This document shows positions 1-64,000 of a stretch of 64,000 nt of DNA, one piece after another. This DNA is from Pseudomonas asgharzadehiana (GTDB lineage: Bacteria > Pseudomonadota > Gammaproteobacteria > Pseudomonadales > Pseudomonadaceae): contig NZ_CP077079.1 in assembly GCF_019139815.1 (NCBI RefSeq), positions 186,001 to 250,000 on the forward strand, given 5' to 3'. The position numbers were made by a program, and so were the translations under genes. Every line of letters starts with the position of its first letter. Within the stretch, counting starts at the first letter, position 1. The notes under the pieces were generated by a model. It made no database searches, was not told where the DNA came from, and was given only the letters and a program-made list of their open reading frames with translations.

Positions 1-1293
1 TGTAAACATCCGGTACGGTTCCTGGGTACCCAGGGTAATCAGGTCGTCAACCAACACGCCGATGTACGCTTCATCACGACGCGGGCACCAACTGTCTTTG
101 CCCTGTGCACGCAGCGCCGCGTTGGTCCCGGCCAACAAACCTTGGGCTCCGGCTTCTTCGTAACCGGTGGTGCCGTTGATTTGCCCGGCAAAGAACAGGC
201 CGCCGATCACTTTGGTTTCGAGGCTGTACTTCAGGTCGCGCGGGTCGAAGTAGTCGTACTCGATGGCATAGCCTGGACGCACGATGTGTGCGTTTTCCAT
301 GCCGCGAATCGACTGCACGATCTGGATTTGCACATCGAACGGCAGCGAAGTGGAAATCCCGTTCGGGTACAACTCGTGCGTCGTCAGGCCTTCGGGCTCG
401 ATGAAGACCTGGTGGCTTTCCTTGTCGGCAAAGCGGTGGATCTTGTCTTCGATCGAGGGGCAATAACGCGGGCCAATGCCTTCGATAACCCCGGAATACA
501 TCGGCGAACGGTCGAGGTTCGCGGCAATGATCTCGTGGGTACGCGCATTGGTGTGGGTAATCCAGCAGCTCACCTGTGTTGGGTGCTGTTCTTTGGAACC
601 CATGAACGACATGACCGGAATCGGGGTATCACCGGCTTGTTCGGTCATCACCGAAAAATCCACCGAACGCCCGTCGATACGTGGTGGGGTACCGGTTTTC
701 AGACGGCCGACACGCAGGGGCAACTCACGCAGGCGCTTTGCCAGGGCAATCGACGGCGGATCACCAGCACGGCCACCGGAATAGTTCTGCATGCCAATGT
801 GGATAAGTCCGCCGAGGAAGGTACCGGTGGTCAACACCACGGATTGCGCGAAGAAACGCAGACCCATTTGGGTGACAACGCCCTTCACCACGTCCTGTTC
901 GACGATCAAGTCATCCGCCGCCTGTTGAAATATCCACAGGTTCGGCTGGTTTTCCAGGGTTTCGCGTACTGCCGCCTTGTACAGAATACGGTCAGCTTGT
1001 GCCCGAGTAGCACGCACGGCCGGGCCTTTGCGGCTGTTGAGCACGCGAAATTGAATGCCACCCTTATCGGTAGCCATGGCCATGACGCCGCCAAGGGCGT
1101 CGATTTCCTTGACCAGATGGCTTTTGCCAATTCCGCCAATGGCAGGGTTGCAACTCATTGCACCGAGGGTCTCCACGTTATGCGTGAGCAGCAGGGTTTT
1201 TACGCCCATGCGTGCTGACGCCAGTGCTGCCTCGGTACCGGCATGACCGCCGCCGATGACGATCACTTCAAAACGGGAAGGGAAATCCACCAC
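1..1293 (-). CDS. mnmG: MnmG (GidA), tRNA U34 modification enzyme, 3' end cut by the window edge
   Basis: FAD-dependent partner of MnmE; together they place the (carboxymethyl)aminomethyl group on U34 of several tRNAs in the cytoplasm. The first 431 codons are present; the family is about 630 residues, so the C-terminal third lies off the left edge. The FAD Rossmann motif [12 protein letters not shown] is near residues 11-22, followed by the family block [18 protein letters not shown] and by GRAGDPPS near residue 170. The start is taken at tandem GTG codons (1293-1288) with GAGG five bases upstream; no ATG fits the family N-terminus. About 550 bases separate it from its partner gene mnmE. Confidence 0.95.
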
Positions 1294-1399
1294 GCACCTC
1301 GTGCCTGCTTATGTAGGTAATCAGGAATTGTTTGTTGAAAGGGTTTTAGAGCTTTGGCGGCAAGTATAGGGACTTAGCCCTTCCTAAAGAACCCTTTGC

Positions 1400-1710
1400 A
1401 CAAAATTTAACCAGCTGTGGATGAATCACAGACAATAGAAATTAAAAAGAAAGAAATTTATAAGATCTTTGTTTTTATGTTTATTTCTACTGAGCACCTT
1501 TTCTGTGGATAGATCTCTACAAGCCTTTATTTACGGTGTGTACAGAGATTCAAAAGTCTGTGGTCATGTGCCAATGAGGCCCTTGGATAAGTGCTTTAAG
1601 CCTGTGGATTAAAGTATTGGTTATCCACAGAGGGGTTTTTACTCAGGTTTTACGCCCTGTTATCAACTGGGCACAGGCGCGGTTATTCACAGGGCTTAAT
1701 CCACACAAAA
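1400..1710. other. Origin-like intergenic region: AT-rich tract plus DnaA-box cluster
   Basis: The gap between mnmE and mnmG (1294-1842) has no convincing gene. It holds an AT-rich run at about 1427-1500, including GATCTTTGTTTTT (1464-1476), one mismatch from the E. coli oriC 13-mer GATCTNTTNTTTT. Next to it lie a perfect DnaA box TTATCCACA (1621-1629), TTATTCACA (1683-1691) and one-mismatch boxes at 1416-1424, 1504-1512, 1603-1611 and 1697-1705. This is the same layout as the oriC at 5940-6300. Whether it fires, titrates DnaA or regulates mnmG cannot be told from sequence. Confidence 0.6.
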
Positions 1711-1786
1711 GCGTAGTTGGCGGCACATTTCGCCCACGGCAAGGCCGCCTCGATGCGAGGGATTAATCAGAAAATCAAAAGAGCTG

Positions 1787-1829
1787 CCCTGAAACGGGCA
1801 AAACAGGCACGCACGAATGGCCTGCCTGT
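1787..1829 (-). terminator. Candidate terminator after mnmE
   Basis: Just past the mnmE stop, on the minus strand, a hairpin with arms ACAGGCA/TGCCTGT (1823-1829 with 1803-1809) is followed by TTTTG. A second small hairpin GCCC-GTTTCA-GGGC (1787-1800) is followed by CTCTTTTGATTTT. Either could end mnmE transcription; the stems are short. Confidence 0.4.
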
Positions 1830-1842
1830 GAACAACGAAGGG

Positions 1843-3213
1843 TTATTTACCGATGCAGAAGCTGGAAAAAATCCGACCCAGCAAATCATCCGAGCTGAAT
1901 GCGCCAGTGATCTCGCCCAGGAGTTGCTGTGCCTGACGCAAGTCCTCAGCCAACAGCTCCCCAGCACCCGCCAGGGTCAGCTGAGCCCGTCCATGCTCGA
2001 GGGCCGCGCTGGCATGACGCAGCGCCTCCAGGTGCCTGCGACGCGCACTGAAACTGCTTTCGGACGTCTGCTTATAGCCCATGCAGGCTTTGAGATGGTC
2101 TCGCAGCAATTCAAGCCCATCACCCGCCGACTTGGCGCTCAAGCTGATAGTGACATGGCCATCCTCGCTGGTTTCCAGAACGATGGCTTCGCCTGTCAGG
2201 TCGGCCTTGTTGCGGATCAGGGTAACGTTGGCCGGGTCAGGTCGCTGCTCTAGAAATTCCGGCCACAAGGCAAAGGGATCCGCAGCCTCCGGCGCAGTGG
2301 CATCGACCACCAGCAACACGCGATCCGCTTCGCTGATGGCCTTGAGGGCGCGCTCCACGCCGATCTTTTCCACTTGGTCGTCGGTATCGCGCAAGCCTGC
2401 GGTGTCGACCACGTGCAGTGGCATGCCGTCGATGTGGATATGTTCGCGCAGGATGTCCCGGGTGGTGCCGGCAATTTCGGTGACGATAGCCGCTTCACGG
2501 CCGGCTAATGCGTTGAGGAGGCTGGATTTACCGGCATTGGGTCGACCCGCAATCACCACGGTCATCCCATCGCGCAGTAAAGCGCCCTGCCCGGCTTCGT
2601 GCAGAACGGTGGATAACTCCTCACGGACTTTATCCAGCATCGCCAAGACGTGGCCATCGGCGAGGAAGTCGATTTCTTCCTCAGGAAAATCAATCGCCGC
2701 CTCAACGTAGATACGCAGGCTAATCAATTGCTCGGTCAAGTTATGCACACGCACCGAAAATGCCCCCTGCAAAGAACGCAACGCGTTGCGCGCCGCCTGT
2801 GCAGAACTGGCCTCAATCAAGTCGGCGATGGCTTCGGCCTGTGCCAGGTCGAGCTTATCGTTAAGGAATGCCCGCTCACTGAACTCACCTGGACGGGCCA
2901 GACGGCAACCCAATTGCAGACAGCGTTGCAACAGCATATCCAGGACCACGGGGCCGCCGTGGCCCTGTAGCTCCAGGACATCTTCACCGGTGAAGGAGTT
3001 GGGGCCTGGGAAATAGAGCGCCAGGCCTTCGTCCAACACGCTTTCGTCGGCGGCCAGAAATTGGCCGTAATGGGCGTAACGCGGCTTCAACTCCCGACCG
3101 CTGATCGCCTTGGCGGCAGGACCTGCGAGCGGTCCGGAAATACGCACAATACCGACGCCGCCGCGACCTTGAGCGGTTGCAACAGCAGCGATGGTTTCAC
3201 GAGGAGCGCTCAT
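1843..3213 (-). CDS. mnmE: MnmE (TrmE/ThdF), tRNA modification GTPase
   Basis: GTPase that works with MnmG on tRNA wobble uridines. 456 residues, the usual length. An N-terminal folate-binding domain starts [18 protein letters not shown]. An inserted G domain has [14 protein letters not shown] (G1, about residue 225), [10 protein letters not shown] (G3), NKAD (G4) and a SAKS-type G5. The chain ends in the family's C-terminal FCIGK with the functional cysteine. The ATG at 3211-3213 is chosen because it gives the family N-terminus [10 protein letters not shown]; an in-frame TTG 18 bases upstream is less likely. A terminator lies between it and yidC, so it may have its own promoter in the short gap that also holds a DnaA box. 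Confidence 0.96.
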
Positions 3214-3248
3214 CGGCAGGTTCCAGGACAAAAGTGACGGAAAGCAAA

Positions 3249-3267
3249 ACGCCCCACTAGGGGGCGT
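3249..3267 (-). terminator. Rho-independent terminator after yidC
   Basis: On the minus strand the arms ACGCCCC and GGGGCGT enclose a 5-base loop and are followed by TTTTGCTTT. It lies between the yidC stop and the mnmE start, so it should separate the two genes at least partly. Confidence 0.7.
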
Positions 3268-3276
3268 CTTGAGTGG

Positions 3277-3285
3277 TTATCCACA
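3277..3285 (+). promoter_or_regulatory. Perfect DnaA box in the yidC-mnmE gap
   Basis: TTATCCACA lies between the yidC stop codon and its terminator, about 65 bases upstream of the mnmE start. It is one of several perfect boxes outside oriC. Confidence 0.55.
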
Positions 3286-3292
3286 GAGTAAA

Positions 3293-4975
3293 TTACGCCT
3301 CGGCTTTTTTGGTAGCCGCTTCGATTTTACGTGTGATGTACCACTGTTGAGAGATCGACAATACGTTGTTGACCACCCAGTACAGCACCAGACCAGCTGG
3401 GAACCACAAGAAGAAGAAGGTGAAGATGATCGGCATCATTTTCATCACTTTGGCCTGCATCGGGTCCGGCGGAGTCGGGTTCAAGCGTTGCTGGATAAAC
3501 ATGGTCGCGCCCATGATGATCGGCAGGATAAAGAACGGGTCTTTGATCGACAGGTCGGTTATCCACAGCATGAACGGAGCCTGACGCATTTCTACGCTTT
3601 CCAGGAGTACCCAGTACAGCGACAGGAACACCGGCATCTGCACCAGAATCGGCAAGCATCCACCCAGCGGGTTGATCTTCTCTTTCTTGTACAGCTCCAT
3701 CATGGCTTGCGACATTTTCTGCCGATCATCGCCATGCTGTTCTTTCAGTGCAGCCAACTTTGGCGCCACTGCACGCATACGCGCCATCGACTTGTAGCTG
3801 GCTGCCGACAGAGGGAAGAAAAGCCCTTTGATCAGCATGGTCAGGAAGATGATCGACCAGCCCCAGTTACCGACGATGCTGTGGATATGTTGCAACAGCC
3901 AGAAGATCGGCTGGGCAATGAACCACAGGAAGCCATAATCCACAGTCAGTTCCAGACCTGGGGACAACTCTTTCAATACGGCCTGGCTTTTAGGGCCGGC
4001 GTACAGGGTAGCGCTGGTTTCAGCCTTGGCGCCTGGAGCGACGGTCAACGCCGGGCCAGTGAAGCCAATGATGTAGTTGCCCTGGCTGTCCTTGCGGGTT
4101 TGAACCAGGTTCGCGTCACCCTTGTTCGGGATCCAGGCGGTCACGAAATAGTGCTGCAGCCACGCTACCCAGCCACCTTGGACGGTTTCTTTCAGCGTGC
4201 CCTTGTCGATATCTTTCATCGACACTTTTTTGTACGGCTCGTTACTTGTCCACAGGGCGGCGCCCAGGTAAGTCGCGGTGCCGGTGGCGGTGCTGGAAGA
4301 CGGATCGGAGCTGGCGTCACGCTTGAGCTGGGCAAACAGGTTGCCGCTCCAGGCTTTGTCGCTGGTGTTGTCGATCAGGTAAGTGACCTTCAAATCGTAC
4401 AAACCGCGGGTAAAGCTGAAACGCTTGATGTAGTTGACGCCGTCGAGGCTGAATTTCAGGTCGACGTTCAACTGGTTCTGGCCGTCTGCCAGTTGATAAG
4501 TCTTCTGTTCGGTCGAATAAACCGGACGACCGGTAGCACGTGCATCCGGACCATTGGTGCCGGTCAGGCCGCTTTGCGCCAGATAAGTACGTTCACCGCC
4601 GTTATCGAACAGTTGGAACGGCACATCCGGATGGTCTTGGCGACGTGGATAAAGCGGCAGCTTCAGCTGTGCGATATCACCACCCTGTGGGTCGATAGCC
4701 AGGTCGAGCACATCCGTTTTCACGTGGATGAGGTCTTTGTTGGTGACCACTGGCGTTTCTAACGGGGCACTTGTCTCGCCATTCGCGCTGGGAACATCGG
4801 CACTCGCGGACGCATTGTTACCCAGCGGGGTGTCCGCAATTGCCGGCGCAGCCTGATTGGTAGCAACATTCTGAGTCGGCAGGGCAGCCTGACCGTAGTC
4901 CTGGTTCCATTTAAGGACCATGACATAGGACACGATTGCCAGGGCGACGATCAGGATTGTGCGTTTAATATCCAT
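3293..4975 (-). CDS. yidC: YidC membrane protein insertase
   Basis: Inserts and folds inner-membrane proteins, alone or with the Sec translocon. 560 residues, normal for a gammaproteobacterial YidC. An N-terminal membrane segment (about residues 5-20) is followed by an Ala/Pro/Thr-rich linker, a large periplasmic beta domain (about 75-340), and the conserved C-terminal membrane core with LPFYK-type segments such as PLGGCLPILVQMPVF and the last helix region FPAGLVLYWVVNN. The tail is basic (RKIEAATKKAEA). It starts 2 bases after the yidD stop, so the two are co-transcribed and probably translationally coupled. Confidence 0.97.
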   Translation of the reverse strand: MDIKRTILIVALAIVSYVMVLKWNQDYGQAALPTQNVATNQAAPAIADTPLGNNASASADVPSANGETSAPLETPVVTNKDLIHVKTDVLDLAIDPQGGDIAQLKLPLYPRRQDHPDVPFQLFDNGGERTYLAQSGLTGTNGPDARATGRPVYSTEQKTYQLADGQNQLNVDLKFSLDGVNYIKRFSFTRGLYDLKVTYLIDNTSDKAWSGNLFAQLKRDASSDPSSSTATGTATYLGAALWTSNEPYKKVSMKDIDKGTLKETVQGGWVAWLQHYFVTAWIPNKGDANLVQTRKDSQGNYIIGFTGPALTVAPGAKAETSATLYAGPKSQAVLKELSPGLELTVDYGFLWFIAQPIFWLLQHIHSIVGNWGWSIIFLTMLIKGLFFPLSAASYKSMARMRAVAPKLAALKEQHGDDRQKMSQAMMELYKKEKINPLGGCLPILVQMPVFLSLYWVLLESVEMRQAPFMLWITDLSIKDPFFILPIIMGATMFIQQRLNPTPPDPMQAKVMKMMPIIFTFFFLWFPAGLVLYWVVNNVLSISQQWYITRKIEAATKKAEA

Positions 4976-4977
4976 GA

Positions 4978-5223
4978 TTACTCGGCCATCGAAGAAGAAC
5001 GGGAGGTAGGGATAGGTGGAACCGGGTCATAACCACCGGGATTCCACGGATGACAGCGACCTAAACGACGAAAGGTCAGCCAGCCACCGCGCAGAAGACC
5101 ATGATTTTCTATGGCCTCTAACGCGTAGCAGGAACAACTGGGGTAGAAACGACAGTGGCTGGCCATCAGGGGACTAATGGCATAGCGATAAAACTGGATC
5201 GGAACGATTGCCAGTTTACGCAT
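4978..5223 (-). CDS. yidD: YidD, membrane protein insertion efficiency factor
   Basis: Small peripheral inner-membrane protein that helps YidC-dependent insertion. 81 residues with the family hallmarks: basic N-terminus [18 protein letters not shown], the cysteine block [15 protein letters not shown], and [17 protein letters not shown]. The ATG at 5221-5223 is chosen over an in-frame TTG one codon upstream. It overlaps the end of rnpA by 8 bases and sits 2 bases before yidC, the standard order in this operon. Confidence 0.95.
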
Positions 5224-5623
5224 CAAGGCTGTCTACCCCTACAGTTTCGGTGCTGACTGCTGGTGCTGGCTTGTGGGTACGCGCCAAACGTTTCCAGAGC
5301 TTGCCGAAATGCTGAATCAATTCGGGGTTTTCTACATCACCCAAGCCTTTGCGCGCGACGATAACAATATCCCAACCAACCAGAGTGTCCTGGTGGAGGC
5401 GAAACGATTCGCGCATCAGACGCTTGAGGCGATTGCGCTCAACGGAGAGCTTTACGCTCTTCTTGCCGATCACTAACCCGAGACGGGGGTGATCAAGATC
5501 GTTGTTACGCGCAAGGAGCAGGAGATTTTTCCCCGGAACCTTGCCGGTGGGGGAGTCAAAGACTGCCTTGAAATGCCGGGGGGTTAGCAGACGCTTTTCC
5601 CGACTGAAGTCCTGACTCACCAC
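5216..5623 (-). CDS. rnpA: RnpA, protein component of ribonuclease P
   Basis: Small basic protein that binds RNase P RNA and helps 5' maturation of tRNAs. 135 residues starting [18 protein letters not shown], with the RNase P signature [18 protein letters not shown] in the middle. The start is one of two tandem GTG codons (5623-5618). The reading frame stays open further upstream through rpmH, but that part has no family resemblance. It lies 13 bases after rpmH and overlaps yidD by 8 bases. Confidence 0.95.
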
Positions 5624-5636
5624 CAGTACCGGATTA

Positions 5637-5771
5637 TCAAACTGCCAGACGCGCACGACCTTTGGCGCGGCGACGCGACAGGACAGCACGGCCGTTCTTG
5701 GTAGCCATGCGAGCACGGAAGCCGTGAGTACGGGCGCGTTTGATGGTGCTTGGTTGGAAAGTACGTTTCAT
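5637..5771 (-). CDS. rpmH: RpmH, ribosomal protein bL34
   Basis: Large-subunit ribosomal protein bL34, 44 residues, read directly from the minus strand: it begins [20 protein letters not shown], continues [18 protein letters not shown] and ends RARLAV before TGA. It is very basic and full length. It is the first gene of the leftward rpmH-rnpA-yidD-yidC operon, next to oriC, and has a good promoter about 65 bases upstream. Confidence 0.97.
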
Positions 5772-5832
5772 GGCGTTGTTACCTGGTTCGTCCACAACGG
5801 GCCGGAATGGCCCCCGTTTTAAGAGACCGGCG

Positions 5833-5861
5833 ATTCTAGAGAAAGCAAGCCTCTAGGTCAA
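5833..5861 (-). promoter_or_regulatory. Sigma-70 promoter for rpmH-rnpA-yidD-yidC
   Basis: Reading the minus strand, TTGACC (5861-5856) and TAGAAT (5838-5833) are separated by exactly 17 bases. Both hexamers are close to consensus and point toward rpmH, whose ATG is at 5771. Confidence 0.75.
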
Positions 5862-5939
5862 TTTCCAACCAGCTTTTCCTTCAATTAGATCGCTAAGGGC
5901 CAAAGCGGCCTTTTCCATGCGCTCGCCTTTGGAGTGCAG

Positions 5940-6300
5940 AGCCATAGATATAAAAATAAAGAAGGAAGGTATTTAAAGCTTTTTTGTAAAGCTTATAAAA
6001 GCTAGAGAGGCCATCGCCTGTGGATAACTGCCTTTAGGCCTTATTCCACCTGCTGTACAGAGAATGACAACACGGGGGAGAAACGGTGCTCTGCCTGTGC
6101 TGCGCTGTCGGATAAGCTGTGTGTGGAATAGGGTTTTATCCACAGGCCAGTTACCCACAGACTTTCGACCCCACTTGTACAACGAGCTCAGGGGCGCTTA
6201 TCCACAGAGCTTATGCACAGACCATTGGTCGCCTTTTTTAGGCATAAGGCGTTGATTTTGGCCGGTCTGTGAGCAACCTACATGTGGATAAGTGGACGGC
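5940..6300. other. oriC: Chromosomal replication origin oriC
   Basis: The 586-base gap between rpmH and dnaA has no gene and has the usual parts of a Pseudomonas origin. An AT-rich stretch at about 5946-6003 is the likely duplex unwinding element. DnaA boxes follow: TTATCCACA perfect at 6136-6144 and 6198-6206 on the plus strand and at 6019-6027 and 6283-6291 on the minus strand, TTATGCACA at 6211-6219, and TTACCCACA (one mismatch) at 6151-6159. Genes to the left run left and genes to the right run right, as expected for bidirectional replication. Confidence 0.93.
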
Positions 6301-6313
6301 TGGCCGCTACAAT
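6283..6313 (+). promoter_or_regulatory. Candidate dnaA promoter overlapped by a DnaA box
   Basis: TACAAT at 6308-6313 is a good -10 element. The matching -35 position (6285-6290, TGGATA) lies inside the perfect minus-strand DnaA box 6283-6291. DnaA bound here would block this promoter, which fits autorepression of dnaA. The ribosome site AGGGGA precedes the GTG start at 6358. Confidence 0.55.
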
Positions 6314-6357
6314 GGCGGCTGTTTTTGCCTCACCGGCTTTCAACTTAGGGGATATCC

Positions 6358-7875
6358 GTGTCAGTGGAACTTTGGCAGCAGTGCGTGGAGCTTTTGCGCG
6401 ATGAACTGCCTGCCCAGCAATTCAACACCTGGATCCGTCCGCTACAGGTCGAAGCCGAAGGCGACGAGTTGCGTGTCTACGCACCCAATCGTTTTGTTCT
6501 CGACTGGGTCAACGAGAAGTACCTGAGCCGCGTTCTCGAATTGCTCGATGAACACGGCAACGGCCTCGCGCCCGTGCTCTCCTTATTAATAGGCAGCAAA
6601 CGTAGCTCGGCACCGCGTGCTGCGCCGAATGCTCCGTTGGCTGCCGCCGCGTCTCAGGCCCAGGCGGTTTCGGCACCGGTCAGCAACACGCCGGTTACCG
6701 CGCCCACAGCTGCTACATCGTCGACACAAAAGAACGCGCCTGAGCACGAAGAGCCGTCCCGCGACAGCTTTGATCCGATGGCCGGTGCCAGCTCTCAGCA
6801 AGCCCCGGTACGCGCCGAACAGCGCACCGTGCAGGTAGAAGGCGCGCTTAAGCACACCAGCTACCTGAACCGCACCTTTACCTTCGAGAACTTTGTCGAA
6901 GGTAAGTCCAACCAGTTGGCTCGCGCCGCTGCCTGGCAAGTCGCGGATAACCCCAAACATGGTTACAACCCGCTCTTCCTTTACGGGGGGGTCGGTTTGG
7001 GTAAGACCCACTTGATGCACGCTGTGGGTAACCATCTGTTAAAGAAGAACCCGAATGCCAAGGTCGTGTACCTGCACTCGGAGCGCTTCGTGGCTGACAT
7101 GGTCAAAGCCTTGCAGCTCAATGCAATCAACGAGTTCAAGCGGTTCTACCGCTCCGTGGATGCCTTGCTCATCGATGACATTCAATTCTTCGCCCGCAAG
7201 GAACGTTCCCAGGAAGAGTTTTTCCACACCTTCAACGCCCTGCTCGAAGGTGGCCAGCAGGTCATCTTGACGAGCGACCGTTATCCGAAGGAAATCGAAG
7301 GCCTGGAAGAACGCTTGAAATCTCGTTTCGGCTGGGGACTCACCGTTGCCGTAGAGCCGCCGGAGTTGGAAACCCGAGTTGCGATCCTGATGAAAAAGGC
7401 CGACCAGGCCAAGGTCGATCTGCCGCACGACGCCGCCTTCTTCATCGCCCAACGCATTCGTTCCAACGTGCGTGAGCTGGAGGGCGCGCTCAAGCGGGTC
7501 ATCGCACACTCGCACTTCATGGGCCGCGACATCACCATCGAGTTGATTCGTGAGTCCCTCAAGGACCTGCTGGCACTGCAAGACAAGCTGGTGAGTGTGG
7601 ATAACATCCAGCGCACCGTGGCCGAGTACTACAAGATCAAGATTTCCGACCTGTTGTCCAAGCGCCGTTCGCGCTCGGTAGCACGTCCACGGCAGGTGGC
7701 CATGGCCCTTTCCAAGGAGCTGACCAACCACAGCCTGCCGGAAATCGGTGATGTGTTTGGCGGTCGCGACCACACCACGGTCTTGCACGCCTGCCGCAAG
7801 ATCAACGAACTTAAGGAATCCGACGCGGATATTCGCGAGGACTACAAGAACCTGCTGCGTACACTGACTACGTGA
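6358..7875 (+). CDS. dnaA: DnaA, replication initiator
   Basis: ATP-binding initiator that binds DnaA boxes and melts oriC. 505 residues. Domain I (1-90) starts [18 protein letters not shown]; a Pro/Ala/Thr-rich linker covers about 90-160; the AAA+ domain has Walker [11 protein letters not shown] (about 210-219) and Walker B LLIDDIQF (about 269-276); domain IV ends with the DNA-binding signature [15 protein letters not shown] (about 468-482). The start is GTG with AGGGGA upstream. It is the first gene of the dnaA-dnaN-recF-gyrB run. A perfect DnaA box also lies inside the gene at 7596-7604. Confidence 0.98.
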
Positions 7876-7913
7876 TGACACCAGCGCAGCTTATTAAGGC
7901 AAGGGACTAGACC

Positions 7914-9017
7914 ATGCATTTCACCATTCAACGCGAAGCCCTGTTGAAACCCCTGCAACTGGTCGCAGGCGTCGTCGAGCGCCGACAGACCTTGCCGGTG
8001 CTTTCCAACGTATTGCTGGTTGTAGAAGGCCAGCAATTGTCCTTGACCGGTACCGACCTTGAAGTCGAGCTGGTTGGCCGTGTGCAGCTGGAAGAGCCCG
8101 CCGAACCTGGCGAGATCACCGTGCCGGCGCGCAAGCTGATGGATATCTGCAAAAGCCTGCCGAACGATGCGCTGATCGACATCAAGGTTGATGAGCAGAA
8201 GTTGGTGGTCAAGGCCGGGCGCAGTCGGTTCACCCTGTCGACTTTGCCGGCCAATGATTTCCCAACCGTCGAAGAAGGCCCGGGATCGCTGACCTGCAGC
8301 CTGGAGCAAAGCAAGCTGCGCCGTTTGATCGAGCGCACCAGTTTCGCCATGGCTCAACAGGACGTACGTTACTACCTCAACGGTATGCTGCTGGAAGTCT
8401 CCGAAGGCGTTATCCGCGCCGTTGCAACCGACGGTCACCGTCTGGCGATGTGCTCGATGCGTGCCGATATTGGCCAGCCGGATCGCCACCAGGTGATCGT
8501 GCCGCGCAAGGGTATCCTCGAATTGGCGCGCCTGCTGACCGAGCCCGACGGCAACGTCAGCATCGTGCTGGGTCAGCATCACATTCGCGCCACCACTGGC
8601 GAGTTCACCTTTACGTCCAAGCTGGTTGACGGCAAGTTCCCGGATTACGAACGCGTGTTGCCTAAAGGCGGTGACAAACTGGTGATCGGTGATCGTCAAG
8701 CCTTGCGCGAAGCGTTCAGCCGTACGGCGATCCTTTCCAACGAAAAGTACCGTGGCATTCGTCTGCAACTGGCCAACGGTCAGCTTAAAATCCAGGCCAA
8801 TAACCCGGAGCAGGAAGAGGCGGAAGAAGAAGTGGGCGTCGACTACAACGGCGGCTCGCTGGAAATCGGCTTCAATGTGAGCTACTTGCTGGACGTACTG
8901 GGAGTCATGACCACCGAGCAGGTTCGCCTGATTCTGTCGGACTCCAACAGCAGTGCCTTGGTACAGGAATCCGATAACGACGACTCGGCTTACGTTGTTA
9001 TGCCGATGCGCCTGTAA
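7914..9017 (+). CDS. dnaN: DnaN, DNA polymerase III sliding clamp (beta)
   Basis: Ring-shaped clamp that tethers DNA polymerases to DNA. 367 residues, the standard length for a three-fold clamp, starting MHFTIQREALLKPLQLVAGVVERRQTLP and ending VVMPMRL, the conserved C-terminus that lines the partner-binding pocket. It starts 38 bases after dnaA with AAGGGA upstream, so it is probably co-transcribed with dnaA. Confidence 0.98.
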   Translation: MHFTIQREALLKPLQLVAGVVERRQTLPVLSNVLLVVEGQQLSLTGTDLEVELVGRVQLEEPAEPGEITVPARKLMDICKSLPNDALIDIKVDEQKLVVKAGRSRFTLSTLPANDFPTVEEGPGSLTCSLEQSKLRRLIERTSFAMAQQDVRYYLNGMLLEVSEGVIRAVATDGHRLAMCSMRADIGQPDRHQVIVPRKGILELARLLTEPDGNVSIVLGQHHIRATTGEFTFTSKLVDGKFPDYERVLPKGGDKLVIGDRQALREAFSRTAILSNEKYRGIRLQLANGQLKIQANNPEQEEAEEEVGVDYNGGSLEIGFNVSYLLDVLGVMTTEQVRLILSDSNSSALVQESDNDDSAYVVMPMRL

Positions 9018-9037
9018 TCATGCTCAGCAGAAGCTAG

Positions 9038-12563
<3,526 letters not shown>

Positions 12564-12584
12564 TCAGTCGCAACCTGCCACAAC

Positions 12585-12616
12585 AAAAAGGCCAACGCTT
12601 AGCGTTGGCCTTTTTT
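12585..12616 (+). terminator. Rho-independent terminator after gyrB
   Basis: A long perfect inverted repeat (AAAAAGGCCAACGCT and AGCGTTGGCCTTTTTT) with a T run. Because both flanks are A/T runs it can act in both directions, also ending the leftward response-regulator transcript. Confidence 0.9.
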
Positions 12617-12644
12617 ATTACATAAAAAACGCGGGTTATTAGAA

Positions 12645-12660
12645 TGCTCCACGTGGAACA
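12645..12660. other. parS: parS-like site between gyrB and the response regulator gene
   Basis: TGCTCCACGTGGAACA differs from the perfect palindrome at 10089 by one base (C for T at position 3). It lies just past the gyrB terminator and is the third parS-type site in the window. Confidence 0.8.
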
Positions 12661-12671
12661 TCTGCCCGTTT

Positions 12672-13394
12672 TTAGCCATTGGTTCCCGTCGCGACGCTCT
12701 CCAATCGGTACCCGTACCCATAGATCGTCAACAACTGCCAACCTCTATCTGCGGTGAGGCCAAGCTTGTTGCGCAAGCGATAGATGTGGGTGTCCAACGG
12801 CCTGGACGACACCATTTCTTCGTGCGTCCAGAACCGCTCGTACAGATATTCGCGGGACAGCGGCCGAGCCAGGTTGGCAAACAGGCAGCTGGCAAGGCGG
12901 TACTCGCGCTCAGTAAGGTTGATGGGTTTACCAGCACGTGTGACGGTCAATTCCGCGTCGTCGAAGGTCAAGTCGTTGAAGCTCTGCACCTCATGGGTTG
13001 CTGATTTCTGCAGGCCGTGCCGACGCAGAACAGCGGTGACCCGGGCCTTCAGTTCATTCGGGCGAAAAGGCTTGCTGACGTAATCGTCGGCGCCGCTGTT
13101 CAGTGCGGTGACGATATCGCTCTCGGCATCGCGGCTGGTCAGCATGATCACCGCCGGTGGCGATTCCATGTGTTCACGGGTCCAGCGCAGTAGTGCAATG
13201 CCGGTGATATCAGGTAGTTGCCAATCGAGTATCAGCAGGTCGAAGGTTTCACGACGTAATTGGCGCAACAGGTCTTCACCGCGTTCGAAGCAATGCAGGG
13301 ACCAAGGCTGTTCGGCGGTGCTGGGGATTTGTCGCAGTGTCTGTTCCACCCGGCGCAATTCCGCGGGTTCGTCATCCAGTATTGCGACACGCAT
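12672..13394 (-). CDS. OmpR-family response regulator
   Basis: DNA-binding response regulator of 240 residues. The receiver domain has the acidic pair D7-D8, the phosphate acceptor D57 in LLILDWQLPD, the LTSRD switch Thr/Ser region near 85, and the conserved Lys in DYVSKPFRPNELKARV. The C-terminal half is a winged helix with NLTEREYRLASCLF and the ending YGYGYRLE. The ATG at 13392-13394 is preferred because it starts directly at the receiver (MRVAILDDEP) and has AAGGA upstream. It is divergent from the CHASE2 kinase gene at 13850, its likely partner. Its targets are unknown. Confidence 0.9.
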   Translation of the reverse strand: MRVAILDDEPAELRRVEQTLRQIPSTAEQPWSLHCFERGEDLLRQLRRETFDLLILDWQLPDITGIALLRWTREHMESPPAVIMLTSRDAESDIVTALNSGADDYVSKPFRPNELKARVTAVLRRHGLQKSATHEVQSFNDLTFDDAELTVTRAGKPINLTEREYRLASCLFANLARPLSREYLYERFWTHEEMVSSRPLDTHIYRLRNKLGLTADRGWQLLTIYGYGYRLESVATGTNG

Positions 13395-13849
13395 GGGAGG
13401 GTCCTTTCTTTTTGAAGAGTCGGCAGTCATTGGCCTATTTCGATTGAAGGCGCTTACTGCATAGATGCCGGTCGGTGAATCTGAAGAATTGTGTTCGGAT
13501 TCGTCGACCCCTCGGATCTCTCGGTACGCTGGATCAATACGCGATTAACCCATTAAAAGTCCTTGATACCTCGCAAGGAAAGATACCGGCTCCGGACCGT
13601 AAGGAAAAGGATCAGCCGACGCGTGCGCTGTCGTAAACTCCTGTGCCCTGTGAGTGGATGTCTATCGGAATTCCCGCTGTTCTGAACATCGAGCCGGATA
13701 GTTTTCCATCGTTTGAAAAATGAGCTTCACTTGGGCACAAAGCGTCGTTCTATGACATGGGGTGTCGGCTGACGGCGGTCACCGCCTTGAGGGGGAAACG
13801 GGTCTATGCCATTTACTACCATTCGCCAACAGCACAGGCGCACTGACCG
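13395..13849. other. Divergent intergenic region, no gene seen
   Basis: This 455-base gap lies between the response regulator and kinase genes and must carry both promoters. I found no convincing reading frame, RNA gene, long repeat or recognisable operator in it. Confidence 0.6.
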
Positions 13850-16132
13850 ATGATGCTTTGGGGCAAAGCCGAAAAACGTCAACCTACCCACGCCCAGCGT
13901 TTGTTCCGGGGCCTGGTACGTGAGTGGTTGTGGATAGGTTTGCTGCTGCTGCCGATCACTGCCTATCTCTCGATGAGCCCCGGCCTTGCCCTGAACAACC
14001 CGCTATACAACAGTCTTCGCCGTGTGGCCCCACTGCCGATGGACCCGCGCATCTTGCTGGTGACCATCGACGACTCCAGCTTGAAAAAGCTCGGCCAATG
14101 GCCCTGGCCCCGTAGCCTGCATGCCGACCTGATTGACCGCCTGAGCGCCGCGCAGCCAGCTGCAATTTTGTTCGATGTGATTTTCAGCGAACCCGGCGAC
14201 CCTACTCGTGACAAACGCCTGGCCGACGCGGTATGCAACGCAGGTAATGTGCTGTTGCCTCTGGCCCGTGATGATTCCATCAGCTACGGCCAATCCGACG
14301 CACAGATGCTGCCGCTGCTCAAATGTGCCAAAGGGGTCGGGCATATCAATGTGGAGGCGGACAGCGATGGAGTGGTGCGCAGCCTGTACCTGCGCGAAGG
14401 TCCACCGGACGCCATGGCCCCTCAATTGGCGTGGCTGGCCTTTGCCATGAGCGGCCAACCGTCGCAGATGCCGGGGCAGTCCGAGCAGCCGAACGGCCAG
14501 GACTGGCACCGCGATCATGCCGTTCGAATCCCGTTTATCGACCCTGACACTCATTTTTCGAGTGTGTCGTATGTCAGCGTATTAAGCGGGGAGATCCCTC
14601 CAGAACAACTGCGCAACCGCCTGATTCTGGTGGGTGCAACAGCGTCGGGGATGGGCGAGCGCTTTGTCACACCGCTTTCGCCTTTGGCGGGTACTACGGC
14701 GGGGGTGGAAATCCAGGCCAACGTACTCAATGGTTTGCTGCAGGGGCGCAGCATCGTGGATCTGCCTAGGTGGCTCTCGGCCGTGATGGCAACGTCATGG
14801 GTGGCGTTGTTGCTGGGTCTGCTGCTGTACCGTGCACGCTATGCGCTGTGGATGACCATGGGATGCATGATTGCGGCGTTGGTCGTGTCCGCCCTGCTGT
14901 TGCGGTTGGGCCACTGGTGGCCGCCCGCGGCCTGCTTGATCGGCTTGCTGCTCAGCTACTTGATCTGGAATTGGCGCCGTCTCAGCGTAATCCTCGCCTA
15001 CTTCGGCTGGGAATTGGCGCGTCTGGATGACGAGCCCAAGGTCTTGCCTGAACGCCGCCGCGCACCTGCGAGCAACGGGGATGTATTGCAGGACCGTATC
15101 TTTGCCCTTGAGCAAGCGGTCAGTCGTACGCGAGACACCCGACGCTTTATGGCCGATGGGCTGGAATGCCTGCCTGTCGCGACGCTGATCGCGGACACCC
15201 AAGGCAATATCCTGCTGGCTAACCGTATTGCGCGCGACGTGTTCGGCAATGAGCTGGTCAGTCAAAACCTCCTGGAGCAGTTGGTTGACCTCGGTTATCC
15301 ACCCTTGCACAACGGCGTGCGCCCTGCCCTGTCGGCGTTGGCGCTCGTCGAGTTTCGCGATATCCACCAGCGCAGCCTGCGCATGGAGCTGGCTCCGTTA
15401 TTGCCTGCCGAAGGTGATGTAGCGCTGGGATGGCTGTTGAGCCTCACTGACTTGAGTAAGGAACGCGAGGCGCAGCAACACCGCGAAACCATGTTGCGCT
15501 TTCTTTCCCACGACCTGCGTGCGCCGCATTCGGCGATCCTTGCGCTGCTGGATGTGCACAACGCTGAGTCGCCGGTATTTGCCCTGATCGAGCAGCAGGT
15601 ACGTCGTGCCTTGAGCCTGACTGAGTCGTTCGTCCAACTGGCTAAAGCCGAAGCCGATGGCTACCAGTTTCAACCGACGCTGTTCGCCATGCTGGTGATG
15701 GATGCCTTTGACCAAGTGGCGCTGATCGCCCAGCTCAAGGGCATTCATCTGGTTCATGATCTGGATGAGGCTGATGAAGGGATGGTCTGTGCTGACCAAT
15801 CGCTACTCACGCGCGCGTTGTTCAACGTGCTGGAAAATGCCATCAAATATTCCCCATCCGGTACTACCGTGAGGTTGCGGCACGGCAGCGCGCAAGGCTG
15901 GTTGGAATGTCGCATCAGCGATCAGGGGCCAGGGATAGCAGCCAAGGATTTACCGGAGTTGTTCAGCCAGTACAAGCGCTTCGATTCGGCCCAGGGCAGT
16001 GAAGGGCTGGGGTTGGGGCTGACCATGGTCAAGGCGGTCGTGGAACGTCACGGAGGGCGTGTGGAGTGTGAAAGCGCAGTGGGCAAAGGCACCACGTTCA
16101 GTCTGCAGTTGCCGTTGCTGGATGACTGCTGA
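13850..16132 (+). CDS. CHASE2-domain sensor histidine kinase
   Basis: Membrane sensor kinase of 760 residues. One membrane segment (about 25-42) leads to an extracytoplasmic CHASE2 domain (about 45-300; ILLVTIDDSSLKKLGQWPWPRS and FDVIFSEPGDPTRDKRLADA are typical). Three closely spaced membrane helices follow (about 305-375), then a PAS-like segment (about 430-540), the H-box FLSHDLRAPHSAIL with the phosphorylated His near 554, and an ATPase domain with N-box NVLENAIKYSPSG and G-boxes DQGPGIA and GLGLGLTMVKAVVERHGG. Tandem ATG codons open the frame. Its partner is probably the divergent regulator. The signal sensed by CHASE2 is not known. Confidence 0.9.
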   Translation: MMLWGKAEKRQPTHAQRLFRGLVREWLWIGLLLLPITAYLSMSPGLALNNPLYNSLRRVAPLPMDPRILLVTIDDSSLKKLGQWPWPRSLHADLIDRLSAAQPAAILFDVIFSEPGDPTRDKRLADAVCNAGNVLLPLARDDSISYGQSDAQMLPLLKCAKGVGHINVEADSDGVVRSLYLREGPPDAMAPQLAWLAFAMSGQPSQMPGQSEQPNGQDWHRDHAVRIPFIDPDTHFSSVSYVSVLSGEIPPEQLRNRLILVGATASGMGERFVTPLSPLAGTTAGVEIQANVLNGLLQGRSIVDLPRWLSAVMATSWVALLLGLLLYRARYALWMTMGCMIAALVVSALLLRLGHWWPPAACLIGLLLSYLIWNWRRLSVILAYFGWELARLDDEPKVLPERRRAPASNGDVLQDRIFALEQAVSRTRDTRRFMADGLECLPVATLIADTQGNILLANRIARDVFGNELVSQNLLEQLVDLGYPPLHNGVRPALSALALVEFRDIHQRSLRMELAPLLPAEGDVALGWLLSLTDLSKEREAQQHRETMLRFLSHDLRAPHSAILALLDVHNAESPVFALIEQQVRRALSLTESFVQLAKAEADGYQFQPTLFAMLVMDAFDQVALIAQLKGIHLVHDLDEADEGMVCADQSLLTRALFNVLENAIKYSPSGTTVRLRHGSAQGWLECRISDQGPGIAAKDLPELFSQYKRFDSAQGSEGLGLGLTMVKAVVERHGGRVECESAVGKGTTFSLQLPLLDDC

Positions 16133-16154
16133 AACGTGCTGTTCGGCTGTGTAT

Positions 16155-16184
16155 AAAAAACCGGTCACAAGGACCGGTTTTTTT
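16155..16184 (+). terminator. Rho-independent terminator after the CHASE2 kinase gene
   Basis: Arms AAACCGGTC and GACCGGTTT with a 5-base loop, flanked by A and T runs. The symmetry means it could also end leftward transcription. A perfect DnaA box TTATCCACA lies a little downstream at 16298-16306. Confidence 0.88.
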
Positions 16185-16311
16185 ATGAGGAAAAAACTTA
16201 TGCACGTTTTCCGGAATTTTATGACCTTGAGAAATATGTATGTAAATCAGCGCGTTATGAACAAAAAAAGCCAATTTGCCAACAAAGCGTACACAGGTTA
16301 TCCACAGTTGC

Positions 16312-17082
16312 TCATACCACCGGTGTATCCACCACCACCGGTTCCGGCGGGAGGGAACCCATGGCCCGTTGCTGCGCTTCATTCCAGGCCTGGGCACGCT
16401 CATTCAGCGTGGCAATGGCGCGTGGGCCCTCGCCTTCTGCGTACATGGGTTCGCCAATCACCACGGTGATGGTGCCTTCGCGTTTTGCCCAGCCGGTTTT
16501 CGGCCAGAATTTACCGGCGTTATGCGCAATCGGTAACACCGGCAGGTGAGCGTTAACCGCCAACGCCGTACCGCCGCGGGAGAATTTGCCCACGGTACCA
16601 AAGGGCACCCGTGTACCTTCCGGGAAGATCAGTACCCACACGCCATCCTTGAGCAGCTCGTCACCCTTCTTGGCCACATGCTTGAGCGCCGCCTTGGGGT
16701 TGTCCCGGTCGATGGCGATAGGACGCAACATGGCCATGGCCCAGCCGAAGAACGGCACATACAGCAGCTCGCGCTTGAGCACCTGGCTCAGGGGCGAGAA
16801 GTACGCCGAGAGAAAGAATGTTTCCCAGGTGCTCTGGTGGTTCGACAGAATCACGCAGGGCTGGTCCGGGACGTTTTCAGCGCCCTTGATCTCGAAACGA
16901 ATGTTCAGGAACACCTTGGTCAGCCACAACGCGCAGCGGCACCAATAAACGTTGATAAAGCGATAGCGCGCCTTGAACGGCAAAAACGGCGCAATAAAAA
17001 AGCTCAGGGTGCACCAGAGAAGCGAACTGGTGCCCAGCAGCAGGTAAAAGAAAAAGGTTCTGATGGCCTGCAAGATCGACAT
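16312..17082 (-). CDS. 1-acyl-sn-glycerol-3-phosphate acyltransferase (PlsC/HdtS-like)
   Basis: Membrane-bound lysophosphatidic acid acyltransferase of 256 residues. An N-terminal hydrophobic segment (about 8-35) is followed by the catalytic block ILSNHQSTWETFF, an HX4E form of the usual HX4D motif, and by FPEGTRVPFG, the substrate-binding motif. The start MSILQAIRTFFFYLLLG is chosen because the upstream in-frame codons are not membrane-like. It is the counterpart of the gene known in P. fluorescens F113 as hdtS, reported to yield acyl-homoserine lactones; that activity cannot be judged here. It follows gmhB on the minus strand by 83 bases. Confidence 0.9.
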   Translation of the reverse strand: MSILQAIRTFFFYLLLGTSSLLWCTLSFFIAPFLPFKARYRFINVYWCRCALWLTKVFLNIRFEIKGAENVPDQPCVILSNHQSTWETFFLSAYFSPLSQVLKRELLYVPFFGWAMAMLRPIAIDRDNPKAALKHVAKKGDELLKDGVWVLIFPEGTRVPFGTVGKFSRGGTALAVNAHLPVLPIAHNAGKFWPKTGWAKREGTITVVIGEPMYAEGEGPRAIATLNERAQAWNEAQQRAMGSLPPEPVVVDTPVV

Positions 17083-17165
17083 GGCGGCATTTACCGTTGC
17101 GGGACACGGCCCGCCTGTTGAAAAGCGCACTCCCGAACAATCCTTGATCAGGAAGTCGAGGGCAG

Positions 17166-17702
17166 CTAGTTGTTGATAAGTTCTGCGGCAACTGCCGCAA
17201 GATCGTCAAAAATCAATGTGCCTACCGGCAGGTTTTTCGCCTGGGTCTTCTCGCCTTTTCCGGTTTTTACCAAAACGGGTTGAGAGTCGACGGCGTTGGC
17301 CGCCTCCAGGTCACCGAGGCTGTCCCCGACGAACCATATCCCAGCTAGCGGCACGTTGTAATGTTCTGCAATGGTTTTCAACATGCCCGGTTTGGGCTTG
17401 CGGCAATCGCAGCCCTCATCCGGCCCGTGGGGGCAGTAAACCACCAGCCCCACCTCGCCGCCCTGCTCCGCCACTAACGTGCGCAAGCGCGCGTGCATGG
17501 CGTCCAGGGTGGCAATGTCGTAGTAGCCACGGGCAATGCCGGACTGGTTGGTGGCGATGGCCACGGTCCAGCCGGCCTTGCTCAACTGCGCGATGGCCTC
17601 GATCGAGCCGGGCAGTGGAATCCACTCCGCCACCGACTTGATGTAAGCGTCGGAGTCGTAATTGATCACCCCGTCCCGATCGAGAATCAGCAGTTTCAAC
17701 AT
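17166..17702 (-). CDS. gmhB: GmhB, D-glycero-D-manno-heptose-1,7-bisphosphate 7-phosphatase
   Basis: HAD-family phosphatase of ADP-heptose synthesis for the LPS core. 178 residues with motif I LDRDGVINYD at residues 7-16, motif II ATNQSGIARG, the zinc-binding loop CPHGPDEGCDCRKPKPGM, and motif IV FVGDSLGDLEAA. It sits 3 bases after glyS on the minus strand and is probably in one transcript with glyQ-glyS. Confidence 0.93.
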   Translation of the reverse strand: MLKLLILDRDGVINYDSDAYIKSVAEWIPLPGSIEAIAQLSKAGWTVAIATNQSGIARGYYDIATLDAMHARLRTLVAEQGGEVGLVVYCPHGPDEGCDCRKPKPGMLKTIAEHYNVPLAGIWFVGDSLGDLEAANAVDSQPVLVKTGKGEKTQAKNLPVGTLIFDDLAAVAAELINN

Positions 17703-17705
17703 GGG

Positions 17706-19760
17706 TCAGCTCAGCGTCGAGATGTCAGCGATGTTGACGAACAAGCCACGCAGACGCGCCAGCATGGCGTAGCGGTTTTTCCGCACGCCGGCATCTTCGG
17801 CATTGATCATCACCGCTTCAAAGAACGCATCCACCGGCTCACGCAAGGTGGCCAGGCGCGCCAGGGCTTCGGCGTAGTTGCGTTCGGCAATCAGCGGCTT
17901 CACTGCGTTTTCTGCCTTGGCGATGGCCGAGTTCAGCGAGAACTCCTTGGCATCGGCAAACAGGCCTGGGTCTACGTCGGCATTGCCCAGGCCTTCGGCC
18001 TTGCTCAGCAGGTTCGACACACGTTTGTTCACGGCGGCCAGCGCATCGGCTTCCGGCAGTTTGCGGAACGCTTGCACGGCTTGCACACGCTGATCGAAAT
18101 CCAGCGCCGAAGCCGGTTGCAGGGCACGTACCGACAGGTAGACGGAAACGTCCACGCCTTCGTCTTCATAACGCGCACGCAGGCGGTCGAACACAAACTC
18201 CAGCACTTGCTCAGCCAGGCCGGCTTGCTTGACCTTGGCGCCGAACTGGCCGACGGCGAACACCACGGCCTGGGTCAGGTCGAGGTCGAGTTTTTTGTCG
18301 ATCAGGATACGCAGCACGCCCAAGGCCGCGCGACGCAGGGCATAGGGGTCTTTGCTGCCGGTAGGCAGCATGCCGATACCGAAGATGCCGACCAGGGTGT
18401 CCAGTTTGTCGGCGATGGCCACGGCCGCACCGGTGAGGGTGGTCGGCAGTTCGGCGCCGGCACCGCGCGGCATGTACTGCTCGTTAAGCGCCAGGGCGAC
18501 ATCCTCCGCCTCGCCGTCGTTGAGGGCGTAGTAGTAGCCGGCAACCCCTTGCATCTCAGGGAATTCGCCAACCATCTCGGTGGCCAGGTCGCACTTGGAC
18601 AGCAAGCCCGCACGCGCGGCCCAGGCTGCGTCACCACCAATGCGCGGGGCAATGTAGGCCGCCAGCTTGGAAACACGTACGGCCTTGTCGTAGACGCTGC
18701 CGAGTTTTTCCTGGAACACCACGTTTTGCAGGCGCAGGTTGAAGTCTTCGAGCTTCTGCTTCTTGTCTTGCTTGAAGAAAAACTCGGCGTCGGTCAGGCG
18801 CGGGCGAACGACTTTCTCGTTACCGGCGATGATCTGCTGCGGGTCCTTGCTCTCGATGTTGGCCACGGTGATAAAGCGCGGCAGCAACTTGCCGTCCACG
18901 TCCAACAGGCAGAAGTACTTCTGGTTGTCCTGCATGGTGGTGATCAGGGCTTCCTGCGGCACGTCGAGGAAACGCTCTTCGAACGAGCACACCAGTGGCA
19001 CCGGCCACTCGACCAGCGCGGTCACTTCGTCAAGCAGGCTTGGCGGCACGATGGCGGTGCCTTCCTGCAGACGGGCCAGCTCTTCGGTGCGCTTGCTGAT
19101 CAGCTCGCGACGCTCGTTGGCGTCCGCCAGCACATAGGCTGCACGCAAATCGCTGAGGTAGTTGGCCGGCGAGGTAATACGCACGCTTTGCGGATGATGG
19201 AAGCGGTGACCACGGGAGTCACGGCCAGCCTTCTGGGCGAGGATGGTGCAATCGATGACCTGGTCACCGAGCAGCATCACCAGCCACTGGGTTGGGCGTA
19301 CGAACTCTTCCTTGCGGGCACCCCAGCGCATGCGCTTGGGGATAGGCAGGTCATTCAGGGAATCTTCGACGATAGTCGGCAACAGGCTGGCGGTGGGCTT
19401 GCCGGTGATGACCTGGCTGAAGCGCAGTTTCGGACCGCTTTGGTCGATCTCGCTCAGCTCCACGCCACACTTCTTGGCAAAACCAAGGGCGGCCTGGGTT
19501 GGGTTGCCATCGGCGTCGAACGCGGCCTGGCGCGGTGGGCCGTCGAGGTTGATGCTGCGGTCCGGCTGCTGGGTTTCCAGCGCGGTCAGCAATACCGCCA
19601 GGCGGCGCGGCGCGGCGTAGACCTTCTTGGCTTCAAATTTCAGGCCGGCGGTGTGCAGGCCTTTTTCGATACCGGCCAGGAATGCCTCGGCCAAGGTATT
19701 GAGCGCCTTGGGTGGCAGCTCTTCAGTGCCCAGTTCAACCAGGAAATCTTGAGCACTCAT
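17706..19760 (-). CDS. glyS: GlyS, glycyl-tRNA synthetase beta subunit
   Basis: Beta subunit of the alpha2beta2 bacterial glycyl-tRNA synthetase. 684 residues with the conserved start [36 protein letters not shown] in the first half, and the C-terminal anticodon-binding-like region ending [16 protein letters not shown]. It overlaps the end of glyQ by 4 bases (ATGA type), so the two subunits are translationally coupled. Confidence 0.97.
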
Positions 19761-20710
19761 TGTGCAGCCTCCAGCTTAGCCAACACTTCATCACGCAGGT
19801 CCGGGGTGGCCATCGGGAAGCCCAGCTTGGCGCGAGCCAGCAGGTAGGCTTGGGCGACGGAACGTGCCAGGGTGCGTACACGCAGGATGTATTGCTGGCG
19901 CGCGGTCACCGAGATGGCACGGCGAGCATCCAGCAGGTTGAAGGTATGGGACGCCTTCAACACCATTTCATAGCTCGGCAACGGCAGCGGCTGGTCGAGT
20001 TCGATCAGGCGCTTGGCTTCGCTTTCATAGAAATCGAACAGTTCGAACAGCTTGTCGACGTTGGTGTGTTCGAAGTTATAGGTCGATTGCTCCACTTCGT
20101 TCTGGTGGAACACGTCGCCGTAGGTCACTTTGCCGAACGGGCCGTCAGCCCACACCAGGTCGTAGACCGAGTCCACGCCTTGCAGGTACATGGCCAGGCG
20201 CTCCAGGCCGTAGGTGATTTCGCCGGTCACCGGGTAGCACTCGATGCCGCCCGCTTGCTGGAAGTAAGTGAATTGCGTCACTTCCATGCCATTGAGCCAG
20301 ACCTCCCAGCCCAGGCCCCAGGCGCCCAGGGTTGGCGATTCCCAGTTGTCTTCGACGAAACGGATGTCGTGGACCAGTGGGTCCAGGCCGACATGTTTCA
20401 ACGAGCCCAGGTACAGTTCCTGGAAGTTGTCCGGGTTCGGCTTCAGTACTACCTGGAACTGGTAGTAGTGCTGCAGACGGTTCGGGTTTTCGCCGTAGCG
20501 GCCGTCAGTCGGGCGGCGACTGGGTTGCACATAAGCGGCGTTCCAGGTTTCCGGGCCGATGGCCCGCAGGAAGGTAGCGGTGTGGAAAGTGCCGGCGCCT
20601 ACTTCCATATCGTAGGGCTGAAGTACCACACAACCTTGCTCGGCCCAGTATTGCTGGAGGGCGAGGATCAAGTCTTGGAAGGTACGCACGGCTGGCGTAG
20701 GCTGGCTCAC
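19757..20710 (-). CDS. glyQ: GlyQ, glycyl-tRNA synthetase alpha subunit
   Basis: Catalytic alpha subunit of glycyl-tRNA synthetase. 317 residues beginning with the family sequence [18 protein letters not shown], with [20 protein letters not shown] and [16 protein letters not shown]. Two in-frame GTG codons are possible (20719 and 20710); 20710 is chosen because AGGTGA lies at a good distance from it. It is divergent from tag, with an 81-base gap between them. Confidence 0.96.
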
Positions 20711-20791
20711 GAAATTCACCTGTTACTTGGGCTGCGATTTAAAGAGCGGGAGTATACCCGATTCGGCCCCGCCACCACTCCCTGGAGCCTT

Positions 20792-21349
20792 ATGCCACGC
20801 TGCTTTTGGTGTTCTGAAGATCCGCTGTACATGGCTTATCACGATCAAGAGTGGGGAACGCCGCTGCGCGATGCGCAGGGTTTGTTCGAGTTGCTTTTAC
20901 TCGAAGGGTTCCAGGCGGGCCTGTCCTGGATCACCGTTTTACGCAAACGCGAGCATTATCGAAAGGTCTTGTTCGGGTTCGATGCGCACCGCCTGGCGCG
21001 CTTGAGCGATGCCGAGATCGAAGCTCTGATGCTCGATCCGGGCATCGTGCGTAACCGTCTCAAGCTCAACGCCACCCGGCGCAACGCCGCCGCCTGGCTG
21101 GCGTTGGAAGATCCGGTGGGCTTGCTCTGGTCGTTCGTCGGCGGGGTGCCCAAGGTCAACCACTTCAAGGACCGCAGCGAAGTCCCGGCGATTACGCCAG
21201 AGGCTGAAGCGATGAGCAAAGCGCTGAAAAAAGCCGGCTTCACCTTCGTTGGGCCCACCATCTGCTACGCGTTCATGCAGGCTTCGGGCATGGTCATGGA
21301 CCACACTCAGGACTGCGACCGTTACGCGGACTTGGCCAACGCCGGTTAG
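20792..21349 (+). CDS. tag: DNA-3-methyladenine glycosylase I
   Basis: Removes 3-methyladenine from alkylated DNA. 185 residues with the Tag zinc-snap residues C4 and H17 near the N-terminus (PRCFWCSEDPLYMAYHDQEW) and the matching His and Cys in MDHTQDC at the C-terminus. LLLEGFQAGLSWITVLRKR is the family core. The frame is open far upstream antisense to glyQ, but only the ATG at 20792 gives the family N-terminus. The lpxL-like gene follows after 40 bases. Confidence 0.95.
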   Translation: MPRCFWCSEDPLYMAYHDQEWGTPLRDAQGLFELLLLEGFQAGLSWITVLRKREHYRKVLFGFDAHRLARLSDAEIEALMLDPGIVRNRLKLNATRRNAAAWLALEDPVGLLWSFVGGVPKVNHFKDRSEVPAITPEAEAMSKALKKAGFTFVGPTICYAFMQASGMVMDHTQDCDRYADLANAG

Positions 21350-21389
21350 AATGCGCGTTTTGCGCACCACACACGATCAGGAGTGACCT

Positions 21390-22277
21390 GTGGAAAAGTT
21401 AAAAGGCGCCTTGCTGGTAGGCGCTCTGCGGTTGTTTGCGCTGCTGCCCTGGCGGGCCGTCCAAGCCGTCGGCACGGCCATCGGCTGGGTCATGTGGAAA
21501 ACCCCCAACCGCTCCCGCGACACCGTGCGGATCAACCTTTCCAAATGCTTCCCGAACATGGACTCGGCCGAGCGCGAACGTCTGGTGGGCCGCAGCCTGA
21601 TGGACATCGGCAAGTCCCTGACCGAAAGCGCCTGCGCCTGGATCTGGCCGGCCCAGCGTTCCATCGACCTGGTGCGCGAAGTTGAAGGCCTGGAGGTGCT
21701 GCACGAAGCCCTGGCCTCGGGCAAGGGCGTGGTCGGCATCACCAGCCACCTGGGCAACTGGGAGGTGTTGAACCACTTCTATTGCAGCCAGTGCAAACCG
21801 ATCATTTTCTACCGCCCGCCCAAGCTCAAGGCGGTGGATGAATTGCTGCGCAAGCAACGCGTGCAACTGGGTAACCGCGTGGCCGCGTCGACCAAGGAAG
21901 GCATCCTCAGTGTCATCAAGGAAGTGCGCAAAGGCGGCCAGGTGGGCATTCCAGCGGATCCTGAACCGGCCGAATCCGCCGGGATCTTCGTGCCGTTCTT
22001 TGCCACCCAGGCGCTCACCAGCAAGTTCGTGCCGAACATGCTCGCTGGCCACAAGGCCGTAGGCGTATTCCTGCACGCGCTGCGCCTGCCCGACGGTTCC
22101 GGCTACAAAGTGATCCTGGAGGCGGCACCGCAAGACATGTACAGCACCGACACCGCCACGTCCTGCGCGGCGATGAGCAAGGTGGTGGAGCGTTATGTCG
22201 GCGCCTACCCGAGCCAGTACATGTGGAGCATGAAACGCTTCAAGAAACGCCCGCCGGGTGAAGCGCGGTGGTACTGA
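21390..22277 (+). CDS. Lipid A biosynthesis lauroyl-type acyltransferase (LpxL/HtrB family)
   Basis: Inner-membrane acyltransferase that adds a secondary acyl chain to lipid A. 295 residues with a basic/hydrophobic N-terminus and the HX4E catalytic motif in ITSHLGNWEVLNHF (about residue 115), followed by IFYRPPKLKAVDELL and GIPADPEPAESAGIFVPFF. Starts at GTG with AGGAG 7 bases upstream. It follows tag closely, as in other pseudomonads. Which position on lipid A it acylates cannot be told. Confidence 0.92.
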   Translation: MEKLKGALLVGALRLFALLPWRAVQAVGTAIGWVMWKTPNRSRDTVRINLSKCFPNMDSAERERLVGRSLMDIGKSLTESACAWIWPAQRSIDLVREVEGLEVLHEALASGKGVVGITSHLGNWEVLNHFYCSQCKPIIFYRPPKLKAVDELLRKQRVQLGNRVAASTKEGILSVIKEVRKGGQVGIPADPEPAESAGIFVPFFATQALTSKFVPNMLAGHKAVGVFLHALRLPDGSGYKVILEAAPQDMYSTDTATSCAAMSKVVERYVGAYPSQYMWSMKRFKKRPPGEARWY

Positions 22278-22310
22278 CCCACTGCTGACCCAAAGCCAAT
22301 ACAAAACCAA

Positions 22311-22340
22311 ATGTGGGAGGGGGCAAGCCCCCTCCCACAT
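22311..22340. repeat. REP palindrome
   Basis: A perfect inverted repeat with 14-base arms (ATGTGGGAGGGGGC) and a 2-base loop, followed by TTTTT. It lies between two convergent genes and may also end both transcripts. Confidence 0.9.
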
Positions 22341-22352
22341 TTTTCGATCTGC

Positions 22353-22664
22353 TTAGGCCTGGCGGTCGAGTTTCTTCAGGAACACCGTCATTTCTTTTTC
22401 GGCTTGTTTGTCGCCATGGGCCTGGGCCGCTTCGATACCCTTCTCCCACGCCTGTCGCGCTGCGGCGTTATCACCCTGCCCCAACTGCGCCTTGCCCAAC
22501 AACTTCCACGCCGCCGAATACTTCGGATCAAACTCGACGCATTTGCTTAGATGCGCCGCCGCCTTGGCGTTGTCCTTCAGGTCCAGATAACCCTTGCCCA
22601 GCCCAAAGCGCAGCAGCGAGTTATCCACACCCTTGGCGAGCATTTTTTCCAGGGATTCGAGCAT
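22353..22664 (-). CDS. Small tetratricopeptide-repeat protein
   Basis: 103-residue soluble protein with about two TPR units: NSLLRFGLGKGYLDLKDNAK and KYSAAWKLLGKAQLGQGDNA are helix pairs with the usual small/large spacing. No signal peptide or membrane segment. GGAG eight bases before the ATG at 22664 decides this start over a GTG nine bases upstream. It is the last gene of the def-fmt-rsmB-trkA group. Its partner is unknown. Confidence 0.85.
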   Translation of the reverse strand: MLESLEKMLAKGVDNSLLRFGLGKGYLDLKDNAKAAAHLSKCVEFDPKYSAAWKLLGKAQLGQGDNAAARQAWEKGIEAAQAHGDKQAEKEMTVFLKKLDRQA

Positions 22665-22682
22665 GTCGGTCACTCCGTTTGA

Positions 22683-24056
22683 TCAGAAAAAGCTCAACCC
22701 CACGTGGAACAGTTTCTCCACATCGCGGATATGTTTCTTATCCACAAGGAAAAGGATCACGTGGTCACCGGTAGCGATCACGGTATCGTCGTGGGCAATG
22801 ATCACTTCTTCATCACGAATGATCGCGCCGATGGTCGTGCCCGGTGGCAGGCCAATGTCACGGATGGCCTTGCCGATCACCTTGCTCGACTTTGAATCAC
22901 CATGGGCGATCGCCTCGATGGCTTCCGCCGCGCCCCGGCGCAGGGAGTGCACGCTGACGATATCGCCACGGCGTACGTGGGCGAGCAAGGTGCCGATAGT
23001 CGCCAGTTGGGGGCTGATGGCGATGTCGATGTCGCCACCCTGGATCAAGTCGACGTACGCCGGGTTGTTGATGATGGTCATCACCTTCTTCGCCCCCATC
23101 CGCTTGGCCAGCAATGACGACATGATGTTGGCTTCGTCATCGTTGGTCAGGGCCAGGAAGATATCGGCGTCGGCGATGTTTTCTTCCATCAGCAGGTCGC
23201 GGTCCGAGGCACTGCCCTGCAATACGACGGTGCTGTCGAGGGTGTCGGACAAATGCCGGCAGCGCGCAGGGCTCATCTCGATGATCTTCACCTGGTAGCG
23301 GCTTTCGATCGCCTCGGCCAGGCGCTCGCCGATCTGCCCGCCACCGGCGATAACGATGCGTTTGTAGTTCTCGTCGAGGCGGCGCATTTCGCTCATCACC
23401 GCACGAATATTCGCCTTGGCGGCGATGAAAAATACTTCGTCGTCAGCCTCGATCACGGTATCGCCCTGGGGCAGGATCGGCCGGTCACGTCGGAAAATTG
23501 CCGCGACGCGGGTTTCCACATTTGGCATGTGTTCGCGCAGCTGGCGCAGTTGCTGGCCCACCAATGGGCCGCCGTAATAGGCCTTCACCGCCACCAGTTG
23601 CGCCTTGCCGCCGGCGAAGTCGATCACCTGCAAGGCGCCGGGGATTTCGATCAGGCGCTTGATGTAGTGAGTCACCACTTGTTCCGGGCTGATCAGCACG
23701 TCCACCGGAATCGCGTCGTTGTCGAACAGGCCGGCGCGGGTCAGGTAGGCCGCTTCGCGTACCCGGGCAATCTTGGTGGGGGTGTGGAACAGGGTGTGGG
23801 CGACCTGGCAGGCGACCATATTGGTTTCGTCGCTGTTGGTCACGGCGACCAGCATGTCGGCGTCGTCGGCACCAGCCTGGCGCAGCACCGTCGGGAACGA
23901 TGCGCGGCCCTGCACGGTGCGGATATCCAGGCGGTCACCGAGGTCTCGCAGGCGCTCGCTGTCGGTGTCGACCACGGTAATGTCATTGGCCTCGCTGGCC
24001 AAATGTTCAGCCAGTGTGCCGCCAACCTGCCCTGCTCCAAGGATGATGATTTTCAT
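22683..24056 (-). CDS. trkA: TrkA, potassium uptake regulatory protein
   Basis: Peripheral NAD-binding subunit of the Trk potassium uptake system. 457 residues with two tandem RCK modules: the first starts [19 protein letters not shown], the second at [19 protein letters not shown] (about residue 234). Each is followed by a TrkA-C domain, ending [20 protein letters not shown]. It lies 22 bases after rsmB. The membrane subunit TrkH or TrkG is not in the window. Confidence 0.96.
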
Positions 24057-24078
24057 CCGGTCACTCCCTTAAAACCAT

Positions 24079-25389
24079 TCAGCCGCGCGCGGCGGCGATC
24101 TTGATCAGTTTGGCGTAGTAGAAGCCATCATGCCCGCCTTCCTGCGCCAGCAACTGGCGGCCGTGGGGCTGCTTGATGCCGGCGGCCGTGGCGAGGTCCA
24201 GTTCCCGCGCGCCGCTGGTGCGGGCGAGGAAGGCTTCGATCACCTCGGTGTTTTCGGTGGGCAAGGTCGAGCAGGTGGCGTAAAGCAGAATGCCGCCGAC
24301 TTCCAGGGTCGGCCACAGCGCGTCGAGCAGTTCACCTTGCAGCACGGCCAGGGCGGCGATGTCGTCGGGCTGGCGCGTGAGTTTGATGTCCGGGTGGCGG
24401 CGGATCACACCGGTGGCGGAGCACGGTGCGTCGAGCAGGATGCGCTGGAAGGGTTTGCCGTCCCACCAGGTGGCCGTGTCGCGGCCATCGGCGGCAATTA
24501 GTTCGGCATCCAGGCCCAGGCGTGCGAGGTTTTCTCGCACACGCACCAGGCGTTTGGCTTCCAGATCGACGGCGACTACGCCGGCCAGGCCTTTTTCGAG
24601 CTCCAGGATGTGACACGTCTTACCGCCCGGGGCGCAGCAGGCATCGAGTACCCGCTGACCTGGGGCGAGATCGAGCAGGTCGGCGGCGAGCTGCGCGGCT
24701 TCGTCCTGCACACTGATCCAGCCTTCGGCAAAGCCCGGCAGGCTGCGTACATCAGCGGCGGCTTCGAGCACGATGCCGTCGGTGCTGAACACGCAAGGCG
24801 TGGCGTTGATACCGGCCGCGGTCAGCAATTGCAGGTACGCATCGCGGCTGTGATGGCGACGGTTGACCCGCAGAATCATTGGCGGGTGCGCATTGTTGGC
24901 CGCACAAATCGCTTCCCACTGCTCAGGCCAGAATGCCTTGAGAGATTTTTGCAGCCAGCGCGGGTGGGCGGTGCGCACCACCGGGTCATGCTCCAGCTCG
25001 GCCAGCAGTGCTTCGCTTTCGCGCTGGGCGCGGCGCAGCACGGCGTTGAGCAGGGCCTTGGCCCAGGGCTTTTTCAGCTTGTCGGCGCAACCGACGGTTT
25101 CGCCGATGGCGGCGTGAGCCGGCACGCGGGTGTAGAGCAACTGATACAGACCCACCAGCAGCAACGCTTCCACATCGGCGTCCGCCGCCTTGAACGGCTT
25201 TTGCAGCAGCTTGGCCGCCAGCGCCGACAAGCGCGGCTGCCAACGGGCGGTACCAAAGGCCAGGTCCTGGGTGAAGCCGCGATCACGGTCTTCAACCTTG
25301 TCCAACTGCGTGGGCAGCGAACTGTTCAGCGAAGCTTTGCCATTGAGTACAGCGGCGAGAGCCTTGGCGGCAGCCAGACGTGGGTTCAT
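24079..25389 (-). CDS. rsmB: RsmB (Sun), 16S rRNA m5C967 methyltransferase
   Basis: SAM-dependent methyltransferase for cytosine 967 of 16S rRNA. 436 residues: an N-terminal NusB-like RNA-binding domain (about 1-145), then the Rossmann methyltransferase with [18 protein letters not shown] (SAM site), [17 protein letters not shown] (catalytic PC) and [15 protein letters not shown] (second catalytic Cys). Its ATG overlaps the fmt stop by 4 bases, so translation is coupled. Confidence 0.96.
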
Positions 25390-26339
25390 TGCGCAGCCAC
25401 CCCGAGTACGGTGCCAAGGGCAAATTTCTCACGACGGCTGTTGAACAAATCGCTGAAATTCAGCGCCTTGCCACCGGGCAATTGCAGGCGCGTCAGGCAC
25501 AGTGCCTGTTCACCGCAGGCGACCAACAGGCCGTCCTTGCTGGCGCCAATGATCTCGCCGGGGGCGCCTTTGCCGTCGGCCAGGGTCGCGGTCAGTACTT
25601 TCAGGGCTTCGCCGTTCAGGGTGCTATGGCAGATCGGCCACGGGTTGAACGCGCGCACCAAACGCTCCAGCTCCACCGCCGGGCGGCTCCAGTCGAGGCG
25701 TGCTTCGTCTTTGTTCAATTTGTGGGCGTAGGTGGCCAGGCTGTCATCCTGCACTTCGCCTTCCAGGGTGCCGGCAGCGAGACCGGCGATGGCCTGGATC
25801 ACGGCAGGTGGGCCCATTTCAGCCAGGCGGTCATGCAGGCTGCCGCCGGTGTCTTCGGCGGTGATCGCCGTGGCGACTTTGAGTAGCATCGGGCCAGTGT
25901 CCAAGCCCGCCTCCATGCGCATCACGGTCACACCGCTTTCGCTGTCACCCGCCTCCACCGCGCGCTGGATCGGCGCCGCACCGCGCCAGCGTGGCAGCAG
26001 CGAGGCATGGCTGTTGATGCAACCCAGGCGCGGGATGTCCAGCACCACCTGCGGCAGGATCAAACCGTAGGCCACCACCACCAGCAGGTCGGGCTTGAGC
26101 GCGGCCAGCTCGGCCTGGGCCTCGGCGTTGCGTAAGGTCGGTGGCTGCAGCACAGCAATGTTGTGTTCAAGCGCCAGTTGCTTGACCGGGCTCGGCATCA
26201 GTTTTTGCCCGCGACCGGCCGGGCGATCCGGCTGGGTGTACACCGCGACGATGTCATAAGGGCTGGCAAGCAGCGCCTTGAGGTGTTCGGCGGCAAATTC
26301 GGGTGTACCGGCAAAAACAATGCGCAGTGGCTCGGTCAT
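25386..26339 (-). CDS. fmt: Fmt, methionyl-tRNA formyltransferase
   Basis: Formylates initiator methionyl-tRNA using 10-formyl-tetrahydrofolate. 317 residues with [19 protein letters not shown] at the start and the formyltransferase signature [20 protein letters not shown] (about residues 107-126, with the catalytic Asn and His). A C-terminal OB-like domain follows from about 205. It lies downstream of def but a terminator hairpin stands between them. Confidence 0.97.
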
Positions 26340-26372
26340 GGGAGGTCTCGGTTAAAAGCAGTCACAAAAGAA

Positions 26373-26396
26373 AAAGGCTTGCCGCAGCAAGCCTTT
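26373..26396 (-). terminator. Hairpin terminator between def and fmt
   Basis: Arms AAAGGCTTGC and GCAAGCCTTT with a 4-base loop, followed on the minus strand by TTCTTTT. It may attenuate readthrough from def into fmt. Confidence 0.7.
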
Positions 26397-26408
26397 GGAA
26401 GGAGGGCA

Positions 26409-26915
26409 TCAAGCTTGCTGGCGATGCTTTTTTTCCAGCTTCTTCTTGATCCGGTCGCGCTTGAGTGTGGACAGGTAATCCACAAACAGCTTGCCGTTGA
26501 GGTGGTCGCATTCGTGCTGGATGCACACCGCCAGCAGGCCTTCGGCAATCAGCTCGAACGGCTTGCCGTCGCGGTCCAGCGCCTTGATCTTCACGCGCAA
26601 CGGGCGCTCCACATTCTCGTAGAACTCCGGCACCGAAAGGCAACCTTCCTGGTACTCGCCCATCTCTTCGGTCAGTGGTTCGAACTCGGGGTTGATGTAT
26701 ACCCTCGGTTCGCTGCGATCCTCGGACAGGTCCATGACCACGACGCGCAAATGCACGTTGACCTGGGTGGCGGCGAGGCCGATGCCCGGCGCTTCATACA
26801 TTGTTTCAAACATGTCATCGACCAACTGACGAACCTTGTCGTCCACTACGGCCACCGGTTTGGCGATCGTGCGCAGGCGCGAGTCGGGGAATTCGAGGAT
26901 GTTCAAAATAGCCAT
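26409..26915 (-). CDS. def: Peptide deformylase
   Basis: Metalloenzyme that removes the formyl group from new proteins. 168 residues with all three signature motifs: GIGLAATQV (about 45-53), EGCLS (about 89-93) and QHECDHLNG (about 131-139). The Cys and two His of these bind the metal. The start [16 protein letters not shown] is the family N-terminus; the frame extends upstream but without similarity. It is divergent from the envelope protein gene at 27051. Confidence 0.97.
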
Positions 26916-27050
26916 AAGCGTAATTGCTGCACATGTGAGGTAGAGGCAAATCGGCGGTGGGATGGACCCACATGGCCGGTGTGAAACGCCCCAAAGCCGC
27001 GAAGGCTCTGGCATTTCACGCGAACGCACATAATAAAGGAGATTCACCCC

Positions 27051-27827
27051 ATGAGGAAATCGCTACTCGTCTTGCTGCTGTGGGCGCCGTTCGCAATGGC
27101 CCTGCTGCCGCCGCCCGGCCAGCGTCTGGATCAACCGACGCAACAGGCCATCCAGCGCTTTTTACTGCATAACCGCATTCTCGATACACCGCAGGACCTG
27201 GACCGCGCGCCCTACATCGTCGCGGCGGGCGCCGGTCATGTGTTGGGCGCCAATGATGAGCGTGTGTACGCCAGGGGCAACCTGGACCCGACTCAGCCCA
27301 GCTATGGGATCTTTCGCCGAGGCAGGGTTTATACCGACCCGGAGACCCAGGAGCTGCTGGGCCTCAACGTCGACGATATCGGCAGCGCACGCTTTGTGAA
27401 TGCCGGCGATCTGAGCACCCTGGCCGTGCAGCGGGCCACCCGGGAGATACGCCCCGGCGACCGTCTGCTCCATGCCCTGGCGCCCATTGAGTTGGCACAT
27501 GTGCAAGCGCTCAAGCCTGCGCCCTTCGTCCAGGGGCAGATTATCGACATTCCCAAAGGCGTTACCCAAATCGGCGTGCTCGACGCCATCACCCTGAACA
27601 AAGGCCGGCGCGACGGTCTGGTCGAAGGCCAGCTGCTGACCGTTATCAAGACCGGCGCCACCGTGCGCGACACGCTCACGAATGCGCCCGTAACACTGCC
27701 CGACGAGCGCGCCGGCACTCTGCTGGTGTTCCGCACGTTTGAAAAGCTCAGCTACGGCCTGGTGCTCAGCGCATCGCATCCGCTGGCGGTGTTGGACCGT
27801 TTCGAGACGGTTCGTCAATCGCAATAA
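27051..27827 (+). CDS. Secreted envelope protein related to LysM-bearing Pseudomonas proteins, LysM part absent
   Basis: 258 residues. A signal peptide ([17 protein letters not shown], cleavage about residue 17) is followed directly by [22 protein letters not shown] and then by the conserved body ([82 protein letters not shown]). In the relatives I know at this locus (between def and dprA) a LysM peptidoglycan-binding domain lies between signal and body; it is missing here. AAGGAG precedes the ATG. Function unknown, probably periplasmic. Confidence 0.8.
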
Positions 27828-27856
27828 ATAGCCTGCTAAATAAGTTACCAACAGAG

Positions 27857-27865
27857 TTATCCACA
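27857..27865 (+). promoter_or_regulatory. Perfect DnaA box upstream of dprA
   Basis: TTATCCACA lies 26 bases before the dprA start codon, in the short gap after the envelope protein gene. A second perfect box is inside dprA at 28454-28462. Confidence 0.5.
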
Positions 27866-27890
27866 GCTTGTTCCGGTCAAGGATGATCCG

Positions 27891-28994
27891 ATGTATCCGA
27901 CAAACAGCCACCCAATTTCCCCGTCAGAACTGGAAGCACGGCTACGCCTGCACAGGCTCCCGGAACTGGGGCCCAAGCGTTTTCGCTTATTGATCGAAGC
28001 GTTCGGCAGCGCTTCAAAAGCCATCAGTGCCCCCGCCAGTGCCTGGCGTGCGCTGGGCTTGCCAACCCTCAGCGCCGAAGCTCGGCGCAGCCCTGAAATA
28101 CGCGACGGTGCCAGCGAGGCATTGGCTTGGCTGGCGCGCCCGGCCCAGCATTTGTTGATGTGGGACCAACCTGAGTACCCCGCGCTGCTGGCGCAGATCG
28201 ACGATGCACCGCCGCTGTTGTTCGTCGCCGGCGACCCCGCAATCCTGGAAAAACCGCAACTGGCGATGGTCGGCAGTCGCCGTGCCTCGCGCCCCGGCAT
28301 GGACACCGCCGCGGCGTTTTCCCGCAGCCTGGCGAGTGCCGGTTTTGTCATCACCAGCGGCTTGGCCCTGGGCATTGATGGCGCGGCGCATCAAGCGGCG
28401 TTGGATGTGGGAGGCCACACAATCGGCGTACTGGGCACGGGGCTGGAAAATTTTTATCCACAGCGCCACCGACGGCTTGCTGCCGCGATGATTGCCCAAG
28501 GCAGCGCGGTGGTTTCCGAGTTCCCGTTGGACGCCCCGCCCCAGGCCAGTAACTTTCCCCGGCGTAATCGGATCATCAGTGGCCTGTCCCTGGGCGTATT
28601 GGTGGTGGAAGCCAGCATGGCCAGCGGCTCGTTGATCACCGCAAAACTGGCCGCCGAGCAGGGGCGTGAGGTGTATGCGATCCCAGGTTCGATTCATCAT
28701 CCCGGTGCCAAGGGCTGTCACCAGTTGATCCGCGAGGGCGCGACGCTGGTGGAGACCATCGAGCACATTCTCGAAGGTTTACGCGGCTGGCAGGCCTTGT
28801 CGCGTCCGGCCCCGTTGCCGGTGACGCACCCGCTGGTGGCGCTGCTGCACGCCGCCCCCCACACCAGTGAAGCCTTGGCGATTGCCAGCGGGCGGCCGTT
28901 GTCTCAGGTGTTGGCGAACCTCACGGAGTTGGAGCTGGAAGGCCAGGTGATCTGCGAAAGCGGGCGCTGGGTTGCGCGCTGTCAGCTTTTGTAG
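27891..28994 (+). CDS. dprA: DprA/Smf, DNA-processing protein
   Basis: Cytoplasmic protein that loads RecA on incoming single-stranded DNA in transformation. 367 residues: an N-terminal SAM-like part (about 1-70), a Rossmann-like core with MVGSRRASRPGMDTAAAFSR, SGLALGIDGAAHQAAL, PLDAPPQASNFPRRNRIISG and GSIHHPGAKGCHQLIREGA, and a C-terminal winged-helix part (about 300-367). AAGGA lies before the ATG. It is followed by tsaC, as in many gammaproteobacteria. Confidence 0.95.
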   Translation: MYPTNSHPISPSELEARLRLHRLPELGPKRFRLLIEAFGSASKAISAPASAWRALGLPTLSAEARRSPEIRDGASEALAWLARPAQHLLMWDQPEYPALLAQIDDAPPLLFVAGDPAILEKPQLAMVGSRRASRPGMDTAAAFSRSLASAGFVITSGLALGIDGAAHQAALDVGGHTIGVLGTGLENFYPQRHRRLAAAMIAQGSAVVSEFPLDAPPQASNFPRRNRIISGLSLGVLVVEASMASGSLITAKLAAEQGREVYAIPGSIHHPGAKGCHQLIREGATLVETIEHILEGLRGWQALSRPAPLPVTHPLVALLHAAPHTSEALAIASGRPLSQVLANLTELELEGQVICESGRWVARCQLL

Positions 28995-29070
28995 CGACTC
29001 GTTTTATTGGAACTGGGTTTTGTAATGAAGATCGGTAAACTGCCCAGAGCTTAGTCTGGAGAGTTAAACC

Positions 29071-29628
29071 ATGGTCAACAGGTGGCGTGTGCAAGAAGCC
29101 GCACGAGAAATTCGCGCAGGCGCGGTGATTGCCTATCCAACCGAGGCGGTCTGGGGCCTGGGCTGCGACCCTTGGAACGAAGAAGCGGTGGACCGGCTGC
29201 TGGCGATCAAAAATCGCTCGGTGGACAAGGGCCTGATCCTGGTTGCCGACAATATTCGCCAGTTCGATTTTCTGTTTGAAGACTTCCCCGATGCGTGGAT
29301 CGAACGCATGGCGAGCACCTGGCCGGGGCCGAATACCTGGCTGGTGCCTCATCAGGATTTGTTGCCGGAATGGGTGACCGGCGTGCATGACACGGTGGCG
29401 CTGCGGGTCAGCGATCACCCATTGGTGCGGGATTTGTGTTCACTGGTGGGGCCGTTGATTTCCACCTCGGCCAACCCTCAGGGCCGCCCGGCTGCCCGCA
29501 CGCGGATTCGCGTGGAGCAGTATTTCCGCGGCCAGGTGGACGTGGTCTTGGGTGGCGCCTTGGGCGGGCGCAAGAACCCCAGCCTGATCCGTGACCTGGT
29601 GACGGGCGATGTGGTGCGTCCGTCGTAG
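29071..29628 (+). CDS. tsaC: TsaC (YrdC), threonylcarbamoyl-AMP synthase
   Basis: Makes threonylcarbamoyl-AMP for the t6A37 modification of tRNAs reading ANN codons. 185 residues with [20 protein letters not shown], the [13 protein letters not shown] substrate block, VALRVSDHP and [14 protein letters not shown]. It follows dprA by 76 bases and is followed by a REP palindrome. Confidence 0.96.
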
Positions 29629-29634
29629 TGCTTT

Positions 29635-29664
29635 TGTGGCGAGGGCGCTTGCCCCCTCGCCACA
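29635..29664. repeat. REP-like palindrome (GTGGCGAGGG type)
   Basis: Near-perfect inverted repeat TGTGGCGAGGG...CCCTCGCCACA between the convergent tsaC and qor genes. It belongs to the second palindrome type of this group (GTGGCGAGGGNGCTTGC) and could act as a bidirectional terminator. Confidence 0.85.
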
Positions 29665-29672
29665 ACGGGCAG

Positions 29673-30650
29673 TCAAGGCAGCAAAATCGTCGAGCCCGTG
29701 GTACGGCGCGCCGACAGCTCCGTCTGCGCCTTCGCCGCGTCTGCCAGCGGATACCGCTGGTTGATATCAATGCGCACCTTGCCGCTTTTGATCATTGAAA
29801 ACAGATCGTCCGCCATCATCTGCAGGTTTTCCGCATTGTTGGCGTACGTCGCCAGCGTGGGCCGGGTGACGTACAGCGAGCCTTTTGCCGACAGAATTCC
29901 CAGGTTCACCCCATCTACGGCGCCTGACGCATTGCCGAAGCTCACTACCAGCCCACGTGGCGCGACGCTGTCGAGGGAGGTCAGCCAGGTGTCCTTGCCG
30001 ACGCCGTCGTACACCACCGGTACCTTTTTGCCGTCAGTCAATTCCAGCACGCGCTGTGCGACGTTTTCCTTGCTGTAGTCGATGGTTTCCCATGCGCCGA
30101 GGGATTTGGCCACGGCGGCTTTTTCCGCCGAGCTGACGGTGCCGATCAACTTCACGCCCAGGGCCTTGGCCCATTGGCAGGCCAGGGAACCCACGCCACC
30201 CGCTGCGGCATGGAACAGGATGGTTTCGCCACCCTTCAGTTCATACGTCTGGCGCAGCAGGTATTGCACGGTGAGGCCCTTGAGCATGGCACCGGCGGCT
30301 TGTTCGAAGCTGATGTCGTCCGGCAGGTGCACCAGGTTGGCGGCGGGCAGCACGTGGAATTGGCTGTAGGCACCCAGTGGGCCGCTGCCGTAGGCCACGC
30401 GGTCGCCGACCTTGAATTGGCTGACTTCGCTGCCGATGGCATCCACCACGCCGGCGCCTTCCGCCCCCAGGCCCGATGGCAAGGCCGGCGGTGCGTACAG
30501 CCCACTGCGAAAATAGGTGTCGATGAAGTTCAGGCCAATCGCCTCGTTACGCACTCGAACCTGTTGCGGGCCAGGCTCTGCCGGCGTGTAGTCCACATAT
30601 TCAAGTACGTCGGGGCCACCATGGGCACTGAACTGGATACGTTTGGCCAT
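29673..30650 (-). CDS. qor: NADPH:quinone reductase (zeta-crystallin-like)
   Basis: Medium-chain dehydrogenase/reductase without zinc. 325 residues; MAKRIQFSAHGGPDVLEYVDY starts the GroES-like domain, LPSGLGAEGAGVVDAIGSEV is the family block, and the nucleotide-binding site reads AAAGGVGSLACQWAKALG (about 148-165). Reduces quinones with NADPH. It is divergent from hemF across a 158-base gap that holds an Anr-type site. Confidence 0.92.
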   Translation of the reverse strand: MAKRIQFSAHGGPDVLEYVDYTPAEPGPQQVRVRNEAIGLNFIDTYFRSGLYAPPALPSGLGAEGAGVVDAIGSEVSQFKVGDRVAYGSGPLGAYSQFHVLPAANLVHLPDDISFEQAAGAMLKGLTVQYLLRQTYELKGGETILFHAAAGGVGSLACQWAKALGVKLIGTVSSAEKAAVAKSLGAWETIDYSKENVAQRVLELTDGKKVPVVYDGVGKDTWLTSLDSVAPRGLVVSFGNASGAVDGVNLGILSAKGSLYVTRPTLATYANNAENLQMMADDLFSMIKSGKVRIDINQRYPLADAAKAQTELSARRTTGSTILLP

Positions 30651-30701
30651 CTTCCTTCTCCTTGGGTCGAATTCGCGTAGCCCCCTATCGGACTCCTAAG
30701 C

Positions 30702-30715
30702 TTGATCCTCGTCAA
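30702..30715. promoter_or_regulatory. Anr/Dnr (FNR-type) box in the qor-hemF gap
   Basis: TTGATCCTCGTCAA matches TTGAT-N4-ATCAA at 9 of 10 defined bases. A -10-like TATCCT lies at 30740-30745, so the box would be centred near -43 of the hemF transcript. P. aeruginosa hemF is known to be controlled by Anr and Dnr. Confidence 0.65.
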
Positions 30716-30784
30716 CTGCGGTGAACCTGGGTGCAGTGCTATCCTGTGCGCCCATTTGCCGCCGAGGCCCCTGGCCTCGCGTAG

Positions 30785-31740
<956 letters not shown>

Positions 31741-31741
<1 letters not shown>

Positions 31742-32559
31742 TGGATAAATATGTCGTCTTCGGCAACCCCATCGGTCACAGCAAGTCGCCGCTGATACAC
31801 CGCCTGTTCGCCGAGCAGACCGGCGAACAACTGGACTACAGCACCTTGCTCGCGCCGCTGGAGGATTTCACCGGCTGCGCTCGTGAGTTCTTTGTGCAAG
31901 GCCGTGGCGCCAACGTCACCGTACCGTTCAAGGAAGACGCCTACCGGCTGGCCGACAGCCTCACCGAACGCGCTCAACGCGCTGGCGCGGTAAATACCTT
32001 GAGCAAGTTGGCCGACGGCACCTTGTTGGGCGATAACACCGACGGCGCGGGCCTGGTGCGTGACCTGACGGTAAACGCCGGGTTGAGTCTGCAAGGCAAA
32101 CGCATCCTGTTGCTGGGCGCCGGTGGCGCGGTACGCGGGGCGCTGGAGCCGTTGCTGGCCGAGCGGCCTTCTTCGTTGATCATCGCCAACCGCACCGTGG
32201 AAAAGGCCGAGAGACTCGCCGAATTGTTCGATGACCTTGGCCCTGTGTCCGCCAGCGGTTTCGACTGGCTGCGTGAGCCGGTGGACGTGATCATCAACGC
32301 CACGTCCGCCAGCCTGTCAGGCGATGTACCGCCGATTGCCGGCAGCCTGATCGAACCGGGCAAGACGTTCTGCTACGACATGATGTACGCCAAGGAGCCG
32401 ACTGCGTTTTGCCGCTGGGCCAGCAAGCAGGGGGCAGCGGTGGCGATGGACGGCCTGGGCATGCTGGTGGAACAGGCGGCTGAAGCTTTCTTCCTGTGGC
32501 GCGGTGTGCGCCCGGATTCGGCGCCTGTATTGGCGCAGATGCGCCGCCAGTTGGCCTAA
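31741..32559 (+). CDS. aroE: AroE, shikimate dehydrogenase
   Basis: Reduces 3-dehydroshikimate with NADPH in aromatic amino acid synthesis. 272 residues with the substrate site [14 protein letters not shown] and [13 protein letters not shown] (catalytic Lys in VPFK), the nucleotide site [12 protein letters not shown] (about 128-139) and [16 protein letters not shown] near the C-terminus. It ends the hemF-aroE unit and is followed by a decayed REP pair. Confidence 0.97.
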
Positions 32560-32586
32560 CGCCTATCCAGAGTGGGCACAGTCATC

Positions 32587-32654
32587 ATGTGGGAGCGGTG
32601 TGTCAGTCAAAGAGATTTAGACTGGTCCACCTATATCGGGAGCAAGCCCCACAT
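32587..32654. repeat. Decayed REP doublet
   Basis: The left half ATGTGGGAGCGG and the right half CGGGAGCAAGCCCCACAT are opposed and about 40 bases apart, with an internal sequence that does not pair well. It lies between the convergent aroE and SulP genes and looks like an eroded REPIN. Confidence 0.6.
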
Positions 32655-32667
32655 TTTTTAACCGCGT

Positions 32668-34236
32668 TCAGTCTTCAAAATGGATGGGGCACTTATCGGC
32701 CCCCTCCAGCTTCTTCAACTCATCCACCACCTGCGGCCTGGCTCGGCGCAATGTCAAACTGCGTCCAAGACCGCGCAACCGCCGTGCCTCCTGGTGCAGC
32801 ATTTCCACCCCGGAATAGTCGATAAAGTTGATCTGCTGCGCCTCGATCACCACCCTTTCGCCCTGCAGGCTTTGCAGGCGCACCTGCAGATAGTGGCTGG
32901 CACCAAAAAAGATCGAACCGCCGACCCGCAGCACGTCTTCTTCTCCATCTCGCCATTGTTGAACCCGCGGCTGCGAGGTGCGCTTGAGGTAAAAAAACAG
33001 CGAGGCCAACACGCCGGCATAGATCGCTGTTTGCAGTTCCAGCAGCAAGGTGGCGACACAGGTGAGGCTCATCACCACAAACTCGGCGCGGCTGACCCGG
33101 AACAGCGCGCGGATGCCGCGATGGTCCACCAGGCCCCAGCAAATCAACAGGATGCTCGCCGCCATGCTCGGAATCGGGATATGCGCGATCAACGCCGCGC
33201 CAAACACTGCAAACAGCGCCACCCACAACGCCGAAAACACCCCGGCCAACGGCGAACAGGCCCCGGCTTCATAGCTCAGGCCTGAGCGGGTAAAGGAACC
33301 AGCCGACACGTAACCGGAGAAAAATCCGCCGACGATGTTGGATAAACCCTGCGCACGTACTTCTTGATTGGCGTCGAGCAATTGCTGTGAACGGGCCGAC
33401 AGCGAGCGCGCAATCGACAGGCTGGTCACCAGCCCCAGCATGCCCACCGCCACGGCACTGGGTAGCAGGCGCAGGATCATGTCCAGGTCCATTGGCAACG
33501 GGCTGAACGGCGGCAGTTTGCCGATAAACGAACTGACCCGCGCCACGTGCCCGAATACCGCCGGCCACAGCCATGCGGCCAGGCTGCTCAATGCCAGGGC
33601 AATCAATAACGTCGGCCAGCGTGGCACCAGAGACTTAAGCAATGCACCCACCAGCAACGTGCCCAGGCCCAGGGCCAGTGAGGCGTGGTCCCACTCGCCG
33701 CTATGGTCGATCAGCGCCAGCAGGCTGTTGATCGCCGTGGCCTGGCTCGGCAAAACCAGGCCCAGCAGGTTGGGCAACTGCCCAAGGGCGATCACCACGG
33801 CGGCGCCGAGGGTGAACCCCAACACCACCGAATGGGAGACGAAGTTCACCAGCGCACCGAAGCGCAGCATGCCCAGCAACCACTGGAAAACGCCTGCGAG
33901 GAAGGTAAGCAACAGGATGAGCGTGATGTAGTCCTGTGACCCAGGGACGGCCAGCGGGCTGACGCTGGCGTAGAGCACGATGGAAATCGCCGCCGTGGGG
34001 CCGCAGATCAGGTGCCAGGACGAACCCCACAGACACGCGATCAGCACCGGGATGATGGCGGCGTACAGGCCATATTCCGGTGGGAGGCCGGCGATCAATG
34101 CGTAGGCAATCGACTGCGGCAACGCGAGCACGGCGCCGCTGAGGCCGACCATCGCGTCCCGGCCGACGCTGGCGCGGGTTTGGCGCGGCAGCCAACTCAG
34201 GAAAGGAAAGAGTGTGTGGCGGTTGGGCCGGGGCAT
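32668..34236 (-). CDS. SulP-family anion transporter with STAS domain
   Basis: Inner-membrane SLC26/SulP transporter of 522 residues. The N-terminal membrane part has about 10-12 hydrophobic segments, with the family blocks GLSGAVLALPQSIAYALIAG and PPEYGLYAAIIPVLI near residues 31-66. A C-terminal STAS domain (about 415-515) contains INFIDYSGVEMLHQEARRL. It neighbours the choline-sulfate genes, so sulfate or choline sulfate is a likely substrate; this is inference from context. It is separated from choX by a REP palindrome, so it may not be in one transcript with it. Confidence 0.85.
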   Translation of the reverse strand: MPRPNRHTLFPFLSWLPRQTRASVGRDAMVGLSGAVLALPQSIAYALIAGLPPEYGLYAAIIPVLIACLWGSSWHLICGPTAAISIVLYASVSPLAVPGSQDYITLILLLTFLAGVFQWLLGMLRFGALVNFVSHSVVLGFTLGAAVVIALGQLPNLLGLVLPSQATAINSLLALIDHSGEWDHASLALGLGTLLVGALLKSLVPRWPTLLIALALSSLAAWLWPAVFGHVARVSSFIGKLPPFSPLPMDLDMILRLLPSAVAVGMLGLVTSLSIARSLSARSQQLLDANQEVRAQGLSNIVGGFFSGYVSAGSFTRSGLSYEAGACSPLAGVFSALWVALFAVFGAALIAHIPIPSMAASILLICWGLVDHRGIRALFRVSRAEFVVMSLTCVATLLLELQTAIYAGVLASLFFYLKRTSQPRVQQWRDGEEDVLRVGGSIFFGASHYLQVRLQSLQGERVVIEAQQINFIDYSGVEMLHQEARRLRGLGRSLTLRRARPQVVDELKKLEGADKCPIHFED

Positions 34237-34290
34237 TTATAACTCGGCTGAAAAGGTTTGACTCAAGGGTATCAGTACACGCCAATCCCT

Positions 34291-34316
34291 GTGGGAGGGG
34301 GCTTGCTCCCTCCCAC
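34291..34316. repeat. REP palindrome
   Basis: Inverted repeat GTGGGAGGGGGCTTGC...CTCCCTCCCAC, slightly imperfect, in the 99-base gap between the choX stop and the SulP start. Confidence 0.85.
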
Positions 34317-34335
34317 ATTGGGACAGTGTCAGGCC

Positions 34336-35250
34336 TTAGAGCTTGGCTTTGACCGCCGCCAGCGCATCCTGGCCATCCACGGTTTTTACGCCCTCCAGCC
34401 ATTTGTCCAGCACCGCCGGGTTGGCCTTGATCCACGCCTTCGCCGCCTCGGCATTGCTGAGCTTATTGTTGGCCACCTGCGCCATGATGCTGTTCTCCAT
34501 CTCCTGGGTGAAACTCAGGTTGGTCAGCAGTTTTCCTACGTTCGGGCAGGCCTGGGCGTACCCTTTGCGGGTCAGGGTGTACACGCTACCGGTAGCGCCA
34601 AAATATTTCTCGCCGCCCTTGAGGTAGTGCATTTTCAACTGCACGTTCATCGGGTGCGGCGTCCAGCCGAGGAAGGTGACAAAGCGCTGTTTCTTCACTG
34701 CCCGGGACACTTCGGCGAGCATCGCCTGTTCGCTGGACTCGATCAGCTTCCACTGGCCCAGGTCAAAGTCGTTCTTCTTGATGATCTCCTGCAACGAGAT
34801 GTTCGCCGGCGCGCCGGAGCCAATGCCGTAGATCCTCTTGTCGAACTTGTCGGCGAATTTGTTCAGGTCGGCAAACTCATGCACACCGGCGTCCCACACG
34901 TAGTCCGGCACGGCGAGGGTGAACTCGGTGCCGTCGAGGTTCTTGGCCAATTGCACGACATCGCCATTGGCCACGAACTTGTCGTAGAACCCCTGCTGCG
35001 CCGGCATCCAATTGCCGAGGAACACATCCACCTGGCCGTCCTTGAGCCCGCCGAAGGTAATCGGCACCGCCAGGGTGTCGACCTTGGCCTTGTAGCCCAT
35101 GCCCGTCAGCAGAAAACCGGTGATGGCGTTGGTCGCGGCGATGTCGCTCCAGCCGGGATCGGCCATTTTCACTGTTTCGCAGCTGGCGTCCGCGTACACG
35201 TTGGCGCTGCTTAACGCCAGAATGCCCAGCACTACCGTTAACTTTTGCAT
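34336..35250 (-). CDS. choX: Choline ABC transporter substrate-binding protein (ChoX-like)
   Basis: Periplasmic binding protein of the glycine betaine/choline (OpuAC) type. 304 residues with a signal peptide (cleaved about residue 20, NVYA-DASCETVKMAD), then ADPGWSDIAATNAITGFLL, FLGNWMPAQQGFYDKFVANG and FLGWTPHPMNVQLKMHYLKG, whose Trp and Tyr residues form the usual cation box for trimethylammonium ligands. It lies 16 bases after betC, so the two are co-transcribed. No choW or choV (permease, ATPase) gene is nearby, so it must pair with a transporter encoded elsewhere. Confidence 0.88.
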   Translation of the reverse strand: MQKLTVVLGILALSSANVYADASCETVKMADPGWSDIAATNAITGFLLTGMGYKAKVDTLAVPITFGGLKDGQVDVFLGNWMPAQQGFYDKFVANGDVVQLAKNLDGTEFTLAVPDYVWDAGVHEFADLNKFADKFDKRIYGIGSGAPANISLQEIIKKNDFDLGQWKLIESSEQAMLAEVSRAVKKQRFVTFLGWTPHPMNVQLKMHYLKGGEKYFGATGSVYTLTRKGYAQACPNVGKLLTNLSFTQEMENSIMAQVANNKLSNAEAAKAWIKANPAVLDKWLEGVKTVDGQDALAAVKAKL

Positions 35251-35266
35251 GGCCTTCCCTCTGTAT

Positions 35267-36781
35267 TTATTGGTTTTGGCAGGGTTGTGGATAACGTGCC
35301 TTGCGCTCCAGGTCGTCGAGGTCGATATGGTTGCGCATGTATTGCTGACTGGCGTCCACCAGCGGCTGGTGGTCCCAGCTCTTCAGCTTGCCCAGGGTCA
35401 GCGCCTCGAATACCAGGCGACGGCGGCGTTGGCTGGCGAGTACCTGCTGATGGATCGCCGGGATGTCCCATTTGGCCCGCGCCTCGTTCAGGAAGGCTGC
35501 AAACAGCGCCCGATGCTGTGGCGACTGGCTGAGCTCTTCCTGCTCCCCTGGGTCGTTGTGTACGTCGAACAGTAGACACGGGTCGTCTTCGCTGTAGATG
35601 AATTTGTAGGCGCCCCGGCGAATCATCATCAGCGGGCTGATAGTGCCTTCGGCCATGTATTCGCCGAACACTTCGTCGTGCCCGCCCTGCCCTTGCAAAT
35701 GCGCCACCAGCGAGCGCCCGTCCAGCGGCAGGCGTGGGTCCAACTCGCCGCCGGCCAGCTCCACCAGCGTGGGCAACAGGTCGGCGGTGGACACGGCTTT
35801 TGATACGCGCCCCGCCGCAAACTGCCCCGGCGCACTGACCAGCAGCGGCACGCGGGCGGCCATTTCAAACCAGTGCATTTTGTACCAGAGGCCACGCTCG
35901 CCGAGCATGTCGCCATGGTCGCCGGAGAACACAATGATGGTGTCGTCGGCAAGGCCGGTGTCTTCCAGGGTCTGCAACAGCCTGCCGACGTTGCTGTCGA
36001 TGTAGCTGCAGGCACCGAAGTAGGCGCGGCGTGCATCGCGGATCTTATCCACAGGCAGCGGCTTGTCCCACAGGTCGTAGACCTTGAGCAGGCGCTGGGA
36101 ATGGGGGTCGAGATCACACTGTGCCGGGGTTGCGGGCAAAGGGATGTCGCTCTCGTCGTACAGGTCCCAGAACGGCTTGGGAATGGTGTACGGGTCGTGG
36201 GGATGGGTCATCGACACGGTCAGGCAGAACGGTTGGTCGCCGTCCTCGCGAATATGGTCGAACAGATACTGCTGCGCCTTGAACACCACCTCTTCGTCGA
36301 AGTCCAGCTGGTTGGTGCGCAGGCATGGCCCGGCTTGCAGCACCGAGGACATGTTGTGGTACCAACTGGGGCGTACGTGCGGCTCATCCCAATTCACCGC
36401 CCAACCATAGTCGGCGGGGTAGATGTCACTGGTCAGGCGCTCCTCATAACCGTGCAACTGGTCGGGGCCGCAAAAATGCATCTTGCCCGACAGCGCGGTG
36501 CGGTAGCCGAGGCGTCGCAGGTAGTGCGCATAGGTGGGCACATCGGCGGGAAAATCCGCCGCGTTGTCATAGGCGCCGATCTTGCTCGGTAATTGCCCGC
36601 TGACCAGCGTGAAGCGCGACGGCGCGCACAACGGGCTGTTGCAATAGGCGGCGTCGAACACAACGCCCTGCTCGGCGAGGCGGCTCAGATTCGGCAGCTT
36701 GATGGGCGAAGAACCGTAGAACGGAAGCAGCGGCGCGGCCATTTGATCGGCCATGATGAAAAGAATGTTCTTGCGCTTCAT
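35267..36781 (-). CDS. betC: Choline-sulfatase
   Basis: Hydrolyses choline-O-sulfate to choline and sulfate. 504 residues of the alkaline phosphatase/sulfatase fold. The N-terminus KRKNILFIMADQMAAPLLPF carries metal ligands; the C52-A-P-S-R sulfatase motif supplies the Cys that becomes formylglycine; VFSGDHGDMLGERGLWYK provides further metal ligands. ATG 36781 is chosen as the family start, ahead of six extra in-frame codons. It is upstream of choX and divergent from the LysR gene at 36885, its likely regulator. Confidence 0.95.
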   Translation of the reverse strand: MKRKNILFIMADQMAAPLLPFYGSSPIKLPNLSRLAEQGVVFDAAYCNSPLCAPSRFTLVSGQLPSKIGAYDNAADFPADVPTYAHYLRRLGYRTALSGKMHFCGPDQLHGYEERLTSDIYPADYGWAVNWDEPHVRPSWYHNMSSVLQAGPCLRTNQLDFDEEVVFKAQQYLFDHIREDGDQPFCLTVSMTHPHDPYTIPKPFWDLYDESDIPLPATPAQCDLDPHSQRLLKVYDLWDKPLPVDKIRDARRAYFGACSYIDSNVGRLLQTLEDTGLADDTIIVFSGDHGDMLGERGLWYKMHWFEMAARVPLLVSAPGQFAAGRVSKAVSTADLLPTLVELAGGELDPRLPLDGRSLVAHLQGQGGHDEVFGEYMAEGTISPLMMIRRGAYKFIYSEDDPCLLFDVHNDPGEQEELSQSPQHRALFAAFLNEARAKWDIPAIHQQVLASQRRRRLVFEALTLGKLKSWDHQPLVDASQQYMRNHIDLDDLERKARYPQPCQNQ

Positions 36782-36884
36782 GGGGGCTTGGCATTCCATA
36801 GGCGGTGTTTATGCCAGTGAGCATGCAGCCCATGGAAAATGGGGTAAAGCCCATGAAAAGCAATGTCTAGGATAAGCACAGCTT

Positions 36885-37835
36885 ATGTATGAAGCCCTTG
36901 GCGATGTGTCCCTCGACCTGCTGCGCGCGTTTGAAGCCGCAGCCCGTCATCGCAGCTTTACAGCGGCGGCCATGGAGCTGGGCACCACCCAGCCGGCGAT
37001 CAGCCAACAGATCAAGCGCCTCGAGGAACAACTGGCGATTCGCCTGTTTGATCGCATCTACCGCGGCATTGAGCTGACCGACGCCGGCGCCTTGCTGTTC
37101 GAGCATGTGCAAGGCGGTTTGCAAACCATCAACCAAGGTCTCAGCGCGATCATTCAGCAGGACCAGCACGAAGTGCTGCAAGTGGCCACCGACTTTGCCT
37201 TCGCCGCCTATTGGCTGATGCCGCGCCTGCATCGCTTCCACCAGGCCAACCCGCACGTGGATGTGAGCCTGGTCACCAGCGAGCGCAACCATGCCACCTT
37301 GCGCAGCGATATCGACGTAGCGGTGCTGTTTGGCGATGGCCGTTTCAAACAGGGCGACAGCCTGTGGCTGTTCAACGAAGAAGTATTCCCGGTGTGCAGC
37401 CCGCAGTGGCTCAAGGACCAGGCCACACCGCTGACCTTGCACAATTTGCACGATGTTCCTTTGCTGCACCTGCGCCAGGAAAACAACAGCCAATGGTTCG
37501 ATTGGAGCGGCGTATTCCGCGAACTGGGTATCACCGCCGCCCCCACGCCTGGCCAACTGCGCTTCGATAACTACACCTTGCTGATCCAGGCGGCGATTGC
37601 CGGCCAGGGCGTGGCCATCGGCTGGCGGCATTTGGTGGATAACCTGCTGGAGCAGAACTGGCTCTGCCGACCGATCAGCAACACGGTCATCTCGCGTTTC
37701 GGCTATTACGTGGTGCAGCCCCAGCGCAAACGTCGCGGGCAGTTGGTTGAGCGTTTTGTCGATTGGCTGGTGGCGGAGCAGGCCAGCAGCGCGCAGTCAT
37801 TGACCGGGCTGGCCCTGCCGTCGATTGCGGTCTAG
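36885..37835 (+). CDS. LysR-type regulator, probably of choline-sulfate use
   Basis: 316-residue LysR-type transcription factor. The N-terminal winged helix reads LDLLRAFEAAARHRSFTAAA (about 10-29) and TTQPAISQQIKRLEEQLAIR; the effector-binding domain follows from about 90. It is transcribed away from betC with 103 bases between start codons, the usual arrangement of a LysR regulator and its target. The inducer is not known from sequence; choline-O-sulfate or choline is the natural guess. Confidence 0.88.
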   Translation: MYEALGDVSLDLLRAFEAAARHRSFTAAAMELGTTQPAISQQIKRLEEQLAIRLFDRIYRGIELTDAGALLFEHVQGGLQTINQGLSAIIQQDQHEVLQVATDFAFAAYWLMPRLHRFHQANPHVDVSLVTSERNHATLRSDIDVAVLFGDGRFKQGDSLWLFNEEVFPVCSPQWLKDQATPLTLHNLHDVPLLHLRQENNSQWFDWSGVFRELGITAAPTPGQLRFDNYTLLIQAAIAGQGVAIGWRHLVDNLLEQNWLCRPISNTVISRFGYYVVQPQRKRRGQLVERFVDWLVAEQASSAQSLTGLALPSIAV

Positions 37836-37866
37836 CATCTGGCGCACAGTGGATCCGGAGTTCCTC

Positions 37867-38193
37867 ATGCAACGTATCAAGGGCTATCACGCCCACATCT
37901 ACTTCGATGCCAATACGATCGATCAGGCGCGCAGCCTGTGTGAAGACGCCGCAACACTGTTCCCGTTGCGCATGGGGCGCGTGCATGAGCGCCCCGTCGG
38001 CCCGCACCCGGACTGGAGCTGCCAGCTGGCGTTCGACGCCGAATACATCGGCGTGGTGCTGCCGTGGCTGGCGCTGCATCGCGATGGGCTGGTGGTGTTC
38101 CTGCACCCCGAAACCGGCGATGAGCTCAAGGACCACACCGATCACGCCATCTGGCTGGGCGCGATGCGTACGCTGGATCTGTCTGTTTTTTAA
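37867..38193 (+). CDS. DOPA 4,5-dioxygenase-family protein
   Basis: 108-residue protein of the small DOPA dioxygenase family. It starts MQRIKGYHAHIYFDANTIDQA and has possible metal-binding His residues in YHAHIYF, RPVGPHPDWSCQL and LVVFLHPETGDELKDHTDHA. No signal peptide. It follows the LysR gene by 31 bases and may be co-transcribed. The true substrate in bacteria is unknown. Confidence 0.8.
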   Translation: MQRIKGYHAHIYFDANTIDQARSLCEDAATLFPLRMGRVHERPVGPHPDWSCQLAFDAEYIGVVLPWLALHRDGLVVFLHPETGDELKDHTDHAIWLGAMRTLDLSVF

Positions 38194-38261
38194 CCCTCTT
38201 CTCGATGTGCAACCCCTCAACTTCTGTGAAGGAGAGCGGGATTTTTGCGGTCGTATCCCAC

Positions 38262-38291
38262 TATATGAGATTGATATTTATATATTGAGAT
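38262..38291. promoter_or_regulatory. AT-rich repeat in front of the galactonate genes
   Basis: A 30-base AT-rich stretch holds a direct repeat TATATGAGAT / TATATTGAGAT in an otherwise GC-rich 164-base gap, about 70 bases before dgoK. It is a likely promoter/operator region for the dgo block; no specific regulator can be named. Confidence 0.35.
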
Positions 38292-38357
38292 GTCGCCAGG
38301 CTTAGGTTTATATTCGCCCATCTGCTTTTTCAGCACCCACTCATTTCAGGTGAAGCG

Positions 38358-39317
38358 ATGCAGGCGCAATTGATCGCGCTCGATTGGGGAACCAGCTCCC
38401 TTCGTGCTTACAAACTCGGCCCCGCAGGCGTGGTGCTGGAACAACGCTCACTGGCGTCAGGCATCATGCATCTGCCCACAGAAGCCCGGGAGATCGCCGG
38501 CGTGCTGTGCAGCGATGGCTTCGAATTGGCCTTTGATGCGGCCTGCGGGGATTGGCTCGACGCTGAACCTGGCTTGCCGGTGATCGCCTGCGGCATGGTT
38601 GGCAGTGCCCAGGGCTGGAGCGAGGCGGCGTATCGCACTACCCCAGTCGATGTCGCAAGCCTGGGCCAGGCACTGCACAACGTGCGCAGCCTGCGCGGTG
38701 TCGAGGTGCATATTGTGCCCGGTGTGATCGAGCAGGTCGGCTTGCCCAATGTGATGCGCGGCGAAGAAACCCAGGTGTTGGGTGTGTTGCAGGGGCTGGG
38801 GGCCGAAGTGTTGATTGGCCTGCCGGGCAGCCATTCCAAGTGGGTCGAGGTGGTGGGCGGCCGCATCACCCACTTCGACACCTTTATGACCGGCGAAGTG
38901 TTCGCGGTGTTGAGCAAGCACAGCCTGCTGGGCCGTACCCAAAAGCCTTCCGAGACATTCCAGGCCGCGGCCTTTGACCGGGGCGTGCAGGTGGCGCTGT
39001 CCGACGAGGGCGCGCGGGGTGTGCTGTCGACGCTGTTCAGTGCGCGCACCCTCGGCCTGACCGCCGCCCTCTCGCCGGAACAGCAGCCCGATTACCTGTC
39101 CGGCCTGTTGATCGGCCACGAACTCGCGGGCCTGCCGGGCCGCGCAAAACACATGCCGATCATCCTGGTCGGCGCCGCCCCCCTCTGCGCCCGCTATCAA
39201 CGCGCCCTCGCCCTGTGCGGCTTCGCCCCTGTCAGCCTGGCGCAGGAAGCCACCGAGCGCGGCCTGTGGCAACTGGCCGTGGCGGCCGGGCTCATTCAAC
39301 CTGTATCGGAGGCCTGA
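38358..39317 (+). CDS. dgoK: 2-dehydro-3-deoxygalactonokinase
   Basis: Phosphorylates 2-keto-3-deoxygalactonate in the De Ley-Doudoroff pathway. 319 residues; the N-terminus LIALDWGTSSLRAYKLGP is the phosphate-binding loop of this kinase family, and GLPGSHSKWVEVVGGRITHF and FDTFMTGEVFAVLSKHSLLG are family blocks. First gene of the dgo block; dgoA follows after one base. Confidence 0.93.
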   Translation: MQAQLIALDWGTSSLRAYKLGPAGVVLEQRSLASGIMHLPTEAREIAGVLCSDGFELAFDAACGDWLDAEPGLPVIACGMVGSAQGWSEAAYRTTPVDVASLGQALHNVRSLRGVEVHIVPGVIEQVGLPNVMRGEETQVLGVLQGLGAEVLIGLPGSHSKWVEVVGGRITHFDTFMTGEVFAVLSKHSLLGRTQKPSETFQAAAFDRGVQVALSDEGARGVLSTLFSARTLGLTAALSPEQQPDYLSGLLIGHELAGLPGRAKHMPIILVGAAPLCARYQRALALCGFAPVSLAQEATERGLWQLAVAAGLIQPVSEA

Positions 39318-39318
39318 C

Positions 39319-39945
39319 ATGCTCAAGCAAGCACTCGCACAAAACGGTTTGATCGCGATCCTGCGCGGTGTACGCCCGGACGAAGCCAAGGCTGTCGGCC
39401 AGGTGCTGTACGACGCCGGTTTTCGCGTGATCGAAGTCCCGCTCAATTCGCCGGACCCTTACACCAGCATCCGCACCCTGCGTGACAGCCTGCCCGCCGA
39501 TTGCCTGATCGGGGCCGGTACGGTGTTGACGCCTGAACAGGTTGAGCAGGTGAAAGCCGCTGGCGGCCAGGTGATCGTCATGCCCCACAGCGATGCCAAG
39601 GTACTGCGCGCGGCCAAGGCGGCGGGCCTGTACCTGTCGCCGGGTGTGGCCACGCCCACCGAAGCCTTCGCCGCATTGGCCGAAGGGGCCGATGTGTTGA
39701 AGCTGTTCCCGGCCGAGCAAATGGGGCCGGCGGTGATCAAGGCGTGGCTGGCGGTACTGCCGCAGGGCACGTTGCTGCTCCCGGTGGGCGGCATTAACCC
39801 GGACAACATGCAGGTGTTCACCGACGCCGGCGCCAAAGGGTTCGGACTGGGGTCCGGGTTGTTCAAGCCGGGCATGACCGTGGATCAGGTCGCGAGCCGC
39901 GCCCAGGCGTACGTCGCCGCCTGGAAAGCCCTGAGCCGAGATTAA
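39319..39945 (+). CDS. dgoA: 2-dehydro-3-deoxy-6-phosphogalactonate aldolase
   Basis: Splits 2-keto-3-deoxy-6-phosphogalactonate to pyruvate and glyceraldehyde 3-phosphate. 208 residues, class I KDPG-type barrel with LIAILRGVRPDEA (catalytic Glu region follows in FRVIEVPLNSPDP), LIGAGTVLTPEQV, and the Schiff-base Lys in VLKLFPAEQMGP. Separated from dgoK by one base. Confidence 0.94.
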   Translation: MLKQALAQNGLIAILRGVRPDEAKAVGQVLYDAGFRVIEVPLNSPDPYTSIRTLRDSLPADCLIGAGTVLTPEQVEQVKAAGGQVIVMPHSDAKVLRAAKAAGLYLSPGVATPTEAFAALAEGADVLKLFPAEQMGPAVIKAWLAVLPQGTLLLPVGGINPDNMQVFTDAGAKGFGLGSGLFKPGMTVDQVASRAQAYVAAWKALSRD

Positions 39946-39987
39946 ATTCCGCGCCCACAGGCGCCGCATCGATAAGAGAGATAACAG

Positions 39988-41136
39988 ATGAAAATCACCA
40001 AACTGACGACCTTTATCGTCCCGCCGCGCTGGTGCTTCCTCAAGGTCGAAACCGACCAGGGCGTGACCGGTTGGGGTGAGCCCGTGGTCGAAGGCCGCGC
40101 TCACACCGTGGCCGCTGCTGTTGAGGAACTGTCCGACTACCTGATCGGCAAAGACCCACGCAATATCGAAGACATCTGGACCGTGCTCTACCGGGGCGGT
40201 TTCTACCGCGGCGGCGCCGTGCACATGAGCGCGCTGGCCGGTATCGACCAGGCGCTGTGGGACATCAAGGGCAAGGCCCTCGGCGTTTCCGTCAGCGACC
40301 TGCTCGGTGGCCAGGTACGCGACAAGATCCGCGTGTATTCGTGGATCGGTGGCGACCGCCCGGCCGACACCGCCCGCGCGGCCAAAGAGGCGGTGGCCCG
40401 TGGCTTTACCGCCGTGAAAATGAACGGCACCGAAGAATTGCAGTTCGTCGACAGCTTCGAAAAAGTCGACCTGGCCCTGGCCAACGTGGCGGCCGTGCGT
40501 GATGCGGTCGGCCCTAACGTCGGCATCGGCGTCGACTTCCATGGCCGCGTGCACAAGCCCATGGCCAAGGTGCTGATGAAGGAGCTGGACCCGTACAAGC
40601 TGATGTTTATCGAAGAGCCCGTGCTCAGCGAAAACTACGAAGCCCTCAAGGAACTGGCGCCGCTGACCAGTACTCCGATCGCCCTGGGCGAGCGCCTGTT
40701 CTCGCGTTGGGACTTCAAGCGTGTGCTCAGCGAAGGCTATGTTGACATCATCCAGCCGGATGCTTCCCACGCCGGCGGCATCACCGAAACCCGCAAGATC
40801 GCCAACATGGCCGAAGCCTACGATGTGGCCCTGGCCCTGCACTGCCCACTGGGCCCGATTGCCTTGGCCGCTTGCCTGCAACTGGATGCGGTTTGCTACA
40901 ACGCGTTTATCCAGGAGCAAAGCCTGGGCATTCACTACAACGAGAGCAACGACCTGCTCGACTACGTACGTGACCCCGGTGTGTTCGACTACGACCAGGG
41001 CTTTGTGAAGATCCCCAACGGGCCGGGCCTGGGCATCGAGATCAACGAGGAATACGTGATCGAGCGCGCCGCCATCGGCCACCGCTGGCGCAACCCGATC
41101 TGGCGCCATGCCGACGGCAGCTTTGCCGAGTGGTGA
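39988..41136 (+). CDS. dgoD: D-galactonate dehydratase
   Basis: Converts D-galactonate to 2-keto-3-deoxygalactonate. 382 residues, enolase superfamily. It begins [20 protein letters not shown]; metal ligands and catalytic residues are in [27 protein letters not shown] and [15 protein letters not shown], with the catalytic His in [14 protein letters not shown] and the C-terminal [17 protein letters not shown]. It follows dgoA by 42 bases with GAGAG upstream. Confidence 0.95.
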
Positions 41137-41163
41137 TTCCCTCCTGAAGGAACACGGTTAAAC

Positions 41164-41193
41164 ATGTGGCAGGGGGCTTGCTCTCTTCCACAT
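41164..41193. repeat. Degenerate REP palindrome inside the galactonate block
   Basis: ATGTGGCAGGGGGCTTGC followed by TCTCTTCCACAT, an imperfect copy, in the 115-base gap between dgoD and the transporter gene. It may uncouple transporter expression from the enzyme genes. Confidence 0.6.
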
Positions 41194-41251
41194 TTTGATT
41201 CGGTTTCATCAGTAAGTCCGTCCTCAATAAACATAAAAAGAGGCACTTCCC

Positions 41252-42562
41252 ATGCACCCTGAATCCCTCACCGGACAGGCTTCTTTAGTCACGCCTAGCC
41301 GAAAGCGCTTTTTCATCATGGTGCTGCTGTTCATCACCGTGGTCATCAACTACCTCGACCGCAGCAACCTGTCGATTGCCGCCCCGGCGCTCACCAGCGA
41401 GTTGGGCATCGACCCGGTGCATGTCGGCCTGATTTTCTCGGCATTCGGCTGGACCTACGCTGCCATGCAGATCCCCGGCGGCTGGCTGGTCGACCGGGTG
41501 CCGCCGCGTATTCTCTACACCGCCGCCCTGCTGCTGTGGTCCATCGCCACCGTGATGCTGGGCTTTGCCGCCAGTTTCATCGCGCTGTTCGTGCTGCGCA
41601 TGGCCGTCGGTGCGTTGGAAGCGCCGGCTTACCCGATCAACAGCCGTGTGGTCACCACCTGGTTTCCCGAGCGCGAGCGCGCAACGGCGATTGGCTTTTA
41701 TACCTCCGGGCAATTCGTCGGGCTGGCGTTTCTCACGCCGGTGCTGGCGTGGCTGCAACATGAGTTCGGTTGGCACATGGTGTTTGTCACCACCGGCGGC
41801 GTCGGCATCCTGTGGGCGGTGATCTGGTACGCGGTGTACCGCGAGCCGAAGGACTTTAAAGGCGCCAACCAGGCTGAAATCCAGTTGATCCGCGACGGCG
41901 GCGGCCTGGTGGACATGCAGGCGCAAACCGCCAAGGCGCCGTTCAGTTGGGTGGACCTGGGTATCGTGCTGAGCAAGCGCAAACTCTGGGGTATCTACCT
42001 TGGGCAGTTCTGCCTGAACTCCACGCTGTGGTTTTTCCTGACGTGGTTTCCGACCTACCTGGTGAAGTATCGCGGCATGGACTTCATCAAGTCCGGCCTG
42101 CTGGCGTCGTTGCCGTTCCTGGCGGCGTTTGTCGGTGTGCTGTGTTCCGGGGTTTTTTCCGACTGGCTGATTCGCCGGGGCGCCTCGGTGGGCTTTGCGC
42201 GCAAGTTGCCGATCATTGGCGGGCTGTTGATTTCCACGGCGATCATCGGCGCCAACTACGTGGACTCGACGGCGTGGGTGATTGCGTTCCTGGCGGTGGC
42301 GTTCTTCGGGAACGGGCTGGCGTCGATTACCTGGTCGCTGGTATCGACCCTGGCACCGGCACGGTTGCTGGGCCTGACCGGCGGCGTGTTCAACTTCATC
42401 GGTAACCTGTCGGCGATTGCCACGCCGATCGTGATCGGCTTTCTGGCCAGCGGCGATTCGTTTGCGCCGGCGATCACCTACATCGCCGTGCTGGCGTTGT
42501 TGGGGGCGCTGTCCTACATATTGCTGGTGGGCAAGGTCGAGCGGATCAAGCTGGACCAATAA
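41252..42562 (+). CDS. dgoT: MFS transporter, probable D-galactonate/H+ symporter
   Basis: 436-residue major facilitator of the anion:cation symporter family with about 12 hydrophobic segments. The first helix carries VVINYLDRSNLSIAAPAL, typical of sugar-acid transporters (DgoT, ExuT, GudP), followed by GWTYAAMQIPGGWLVDRVPPR between helices 2 and 3. Its place after dgoK-dgoA-dgoD points to galactonate import. A REP palindrome lies just past its stop. Confidence 0.85.
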   Translation: MHPESLTGQASLVTPSRKRFFIMVLLFITVVINYLDRSNLSIAAPALTSELGIDPVHVGLIFSAFGWTYAAMQIPGGWLVDRVPPRILYTAALLLWSIATVMLGFAASFIALFVLRMAVGALEAPAYPINSRVVTTWFPERERATAIGFYTSGQFVGLAFLTPVLAWLQHEFGWHMVFVTTGGVGILWAVIWYAVYREPKDFKGANQAEIQLIRDGGGLVDMQAQTAKAPFSWVDLGIVLSKRKLWGIYLGQFCLNSTLWFFLTWFPTYLVKYRGMDFIKSGLLASLPFLAAFVGVLCSGVFSDWLIRRGASVGFARKLPIIGGLLISTAIIGANYVDSTAWVIAFLAVAFFGNGLASITWSLVSTLAPARLLGLTGGVFNFIGNLSAIATPIVIGFLASGDSFAPAITYIAVLALLGALSYILLVGKVERIKLDQ

Positions 42563-42567
42563 ACGGC

Positions 42568-42591
42568 GGCGAGGGAGCAGGCTCCCTCGCC
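42568..42591. repeat. REP-like palindrome (GGCGAGGGAGC type)
   Basis: Perfect inverted repeat GGCGAGGGAGC-AG-GCTCCCTCGCC between the convergent dgoT and trpA genes. Confidence 0.85.
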
Positions 42592-42601
42592 ACGGCAAGC
42601 C

Positions 42602-43410
42602 TTACTTGCGTGCGTTGCGCACGCCTTCGGCCAGCGCCGCGCAATGGCTCAACACGCCATCAATCGCCTGCTGTTCGTTGCCGGCGTTGGCGATGTGATC
42701 GATCAGCGCCGAGCCCACCACCACGCCGTCGGCCAGGCGCGCGATGGCCGCCGCTTGTTCCGGCGTGCGGATACCAAAGCCGATGCTGATCGGCAGGTCG
42801 GTATGGCGGCGCAGGCGGGTCACGGCTTCTTCGACGTGTTCCAGGGTGGCGGCACCGGCGCCGGTCACACCGGCGACCGACACGTAGTACACAAAGCCGG
42901 AGCTGCCGTTGAGGACGGTCGGCAGACGCACGTCGTCGGTGGTCGGGGTGGTCAGGCGGATAAAGTCGATGCCGGCGGCCTGGGCCGGGTCGCACAGCTC
43001 GCCGTTGTGCTCGGGCGGCATGTCGACCACGATCAGGCCGTCGACGCCGGCCGCTTTGGCGTCAGCGATAAACGCCGGTACGCCGTATTTGTGGATCGGG
43101 TTGAAGTAGCCCATCAACACCAGCGGGGTGTCGTTGTTGTCTTTGCGGAACTCGCGGACCATCTGCAGGGTTTTCGCCAGGTTTTGCTTGGCTTCCAGCG
43201 CGCGGATGTTGGCGAGCTGGATGGCTGGGCCGTCGGCCATCGGGTCGGTGAAGGGCATGCCCAACTCGATCACGTCGGCGCCGGCGGCCGGCAAACCCTT
43301 GAGGATCGCCAGGGAGGCGTCGTACCCCGGGTCGCCGGCGGTAACGAAGGTCACCAGGGCGGCGCGGTTTTGTTCTTTAAGCTGGGCAAAGCGCGTTTGC
43401 AGGCGGCTCA

Positions 43411-43411
<1 letters not shown>
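42602..43411 (-). CDS. trpA: Tryptophan synthase alpha subunit
   Basis: Cleaves indole-3-glycerol phosphate to indole, which passes to TrpB. 269 residues with [19 protein letters not shown], the catalytic-Glu region [20 protein letters not shown], and the phosphate-binding [12 protein letters not shown]. The ATG at 43409-43411 shares a base with the trpB stop (TGATG). The frame is open further upstream inside trpB without similarity. Confidence 0.97.
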
Positions 43412-45640
<2,229 letters not shown>

Positions 45641-45644
<4 letters not shown>

Positions 45645-45967
45645 TCACCGCGTTTGCACAGCAGGTAAGCCGCCAGCAGGCCCAGCGCGCCAACAGCGAC
45701 ACCGGCTGTAGTCCATGGGTGCTCCTGGGCGTAGTCGCGAGTGGCAACGCCGGTTTCGCGGATTTTGACTTTGCTTTCTTCGTAGGCGTCGCTGATCAGG
45801 TGGCGCGAGTGCTTGAGGGCATTCTCGGCGTTGCTTTTCAAGGCCTTCAGGGTCTTGCGCGACTCATCGGACGCATCGTCCTTGAGGCTCTCAAGGGACT
45901 TGAGCAGGCTCGAAATCTCGGCTTCCATGCTTTCCAGCGATGCTTTGCGTAAAGAAGTATTGGCCAT
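45641..45967 (-). CDS. DUF883 (ElaB/YqjD-like) membrane-anchored protein
   Basis: 108 residues. A long charged helical part (about 1-80, coiled-coil-like) carries [20 protein letters not shown], and a C-terminal membrane segment is [20 protein letters not shown], flanked by a HPW motif. This is the pattern of ElaB/YqjD, inner-membrane proteins that bind ribosomes in E. coli stationary phase. No partner genes nearby. It converges on trpI with overlapping stop codons. Confidence 0.85.
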
Positions 45968-46122
45968 GTGGATCTCCTGAAGTGATTGAGTGGCGTGTGT
46001 AGATACCGACTCCAGCGGTCTCAGAAAGTGCAGTAAATCTGAACTTTCACGTAGGAACGGTCGCCAGAGGCAGTATGAGCTTTGACTGCTAGGCTTTATT
46101 GACGACCCTCAGGAGAAACGCT

Positions 46123-46338
46123 ATGTCTGATCATCACACCTACAAGAAAGTCGAATTGGTCGGTTCCTCGACCACCAGCATCGAAGATGCGATCAACAAT
46201 GCGATTGCCGAGGCCAACAAGAGCCTCAAGCATCTGGAATGGTTCGAAGTGACCGAAACCCGTGGCCATATCGAAAACGGCAAGGTCGCCCACTACCAAG
46301 TCACGCTCAAGGTGGGATTCCGAATTGCCAGCAGTTGA
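46123..46338 (+). CDS. Dodecin-type flavin-binding protein
   Basis: 71 residues forming the beta-alpha-beta-beta dodecin fold: [20 protein letters not shown] is the first strand and helix start, [20 protein letters not shown] holds the aromatic Trp that stacks on flavins, and [13 protein letters not shown] ends it. Dodecins form hollow 12-mers that store or buffer flavin. AGGAGA precedes the ATG. Confidence 0.93.
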
Positions 46339-46453
46339 TCCGCTGAGTTGAACTTGCTGGCTGGCCGATTGCCATAACCTGCGCTACAACGATGGGGCGC
46401 CGACACTCAGTGTGTCGGCATGTTGTTTTCTATCAGCGCAAGGAAAGTAACGG

Positions 46454-46678
46454 ATGAAAAAGTTTCTGCTAGCGGTAGGTTTGTTGAGCGTTGCGGGCAC
46501 GGCCCTGGCGGCGGGCAAGCCTTGTGAAGAGCTGAAAAGCGAGATTGCAGCGAAACTCGACGCCAAGGGCGTTTCGGGGTATTCGCTGGAAGCCGTGGAC
46601 AAAGGCGCTGCTGCCGACGCAAAAGTGGTCGGTACCTGCGAAGGCGGCACCAAGGAAATCGTCTACAAGCGCGGTTGA
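46454..46678 (+). CDS. DUF1161 small periplasmic protein (first copy)
   Basis: 74 residues with a signal peptide (MKKFLLAVGLLSVAGTALA) and a mature part of about 55 residues holding two cysteines, in KPCEELKSEIAAKLDAKG and VVGTCEGGTKEIVYKRG, probably disulfide-linked. It is a paralogue of the protein at 48540. Function unknown. Followed by a strong terminator. Confidence 0.85.
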   Translation: MKKFLLAVGLLSVAGTALAAGKPCEELKSEIAAKLDAKGVSGYSLEAVDKGAAADAKVVGTCEGGTKEIVYKRG

Positions 46679-46694
46679 TCCGTGATGCAGACAT

Positions 46695-46734
46695 AAAATC
46701 GACGCACTTGCCCACAGGTGCGTCGATTTTTTTC
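46695..46734. terminator. Bidirectional terminator between DUF1161 and the monooxygenase gene
   Basis: The stem pairs AAAATCGACGCAC with GTGCGTCGATTTT around a short CCCA-centred loop, and a T run follows. It lies between convergent genes. Confidence 0.88.
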
Positions 46735-46743
46735 GCCTGGGGT

Positions 46744-47745
46744 TCAGCCCTTCATCAACTGCGCCAGCAGTTCGTAGGAATGAATCCGGTCGGCGTGTTC
46801 ATACAGGTCGCAGGTAAAAATCAGCTCATCGGCGCCGGTTTGTTCGATCAGCACCTCCAGTTTGGCGCGGATCTTTGCCGGGCTGCCGACCATCGCCAGG
46901 CCGAGGAAGCTACCGACCGCGTCCTTTTCATGAGGCAACCATAAGCCGTCCATGGTGTTGACCGGCGGGCGCTGCACCAGGCTTTGGCCGCGCATCAGCG
47001 CGAGGATGCGCTGGTACACCGATGTAGCCAGGTAGTCGGCCTGCTCGTCGGTGTCGGCGGCCACCAGCGGAATACCGAGCATCACGTAGGGTTTATCCAA
47101 CACAGCCGAAGGCTTGAAGTGGTTGCGATACACGCGAATCGCCTCGTGCATCAAGCGCGGTGCGAAATGCGAGGCAAAGGCGTAGGGCAAACCGCGCTCG
47201 CCGGCCAGTTGCGCACTGAACAGGCTGGAGCCCAGCAGCCACACCGGCACATTGGTGCCGGTGCCGGGCACGGCGATCACGCGTTGGTCCGGTGTGCGCG
47301 GGCCCAGGTAAGCCATTAGCTCGGCGACATCTTCGGGGAAATCATCGGCGCTGCCGGAGCGCTCGCGGCGCAGCGCGCGCGCGGTCATCTGGTCGGAACC
47401 GGGGGCGCGGCCCAGGCCCAGGTCGATGCGTCCGGGGTACAGGCTTTCCAGGGTGCCAAACTGCTCGGCGATGACCAACGGCGCATGGTTGGGCAACATC
47501 ACACCGCCCGAGCCGACGCGAATCGTGGATGTGCCGCCGGCCAGATAGCCCAGCAACACCGAGGTGGCCGAGCTGGCGATGCCATCCATGTTGTGGTGCT
47601 CGGCTACCCAGAAACGGTTGTAGCCGAACTTTTCCACATGCTGGGCCAGGTCCAGAGAATTGCGCAACGATTGCGCCGGACTGCCGTTGGCCCGCACGGG
47701 CACCAGGTCGAGGGTCGAGAACTTCACGTCGGACAGCGATTTCAT
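46744..47745 (-). CDS. Luciferase-like flavin monooxygenase
   Basis: 333-residue member of the bacterial luciferase superfamily (LLM class). Conserved blocks are [20 protein letters not shown] at the start, [40 protein letters not shown] and [14 protein letters not shown]. It uses reduced flavin to oxidise an unknown substrate. ATG 47745 gives the family N-terminus [14 protein letters not shown]; upstream codons are not family-like. Confidence 0.88.
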
Positions 47746-47963
47746 AAGCCTGCTTCTCCAAGGGGGCGCGCAGGCTTTTAAGACGAACCAAGACCTGCCG
47801 CTGCATGTGCATGTTCTATGCAATGAGGGCATATACCCGAGATTCAAGAGCCGGCAGGAAAATTTCCTACTGAATTGCTAGGTCTCTCCTACAGGGTGAA
47901 CTTTGCCAGCGCTTCTATCCTCAGAACTCTACTGACGCAAAACCACCGTTCGAGGAGACCGCT

Positions 47964-48395
47964 ATGAGCATCGTTAAAAAAGCATCTGCGCACTGGGAAG
48001 GCGACCTGAAGACTGGCCTGGGTTCCATCTCCACCGAAACCGGCGTACTGCGCGAAGCGCCTTACGGGTTCAAGGCGCGTTTTGAAGGTGGCAAGGGCAC
48101 CAACCCTGAAGAATTGATCGGTGCGGCCCACGCGGGCTGCTTCTCCATGGCTTTTTCCATGATTCTGGGTGATGCAGGGCTTAAAGCTGACAGCATCGAC
48201 ACCCAGGCTGAAGTAACGCTGGACCAAGTGGATGGCGGCTTCGCGATTACCGCCGTGCATTTGATTCTCAAGGCCAAGATCCCCGGCGCCAGCCAGGCGC
48301 AGTTCGATGAACTGAGCAAAAAGGCCAAGGAAGGGTGCCCGGTATCCAAGGTGCTGAATGCGACCATCACCCTGGATGGCACGCTGGTTAACTGA
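47964..48395 (+). CDS. OsmC-family peroxiredoxin
   Basis: 143-residue OsmC/Ohr-type thiol peroxidase for organic hydroperoxides. It begins VKKASAHWEGDLKTGLGSIS and has the two redox cysteines in GAAHAGCFSMAFSMIL (about 60) and AKEGCPVSKVLN (about 124). GAGGAG lies upstream of the ATG. OsmC genes are usually induced by osmotic and stationary-phase stress. Confidence 0.93.
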   Translation: MSIVKKASAHWEGDLKTGLGSISTETGVLREAPYGFKARFEGGKGTNPEELIGAAHAGCFSMAFSMILGDAGLKADSIDTQAEVTLDQVDGGFAITAVHLILKAKIPGASQAQFDELSKKAKEGCPVSKVLNATITLDGTLVN

Positions 48396-48404
48396 CACGC
48401 TTTA

Positions 48405-48434
48405 ATGTGGGAGGGAGCAAGCCCCCTCCCGCAT
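48405..48434. repeat. REP palindrome
   Basis: ATGTGGGAGGGAGC-AA-GCCCCCTCCCGCAT, one pair of mismatches, just after the OsmC gene. Confidence 0.85.
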
Positions 48435-48539
48435 TTTAATGCTGCGTTAAATCAGAACTCGCGTTTCCAAACTGTGGTCGAATAGCCATATGCAGCCTAG
48501 GCGCACACCCGTGCGCAGTGCATTCAGGGAGCTTCACAC

Positions 48540-48779
48540 ATGAAACGTTTTACCTTGGCTATCATCTGCGCTGTGTTGGCCACTTCGGCCGTGGCCGCTC
48601 CAAAAGACTGTGAAGAACTCAGGAAAGAGATTGAAGTGAAGATCCAGGCCAAGGCGATTCCGTCCTACACCCTGGAAATCATCACCGCCGAAGAAGCCAA
48701 GAACCACGACAGCGCCATGATCGTCGGCTCGTGTGAAAACGGCACCAAGCGCATCATCTACCAAAAAAACAACGACTGA
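48540..48779 (+). CDS. DUF1161 small periplasmic protein (second copy)
   Basis: 79 residues, signal peptide (MKRFTLAIICAVLATSAVA) and two cysteines in KDCEELRKEIEVKIQAKAIP and IVGSCENGTKRIIYQKNN, in the same positions as the copy at 46454. The two genes flank the monooxygenase/OsmC pair. Its stop abuts the convergent lipoprotein gene. Confidence 0.85.
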   Translation: MKRFTLAIICAVLATSAVAAPKDCEELRKEIEVKIQAKAIPSYTLEIITAEEAKNHDSAMIVGSCENGTKRIIYQKNND

Positions 48780-49202
48780 TCAGAGGCAGTTCACGCTGCG
48801 TTCTTCGGCCAACAACTGACGGGCTGAGCCATACAGCCGGATATTGGGCGTGAACGCCAGCGAGCGGCCCTCCAGCACATAGCGCCGGCCGGCCTGGAAG
48901 TGGTCGTATTGCAAGGTCATGAAGCAGGTACGGTATTGGAGCGAGCTAAGACCGCCAAGGCCTCCGCCAGTGGGCACCTCAAAGTCAAAGCGCACCATCA
49001 GTTCGTGGGCCCCGGGCGGCATTTGGAAATAACGCCCATCATCGAGATTTTTGCCATCCAGACGCTGCGCCATCACCATCTTGGCGCCCGGTGTCGGCGT
49101 GATGAAATCGACCCAGGCCTGTTGCGGGTCAGCGGGCGGCACAGAGGTGGACGTACAGGCGCTGATGAGCAGGGCGGCGAGGCAAAGCAAGAGCTGGCGC
49201 AT
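48780..49202 (-). CDS. Putative lipoprotein of unknown function
   Basis: 140 residues. MRQLLLCLAALLISAC is a lipoprotein signal with the lipidated Cys at position 16, so the protein is anchored to a membrane facing the periplasm. The mature part is beta-rich (KMVMAQRLDGKNLDDGRYFQ, GAHELMVRFDFEVPTGGG) with possible PEGA-like character. ATG 49202 is chosen over a GTG three codons upstream. No family can be named. Divergent from the peptidase gene at 49277. Confidence 0.75.
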   Translation of the reverse strand: MRQLLLCLAALLISACTSTSVPPADPQQAWVDFITPTPGAKMVMAQRLDGKNLDDGRYFQMPPGAHELMVRFDFEVPTGGGLGGLSSLQYRTCFMTLQYDHFQAGRRYVLEGRSLAFTPNIRLYGSARQLLAEERSVNCL

Positions 49203-49276
49203 GACAGGCACTCGGCGATAGGAAGAGTATTTTTGTGAGTATAACCACGAACCTATTACCTAGGAGCCGTCAGGGC

Positions 49277-50320
49277 ATGGTCAGGCGTTTTCTTGCAGGG
49301 TCGATGGTTGTGCTGCTCAGCGGTTGCTCCAGCGTCAGTTACTACGGCCAACTGGCGGGCGGCCAATGGCAGCTTTTGCGGGCGCGGGAGCCGGTTACGA
49401 AGGTGATCGCCGACCCCTCGCGCGCGCAGCCGTTGCGTGATCATCTCGCTCAATCCCAGAAAGCACGTACCTTCGCCAGCGAACATCTGCACCTGCCCGA
49501 CAACCAGAGTTACCGGCTGTATGCCGATATTGGTCGGCCCTACGTGGTGTGGAATGTCTTCGCCACGCAGGAATTTTCCCTGTCTGCCGAGAACCATTGC
49601 TTCCCCATCGCCGGATGCGTGGCCTATCGCGGCTACTACAACCAGGGCGCGGCACGGGGCGAGGCGGCGTTATTGCGCCAGCAGGGCATGGATGTATCAA
49701 TTGGCGGTGTCGAGGCCTATTCCACGTTAGGTTGGTTCAACGACCCGATCATGAGCTCGATGATGAATTGGGGCGATGAACGCCTGGCCACACTGATCTT
49801 TCATGAGTTGGCCCACCAGCGCTTCTACGTGAAGGACGACACGGAGTTCAACGAGTCATTCGCCACTTTCGTCGAGCAGGAAGGCACTCGCCAATGGCGC
49901 GCCGCCCGTGGTTTGGCGCCTCAAAGCGACACGATGTTGAAACAGCGCGACCAGTTTATCCAGCTGATCCTCGACACTCGCAAACGCCTGGAAAAACTCT
50001 ACGCCCAGCCCTTGGCAGCGGGTGTGATGCGCCAGGCCAAGGCCGCCGAATTTGAGCGGTTGCGCAGTGACTATCGCCAAGTGCGCGATAGCCAATGGGG
50101 TGGCGATAAACGTTATGACGCCTGGATCAACCAGCCGATGAACAACGCGCGGTTGTTGCCGTTCGGGCTCTATGACCAGTGGGTGCCGGCGTTTGCGGCG
50201 TTGTTCAGGCGCGAAGGAGGGGATTGGGTGAAGTTCTATGCCGCGGTTGAGAAGCTGGGCGGATTGCCGATCGCGCAGCGCAAAGCGGCGTTGAAACAGT
50301 TGGAAGGTATTGATTTATAG
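49277..50320 (+). CDS. Predicted zinc aminopeptidase lipoprotein
   Basis: 347 residues. The ATG at 49277 has AGGAG at good distance and gives a lipoprotein signal MVRRFLAGSMVVLLSGCSS (Cys at about 17); a GTG 42 bases upstream is less likely. The mature protein carries the zinc motif HELAHQRFYVKDDTEFNESF (HEXXH at about 176-180, with a downstream Glu), which identifies the predicted aminopeptidase family. Conserved regions include WNVFATQEFSLSAENHCFPI. Substrate unknown. Confidence 0.82.
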   Translation: MVRRFLAGSMVVLLSGCSSVSYYGQLAGGQWQLLRAREPVTKVIADPSRAQPLRDHLAQSQKARTFASEHLHLPDNQSYRLYADIGRPYVVWNVFATQEFSLSAENHCFPIAGCVAYRGYYNQGAARGEAALLRQQGMDVSIGGVEAYSTLGWFNDPIMSSMMNWGDERLATLIFHELAHQRFYVKDDTEFNESFATFVEQEGTRQWRAARGLAPQSDTMLKQRDQFIQLILDTRKRLEKLYAQPLAAGVMRQAKAAEFERLRSDYRQVRDSQWGGDKRYDAWINQPMNNARLLPFGLYDQWVPAFAALFRREGGDWVKFYAAVEKLGGLPIAQRKAALKQLEGIDL

Positions 50321-50325
50321 GGCCT

Positions 50326-50371
50326 CATCGGGGGCAAGCCTCCCACAGTGGGAGGGGGCTTGCCCCCGATG
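50326..50371. repeat. Compact REP doublet
   Basis: CATCGGGGGCAAGCC...TCCCAC-AGT-GGGAGGGGGCTTGCCCCCGATG: two REP halves face each other with almost no spacer, so the whole 46 bases can form one long hairpin. Lies between convergent genes. Confidence 0.85.
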
Positions 50372-50377
50372 ACGACC

Positions 50378-51037
50378 TCAAGGCCGCCGCAAAAAAGCCT
50401 GATGCATCTCAGCCAACGTCTCAAAATGCCACGTCGGCGCCTCAGCATTCAATTCCTCATAGCTGCCAAACCCATACCCCACCGCCGCGCAATCGAGCCC
50501 ATTGCTGCGCGCACCGATCAGGTCATGCTTGCGATCACCGATCATCAAGGTGGTGGTGGGGTCCAGGCCTTCTTCGCTGATCAAATGCGCAATCAGCTCG
50601 ACCTTGTTGGTGCGCGTGCCATCCAACTCGCTGCCGTAAATCAGCTTGAAGTGCCTGGCAAAGTCGAAATGCCTGGCGATCTCGCGGGCAAACTCCCACG
50701 GCTTGGAGGTCGCCACGTACAAGTGGCGGCCCTGGCCGTTGAGTTCTTCCAGCAGCGGCAGCACGCCATCGAACACGCGGTTTTCATACAGCCCGGTGAC
50801 CTTGAAGCGCTCGCGGTAGAAATTCACCGCTTCCCAGGCCTTGGTTTCATCGAAGCCGTAGAACTGCATGAAGGCCTGCAGCAACGGCGGGCCGATGAAG
50901 TGTTCGAGCTTGCCCAGGTCCGGTTCATCGATGCCCAGTTTGCCGAGGGCGTACTGGATCGAGCGGGTGATGCCCTCGCGAGGATCGGTGAGGGTGCCGT
51001 CCAGGTCGAACAGGACGGTTTGGTAAGGCAGGCTCAT
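50378..51037 (-). CDS. HAD-family phosphatase (Gph-like)
   Basis: 219-residue haloacid-dehalogenase phosphatase. Motif I is FDLDGTLTDPREGI (residues 10-23), a helical cap follows (about 20-85), motif II is YVATSKPWEFA, and motif IV is MIGDRKHDLIGARSNG. It resembles phosphoglycolate phosphatase and 5'-nucleotidase relatives; the substrate cannot be assigned. Its ATG overlaps the carbonic anhydrase-like gene stop by 4 bases, so the two are coupled. Confidence 0.88.
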   Translation of the reverse strand: MSLPYQTVLFDLDGTLTDPREGITRSIQYALGKLGIDEPDLGKLEHFIGPPLLQAFMQFYGFDETKAWEAVNFYRERFKVTGLYENRVFDGVLPLLEELNGQGRHLYVATSKPWEFAREIARHFDFARHFKLIYGSELDGTRTNKVELIAHLISEEGLDPTTTLMIGDRKHDLIGARSNGLDCAAVGYGFGSYEELNAEAPTWHFETLAEMHQAFLRRP

Positions 51038-51576
51038 TGGTCGAACCCTTGGGCCAGGTGCAGGTCTTTGAGCTTCACGTAGTTCGCGGCGCTGTAGGTG
51101 AAAAAGGCGCGCTCTTTGTCAGTCAGCGCGCGGACTTGTTTAACCGGGCTGCCCACATACAAAAAGCCGCTGTCGAGTTTCTTGCCCGGTGGCACCAGGC
51201 TGCCGGCGCCAATGATCACGTCGTCTTGCACCACCGCGCCGTCCATCACGATGCTGCCCATGCCGATCAGGATGCGGTTGCCCACGGTGCAGCCATGCAG
51301 CATGACCTTGTGGGCGATGGTCACGTCGTCGCCGATCAGCAGGGGGAAACCATCAGGATTGAACGGCCCGGCGTGAGTAATGTGCAGCACGCAGCCGTCC
51401 TGGACGCTGGTGCGCTCACCGATGCGGATGCGGTGCATGTCGCCGCGAATCACGGTCAATGGCCAAACGGAGCTGTCGGTGCCGATTTCGACATCGCCGA
51501 TCACCACCGCCGAAGCATCGACAAACGCCCCGGCGCCCAGGGTTGGCGTGTGGTTCTGATAGGTGCGAAGGGTCAC
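51034..51576 (-). CDS. Gamma carbonic anhydrase-like hexapeptide-repeat protein
   Basis: 180 residues of left-handed beta-helix hexapeptide repeats (about 15-160). The three zinc-ligand His of the gamma class are visible in VLHITHAGPF and IAHKVMLHGC, with IRGDMHRIRIG at the start of the fold. The GTG at 51574-51576 is used because it gives the YrdA/CaiE family N-terminus (TLRTYQNHTP). Divergent from prlC. Carbonic anhydrase activity is a family inference. Confidence 0.87.
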   Translation of the reverse strand: MTLRTYQNHTPTLGAGAFVDASAVVIGDVEIGTDSSVWPLTVIRGDMHRIRIGERTSVQDGCVLHITHAGPFNPDGFPLLIGDDVTIAHKVMLHGCTVGNRILIGMGSIVMDGAVVQDDVIIGAGSLVPPGKKLDSGFLYVGSPVKQVRALTDKERAFFTYSAANYVKLKDLHLAQGFDQ

Positions 51577-51677
51577 GATAGGCTCTCTCTCTTCTGCTGA
51601 TAGCTGCGGTGGGCGTTGATTGTAATTAAGATGGCCCCATCTTTGTCTTACCTGTTTCTTCAGCCAAGGTGCCAACC

Positions 51678-53729
51678 GTGAGCGCGAACAACCCTCTTCT
51701 GCAGTCCTACGACCTGCCGCCGTTCTCGGCGATCCGTGCCGAGCACGTCCAACCGGCCATCGAACAGATCCTCGCCGAAAACCGCGTGGCCATCGAAGGC
51801 ATCCTGCAACGCCAGGGTAAAAATCCTACCTGGGCCGGCCTGGTGCTGGCCATGGACGAACTCAATGACCGCCTGGGCGCCGCCTGGAGCCCGGTCAGCC
51901 ACCTCAACGCCGTGTGTAACAGTGCCGAACTGCGTGAAGCCTACGAGGCGTGTCTGCCTGCATTGAGCGCCTACTCCACCGAGATGGGCCAGAACCGCCA
52001 GTTGTTCCAGGCCTTCGAAGCCCTGGCCAACAGCCCGGAAGCCGCCGGTTTCGATGTGGCGCAAAAAACCATCCTTGAGCACTCCCTGCGTGATTTCCGC
52101 CTGTCGGGTATCGACCTGCCGCCGGAGCAACAGAAGCGCTACGCCGAAGTGCAGAGCAAACTCTCCGAGCTGGGCAGCAAGTTTTCCAACCAACTGTTGG
52201 ACGCCACCCAAGCCTGGACCAAGCACGTCACCGATGAAGCCACCCTCGCCGGCCTGACCGACTCGGCCAAGGCGCAAATGGCCGCCGCTGCACAGGCCAA
52301 GGGCCTCGATGGCTGGCTGATCACCCTGGAATTCCCCAGCTACTACGCGGTGATGACCTACGCCCAGGACCGCGCCCTGCGTGAAGAAATCTACGCCGCC
52401 TACTGCACTCGAGCGTCGGACCAAGGCCCGAATGCCGGTCAGAACGATAACGGCCCTGTGATGGAGCAGATCCTCGACCTGCGTCAGGAGTTGGCCCAAC
52501 TGCTCGGTTTCGCTTCCTTCGCCGAGCTGAGCCTGGCCACCAAGATGGCCGAATCCAGCGATCAGGTGCTGAGTTTCCTACGTGACCTGGCCAAGCGCAG
52601 CAAGCCGTTTGCCGCTCAGGATCTGCAACAGCTCAAGGCTTACGCCGCTGAACAAGGCTGTGCCGACCTGCAAAGCTGGGATAGCGGTTTTTACGGTGAA
52701 AAACTGCGTGAGCAGCGCTACAGCGTGTCCCAGGAAGCGTTGCGCGCCTACTTCCCGATCGACAAGGTGCTGGGCGGCCTGTTTGCCGTTGTGCAGCGCC
52801 TGTACGGCATCGAGATCGCCGAGCAAAAAGGCTTCGACACCTGGCACCCGGATGTTCGTCTGTTTGAAATCAAGGAAAACGGCGAGCACGTCGGGCGCTT
52901 CTTCTTCGATCTGTACGCCCGCGCCAACAAGCGCGGTGGCGCCTGGATGGACGGCGCCCGTGACCGTCGCCGCACCGTCGACGGCGTGCTGCAAAGCCCG
53001 GTGGCCAACCTGGTGTCCAACTTCACGCCGGCCGACAGCGGCAAACCTGCCCTGCTGACCCACGACGAAGTCACCACCCTGTTCCACGAATTCGGCCACG
53101 GCCTGCATCACCTGCTGACCCGCGTCGAACACGCCGGCGTGTCCGGCATCAACGGCGTGGCGTGGGATGCGGTGGAGTTGCCGAGCCAGTTCATGGAGAA
53201 CTGGTGCTGGGAGCCGGAAGGTCTGGCGTTGATCTCCGGCCACTATGAAACCGGTGAGCCTCTGCCTCAGGACCTGCTGCAAAAAATGCTCGCGGCGAAG
53301 AATTTCCAGTCCGGCCTGATGATGGTGCGCCAGCTGGAGTTTTCGCTGTTCGACTTTGAAATGCACGCCACCCATGGCGATGGCCGCAGTGTGGCGCAGG
53401 TGCTCGAAGGCGTGCGTGACGAGGTGTCGGTGATGCGTCCGCCGGCCTACAACCGTTTCCCCAACAGCTTTGCGCACATCTTTGCCGGTGGTTACGCGGC
53501 GGGGTACTACAGCTACAAGTGGGCCGAAGTACTCTCGGCGGATGCCTTTTCCAAATTCGAGGAAGACGGCGTGCTCAATGCAGACACCGGTCGCGCCTTT
53601 CGCGAAGCGATCCTGGCGCGCGGCGGTTCCCAGGCGCCGATGGTGCTGTTCGTCGACTTCCGCGGACGCGAGCCGTCGATTGACGCACTCTTGCGCCATA
53701 GCGGCCTGAGTGAGGACGCGGCAGCATGA
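51678..53729 (+). CDS. prlC: Oligopeptidase A (M3 metallopeptidase)
   Basis: 683-residue cytoplasmic zinc peptidase that degrades short peptides, including cleaved signal peptides. Mostly helical, with the M3 zinc site TLFHEFGHGLHHLLTRVEHA (HEFGH near residue 470) and the distal ENWCWEPEGL. The C-terminus has YSYKWAEVLSADAFSKFEE. Start set at the GTG at 51678, which has AAGGTG upstream and gives the family start SANNPLLQSYDLPPF. Its stop overlaps the next gene by 4 bases. Confidence 0.96.
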   Translation: MSANNPLLQSYDLPPFSAIRAEHVQPAIEQILAENRVAIEGILQRQGKNPTWAGLVLAMDELNDRLGAAWSPVSHLNAVCNSAELREAYEACLPALSAYSTEMGQNRQLFQAFEALANSPEAAGFDVAQKTILEHSLRDFRLSGIDLPPEQQKRYAEVQSKLSELGSKFSNQLLDATQAWTKHVTDEATLAGLTDSAKAQMAAAAQAKGLDGWLITLEFPSYYAVMTYAQDRALREEIYAAYCTRASDQGPNAGQNDNGPVMEQILDLRQELAQLLGFASFAELSLATKMAESSDQVLSFLRDLAKRSKPFAAQDLQQLKAYAAEQGCADLQSWDSGFYGEKLREQRYSVSQEALRAYFPIDKVLGGLFAVVQRLYGIEIAEQKGFDTWHPDVRLFEIKENGEHVGRFFFDLYARANKRGGAWMDGARDRRRTVDGVLQSPVANLVSNFTPADSGKPALLTHDEVTTLFHEFGHGLHHLLTRVEHAGVSGINGVAWDAVELPSQFMENWCWEPEGLALISGHYETGEPLPQDLLQKMLAAKNFQSGLMMVRQLEFSLFDFEMHATHGDGRSVAQVLEGVRDEVSVMRPPAYNRFPNSFAHIFAGGYAAGYYSYKWAEVLSADAFSKFEEDGVLNADTGRAFREAILARGGSQAPMVLFVDFRGREPSIDALLRHSGLSEDAAA

Positions 53730-54001
53730 GCGAAGGGCCTGTGATCACCAAGAAGCAATTTATCGCCGGGGCGGTATGCCCGGCGTGCAGCGAACCGGAC
53801 AAGCTGAAGATGTGGACCGAAGACAGCGTGCCGCACCGCGAGTGTGTGGCCTGCGGGTATACCGATACCTTGAATGACCAAGGGTTGTCGGTGCCCAAGG
53901 AGCTGGGTACGCGGGTCAATACCTCGGCACTGAAAGCGCCGGCCGACCCTAAGGTTCAGGCGGTGCAATTCTTCCCGAACCCGAAGCTTAAAAAAGACTA
54001 A
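53726..54001 (+). CDS. YheV-type zinc-ribbon protein
   Basis: 91 residues. A four-cysteine zinc ribbon, CPAC (about 18-21) and CVAC (about 40-43), suggests a zinc-binding fold, and the tail FPNPKLKKD is typical of the family. Co-translated with prlC, as in other gammaproteobacteria. Function unknown. Confidence 0.88.
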   Translation: MSEGPVITKKQFIAGAVCPACSEPDKLKMWTEDSVPHRECVACGYTDTLNDQGLSVPKELGTRVNTSALKAPADPKVQAVQFFPNPKLKKD

Positions 54002-54019
54002 AGGCCTTACGCAGGCCAA

Positions 54020-54109
54020 TGTGGGAGGGGGCTTGCCCCCGATGGCGCAAGGTCAGCCAGCCTCGGTATAGGCTGACCCACCGCCATCGGGAGCAAGCCC
54101 CCTCCCACT
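54020..54109. repeat. Full REPIN (inverted REP pair)
   Basis: Two REP units, GTGGGAGGGGGCTTGCCCCC and its inverted partner ending CAAGCCCCCTCCCAC, enclose a spacer that itself pairs (GGTCAGCC with GGCTGACC). The whole element can fold into one long hairpin. Confidence 0.92.
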
Positions 54110-54238
54110 TTTTTGCGCGTTGAAACCATTTCCCAATGCTTAGCCTGCTATCCTTTGTAACCATTGATTGCCAAAAATAGACGAGCCGTTCTCCAGAAAC
54201 GGCCGAATAAACCCGTGACCCCATGATGAGGTGCCCCC

Positions 54239-54991
54239 ATGTCTGATCAAGATCAAGACAACCCCCGGCGTGACTTTTTGCGCAAATCCTTGACCTTGAT
54301 CCCGGTGGTCACGGTTGCCAGCACTGGCCTTGGCGGCTCCATGCTGATGGCGGCACCTGAACCTGCGCAGGCCGCGCCAGCCCAGCCTGCTGCGAGTGAC
54401 AAGGCCTACGAACCGACCTATTTCACGGCCGAGGAATGGGCGTTTATCAACGCCGCCGTCGAGCGCCTGATCCCGGCCGATGCCCAAGGCCCTGGTGCGC
54501 TGGAAGCGGGCGCGCCGGAGTACATCGACCGCCAGATGAACACGCCGTATGCCAGTGGTGCGTTGTGGTTCATGCAAGGCCCGTTCAACGCCGACGCGGC
54601 GCCGGAGATGGGCTGGCAGAGCAAATTGGTACCCAAAGAGATCTACCGCCTGGGCATTGCCGCTACGGATGCTTGGTCCAAAGCGTTCAACGGTAAAGCT
54701 TTCGCTGAGCAAGACAGCGCTACCCGAGACGATATGTTGCGTCGCCTGGAGGCGGGCGGCAACGAACTGACCGCGCATTTTGACGCGGTGCCGCCGAAAA
54801 TGTTCTTCAACCTGTTGCTGCAAAACACCAAGGAAGGGTTCTTTTGCGACCCGATCCACGGTGGCAACAAGGGCATGGTCGGCTGGACCATGATCGGCTT
54901 CCCCGGCGCCCGCGCCGACTTTATGGATTGGGTAGAGCGCAACGAGCAATACCCTTTCCCGGCCGTTTCCATGCGCGGCGAGAGGGCATAA
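54239..54991 (+). CDS. Gluconate 2-dehydrogenase-type gamma subunit (TAT-exported)
   Basis: 250 residues. A twin-arginine signal (RRDFLRKSLTLIPVVTVAS, about 10-28, ending near AQAAPAQ) sends the folded complex to the periplasm. The mature part matches the small subunit family (TAEEWAFINAAVERLIPADA, PEYIDRQMNTPYASGALWFM). It probably carries the flavoprotein across the membrane. First gene of a three-gene unit; the large subunit starts 3 bases later. Confidence 0.9.
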   Translation: MSDQDQDNPRRDFLRKSLTLIPVVTVASTGLGGSMLMAAPEPAQAAPAQPAASDKAYEPTYFTAEEWAFINAAVERLIPADAQGPGALEAGAPEYIDRQMNTPYASGALWFMQGPFNADAAPEMGWQSKLVPKEIYRLGIAATDAWSKAFNGKAFAEQDSATRDDMLRRLEAGGNELTAHFDAVPPKMFFNLLLQNTKEGFFCDPIHGGNKGMVGWTMIGFPGARADFMDWVERNEQYPFPAVSMRGERA

Positions 54992-54993
54992 AC

Positions 54994-56778
54994 GTGGCGA
55001 CCATCATGAAAAAAGTAGACGCGGTGATCGTCGGTTTTGGCTGGACCGGCGCGATCATGGCCAAGGAACTGACAGAAGCAGGCCTCAACGTGCTGGCGCT
55101 GGAGCGCGGGCCGATGCAGGACACCTACCCTGACGGCAACTACCCGCAGGTCATCGACGAATTGACCTACAGCGTGCGCAAGAAACTCTTCCAGGACATT
55201 TCCAAAGAGACCGTGACTATTCGCCATAGCGTGAATGACGTTGCCCTGCCCAATCGTCAGCTTGGCGCGTTTTTACCGGGCAATGGCGTCGGTGGCGCGG
55301 GCCTGCATTGGTCCGGGGTGCATTTTCGTGTCGATCCGATGGAGCTGCGCATGCGCAGCCATTACGAAGAGCGCTACGGGAAAAATTTTATTCCCAAGGA
55401 CATGACCATCCAGGATTTCGGTGTCAGTTATGAGGAGCTGGAGCCGTTCTTCGACTATGCAGAAAAGGTCTTCGGCACCTCCGGCCAGGCCTGGACGGTG
55501 AAAGGGCAACTGGTGGGTGAAGGCCGTGGCGGCAACCCCTACGCGCCGGACCGTTCCAACCCGTTTCCACTGGCATCGCAGAAAAACACCGTCTCCGCGC
55601 AGCTGTTTCAGAAAGCGGCGGCCGAGGTTGGCTACAAACCCTACAACCTGCCGTCCGCCAATACTTCAAGGCCGTACACCAACCCCTACGGCGCGCAGAT
55701 GGGGCCGTGCAACTTCTGCGGTTTTTGCAGTGGCTACGTGTGCTACATGTATTCCAAGGCGTCGCCGAACGTGAACATTTTGCCGGCGTTGCGCCAGGTG
55801 CCCAATTTTGAACTGCGGCCCAATAGCCACGTGCTCAAGGTCAACCTCGACAGCACCGGCAAAAAAGCCACCGGCGTGACCTATGTAGACGCCCAGGGCC
55901 GTGAAGTCGAGCAACCGGCTGACTTGGTGATCCTCGGCGCGTTCCAGTTCCACAATGTGCGCCTCATGCTGCTGTCGGGCATCGGCAAGCCGTACGACCC
56001 GATCACCAATGAGGGCGTGGTGGGTAGGAACTTCGCTTACCAGAATATGGCGACCATCAAGGCGTTCTTCGACAAGGACACCCACACCAACAATTTCATC
56101 GGTGCCGGCGGCAATGGCGTGGCCATCGATGACTTCAACGCGGATAACTTCGACCACGGGCCCCATGGCTTCGTGGGCGGCTCGCCGATGTGGGTCAACC
56201 AGGCCGGCAGCCGACCGATCGCCGGTACGTCAAACCCGCCGGGCACCCCAGCCTGGGGCAGTGCGTGGAAGCGCGCCACCGCCGATTACTACACCCATCA
56301 GGTGTCGATGGATGCCCACGGTGCGCATCAATCCTACCGGGGTAATTACCTGGATCTGGACCCGGTCTACCGCGATGCCTACGGCCTGCCGTTGTTGCGG
56401 ATGACGTTCGACTGGCAAGAAAACGACATCAAGATGAACCGCTTCATGGTCGAGAAGATGGGCAAGGTTGCGCAAGCGATGAACCCCAAGGCCATCGCCG
56501 TGATCGGCAAAAAGGTCGGTGAGCACTTCAACACCGCGTCGTACCAGACCACCCACCTCAACGGCGGCGCGATCATGGGCACCGACCCGAAGACCAGCGC
56601 GTTGAACCGCTACCTGCAGAGCTGGGATGTACACAACGTGTTTGTCCCAGGTGCGTCCGCTTTCCCACAGGGCCTTGGCTATAACCCTACTGGCCTGGTG
56701 GCGGCGCTGACCTACTGGTCGGCGCGGGCGATTCGCGAGCAGTACCTGAAGAACCCCGGCCCACTGGTTCAGGCATAA
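54994..56778 (+). CDS. GMC flavoprotein, gluconate 2-dehydrogenase-type large subunit
   Basis: 594 residues, the catalytic FAD subunit of a periplasmic membrane-bound sugar-acid dehydrogenase; oxidation of gluconate to 2-ketogluconate is the best guess. VDAVIVGFGWTGAIMAKELT is the FAD-binding start, PGNGVGGAGLHWSGVHFRVD the GMC block, CNFCGFCSGYVC a four-cysteine cluster typical of this subunit, and the active-site His and Asn lie in HLNGGAIMG and GYNPTGLVAALTYWSARA. GTG 54994 is chosen because GAGAGGG lies before it. No signal peptide of its own, consistent with co-export by the TAT subunit. Confidence 0.9.
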   Translation: MATIMKKVDAVIVGFGWTGAIMAKELTEAGLNVLALERGPMQDTYPDGNYPQVIDELTYSVRKKLFQDISKETVTIRHSVNDVALPNRQLGAFLPGNGVGGAGLHWSGVHFRVDPMELRMRSHYEERYGKNFIPKDMTIQDFGVSYEELEPFFDYAEKVFGTSGQAWTVKGQLVGEGRGGNPYAPDRSNPFPLASQKNTVSAQLFQKAAAEVGYKPYNLPSANTSRPYTNPYGAQMGPCNFCGFCSGYVCYMYSKASPNVNILPALRQVPNFELRPNSHVLKVNLDSTGKKATGVTYVDAQGREVEQPADLVILGAFQFHNVRLMLLSGIGKPYDPITNEGVVGRNFAYQNMATIKAFFDKDTHTNNFIGAGGNGVAIDDFNADNFDHGPHGFVGGSPMWVNQAGSRPIAGTSNPPGTPAWGSAWKRATADYYTHQVSMDAHGAHQSYRGNYLDLDPVYRDAYGLPLLRMTFDWQENDIKMNRFMVEKMGKVAQAMNPKAIAVIGKKVGEHFNTASYQTTHLNGGAIMGTDPKTSALNRYLQSWDVHNVFVPGASAFPQGLGYNPTGLVAALTYWSARAIREQYLKNPGPLVQA

Positions 56779-56790
56779 GGAGCGATGACC

Positions 56791-58089
56791 ATGAAAGCAT
56801 TCGTTATCGCCTCTTTGGCACTGTTCAGCAGCTGTTCGGTAAGCGCGGCCGAGGCCGACCTGATCAAGCAGGGCGAATACCTGGCCCGCGCGGGTGACTG
56901 CGTGGCTTGCCACACCGCCAAGGGCGGCAAGCCCTTTGCCGGTGGCCTGCCGATGGAAACCCCGATCGGCGTGATCTATTCCACCAACATCACCCCGGAC
57001 AAGAGCGGCCTGGGCGACTACAGCTTCGAAGACTTCGATAAGGCCGTGCGCCATGGCGTCGCCAAGAGCGGTAGTACGCTTTACCCGGCGATGCCCTACC
57101 CGTCTTACGCGCGTGTCAGCGACAGCGATATGCAGGCGTTGTATGCGTACTTCATGAAGGGCGTGGAACCGGTTGCGCAGGAGAACAAGAGCAGTGACAT
57201 CCCTTGGCCCCTGAGCATGCGTTGGCCATTGGCGGCGTGGCGCTGGATGTTTGCGCCTGAGGTAGCGGAAAAACCGGCGGCGGCGGACGTCGACCCGGTG
57301 ATCAGTCGTGGCGCTTACCTCGTGGAAGGCCTGGGCCATTGCGGCGCGTGCCACACACCGCGCGCCCTGACCATGCAGGAAAAAGCTCTGAGCGCCACGG
57401 ACGGCAGTGCATTCTTGTCCGGCAGCGCGCCGCTGGAAGGCTGGATCGCCAAAAACCTGCGTGGCGACCATAAGGACGGCCTCGGCAGCTGGAACGAAGA
57501 CCAGTTGGTGCAATTTCTCAAGACCGGTCGCAGTGATCGCAGCGCGGTGTTTGGCGGCATGAGTGACGTGGTTGTCCACAGCTTGCAATACATGTCGGAA
57601 GAAGACCTGACCGCTGTCGCCCGTTACCTCAAGAGCCTGCCGGCAGTGGATCCCGACGATCAACCGCATCAGTACGACAAACAGGTGGCCGAGGCCCTGT
57701 GGAAGGGCGACGACAGCAAGCCGGGCGCGTCGGTGTATATCGACAACTGCGCGGCTTGCCATCGCACCGATGGCCATGGCTACACCCGCGTATTCCCGGC
57801 GCTGGCGGGCAACCCGGTGTTGCAGACGGCGGATGCGACCTCGTTGATCAACATCGTGTTGAACGGCGGCACCTTGCCTGCCACCCACACGGCGCCGTCC
57901 ACGTTCACCATGCCGGCGTTCGCCTGGCGTCTGTCGGACCAGGAAGTAGCGGATGTAGTCAGTTTTATCCGTGGCAGTTGGGGCAATAAAGGCGCGCCGG
58001 TCAGCGCAAGCGAGGTGGCCGACCTGCGCAAGCACGACATGCAGACTACCTCGGGCGATGACCTGGGCCAGGTCACACAAAAGCACTGA
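56791..58089 (+). CDS. Cytochrome c subunit of the sugar-acid dehydrogenase
   Basis: 432-residue membrane-anchored multihaem cytochrome. A signal sequence (about 1-20) precedes three CXXCH haem sites: CVACH, CGACH and CAACH (about residues 35, 180 and 315). It passes electrons from the GMC subunit to ubiquinone. AAGGAG fits the ATG at 56791 better than the one 6 bases upstream. Last gene of the three-gene unit. Confidence 0.92.
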   Translation: MKAFVIASLALFSSCSVSAAEADLIKQGEYLARAGDCVACHTAKGGKPFAGGLPMETPIGVIYSTNITPDKSGLGDYSFEDFDKAVRHGVAKSGSTLYPAMPYPSYARVSDSDMQALYAYFMKGVEPVAQENKSSDIPWPLSMRWPLAAWRWMFAPEVAEKPAAADVDPVISRGAYLVEGLGHCGACHTPRALTMQEKALSATDGSAFLSGSAPLEGWIAKNLRGDHKDGLGSWNEDQLVQFLKTGRSDRSAVFGGMSDVVVHSLQYMSEEDLTAVARYLKSLPAVDPDDQPHQYDKQVAEALWKGDDSKPGASVYIDNCAACHRTDGHGYTRVFPALAGNPVLQTADATSLINIVLNGGTLPATHTAPSTFTMPAFAWRLSDQEVADVVSFIRGSWGNKGAPVSASEVADLRKHDMQTTSGDDLGQVTQKH

Positions 58090-58117
58090 CCGCCAAACGG
58101 CACTGGTCAGAAATCGT

Positions 58118-58155
58118 GCGCCTCGATACTGTATATAAAAACAGTATCGAGGCGC
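58118..58155. promoter_or_regulatory. LexA (SOS) operator inside a 15-bp palindrome
   Basis: TACTGTATATAAAAACAGTA (58127-58146) is an almost perfect LexA box (CTGT-N8-ACAG). It is the core of a perfect palindrome with 15-base arms (58118-58132 and 58141-58155). The GAGG ribosome site of the next gene lies in the right arm, 6-9 bases before its ATG at 58159. Confidence 0.88.
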
Positions 58156-58158
58156 TTT

Positions 58159-59217
58159 ATGTCTACTCCGCTGCCGCCCCGTGGCCGGGGCACCGCCACT
58201 AACCTGCACAATCGCTTTGCGCCCACGGTCAGCGTGGCCGAGGACGACGGCTGGTACCAGGAAGTGCCACCCACCCAGGGCACCGAAGTGCGCATCGAAA
58301 CGGCCAAGACCATCATCACCCGCAACAACTCGCCGGATTTGCCGTTCGACCGTTCGATCAACCCTTATCGCGGTTGCGAGCATGGCTGTATCTACTGTTA
58401 TGCACGGCCCAGCCATGCCTATTGGGACATGTCGCCAGGGCTGGATTTCGAAACCAAACTGATCGCCAAGAGCAACGCCGCCGATGTGCTGGAACAGCAG
58501 CTGTCCAAGCCGGGCTACGTATGCGCGCCGATCAACCTGGGTTCCAACACCGATCCGTACCAGCCTATCGAGCGTGAATACAGGATCACCCGGCAAACCC
58601 TCGAAGTGCTGCTGCGTTACCGGCACCCGGTGACCATCATCACCAAGGGCTCGCTGATCCTGCGCGACCTCGACCTGCTCACTGAGCTGGCGCGGCAACG
58701 GCTGGTGGCGGTGATGATCAGCCTTACCAGCCTGGATGATGAGCTCAAGCGCATCCTGGAGCCGCGTACGGCGGCGCCAAAGGCAAGGTTGCGCGCGATC
58801 CGGGTAATGCGCGAGGCGGGTATCCCGGTGGGTGTGCTGTGCTCTCCGATGATTCCGATGATCAACGACAGCGAGCTGGAAAGCCTGCTGACTGAAGCCC
58901 ATGCCGCCGGTGCGCAAAGCGCGGCCTACATGATGCTGCGCCTGCCGCTGGAGGTGGCGCCGCTGTTCGAGGAGTGGCTGGCGGCGCATTATCCGCAGCG
59001 TGCGGCCCATGTGATGAGCCTGGTGCGGCAGGTACGCGGTGGCGAGGTATACGACAGCCGCTTCGGCGTGCGCATGCGTGGCGAAGGGCCCTTTGCCGAT
59101 CTGTTGGCGCAGCGCTTCAGCAAGGCGATCAAGCGCCTGGGGCTCAATCGTCGGGAGGGTTTCAACCTGGACTGTACGGCGTTCTGCCCGCCGGGCAGGC
59201 AGATGGCATTGTTGTAG
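58159..59217 (+). CDS. Radical SAM protein of the SplB-like PA0069 family
   Basis: 352 residues. The 4Fe-4S site is CX3CX2C in CEHGCIYCYARPSHAYW (about 73-80), with further family blocks NLGSNTDPYQPIE and LCSPMIPMINDSE. It resembles spore photoproduct lyase-like repair enzymes; the substrate is not known. The LexA box directly before it indicates SOS control, and I recall the P. aeruginosa counterpart being listed in the LexA regulon. Confidence 0.9.
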   Translation: MSTPLPPRGRGTATNLHNRFAPTVSVAEDDGWYQEVPPTQGTEVRIETAKTIITRNNSPDLPFDRSINPYRGCEHGCIYCYARPSHAYWDMSPGLDFETKLIAKSNAADVLEQQLSKPGYVCAPINLGSNTDPYQPIEREYRITRQTLEVLLRYRHPVTIITKGSLILRDLDLLTELARQRLVAVMISLTSLDDELKRILEPRTAAPKARLRAIRVMREAGIPVGVLCSPMIPMINDSELESLLTEAHAAGAQSAAYMMLRLPLEVAPLFEEWLAAHYPQRAAHVMSLVRQVRGGEVYDSRFGVRMRGEGPFADLLAQRFSKAIKRLGLNRREGFNLDCTAFCPPGRQMALL

Positions 59218-59445
59218 ACTGCTGCGCGGGAACGCACCGTTCCTGTCGCGATGGTCGCGTTTTGATATCACTGAAACCCTCGATCTAGAGCGGTTCATTC
59301 AGTTTGAGTTAAGTTTCGACGGTTACCTTGTTCCGCGAGTGACTGATGAGTCGGCATTCGGGTCTTTGGAGTTTTACAACTATTCCACTGGCTGAGCGTC
59401 GAACTGTCCTGAACACTCCCCCTGCATTAATCAAGAGGATGAATC

Positions 59446-60177
59446 ATGAGTGACCAGGATAAACAGCCGTTGGCTGCGTCGGCTTCAGCCCCTCAGGTGG
59501 CGGAAACTGCCGATGCAGCGCTGCAACACATTGTTGACGGCTTTTTGCATTTCCATCACGACGTCTTCCCTCAGCAGGAAGAACTCTTCAAGAAACTCGC
59601 CACGGCGCAGAGCCCGCGGGCGATGTTCATCACCTGCGCCGACTCGCGCATCGTGCCCGAGCTGATCACCCAAAGCTCCCCTGGCGACCTGTTCGTGACC
59701 CGTAACGTCGGCAATGTGGTGCCGCCCTACGGCCAGATGAACGGGGGTGTTTCCACCGCCATCGAGTACGCGGTACTCGCCCTGGGTGTGCAGCACATCA
59801 TCGTCTGCGGGCACTCCGATTGCGGCGCCATGCGCGCGGTACTCAACCCCGACAGCCTGGAAAAGATGCCGACGGTCAAAGCCTGGTTGCGTCATGCCGA
59901 GGTCGCCAAGGCCATGGTTCATGACAACTGTGACTGCGCCAACGAAGGCGAGAGCATGAAGGTGCTGACCGAAGAAAACGTCATCGCCCAGCTGCAACAC
60001 TTGCGCACCCACCCTTCCGTGGCGTCACGCATGGCCAATGGTCATTTGTTTATCCATGGCTGGATCTACAACATCGAGACCAGTGAAATCCGGGCCTACG
60101 ATGCTGACAAGGCGGCGTTCCGACCGCTGAACGGCACCGAGCCGATTCCTTCAGCGACGCCTAAAGCGCGCTTCTAA
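59446..60177 (+). CDS. Beta-class carbonic anhydrase
   Basis: 243 residues, interconverting CO2 and bicarbonate. The zinc ligands are in FITCADSRIVPELI (Cys, with the Asp-Arg dyad) and VCGHSDCGAMRAVL (His and Cys), the standard beta-class pattern. The start MSDQDKQPL has AAGAGGA upstream. It is followed by a SulP transporter gene after 85 bases; the pair probably works together on bicarbonate. Confidence 0.95.
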   Translation: MSDQDKQPLAASASAPQVAETADAALQHIVDGFLHFHHDVFPQQEELFKKLATAQSPRAMFITCADSRIVPELITQSSPGDLFVTRNVGNVVPPYGQMNGGVSTAIEYAVLALGVQHIIVCGHSDCGAMRAVLNPDSLEKMPTVKAWLRHAEVAKAMVHDNCDCANEGESMKVLTEENVIAQLQHLRTHPSVASRMANGHLFIHGWIYNIETSEIRAYDADKAAFRPLNGTEPIPSATPKARF

Positions 60178-60262
60178 AACACTTCCCTGCCGGGTAATGC
60201 GGTGGCTGCCATGGATGCAGCCAGGCTTTACCGCGCCCGGCGAATGCCTCGGGAGAGTCATC

Positions 60263-61810
60263 ATGCGTGCTGCTCAATTGAAAGCTGTACTGCCACGGGA
60301 GCTGCTCGCCTCGGTGGTTGTGTTTCTGGTCGCCCTGCCGCTGTGCATGGGAATCGCCATCGCATCCGGCATGCCGCCTGCCAAAGGCTTGATAACCGGG
60401 ATTATCGGTGGCCTGGTGGTGGGCTGGCTGGCGGGTTCGCCTTTGCAGGTCAGTGGGCCGGCGGCTGGCCTTGCGGTGTTGGTGTTCGAGTTGGTGCGCC
60501 AGCACGGCATGTCGATGCTCGGGCCGATCCTGCTGCTGGCGGGTTTCCTGCAATTGGTGGCAGGGCGTCTGCGCCTGGGTTGCTGGTTCCGCGTAACGGC
60601 GCCGGCGGTGGTGTACGGCATGCTGGCGGGGATCGGCGTACTGATTGTGCTCTCGCAGGTGCATGTGATGCTCGACGGCGCGCCCAAGCCGTCCGGGCTG
60701 GATAACCTGACGGGCTTCCCGGCGGCATTGGCCGAGGCCGTTCCCACCCTTGGCGGCGGGCTCGGCTGGCAGGCGGGCTTGTTGGGTTTGTCGACGATGC
60801 TGGTGATGTACCTGTGGGATAAATTGCGCCCACCGCGGTTGCGCTTCGTACCGGGTGCCCTGCTGGGCGTTGGCCTTGCAACCGTCACCAGCCTGGTGCT
60901 GGCGTTGCAGGTCAAGCGTGTGGACGTGCCGGAAAACCTCGCGGATGCCATCGACTGGCTACGTCCCAGCGACTTGTTGAACCTGGCCGACCCGCAGCTG
61001 TTGATCGCCGCGTTCGCCGTGGCGTTTATCGCCAGCGCCGAAACCCTGCTCTCCGCCGCCGCTGTTGACCGCATGCACAGCGGCCAGCGTTCCGATTTCG
61101 ATAAGGAATTGTCCGCGCAAGGTGTCGGCAATATGCTCTGTGGCCTGGTCGGCGCCCTGCCGATGACCGGCGTGATCGTGCGCAGCTCGGCCAACGTCCA
61201 GGCGGGCGCCACGACGCGTTTGTCGGCGATGTTCCACGGCGTGTGGTTGTTGGGCTTTGTGTTGTTGCTGTCCAGCGTGCTGCAAAGCATTCCGGTGGCG
61301 AGCCTGGCCGGCGTGCTGGTGTACACCGGGATCAAGCTGGTCGATATCAAGGCGTTCAAAGCCTTGGGACGCTACGGGCGGATGCCGATGTTCACCTATG
61401 CGGCCACGGCGCTGGCAATCATCTTTACCGACCTGCTGACGGGCGTGCTGGTGGGCTTTGGTCTTACGTTGGTCAAGTTGGCGTTCAAGGCTTCACGCCT
61501 GAAAATCAGCCTCATCGACTTGCCCCAGGGCGGTGAGATGGAGCTGCGCCTGACCGGTGCCGCGACCTTCCTCAAAGTGCCGGCGTTGACCCAGGTGCTG
61601 TCGACAGTGCCTGCGGGTGCCACCGTGCATGTACCACTCAACAACCTGAGCTACATCGACCATTCCTGCCTGGAATTGCTGGAGGAATGGGGGCGGGCCA
61701 ATGCGGCGAAAGGCTCGAAGTTGGTGATTGAGGCGCGGGGGTTGAAGCGCAGGCTCGAAGGGCGGATTCGCACGACGACGGGGATCGGCTCGGCACCGTC
61801 CGTCACCTGA
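60263..61810 (+). CDS. SulP-family transporter, probable bicarbonate carrier
   Basis: 515-residue SLC26/SulP transporter with about 10-12 hydrophobic segments. It begins MRAAQLKAVLPRELLASVVV and has LVALPLCMGIAIASGMPPAK and ASAETLLSAAAVDRMHSGQR. A C-terminal STAS domain (about 420-510) includes NNLSYIDHSCLELLEEWGRA. The link to the beta carbonic anhydrase suggests bicarbonate (or a similar anion) as substrate. GGGAGAG lies before the ATG at 60263. Confidence 0.88.
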   Translation: MRAAQLKAVLPRELLASVVVFLVALPLCMGIAIASGMPPAKGLITGIIGGLVVGWLAGSPLQVSGPAAGLAVLVFELVRQHGMSMLGPILLLAGFLQLVAGRLRLGCWFRVTAPAVVYGMLAGIGVLIVLSQVHVMLDGAPKPSGLDNLTGFPAALAEAVPTLGGGLGWQAGLLGLSTMLVMYLWDKLRPPRLRFVPGALLGVGLATVTSLVLALQVKRVDVPENLADAIDWLRPSDLLNLADPQLLIAAFAVAFIASAETLLSAAAVDRMHSGQRSDFDKELSAQGVGNMLCGLVGALPMTGVIVRSSANVQAGATTRLSAMFHGVWLLGFVLLLSSVLQSIPVASLAGVLVYTGIKLVDIKAFKALGRYGRMPMFTYAATALAIIFTDLLTGVLVGFGLTLVKLAFKASRLKISLIDLPQGGEMELRLTGAATFLKVPALTQVLSTVPAGATVHVPLNNLSYIDHSCLELLEEWGRANAAKGSKLVIEARGLKRRLEGRIRTTTGIGSAPSVT

Positions 61811-61826
61811 CAAAACCGGCACAAAA

Positions 61827-61860
61827 AAATGTGGGAGGGGGCTACACCCCTCCCACATTT
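61827..61860. repeat. REP palindrome with a 6-base loop
   Basis: Perfect 14-base arms (AAATGTGGGAGGGG and its complement) around GCTACA, between the convergent SulP and hypothetical genes. Confidence 0.88.
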
Positions 61861-61881
61861 GACCTGTGTACGGCGGAAGAT

Positions 61882-62529
61882 TTAAGCCGGTTGATCCAGC
61901 GTCAACTCAACCCCCAACTGCCGCGACAGGCACGGCCAGCGCTTCCAGGCGGCCTCGGTGTTCGGGCTTTTCAATTGCTCGCGATACGCTTCCACCGACT
62001 CCAGCGCAAAACTCTCGTCGTTAAGCATCTCATCCACCGCCAGATGCACAGCTTCGTCCAATTGGTTGGCGAAGGCTTCACCGATCAACTGATGGGCTAT
62101 CACGTTGGCCACGGTGGTATCCGCCGGAATCAGCGGCTGGCCGAAATGCTTGATATACACATCGTTGACTTCCTCCACCAGGCGATGGGCCAGGTAGGCC
62201 TCGTCCAGCAGGCCGTCCAACCCTTCATGACCTGCCAGAATCGCTGGTGGCTGCAGGAAGAAATGCTCGGCAATTTTCAGCACCGGCTTGATCTGGCTTT
62301 CGATCCCGGCCTCGCGAGCCACGTCATTGGCGGCATCGAGCAACTCGGGGACGAGGTCGATGTAGGCAGTGACAAAGCGAGTCATGACCACGTTGCGATC
62401 ACCCTCAGCCAGGGAAATGGCTGCATGCAGGTGCGGCAATTGTTCTTTCAGTTGCAGGGCAAGCTGGCCCGTTGTGGCTTCGTGTTGATGGGCACGGGAA
62501 ATCTGCTCGCGCAATGCGGCGGTGTTCAT
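61882..62529 (-). CDS. Conserved hypothetical protein
   Basis: 215 residues, soluble, mostly helical by eye; no signal peptide or membrane segment. Conserved-looking blocks are FVTAYIDLVPELLDAANDVA and GEAFANQLDEAVHLAVDEML. It is rich in Leu, Ala and Glu. ATG 62529 is chosen; upstream in-frame codons are unlikely. I do not recognise the family. Divergent from coxB. Confidence 0.7.
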   Translation of the reverse strand: MNTAALREQISRAHQHEATTGQLALQLKEQLPHLHAAISLAEGDRNVVMTRFVTAYIDLVPELLDAANDVAREAGIESQIKPVLKIAEHFFLQPPAILAGHEGLDGLLDEAYLAHRLVEEVNDVYIKHFGQPLIPADTTVANVIAHQLIGEAFANQLDEAVHLAVDEMLNDESFALESVEAYREQLKSPNTEAAWKRWPCLSRQLGVELTLDQPA

Positions 62530-62730
62530 GGAGGCTCCAGTGTTGCAGCTGTAGGAATAGGGAGAAGACAAGGTAGCTCGTTTATACGAGCGCCTAAGAC
62601 GCATTTGTCATAATTATTTCATGGTTATGCGCAGCCGTTATATCGAATTGCCATCGTTCGTCGGAAAATCGATTCCGCACCCGGTTTTATTGAGTTTTAC
62701 CGATCATTTTCGCTCATTTGCCCCTACACA

Positions 62731-62758
62731 TTGCGGGGTTGCAGAGCGTGTCTATACT
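62731..62758 (+). promoter_or_regulatory. Candidate coxB promoter
   Basis: TTGCGG (62731-62736) and TATACT (62753-62758) with a 16-base spacer. It leaves an untranslated leader of about 130 bases before coxB. Confidence 0.5.
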
Positions 62759-62896
62759 CGGGTTTGTACGCGATTCGCTGATGACGCCAGACTGCATAAG
62801 CAGGTGAGGCTAAGCGGTTGTAAGCAGTATGGAAGCCGCTCCCTTCGACGCAGGTGCAAACCGGCGGGATAACAAGAACGATAAGGGGAACCCGCA

Positions 62897-64000
62897 ATGA
62901 TGCGACATCCACACGTTTGGATGGGCCTCCTGTTGTGGTCAGTATTCGGCCAGGCACATGCCGCCTGGACAACGAATATGGCGCCAGGGGCGACAGAAGT
63001 CAGTCACGCTGTGTTCGATCTGCACATGACCATTTTCTGGATCTGTGTGGTGATCGGCATCATCGTGTTTGGCGCTATGTTCTGGTCGATGATGGTGCAC
63101 CGGCGCTCCACGGGCCAGGTGGCCGCCAAGTTCCACGAGAGCACTACCGTGGAAATTCTTTGGACCGTCGTGCCCTTGCTGATCCTGATCGCGATGGCTA
63201 TTCCGGCGACCAGGACCCTGATCAACATCTACGACAGCAGTGAGTCGGATATCGATATCCAGGTCACCGGCTACCAGTGGAAGTGGCATTACAAATACCT
63301 GGGCCAGGACGTTGAGTTCTTCAGCAACCTGGCCACGCCCGCCGAGCAGATCCATAACCAGGCCACCAAAGGTGAGCACTACCTGCTGGAAGTCGACCAG
63401 CCGCTGGTGCTGCCGGTGGGTGCCAAGGTGCGGTTCCTGGTCACCGCCGCCGACGTGATCCACTCCTGGTGGGTGCCGGCGTTTGCGGTCAAGCGCGACG
63501 CTATCCCTGGGTTCGTCAACGAAGCCTGGACCCGTGTCGAAAAGCCCGGCATTTACCGTGGCCAGTGTGCGGAGCTGTGCGGCAAGGACCACGGCTTCAT
63601 GCCGATCGTGGTCGAGGTCAAGTCCAAGGCCGACTACGAAACCTGGCTTGGCCAGCGCAAGGAAGAAGCGGCCAAGCTCAAGGAGCTGACCTCCAAAGAG
63701 TGGACGCTCCAAGAGTTGGTGGCGCGTGGTGACAAGGTCTATCACACCACTTGCGTGGCCTGTCACCAGGCCGAGGGCCAGGGCTTGCCGCCGATGTTCC
63801 CGGCGCTCAAGGGCTCGAAAATCGCCACCGGGCCCGCCGCCGACCACCTGAGCATTGTCTATCACGGCAAGCCTGGCACCGCGATGGCGGCATTCGGCAA
63901 GCAGCTCTCGGAAGTGGATATCGCCGCCGTGGTGACCTACGAGCGCAACGCCTGGGGCAACAACAAAGGCGACATGGTCACGCCTAAAGACGTGTTGGCC
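62897..64000 (+). CDS. coxB: Cytochrome c oxidase subunit II with fused cytochrome c, 3' end cut by the window edge
   Basis: aa3-type oxidase subunit II. The first 368 codons are present. A signal peptide (about 1-24) is followed by two membrane helices (about 44-66 and 86-106) and the periplasmic CuA cupredoxin domain with VIHSWWVPAF and GQCAELCGKDHGFM, which supply the Cys, His and Met ligands. A fused class I cytochrome c begins with CVACH near residue 292, making this a caa3-type subunit. AGGGG precedes tandem ATGs at 62897 and 62900. coxA should follow beyond the edge. Confidence 0.95.
   Translation, partial: MMRHPHVWMGLLLWSVFGQAHAAWTTNMAPGATEVSHAVFDLHMTIFWICVVIGIIVFGAMFWSMMVHRRSTGQVAAKFHESTTVEILWTVVPLLILIAMAIPATRTLINIYDSSESDIDIQVTGYQWKWHYKYLGQDVEFFSNLATPAEQIHNQATKGEHYLLEVDQPLVLPVGAKVRFLVTAADVIHSWWVPAFAVKRDAIPGFVNEAWTRVEKPGIYRGQCAELCGKDHGFMPIVVEVKSKADYETWLGQRKEEAAKLKELTSKEWTLQELVARGDKVYHTTCVACHQAEGQGLPPMFPALKGSKIATGPAADHLSIVYHGKPGTAMAAFGKQLSEVDIAAVVTYERNAWGNNKGDMVTPKDVLA

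Follow-up and report, generated by a model that had tools for sequence, protein, structure and literature searches.

An oriC-type DnaA-box array beside mnmG in Pseudomonas and its probable paralogy with the rpmH-dnaA origin

Why the replication origin of E. coli is located at gidA (mnmG) while that of many of its relatives is located at dnaA is an old question, and it is raised again by a stretch of Pseudomonas asgharzadehiana DNA in which both places lie close to each other. This stretch of 64,000 nucleotides (positions 186001-250000 of a single contig of 6.1 Mb), in the following referred to as the window, harbours the leftward genes mnmG, mnmE, yidC, rnpA and rpmH and the rightward dnaA, the identities of mnmG, mnmE, yidC, rpmH and dnaA having been confirmed by NCBIfam. 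According to the parts of PMC3056050 and PMC3642087 available to us, oriC adjoins dnaA in P. putida and P. aeruginosa. The gap which extends from the mnmG start (1290 or 1293) to the mnmE stop (1843) had, however, been predicted from the sequence to be a second origin-like region, namely an ancestral or auxiliary DnaA-binding locus. What, then, is this gap, and how is it related to the origin at dnaA?

DnaA boxes and an AT-rich stretch upstream of mnmG

Within the gap a highly AT-rich stretch precedes a set of DnaA boxes whose arrangement is fixed, and altogether six boxes with at most one mismatch from TTATCCACA are present (A to F in Table 1). All elements named by the original prediction, i.e. 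the AT-rich stretch, a 13-mer-like element and a box cluster including one perfect box and one TTATTCACA, could be located. With respect to the “13-mer” GATCTTTGTTTTT the claim holds in part: the element is present and its T-run is conserved, while GATC is not the conserved part (the consensus of the region reads AAATCTTTGTTTTT). Only one other site in 400 kb is as unstable as the AT-rich 60-mer, and no site in 20 scattered samples matches it.

Table 1. Coordinates of genes and origin-like features in the window. Spacings are measured from box B and counted in 59 genomes.
Feature	Positions	Strand	Remarks
mnmG (gidA), 5' part	1..1293	-	TIGR00136, 5e-215; GTG start at 1290 or 1293
Conserved block, mnmG to AT-rich stretch	1363..1413	-	mean conservation 0.86-0.94, 59 genomes
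Box A, TCATCCACA	1416..1424	-	variable; not found in e.g. the congeners L046 and L050
AT-rich stretch, candidate DNA unwinding element (DUE)	1430..1489		dG -61.9
13-mer-like GATCTTTGTTTTT	1464..1476	+	T-run conserved, GATC not
Box B, R1-like, CTATCCACA	1504..1512	-	adjoins DUE
TGTACAGAGA, non-box element	1539..1548		common to both copies
Box C, TAATCCACA	1603..1611	-	99 bp from B; (-,-) spacing 99 in 55/59
Box D, perfect TTATCCACA	1621..1629	+	117 bp from B; (-,+) spacing 117 in 59/59
Box E, R4-like, TTATTCACA	1683..1691	+	179 bp from B; (-,+) spacing 179 in 54/59
Box F, TAATCCACA	1697..1705	+	14 bp after E; (-,+) spacing 193 in 38/59
mnmE, longest frame	1843..3231	-	NF003661, 2e-135 over 1846-3210
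Paralogous oriC array, rpmH-dnaA gap	5943..6216	+	mnmG-copy profile, E 2.5e-30
AT-rich stretch (DUE), dnaA-side oriC	5945..6004		best 60-mer, dG -64.6
R1-like box, dnaA-side copy	6019..6027	-	B + 4515
Box, dnaA-side copy	6136..6144	+	D + 4515
Box, dnaA-side copy	6198..6206	+	E + 4515
dnaA	6358..7875	+	TIGR00362, 5e-190

A 1-kb query matched all 99 congeneric genomes sampled, the own genome included. Spacing and conservation were compared in 59 of these genomes, the window included (11 of the 29 congener loci L010-L038 were excluded since their genomes are already contained in G001-G040), and the genus as a whole was covered by a pattern scan of 298 genomes. Per 20-bp bin, conservation amounts to 0.65-0.94 from 1354 to 1713 and drops to 0.35-0.56 in the bins just outside, so the predicted limits of 1400-1710 were nearly right. 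The AT-rich stretch is conserved like the boxes (0.86-0.88 over 1454-1493), and conservation of the boxes among relatives is borne out by the 117-bp pair present in every gap compared. The pattern scan, in which three box cores were required at fixed distances, found exactly two arrays in 241 of the 298 genomes, one in 53 and none in 4, three of the latter being less than 90% complete; these numbers were counted by hand from the table, the 294 genomes with a match agree with the tally of the tool, and a reversed control gave 0. Applied to 195 genomes of the order, the same strict pattern is found in 5/5 Pseudomonas, 0/4 other Pseudomonadaceae and 4/186 other genomes, these four all belonging to one family. 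Of the four other Pseudomonadaceae, the two with available gaps (L120 and L121) carry both arrays by both profiles and were missed by the strict pattern because of minor changes.

Between mnmG and the AT-rich stretch, the hexamer TATACT is found on the minus strand (1363-1368) inside the conserved block. It is a possible candidate for the -10 element of an mnmG promoter, while a consensus scan for sigma-70 promoters returned no match in the mnmG-mnmE gap. On the opposite side, the stretch between the array and mnmE (1713-1842 in the window) serves as an insertion site in some congeners, leaving the array undisturbed (e.g. L055 3098-5533, L042 1551-2054, L039 and L046). Four of eight inserts inspected contain ECF sigma-FecR-TonB receptor frames, as checked by Pfam for L055 and L042 only, and the remaining ones other large frames. 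In some congeners the distance between mnmG and mnmE amounts to 3.8-8.9 kb, with the array remaining beside mnmG.

The window as a whole contains 49 boxes with at most one mismatch compared to 6.4 +/- 2.6 in shuffled sequences. Genome-wide there are 135 perfect boxes (20 for a reversed control) and 908 with at most one mismatch (509 for the control). In 800 kb of the host genome, comprising 400 kb of contiguous sequence and 20 scattered samples of 20 kb each, at least four boxes within 311 bp occur at three places only, with six in the mnmG gap, six in the rpmH-dnaA gap and five at a site some 75 kb to the left of the window. The background is uneven, with 63 boxes in 50 kb (contig 160-210 kb) versus 45 in all scattered samples together (400 kb), i.e. 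an about 11-fold raised density over 50 kb around the origin; part of the signal of the gap thus belongs to a box-rich origin domain. We would like to note that this enrichment spans tens of kilobases (contig 160000-222000; window 1-40000) and includes the coding sequences of mnmG, mnmE, yidC and dnaA. Judged by its sequence, the gap would qualify as a member of the oriC class, as it combines a box cluster above background, an AT-rich element beside an R1-like box, and conserved spacing and orientation.

The third cluster consists of five boxes on the same strand, 12 to 46 bp apart, inside a coding gene at contig 111466-111766 (L003 1400-1700). This gene encodes a PdxR/MocR-type regulator, the boxes being located in its linker, and at least three boxes are present in all 20 congeners chosen among the matching genomes (56 of 59). 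In 20 sequences (the genome of the window and 19 relatives), leucine is encoded by TTA in 66 of 105 codons of the box region versus 16 of 483 in the remainder of these pieces, a bias due to which the DNA itself seems selected. This array is a candidate site of DnaA titration or regulation.

Relationship to the rpmH-dnaA origin

The likeness between the mnmG gap and the rpmH-dnaA gap goes beyond the mere presence of boxes. An ungapped alignment of the two gaps at an offset of 4515 yields 149 identities in 308 positions, with the next best position in the window reaching 107, and a profile built from 35 dnaA gaps in turn recognises the mnmG gap with an E value of 4e-29. These 35 genomes are those with both gaps, since 6 of 41 long congener loci end short of dnaA. 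Outside the boxes, the two copies of the same genome share on average 43.4% identity as opposed to 25.7% in slid controls (maximum 39.5%), and the spacings of 117 and 179 are each found in 34 of the 35 dnaA gaps. The dnaA gap of L066 fits the spacing poorly (12 mismatches); it was kept in the main comparison and dropped in a repeat. We conclude, with a probability of roughly 0.95, that the mnmG gap contains an array of the oriC type, made up of a DUE and DnaA boxes of fixed spacing and orientation, and that this array and the one between rpmH and dnaA are paralogues. The comparison thus supports the assignment as an ancestral or auxiliary DnaA-binding locus and at the same time identifies the gap as a probable paralogue of the main oriC. 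The rpmH-dnaA oriC of Pseudomonas (Yee and Smith 1990, as cited in the part of PMC3056050 accessible to us) accordingly resembles the mnmG copy in its colinear arrangement, its equal spacings and the presence of TGTACAGAGA, and differs from it in adjoining dnaA and in its anchor boxes.

Paralogues from the same genome are 49.3% alike and paralogues from different genomes 48.6%, while identity between orthologues is higher, amounting to 68.9% for the mnmG copy and 65.4% for the dnaA copy (35 genomes; 69.5% and 67.1% if L066 is omitted). Since the likeness of paralogues is practically equal within and across genomes and exceeded by that of orthologues, the duplication predates the sampled genus, the copies have evolved without homogenising, and the mnmG copy is constrained about as much as the origin in use. 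The two copies differ in the quality of their three anchor boxes. In the dnaA copy all three are perfect in 28 of 35 genomes, whereas those of the mnmG copy contain one to three mismatches in 41 of 41 genomes and are all perfect in none. Compared genome by genome, the mnmG copy has more mismatches than the dnaA copy in 31 of 35 cases, an equal number in 3 and fewer in 1, the latter being the misfit L066.

A further perfect box is located on the minus strand at 6283-6291, about 75 bp before dnaA and outside the duplicated block. A box 70-88 bp before dnaA is present in all 12 loci listed, the window included, and is possibly involved in dnaA autoregulation.

Origin position in related families and in the literature

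The E. coli oriC, situated between mnmG and mioC, shares with the mnmG copy both its place beside mnmG, as the original prediction had pointed out, and the order mnmG, AT-rich stretch, R1 (-) and (+) boxes. Its R1-R4 distance of 180 bp compares to 179 bp between B and E; in contrast, the R2-like box lies at 106 bp versus 117 bp, and the other flank is formed by mioC instead of mnmE. These distances are widespread in Enterobacterales and kin (80 loci, including Vibrio, Photobacterium and a few Alteromonas-like genera), where R1-R4 measures 180 or 179 bp in 74 and R1-R2 106 bp in 72 of the 80 mnmG gaps. A profile search revealed no significant sequence similarity between the mnmG copy and the Enterobacterales oriC (E about 2; a hit with 0.11 lies on the wrong strand). 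The dnaA-side copy is closer to E. coli oriC (E 4e-4 and 5e-4), which is a point against a history starting at mnmG.

Other families of the Pseudomonadales were sampled by 40 of 116 matched genomes, with dnaA within reach in 29. At least two boxes are found within 600 bp upstream of mnmG in 25 of 38 genomes. The Enterobacterales profile recognises mnmG gaps of these families (L159 5e-11, L156 8e-7, L146 7e-5) and, more weakly, dnaA gaps (best L144 6e-4); up to an E value of 0.1 it matches 9 mnmG gaps and 6 dnaA gaps among 40 loci of the order. The profile of the Pseudomonas dnaA gaps behaves likewise, its matches to mnmG gaps of other families (L150 2e-8, L128 6e-8, L129 3e-6) being stronger than those to their dnaA gaps (best L152 1.6e-4). 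Three families (L144, L141 and L152) show Pseudomonas-profile matches at the dnaA gap, at about 1e-4 to 8e-4, and such array-like matches render the direction of the move uncertain. In the one relative examined by skew (genome G129, locus L150), mnmG and dnaA are 40 kb apart, and the minimum of the cumulative GC skew of 400 kb is located 1.05 kb from the mnmG start, with dnaA on the slope. This minimum, together with the profile matches, argues for mnmG as the older place. On balance, the mnmG side is quite probably the older origin site, where Enterobacterales still keep theirs.

A tree of 68 arrays, intended to date the duplication relative to the split from Enterobacterales, contributes little to this decision. 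Its deep split is weakly supported (69/99), one row from the Enterobacterales side and one from another family are grouped with the Pseudomonadaceae, and neither copy is rejected by one-clade tests (p 0.57 and 0.39); what it indicates is only that copies group by gap and not by genome. In the class as a whole, at least three boxes at mnmG occur in 4 of 40 genomes (sampled from 139 matched), which shows the array to be no general feature of this class, and a search around L184 (genome G311) led to one genome only. In two class relatives, the array profiles match the opposite strand some 1.4 kb beyond the start of dnaA (L175 6750-6942 and L176 5511-5692 relative to the mnmG start, best E 4e-6 and 4e-8); they probably mark the dnaA-dnaN gap as another potential seat of an oriC array.

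Which copy is used cannot be read from strand composition in the host, as its cumulative GC skew hardly changes between about 170 and 202 kb (minimum at 171311), so that gaps only 4.5 kb apart are inseparable. At fourfold sites, the skew of yidC and mnmE relative to dnaA has a median of +0.083 in Pseudomonas (8 of 35 below 0, kinship ignored) and of -0.273 in 11 families with an array at mnmG, three of which are near or above 0. Controls without the mnmG array turned out to be negative too (11 loci of the order without array match, median -0.11; 4 loci with dnaA-gap matches, all below 0), and L120, carrying both copies, gave -0.20. This gene-level skew was thus dropped as a sign of which gap fires.

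DnaA boxes near gidA in P. putida are said to have been noted by Ogasawara and Yoshikawa in 1992. According to the portion of PMC4403523 available, P. aeruginosa possesses two autonomously replicating elements, only one of them essential in the laboratory, and two putative origins were proposed for this species (Jiang et al. 2006, via the same source); these likewise make two candidates, the second of which may or may not correspond to the mnmG gap. As far as the accessible text of PMC7174414 goes, gammaBOriS lists two oriCs in 105 of 460 gammaproteobacterial chromosomes; in the corresponding text of PMC6323995, DoriC 10 reports two potential oriCs in some Gammaproteobacteria, with the gidA-adjacent one being kept. 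Neither excerpt states a duplicate status of these double entries or names the Pseudomonas gap. TTCTGTGGATAGA at 1501-1513, spanning box B, agrees letter for letter with the genus-Pseudomonas oriC motif given in the part of PMC7174414 seen, which adds that consensus oriC motifs need not occur exactly. A second candidate origin is thus already in print; in the literature covered, which consisted partly of excerpts and did not extend to key older origin papers, we met neither a description of the two Pseudomonas gaps as duplicates of each other, with a conserved oriC copy in the ancestral place, nor DnaA-binding data for Pseudomonas.

Candidate roles of the mnmG copy

Several explanations of the mnmG gap have to be weighed against each other. 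That it arose by chance, or is just one section of the box gradient near the origin, might be suggested by the 11-fold box density in this region; the fixed spacing in 59 of 59 genomes and the colinear identity with oriC outside the boxes refute this, and we regard it as practically dismissed. Decay of a functionless relic would agree with the weaker boxes and with the single strict match in 53 of 298 genomes, yet it is very unlikely, as conservation of the mnmG copy roughly equals that of the working oriC while its flanks fall behind. A DnaA-controlled promoter region of mnmG, whose origin-like appearance is a by-product of history, would fit the conserved TATACT block and the persistence of the array at mnmG where mnmE is kilobases away. 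It appears improbable, however, given that boxes in origin layout are found as far as some 340 bp upstream of the potential -10 element, that in other families (e.g. L125, L136 and L157) no box is found within 600 bp of mnmG, and that the gidA promoter was, in the part of PMC3909081 available to us, tested with ParA and ParB but not with DnaA.

A more serious contender, though still on the unlikely side, is a DnaA sink or regulatory site with a datA- or DARS-like role, which would hold DnaA near oriC and set timing without opening DNA. Both the boxes being weaker than those of oriC in 31 of 35 genomes and the location in a box-rich domain of tens of kilobases are in line with it. For a pure sink, in contrast, both the AT-rich stretch and its distance from box B would be dispensable, and this stretch ranks with the least stable sites of 400 kb and is well conserved. 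Rather doubtful as well is the coexistence of two working oriCs 4.5 kb apart, the ancestral and weaker one being located at mnmG and the duplicate at dnaA, either with conditional firing of the mnmG origin or with the DnaA arrays of both gaps joined across the loop into a bipartite origin. Among the present roles considered, that of a secondary origin seems the likeliest, with a confidence that is evenly balanced.

With respect to history, the array would have been duplicated into the rpmH-dnaA gap in the stem of the Pseudomonadaceae, where the duplicate would have become the main origin, the mnmG copy being retained by selection in the role of a secondary and weaker origin module; to this sequence of events as a whole we assign about even odds. 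As a secondary origin module, the mnmG copy would presumably be bound by DnaA at box D and subsequently at B and E, from where DnaA would extend from B towards the AT-rich stretch, which may then open. Because its boxes are weaker than those of the main copy in most genomes, the mnmG copy is expected to fill later; it would fire rarely or conditionally and meanwhile hold DnaA near oriC.

As a practical consequence, either gap can be reported by tools that assign a single oriC to each Pseudomonas genome. If the proposed history is true, Pseudomonas would provide a natural case of an origin moved by duplication with the old origin still present and selected. A lineage with both duplicate arrays under selection would show how an origin can move, a step which is testable in a laboratory strain.
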